The notes beneath the pieces were generated by a model, which saw only the letters and a list, made by a program, of their open reading frames with translations, was not told the origin of the DNA and searched no databases. From assembly GCA_946479475.1 (NCBI GenBank), contig CAMLGG010000343.1, positions 1 through 5,052 of the forward strand: DNA of 5,052 nt, written 5' to 3'. Below, piece by piece: positions 1 to 5,052 of the stretch. The DNA comes from an uncultured Ideonella sp. (GTDB lineage Bacteria > Pseudomonadota > Gammaproteobacteria > Burkholderiales > Burkholderiaceae). The position numbers and the translations under genes were made by a program. Positions within the stretch are counted from its first letter, which is position 1. The number at the start of each line of letters is the position of its first letter.

Positions 1-12
1 AGTGTCACTACA
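1..12. promoter_or_regulatory. Truncated HexR-type operator half-plus at the window edge
   Basis: The first twelve bases read AGTGTCACTACA. Against the HexR consensus as I recall it (TGTARTnnnAYTACA, 15 bp), these are positions 4 to 15, and all nine informative bases match; the first three bases lie outside the window. HexR is the KDPG-responsive repressor/activator of central sugar metabolism in proteobacteria. Two similar dyads lie upstream of glk, which supports the reading. The site probably belongs to a promoter of a gene starting left of the window, since no credible gene starts to its right. The consensus is from memory and the site is incomplete. Confidence 0.5.
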
Positions 13-219
13 TTCGGCGTTTTTGCGACAGCTCTTCTACAGACTTTCCCGGAGCGCATCGGCGCCGGACCGGGCATTCGCCACCCCAAGGCCGCACGGC
101 TGGGGTAAACGCCCGTTCGCAAGCCGGTCGCCCAGGAGTAAGTCGCGAGCAGAAGTGACGGGCGAACGCGCGCGCCGCCCAGCCTGACGGCGGGCGGGGT
201 CGGTGAAGAAGGGACCAGG

Positions 220-275
220 CGGGCCGGGAGCCGGCCCGGCGGCTCTAGTCGTCGACGGGCCGCCCCTGGACGACT
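220..275. repeat. Two adjacent G+C-rich inverted repeats
   Basis: Bases 220-227 pair perfectly with 231-238 around a GAG trinucleotide. Nine bases later AGTCGTC (247-253) pairs with GACGACT (269-275), with a small inner GGG/CCC stem at 257-259/263-265. Neither is followed by a T-run on either strand, so they are not canonical intrinsic terminators. They may be part of a folded RNA, a weak terminator array or a protein-binding dyad; the sequence does not decide. Confidence 0.45.
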
Positions 276-277
276 GA

Positions 278-316
278 TCCCCCCGGGGGACCGACGCCGA
301 AGGCGGCGTAGGGGTC
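278..316 (-). terminator. Possible transcription end region of glk
   Basis: Read on the minus strand, a hairpin starts five bases after the glk stop codon: an outer GACC/GGTC stem (bases 316-313 with 292-289) and an inner ACGCCG/CGGCGT stem (309-304 with 299-294) with a four-base loop, followed at once by a C-run/G-run dyad (290-278). The position is right for a terminator or 3'-end stabiliser of glk mRNA. No U-tract follows, so it is not a classical intrinsic terminator; in very G+C-rich genomes such stems can still mark 3' ends. Confidence 0.3.
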
Positions 317-320
317 GACT

Positions 321-1304
321 TCAGCCGACCTGCTGGTCGATCGCCGCGGCCGAGCCGGTCAGGGCGACCAGCGTGTCGGTGATGAGGGCCGTGGGAATGG
401 CCTCGAGGTAGCCGCGCAGGCGGCCCTTGGCTTCGAAGCGCTCGCGGAAGGACGAGGCGAAGAAGTGCTCTTCCATGCGCGGCACGATGCCACCGCCGAT
501 GTAGACGCCGCCGCGCGCGCCGTAGATCAGGGCGACGCTGCCAGCGAAGGTTCCCAGCAGGGAGCAGAAGCTGTCCAGGGTCCGGCGGCAGGCCTCGTCC
601 TGGCCGGACAAGCCCAGCGCCATGATCTTCTCGGCGGCCCAGGGCTGCTCCACGGCCCGGCCGAGCACCTTCGCCACGGCCCCGTGCAGCACCGGCAGGC
701 CGATCCCGGAAAGCAGCCGCTCCGCCGACACGTGGCTGAACTCCGCCCGCACGACGCCGAGCAACTCGGATTCGAAGTCGTCGCCAGGCGCCAGCGTGCT
801 GTGCCCACCCTCGCCGGGCAGGGCCACCCAGCCGTGCGCGGTCTGCACCACGCCCGCCACGCCCATGCCCGTGCCCGGGCCGATCACGGCCATCGCACCG
901 CGTGGCACCGGCATGTCGCCGTGGGCCCGCAGCTGCCCGCCGCGCAAATGAGGCAGCGCCAGTGCCAGCGCCTCGAAGTCGTTGAGCACCTGCAGGCCGT
1001 CCAGGCCGAGCGCCGATTGCAGCGCCTGGCGCGAAAAGCTCCAGTGGCTGTTGGTGAAGCTCACCCGGTCGCCGACCACCGCGGTGGCCACGGCGATGGC
1101 AGCGTGGCGGGGCGGCCGGTAGGCATCGCCCAGAGATGCCTTCAGGCCATCGAGGTAGGCGCGCGCCGCGTCCGCCGGCTCGGGATAGTCGGGCACGGCA
1201 AGCTTCTTCACATGGGCCGGGGTGGCGGCAGGGCCTTCGATCCAGCCGAAGCGGGCGTTGGTGCCGCCGATGTCGGCCACGAGGCGGGGATAGGTGGAGT
1301 TCAA
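321..1304 (-). CDS. glk: Glucokinase (ATP-dependent, group A bacterial type)
   Basis: Cytoplasmic enzyme that phosphorylates glucose with ATP to glucose-6-phosphate, feeding the Entner-Doudoroff or pentose phosphate route. The 327-residue protein matches the usual Glk length (about 320). Visible motifs: the N-terminal phosphate-binding DIGGTNARF (residues 11-19), sugar-binding FTNSHW (83-88), LNDFEA (107-112) with the presumed catalytic base D109, the second phosphate loop IGPGTGMGVA (141-150), EGGH (165-168) whose E and H bind the sugar, E195, and GGIVPR (271-276). The start chosen is TTG at 1304-1302, eight codons before DIGGTN, as in relatives; no ATG or GTG is available upstream, the only other option being CTG at 1313-1311 before an in-frame stop. 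The Shine-Dalgarno sequence is weak. The gene is divergent from the acyltransferase operon, and two HexR-like dyads lie upstream. Confidence 0.95.
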   Translation of the reverse strand: MNSTYPRLVADIGGTNARFGWIEGPAATPAHVKKLAVPDYPEPADAARAYLDGLKASLGDAYRPPRHAAIAVATAVVGDRVSFTNSHWSFSRQALQSALGLDGLQVLNDFEALALALPHLRGGQLRAHGDMPVPRGAMAVIGPGTGMGVAGVVQTAHGWVALPGEGGHSTLAPGDDFESELLGVVRAEFSHVSAERLLSGIGLPVLHGAVAKVLGRAVEQPWAAEKIMALGLSGQDEACRRTLDSFCSLLGTFAGSVALIYGARGGVYIGGGIVPRMEEHFFASSFRERFEAKGRLRGYLEAIPTALITDTLVALTGSAAAIDQQVG

Positions 1305-1345
1305 GGCGTCCAGGTCTCGAAAATTCCGGAAAGAATAAAGCTCAA

Positions 1346-1360
1346 GGTAGCAATACTACA
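1346..1360. promoter_or_regulatory. Candidate HexR operator upstream of glk
   Basis: GGTAGCAATACTACA matches the recalled 15-bp HexR dyad (TGTARTnnnAYTACA) at 10 of 12 informative positions; its core GTAG-N5-CTAC is a perfect dyad. Its centre lies about 49 bases upstream of the glk start codon, within the promoter region for glk. Glucokinase genes are known members of HexR regulons in proteobacteria, so release of repression by KDPG would be the expected logic. HexR itself is not in the window. Confidence 0.55.
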
Positions 1361-1410
1361 GCCTCGAATCTGAACAAGCATCCCAATTTCCCTCGTACGA
1401 ATCGCGCGTC

Positions 1411-1425
1411 CGTAGTCGAAGTACA
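1411..1425. promoter_or_regulatory. Second candidate HexR operator in the glk/acyltransferase divergent gap
   Basis: CGTAGTCGAAGTACA also fits the recalled HexR dyad at 10 of 12 informative positions. Its centre is 65 bp from the centre of the first dyad, about 114 bases upstream of glk and 59 bases upstream of the acyltransferase start. It could act with the first site on glk, or lie in the promoter of the plus-strand operon. It is less certain than the first because its inverted halves are imperfect. Confidence 0.4.
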
Positions 1426-1476
1426 AGGCGGTTTCAGCGGGCTGGCCTCCTGGCAAAGCAGCTAACATGCCCGGCC

Positions 1477-2100
1477 ATGACGCGAGCCGATCTCGTGGGC
1501 CGACTGCTGGCCTTCATCGCGCGCCTGATCACCGGTGCGCAGGGCCACTGGAAGGGCTGCCCGCCCGAGGCCTTGCAGCGGATCTACTTCGCCAACCACC
1601 AGAGCCACCTCGACTGGGTCCTCATCTGGGCCGCCCTGCCCGGCGAACTGCGTGCCCGCACGCGCCCCATCGCGGCCAAGGATTACTGGACCGCCTCGCG
1701 CTTCAAACACTGGCTGACGCGCGAGGTCTTCAACGCGGTCTACGTCAACCGCCAGAGGACCGACGAGAACGAGGATCCGCTCGAACCGCTGGTGCAGGCG
1801 CTCAGCGCCGGCGATTCGCTCGTCATCTTCCCCGAGGGCACGCGCAGCCAAGGCGGAGAGCCGCAGGCCTTCAAGAGCGGCCTGTACCACCTCGCCCGCC
1901 AGTTCCCGCAGGTCCAGCTGGTGCCGGCCTGGATAGACAACGTCCAGCGGGTGATGCCCAAGGGCGAGGTGGTGCCGGTGCCCATCCTGTGCACCGTCAC
2001 CTTCGGCACGCCCATCGCCCTCATGGCCGGGGAGGACAAGCGCAGCTTCCTGGACCGCGCCCGCGCGGCGGTCGTCGAACTCCGACCTCTCGTGCTTTGA
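1477..2100 (+). CDS. PlsC-family 1-acylglycerol-3-phosphate acyltransferase
   Basis: Membrane-associated acyltransferase that would transfer a fatty acyl group to a lysophospholipid, most probably lysophosphatidate to phosphatidate, in phospholipid synthesis or remodelling. The 207 residues carry the family blocks in order: NHQSHLDW (40-47) with the H-x4-D catalytic pair H41 and D46; a basic YVNR stretch (89-92); IFPEGTRS (117-124), the glycerol-phosphate binding block II/III with E120 and R123; and LVPAWIDN (148-155), block IV. A hydrophobic stretch near residues 6-20 may anchor it. The start is ATG at 1477; no strong Shine-Dalgarno precedes it. It is the first gene of a tight plus-strand operon, with the CdsA-like gene starting two bases after its stop. 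At 207 residues it is slightly shorter than E. coli PlsC. Substrate choice (lysophosphatidate or another acyl acceptor) cannot be read from sequence. Confidence 0.9.
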
Positions 2101-2102
2101 CG

Positions 2103-3077
2103 ATGCTGAGCTCGCTACGCAACCTCGACGCGGAACAGCAGGTCGCCCTGCTCTTCGTCATCGTCTTCGGCGCGCTGCTGGCCGTGACGGTCGGCGACCT
2201 GCTGGTGAACCTGCGCGACCGGCCGCCCGAGTGGGTGCAGCGGCACGACCGCTTCCAACGCGACCTGCGGGCCATGTGGATGGGCGCCGCGCTCTTCTGG
2301 TTGGCGTGGATATCCGGCCCGATCGGTGCCACGCTGCTGTTCGGCACCGTCTCGTTCCTGGCACTGCGCGAGTTCATCACGCTCAGCCCGACCCGCCGCG
2401 CCGACCACCGCAGCCTGCTGGTTGCCTTCTTCCTCGTGCTGCCCGCGCAGTACGTGCTGGTGGGCAACCGCAACTTCGACCTGTTCAGCGTCTTCATCCC
2501 GGTCTACGTCTTCTTCGCCATCCCGGTGCTGGGCGCGCTGGCCGGCGATCCCGAGCGCTTCCTGGAGCGCAACGCGAGCATCCAGTGGGGCATCATGGTG
2601 TGCGTCTACGGGCTGTCGCACGCGCCGGCCCTGCTGCTGCTGAACTTCCCCAATGCCCAGCCGGGGCGCGGCGCCTTCCTGGTGTTCTTCCTCGTCATCG
2701 TCGCGGTGGTCGCCCAGGTGGTGCAGGAGGCGGCGAGCCGCTGGCTCAGGCACCGGCCGCTGGCCCGGCAGATCAGCCGCTCGTTCTCGGCGCGCGCCTG
2801 GGCCTTGAGCGCCGCCGCAGCTGGCCTGGCCGGCGCCCTGCTGTTCTGGATCACGCCTTTCAAGTTCGCCCAGGCGCTCGCCATGGGCCTGCTGGCCGGC
2901 GGTGCAGGCACACTGGGCGAGTTCGTGATGAAGGCGCTGAAGAAGGACGTGGGCGTCGCCTACTGGGGCAACCAGGCCGCCGTGACCGGGGCCGTGGGCC
3001 TGCTCGACCGGGTGGCGCCCCTGGCCTTCGCGGCGCCGGTGTTCTTCCATTCGGTGCGCTGGTACTTCAAGCTATGA
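2103..3077 (+). CDS. CdsA-fold integral membrane protein with degenerate catalytic motifs (phosphatidate cytidylyltransferase-like)
   Basis: A 324-residue membrane protein with about eight hydrophobic segments (near 14-34, 59-88 as one or two, 103-121, 126-147, 162-181, 191-208, 233-250, 255-272). The membrane layout, the C-terminal pattern [14 protein letters not shown] (272-285), LDRV (301-304) and the FAAPVFFH ending, and its place right after a PlsC-type gene identify it with the CTP_transf_1/CdsA family, whose members make CDP-diacylglycerol from CTP and phosphatidate. The expected active-site residues are mostly gone, however: the family's GD...S reads GE...K (272-277), the KD reads AY (286-287), the PGHGG loop is replaced by a stretch without histidine (289-300), DRxD reads DRVA (302-305), and the SPxKTxEG loop reads [10 protein letters not shown] (224-233). 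Start ATG 2103 has no Shine-Dalgarno and lies two bases after the upstream stop, suggesting translational coupling. It may be a non-catalytic paralogue or a changed enzyme; an automatic pipeline would probably call it phosphatidate cytidylyltransferase. Confidence 0.82.
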
Positions 3078-3631
3078 GTCGTGTGTTGGGCATAGACCCC
3101 GGCCTGCAATGCACCGGCTTCGGCGTCGTCGAGCGCGAAGGCACCCGGCTGCACTACGTGGCCAGCGGCACCATCCGCACCACGGGCGGGGGCATCGCCC
3201 AGGGCGACCTGCCGGGCCGGCTGAAGATCATCTTCGAAGGCGTGCGAGAGGTGGCCGAGCGCTACCGGCCGACGGACGCCTCGGTCGAGATCGTCTTCGT
3301 CAACGTGAATCCGCAGAGCACGCTGCTGCTGGGCCAGGCCCGCGGCGCGGCGCTCACCGCACTGGTGACCGCCGGCCTGCCGGTGGCCGAGTACACCGCA
3401 CTGCAGATGAAGAAGTCGGTCGTCGGCCACGGCCACGCCGCCAAGTCGCAGATCCAGGAGATGGTGATGCGCCTGCTCTGCCTGCCCGGGCTGCCGGGCA
3501 AGGACGCGGCCGATGCCCTCGGCCTGGCCATCACCCACGCCCACGCGGGCGGCTCGTTCGCCGCCATGGCCCAGGTCACCTCGCTGAACCGGCGCACGCA
3601 CGCGCAGTTCCGCAACGGCCGCACCTACTGA
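3074..3631 (+). CDS. ruvC: Crossover junction endodeoxyribonuclease RuvC
   Basis: Dimeric Mg-dependent nuclease that resolves Holliday junctions by symmetric cuts, working with the RuvAB branch-migration motor in recombination and repair. The 185-residue protein (E. coli RuvC has 173) begins with [15 protein letters not shown] and keeps the full catalytic set at positions matching E. coli with a constant offset: D8, E72, D144 and D147 (E. coli D7, E66, D138, D141), plus F75, K113 and K124 (E. coli F69, K107, K118). The [15 protein letters not shown] (79-93) and [15 protein letters not shown] (143-157) blocks are typical, and a basic tail follows. ATG 3074 overlaps the stop of the CdsA-like gene as ATGA, with no clear Shine-Dalgarno, so translation is probably coupled. 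No ruvA or ruvB is in the window, and its partners here are lipid genes. Confidence 0.97.
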
Positions 3632-3636
3632 ACATC

Positions 3637-3642
3637 GAAAGG
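3637..3642 (+). promoter_or_regulatory. Ribosome binding site deciding the GTG start of the hydrolase
   Basis: GAAAGG lies nine bases before GTG 3652 in the 20-base gap after ruvC. It is the clearest Shine-Dalgarno in this operon and supports the GTG start, since no ATG is available in frame near the conserved N-terminus. Confidence 0.6.
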
Positions 3643-3651
3643 TTCCGGACC

Positions 3652-4356
3652 GTGTCCCATTCGCCCGTCCGCTCGGAGTGGATCGATGTCGAAGGCCCCG
3701 ATGGCCGATTCGGCGCCTACCTCGCCCTCCCACCTGCCGCGCGCGGCCCGGGCCTTCTGCTGCTGCAGGAGATCTTCGGGGTCAACGAGCACATCCGCGC
3801 CGTCGCGGAGCAATACGCGCTCGACGGCTTCGTGGTGCTGGCGCCGGACCTGTTCTGGCGCCAGGGTCCCCGCATCGAGCTGGGCTACGAGGGGGCGGAC
3901 AGGCAGCGCGCCAACGCCCTGAAGAGCTCGCTGGAGCCGGAGCAGACCTGGCGTGATCTCGCAGCCTCCCTCGCCGCGCTGCGGGCTCGGCCGGAGTGCA
4001 GCGGCCGCATCGGCGCCCTGGGCTACTGCCTGGGCGGCCGGCTGGCTTTCAACGCCGCCGCGTCGCTCGACGTGGATGCTGCGGTGGCCTACTACGGCGG
4101 CGGCATCCAGGACCAGCTTTCGCTGGCCGAGCAGATCCGCTGCCCGGTCCAGTTCCACTACGGCGTGCTGGACGCGCACATCCCGCCCGAGGCGGTGGAG
4201 GCGGTGCGCGAGGCGATGGCCGACAAGGACGCGGAGGTCCACGTCTATCCCGCGGCCGGCCATGGCTTCAACTGCTGGGCGCGCGCCAGCCACCACCCGG
4301 CCAGCGCGGCGTTGGCGCACGGCCGCAGCCTCGCCTTCCTCGCGGCGCTGTTCTGA
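3652..4356 (+). CDS. Dienelactone hydrolase family protein (carboxymethylenebutenolidase-like)
   Basis: A cytoplasmic alpha/beta-hydrolase of 234 residues, about the size of Pseudomonas ClcD (236). The family reaction opens dienelactone to maleylacetate in chlorocatechol breakdown, but many relatives outside such clusters hydrolyse other, mostly unknown, lactones or esters. Visible features: LLLLQEIFGVNEHIR (35-49) with the conserved glutamate E40 that holds the nucleophile, GYCLGGR (124-130) with the nucleophile C126, GVLDAHIP (171-178) with D174, and AAGHGFNC (201-208) with H204, giving the Cys-Asp-His triad of the family rather than a Ser triad. The GTG start at 3652 is chosen because of the ribosome binding site at 3637-3642 and fits the usual N-terminus (short strand, then GPDGRFGAYLALP). 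No aromatic-degradation genes are nearby, so the substrate is open. The gene ends 21 bases from the convergent glycosyltransferase. Confidence 0.92.
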   Translation: MSHSPVRSEWIDVEGPDGRFGAYLALPPAARGPGLLLLQEIFGVNEHIRAVAEQYALDGFVVLAPDLFWRQGPRIELGYEGADRQRANALKSSLEPEQTWRDLAASLAALRARPECSGRIGALGYCLGGRLAFNAAASLDVDAAVAYYGGGIQDQLSLAEQIRCPVQFHYGVLDAHIPPEAVEAVREAMADKDAEVHVYPAAGHGFNCWARASHHPASAALAHGRSLAFLAALF

Positions 4357-4380
4357 GCCGGACTCCGGAGGGACGGCTCA
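4354..4380. terminator. Bidirectional hairpin joining the stop codons of two convergent genes
   Basis: TGAGCCG (4354-4360) pairs perfectly with CGGCTCA (4374-4380), and TCC (4364-4366) can pair with GGA (4371-4373) inside, around GGAG. The TGA at the left end is the hydrolase stop codon; the TCA at the right end is the glycosyltransferase stop codon on the minus strand. The position suits a bidirectional transcription end, but neither side has a T-run, so terminator strength is uncertain. Confidence 0.4.
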
Positions 4381-5052
4381 GCGCACCTTGGTCGATTCGG
4401 CCCGGGCCGCCTGGGCCAGCGAGGACTGCGGGGCGAGCTCGGCCTCCCACAGCTCCAGGTGGATGCGCCTGCCCGGCGTCTGCTGGACATCGGCCACCGC
4501 GATGCGGCGCGGCGGGCGCTCCAGCGCCGCGAGCAGCGAAGCCTCGGGCCGGCCTTCCCCCACGATCAGGAAAGGCTGCGATTGGGCCGATGGCCGCAGC
4601 GGCACGCTCAGCTGGAAGTGGTCATGCGGCAGCTGGCCGGGAGCGCGCCAGGCCGTCCACTGCGGGGCCAGGTCGCGCCAGGCGTAGGTGCCGTTGGCCA
4701 GCACCGCCCGGTCCTCGCCGAGCACCAGCGGCGCCGCCAGGTCCGCCCCGTTCACGCCGGAACGCGCCCAATGGTCGCGGACCGCGGGCTTCAGCAGCTC
4801 GAAGGCCTGGTCCCAGCCCCGCATGCGGGCCCAGACGTCCATCTGCCGCGGCAACGGGCGGTGCGTCCAAGACGCGATGTCCCCTGCCAGCGTGACCGCC
4901 GCGATCAAGAGCGCCTGCGTCGCCAGGGCCGCATACCAGCCGCCGAGCGCACGGGCCGGCCGCTCGGGACGAAGCCACAGCACCAGGCCGACGATGGTGC
5001 CGATCAGGGCGGGCGCGGCCCAGTTCAGCTCGGCCTGGGCGTGGAAGGCCTG
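4378..5052 (-). CDS. GT39/ArnT-like membrane glycosyltransferase, C-terminal part (5' end outside window)
   Basis: The minus-strand frame is open from the right window edge to its stop at 4380-4378, giving the last 224 residues of a longer protein; the GTG at 4983 is internal, because the residues before it (AELNWAAPAL, fragment 7-16) are a conserved block of this family. GT39-type enzymes are inner-membrane proteins that move sugars from polyprenyl-phosphate donors to lipid A, protein or other acceptors on the periplasmic side. In the fragment, the NWAAPA motif is followed by two hydrophobic helices (about 14-28 and 37-58) and then a soluble domain of about 160 residues (WDQAFELLKP near 80-89, HDHFQLSVPL near 143-152), as expected for the periplasmic C-terminal domain. 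The catalytic N-terminal loops are not in the window, so donor and acceptor cannot be judged. It converges on the hydrolase gene. Confidence 0.78.
   Translation of the reverse strand, partial: QAFHAQAELNWAAPALIGTIVGLVLWLRPERPARALGGWYAALATQALLIAAVTLAGDIASWTHRPLPRQMDVWARMRGWDQAFELLKPAVRDHWARSGVNGADLAAPLVLGEDRAVLANGTYAWRDLAPQWTAWRAPGQLPHDHFQLSVPLRPSAQSQPFLIVGEGRPEASLLAALERPPRRIAVADVQQTPGRRIHLELWEAELAPQSSLAQAARAESTKVR

Follow-up and report, generated by a model that had tools for sequence, protein, structure and literature searches.

A YnbB-type CdsA paralogue that lacks the catalytic residues and is inherited with a short PlsC-type acyltransferase

The gene at positions 2103-3077 (plus strand) of a stretch of DNA from an uncultured Ideonella sp., here called X, encodes a YnbB-type paralogue of the CDP-diacylglycerol (CDP-DAG) synthase CdsA in which the catalytic residues have been lost. 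The explanation we favor, and hold to be moderately probable, is that X descends from a YnbB-type CDP-DAG synthase, has become a pseudoenzyme and is now a membrane-embedded partner of the PlsC encoded upstream. The parts of this explanation differ in strength. Judged by its residues, X very probably does not synthesize CDP-DAG. The chances that it is a partner of PlsC are about even, and we are rather doubtful that a basic cavity in X holds lysophosphatidate or phosphatidate, or docks acyl-ACP. X is classed as a pseudoenzyme on its predicted fold, its lost catalytic residues and the purifying selection on its gene.

Gene order and family membership of X

The window is the whole stretch analysed, 5,052 nucleotides in length. 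From left to right it carries a glucokinase gene on the minus strand, a short plsC, X, ruvC, a dienelactone-hydrolase-family gene and the end of an unnamed gene. The frame of X is open over 324 amino acids, as the first-pass annotation of this DNA had reported. The short plsC (1477-2100, plus strand) encodes a PlsC-type acyltransferase of 207 amino acids with NHQSHLD and FPEGTRS motifs, and ends 2 nt before X. The start of ruvC (3074-3628, plus strand) overlaps the stop codon of X (ATGA).

NCBIfam searches assigned no family to X, and a PDB search with the single X sequence gave no match, as might be expected if X came from an unrelated membrane family and the motif comparison were an alignment artefact. 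We give that alternative almost no credence. In a profile search X matched CTP_transf_1 (PF01148) with 78.4 bits against a cut-off of 24, and a CdsA fold was predicted over model residues 26-324; the original assignment to this fold was thereby borne out.

A TIR-effector identity suggested by PADLOC was rejected, the match being weak (E 0.0021) and taken as chance. A scan of window positions 1-5052 gave no Rfam family at the gathering threshold. The minus strand of positions 4378-5052 encodes the C-terminal part of a protein without a match in Pfam, NCBIfam and PHROGs searches; among the compared loci only L002 carries a relative (44%).

Active-site residues

Residues are numbered after Thermotoga maritima (Tm) CdsA, the Tm residues being read from the alignment. 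A review (PMC7018664) places the catalytic site of CdsA in the C-terminal half and describes the D219/D249 dyad of Tm CdsA. In an active CDP-DAG synthase this dyad holds the Mg-K centre. Twelve residues that are identical in all 29 rows of housekeeping CdsA (group C), E. coli and Tm CdsA included, were scored. The SPxKT lysine, the KD pair and the PGHGG histidine, which belong to CdsA motifs, were conserved in 29/29 C rows.

The alignment paired E273 of X with D219, K277 with S223, K280/K281 with K226/R227, A286-Y287 with K232-D233, D302 with D246 and A305 with D249. These were exactly the replacements, and the retained KK pair (280-281) and D302, that had been listed from the sequence at first sight. 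On the plus strand, E273 to K277 (2919-2933) replaces GDxxxS, A286-Y287 (2958-2963) replaces KD at a place that is highly variable in X, and T295-G-A-V-G299 (2985-2999) replaces PGHGG, with A297 at the histidine (Tm H241) and with a loop at about 290-297 that is of low confidence in both models. At DRxD, D302-R-V-A305 (3006-3017) keeps the first Asp and the Arg, and the metal-binding last Asp is Ala. A basic segment of residues 213-233 (2739-2801) covers the old PxxSPxKTxEG stretch; SPxKTxEG itself reads SRSFSARA (residues 225-232), so that F228 stands at Tm K167. The absence of the PGHGG histidine and the replacement of SPxKTxEG had likewise been read correctly. One loss had been overlooked: Q205 (2715-2717, plus strand) occupies the place of Tm D144, the Asp of WxADxxAY, which is Asp in 57/57 rows of groups A, B and C. 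The possibility, raised beforehand, that catalytic residues lie at other positions was examined by seeking HGG, SPxK and DRxD through the X protein, and none was found.

The window protein kept 3/12 scored residues (K226, D246 and R247). YnbB-like proteins (group B, 9 rows) kept 12 and the related type A (19 rows) 10-11, as against 0 to 6 in the 124 X rows, window included. Pieces under 200 amino acids and the pieces of L105 had been dropped from these curated rows, which are distinct on their last 150 residues. K167, K232 and H241 were kept in 0/124 X, D144 in 1, D233 in 2, S223 in 3 and D219 in 6, with K226, D246 and R247 staying in nearly all. D219 and D249 occurred together in 0/124. X thus lacks the dyad of an active CDP-DAG synthase, as it lacks the SPxKT lysine, the KD pair and the PGHGG histidine. 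Since these losses are seen again in the other 123 curated X sequences and in 240 proteins from the database, neither chance nor assembly error accounts for them. The database proteins are the top matches of two queries (120 for each of the branches X1 and X2 described below) and lean to near relatives; both sets repeat the loss pattern, and 120 type A proteins keep everything except D219, with one further miss at K232.

X1 and X2 were defined by D249, which is absent in 99/124 rows (X1, window included) and present in 25/124 (X2), and the D249 column is therefore no evidence for the split. In the 99 X1 rows this column holds Ala (96), Gly (2) or Ser (1). At D219, X1 rows have E, G, A, D, V, T, S or Q. 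The replacement of Asp by E273 was thus correct for the window, but Glu is not a conserved replacement, and where D249 is kept the residue is His. This His was found in 25/25 X2 rows, and the pair of His and D249 is invariant in 120/120 X2 database proteins, so by its residues X2 could still hold a metal at the His/Asp site. Named X1 loci belong mostly to genera placed in Sphaerotilaceae. The nearest genome relative (L001, 80%) carries the record name Vitreoscilla sp. MAG_67 (Neisseriaceae) yet groups with Sphaerotilaceae, and this name may therefore be wrong. Database names in X2 include Variovorax, Ramlibacter and Rhodoferax (Comamonadaceae).

The main rival explanation is that X is a new enzyme whose remodelled site carries out a different reaction, on phosphatidate or a lipid like it, and in which T295-G-A297, K280, D282, D302-R303 and, in X2, the His/Asp pair are the working residues. 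Several replaced positions are indeed fixed and not drifting (F228 in 122/124, T295 in 123/124 and A297 in 122/124 X), the His/Asp pair is invariant as described, and the C-terminal half of X has a dN/dS of 0.128 in recent pairs. Set against this, D219 varies freely among the 99 rows without D249. The loop that replaces PGHGG was modelled with low confidence and has a 29-residue insertion in two loci, which an active-site loop would hardly tolerate. One X has lost even K226, D246 and R247 and keeps the order plsC-X-ruvC. We consider a new enzyme unlikely and retain the reading of X as a non-catalytic partner of PlsC.

L004 and L006 (X gene 6001-7044), both from Ideonella, are the loci with the 29-residue insertion. 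The most diverged X is L184 (G268, 2938-3915), with 0/12 residues. L191 is a part-way form, which keeps D144, Y148, E170, G171 and D233 and has lost K167, D219, S223, H241 and D249.

Ancestry and distribution

X had been described as a degenerate CdsA. The loss of catalytic residues stood, but the clade lies within the YnbB-type paralogues and is not a copy of housekeeping CdsA; the proper comparison for X is type A. A tree was made by a quick search on 84/181 rows, rooted on housekeeping CdsA (100), with SH-aLRT support values and with L191 and L184 on long branches. The B rows, including E. coli YnbB, formed one group (92), and A and X together formed another (98). X was one clade, with support of 98 without L191 and 87 with it. 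Within X, 27 X1 rows grouped (99) when L184 and L191 were set aside, as did 12 X2 rows (92). Type A may or may not be a single clade on this tree, so that X may be its sister or may lie among its early branches. With E. coli YnbB as the marker, X belongs to the YnbB type by its N-terminal half (residues 55-194; 2265-2684, plus strand) and by grouping with YnbB apart from CdsA. In a comparison that leaves out L184 and L191, the mean N-half identity of X1 to group B was 0.35, and the mean N-half identity to housekeeping CdsA was 0.15.

E. coli YnbB (b1409) has the same two-part build as X, a YnbB-type N-half joined to a CdsA C-half. It differs in keeping 12/12 family residues, against 3 in the window protein, and in lying in ynbABCD and not between plsC and ruvC. 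Type A, named in Neisseria, Haemophilus and other Pasteurellaceae and found in some genomes of the family of X, holds the nearest relatives of X in the tree. It shares the order of plsC followed by cds, mostly with a similarly short PlsC, and differs from X in keeping most of the scored residues; its general loss is D219, which is Gly in 119/120 database proteins and also at L138. Gly at this place is reported for eukaryotic CDS (PMC7018664). Housekeeping CdsA (T. maritima 4q2e/4q2g; E. coli b0175) resembles X in the predicted fold of model residues 26-324 and differs in its catalytic site and in the sequence of its N-half. The CDP-archaeol synthase CarS (5guf) is set apart in lacking the dimerisation domain (PMC7018664).

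E. coli YnbB is reported to raise MPIase without replacing CdsA (PMC6362211; PMC7018664), to take part in MPIase / GlcNAc-PP-DAG synthesis (PMC6362211), and to have an N-terminal half of unknown role (PMC6362211). This activity and the shared N-half would suit an X that is still YnbB-like and makes small amounts of CDP-DAG or of GlcNAc-PP-DAG, the MPIase precursor, via substitute residues. E. coli YnbB itself, however, keeps all 12 residues, and the catalytic site belongs to the C-terminal half (PMC7018664), where X has lost it without HGG, SPxK or DRxD appearing elsewhere. We regard residual YnbB-like activity as quite improbable and keep to the view that X serves PlsC without catalysis.

Genes like ynbA, ynbC or ynbD were found near B in 8/8 loci and near type A in 12/17, as against 0/81 for X1; the count for X2 was 0/25. 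A strong ynbC match (41% identity or more) was present in 6/87 X genomes, and six more had weak partial matches (25-30%). Four of the six (G228, G231, G271, G277) also carry type A; in G206 and G293 ynbC lies on the same contig as another CTP_transf_1 match and within about 130 bases of it. A further CTP_transf_1 match adjoins a ynbC-like gene (41-42%) in G293 (C2:393740-396311), G206 (C89:14038-16672) and G219 (C1:4127397-4129966), possibly a third kind of ynb cluster. Inactive X and intact type A coexist as L186/L167 (G271), L187/L197 (G228), L189/L198 (G277) and L192/L199 (G231), and so X is not simply the replacement of type A. We infer that X goes back to a plsC-cds pair that moved out of a ynb-type cluster to a place ahead of ruvC and in which the chemistry was lost.

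A separate, canonical cdsA had been proposed as a check, and the genomes of relatives do carry a separate, stronger CTP_transf_1 gene. In 11/12 it scored 168-191 bits and X 79-98; the twelfth is G011, where the canonical copy was matched as two pieces of 78 bits each and X scored 96. An E. coli CdsA query (E 1e-25) matched in 119/150 genomes and missed known canonical copies, for example in G001, and PF01148 was used instead, with a match at E 1e-30 or better in 148/150 genomes of the family; G169 and G251, which had no such match, do not carry X. A PF01148 match at a place other than X was found in 85/87 X genomes; for the majority of the 87 the canonical copy is judged by its score and location, the motifs of canonical copies being read in the 29 C rows. 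In G164 and G190 the second CTP_transf_1 gene was judged by E-value (2.6e-45 and 8.0e-48, where X reached 4.8e-27 to about 1e-21).

X was present in 87/150 sampled family genomes, counted as matches of 54% identity or more, one of them in pieces (G231) and not every copy being read. Beside these stand contig-end fragments in G201 and G241 and divergent forms in G268 and G294. Across the class, 10 of 369 genomes had matches at E 1e-50. Two of these (G001, G061), at 60-71% identity, are both in the family sample, and the other eight, at 39-42%, are presumed to be type A. Within the 150-genome and 369-genome samples X is confined to one family.

Selection, linkage to PlsC and possible role

It had been proposed that the degenerate form might be a conserved clade under purifying selection, and the 124 X rows and a close-pair dN/dS of 0.161 agree with this. 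The median dN/dS over all 5121 pairs was 0.436 for X, 0.273 for plsC and 0.349 for ruvC. These pairs were judged saturated in synonymous sites (GC3 is 0.94 for the window X), and 31 close independent pairs were therefore used. Pooled over these, plsC gave 0.115 (30 pairs) and ruvC 0.126 (29 pairs). Loss of catalytic residues in several steps, with L191 as a part-way form, and the high all-pairs median are what a decaying pseudogene carried between plsC and ruvC might leave. No stop codon was found in 108 aligned X stretches, though, the close-pair value is near those of plsC and ruvC, and the gene is found in more than half of the sampled family genomes, so that we find a pseudogene hardly credible.

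In close pairs the N-half of X had a dN/dS of 0.187, the variable residues 1-54 included, against 0.128 for the C-half. The C-half is thus at least as constrained as the N-half in recent pairs and still does something. Over longer distances, with up to 300 sampled pairs per comparison and with L184 and L191 left out, the ratio of C-half to N-half differences was 1.27 (1.00-1.63) for X1-X1, 1.40 (1.13-1.76) for X1-X2 and 1.41 (1.09-1.86) for X2-X2, as against 0.73 (0.60-0.89) for A-A, 0.71 (0.58-0.88) for B-B and 0.81 (0.68-0.96) for A-B. Within X it is therefore the N-half that is better conserved over long distances, an inversion that recent pairs do not have. A simple story in which only the N-half matters was dropped, the N-half not being the more constrained one in the 31 close pairs. 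The catalytic half of X is freed relative to A and B and is still under constraint. Within X1 the places of D219, K232 and D233 rank with the more variable ones, and the changes K167 to F and H241 to A are fixed.

Tight coupling of X to both neighbors had been claimed. It was confirmed for an intact-looking PlsC, which lies within 60 nt in 95/107 cases, and was looser for ruvC (84/106), where the link may be just shared transcription. Among 108 X loci, window included, plsC was upstream on the same strand in 107, at a median gap of 2 nt; these PlsC partners have HX4D in 104/107 and FPEG[TS] in 105/107. In 80 X1 loci plsC was present in 79 and ruvC in 78, the misses (L078, L008, L054) being near contig ends. 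The 150-genome sample, drawn from the family of G001, was searched for X/A at E 1e-10 and for the window PlsC at E 1e-30. X/A matched in 99 genomes and PlsC in 98, which are the same 99 less G177, whose X/A match is only a fragment; comparison of the lists puts PlsC in 98/99 genomes with X/A and 0/51 without. Type A shares the PlsC link, so the link alone is no proof of a non-catalytic role.

PlsC and X distances correlated beyond ruvC over 100 loci (partial r 0.68; controls 0.31 and 0.29), and less so in 75 X1 loci alone (0.49; controls 0.30 and 0.33), which lends weak support to a partner role. The window PlsC has 39 residues before its NHxxxxD motif, E. coli PlsC 71 and the 5kym chain, presumably T. 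maritima PlsC, about 82. Among the type A partners that were read, most have a comparably short stretch there (28 to about 57). A PlsC with so short an N-terminus could be less firmly anchored in the membrane and hence need a membrane partner. The PF01553 acyltransferase family gave 3-8 matches per genome in 12/12 X genomes, so the X-linked PlsC is not the sole one. The PlsC match beside X is split at about residues 94-99 in G181, G228, G231, G243, G246, G277 and G295, with overlap in G295 and G231, as if by an insertion.

The mechanism we propose starts from an X that has kept the predicted CdsA fold and the YnbB N-half and has lost the complete metal dyad, the SPxKT lysine, the PGHGG histidine, the KD pair and, nearly always, the GDxxxS serine. 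Inherited with one short PlsC, X would serve as its membrane-embedded partner. Mean net charge of the two old active-site segments rises from +2.3 in type A to +8.2 in X1 and +6.3 in X2. The old cavity, which in TmCdsA is open to the cytoplasm and the bilayer, would thus have turned basic. As the least certain step, this cavity might bind an acidic lipid substrate or product, or dock acyl-ACP, so that the short PlsC works at the membrane. A bolder form, in which a CDP-DAG synthase dead throughout the clade became an obligate membrane subunit of the short PlsC and the two make one two-part acyltransferase, is put forward tentatively. X and intact type A both travel with such a PlsC, and on that account it would be the YnbB N-half that serves the acyltransferase.

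No paper on an inactive CdsA/YnbB clade was found in the open-access literature, as judged by titles or the beginnings of abstracts. Where database listings name these proteins they are called phosphatidate cytidylyltransferase, a name that is probably wrong for the X clade and would lead metabolic models astray. Paired so strictly with one kind of PlsC, X is a candidate protein partner of a lysophospholipid acyltransferase. With its YnbB N-half kept and its catalytic half emptied, X is a natural separation-of-function form, and the role of the N-half is therefore directly testable by deleting or swapping X. A membrane protein that selection has kept beside one lipid acyltransferase, and that has lost its site across a large bacterial group, probably has a different, non-catalytic job. 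If the proposal is true, X would be the acyltransferase-serving N-half part freed from CDP-DAG chemistry.
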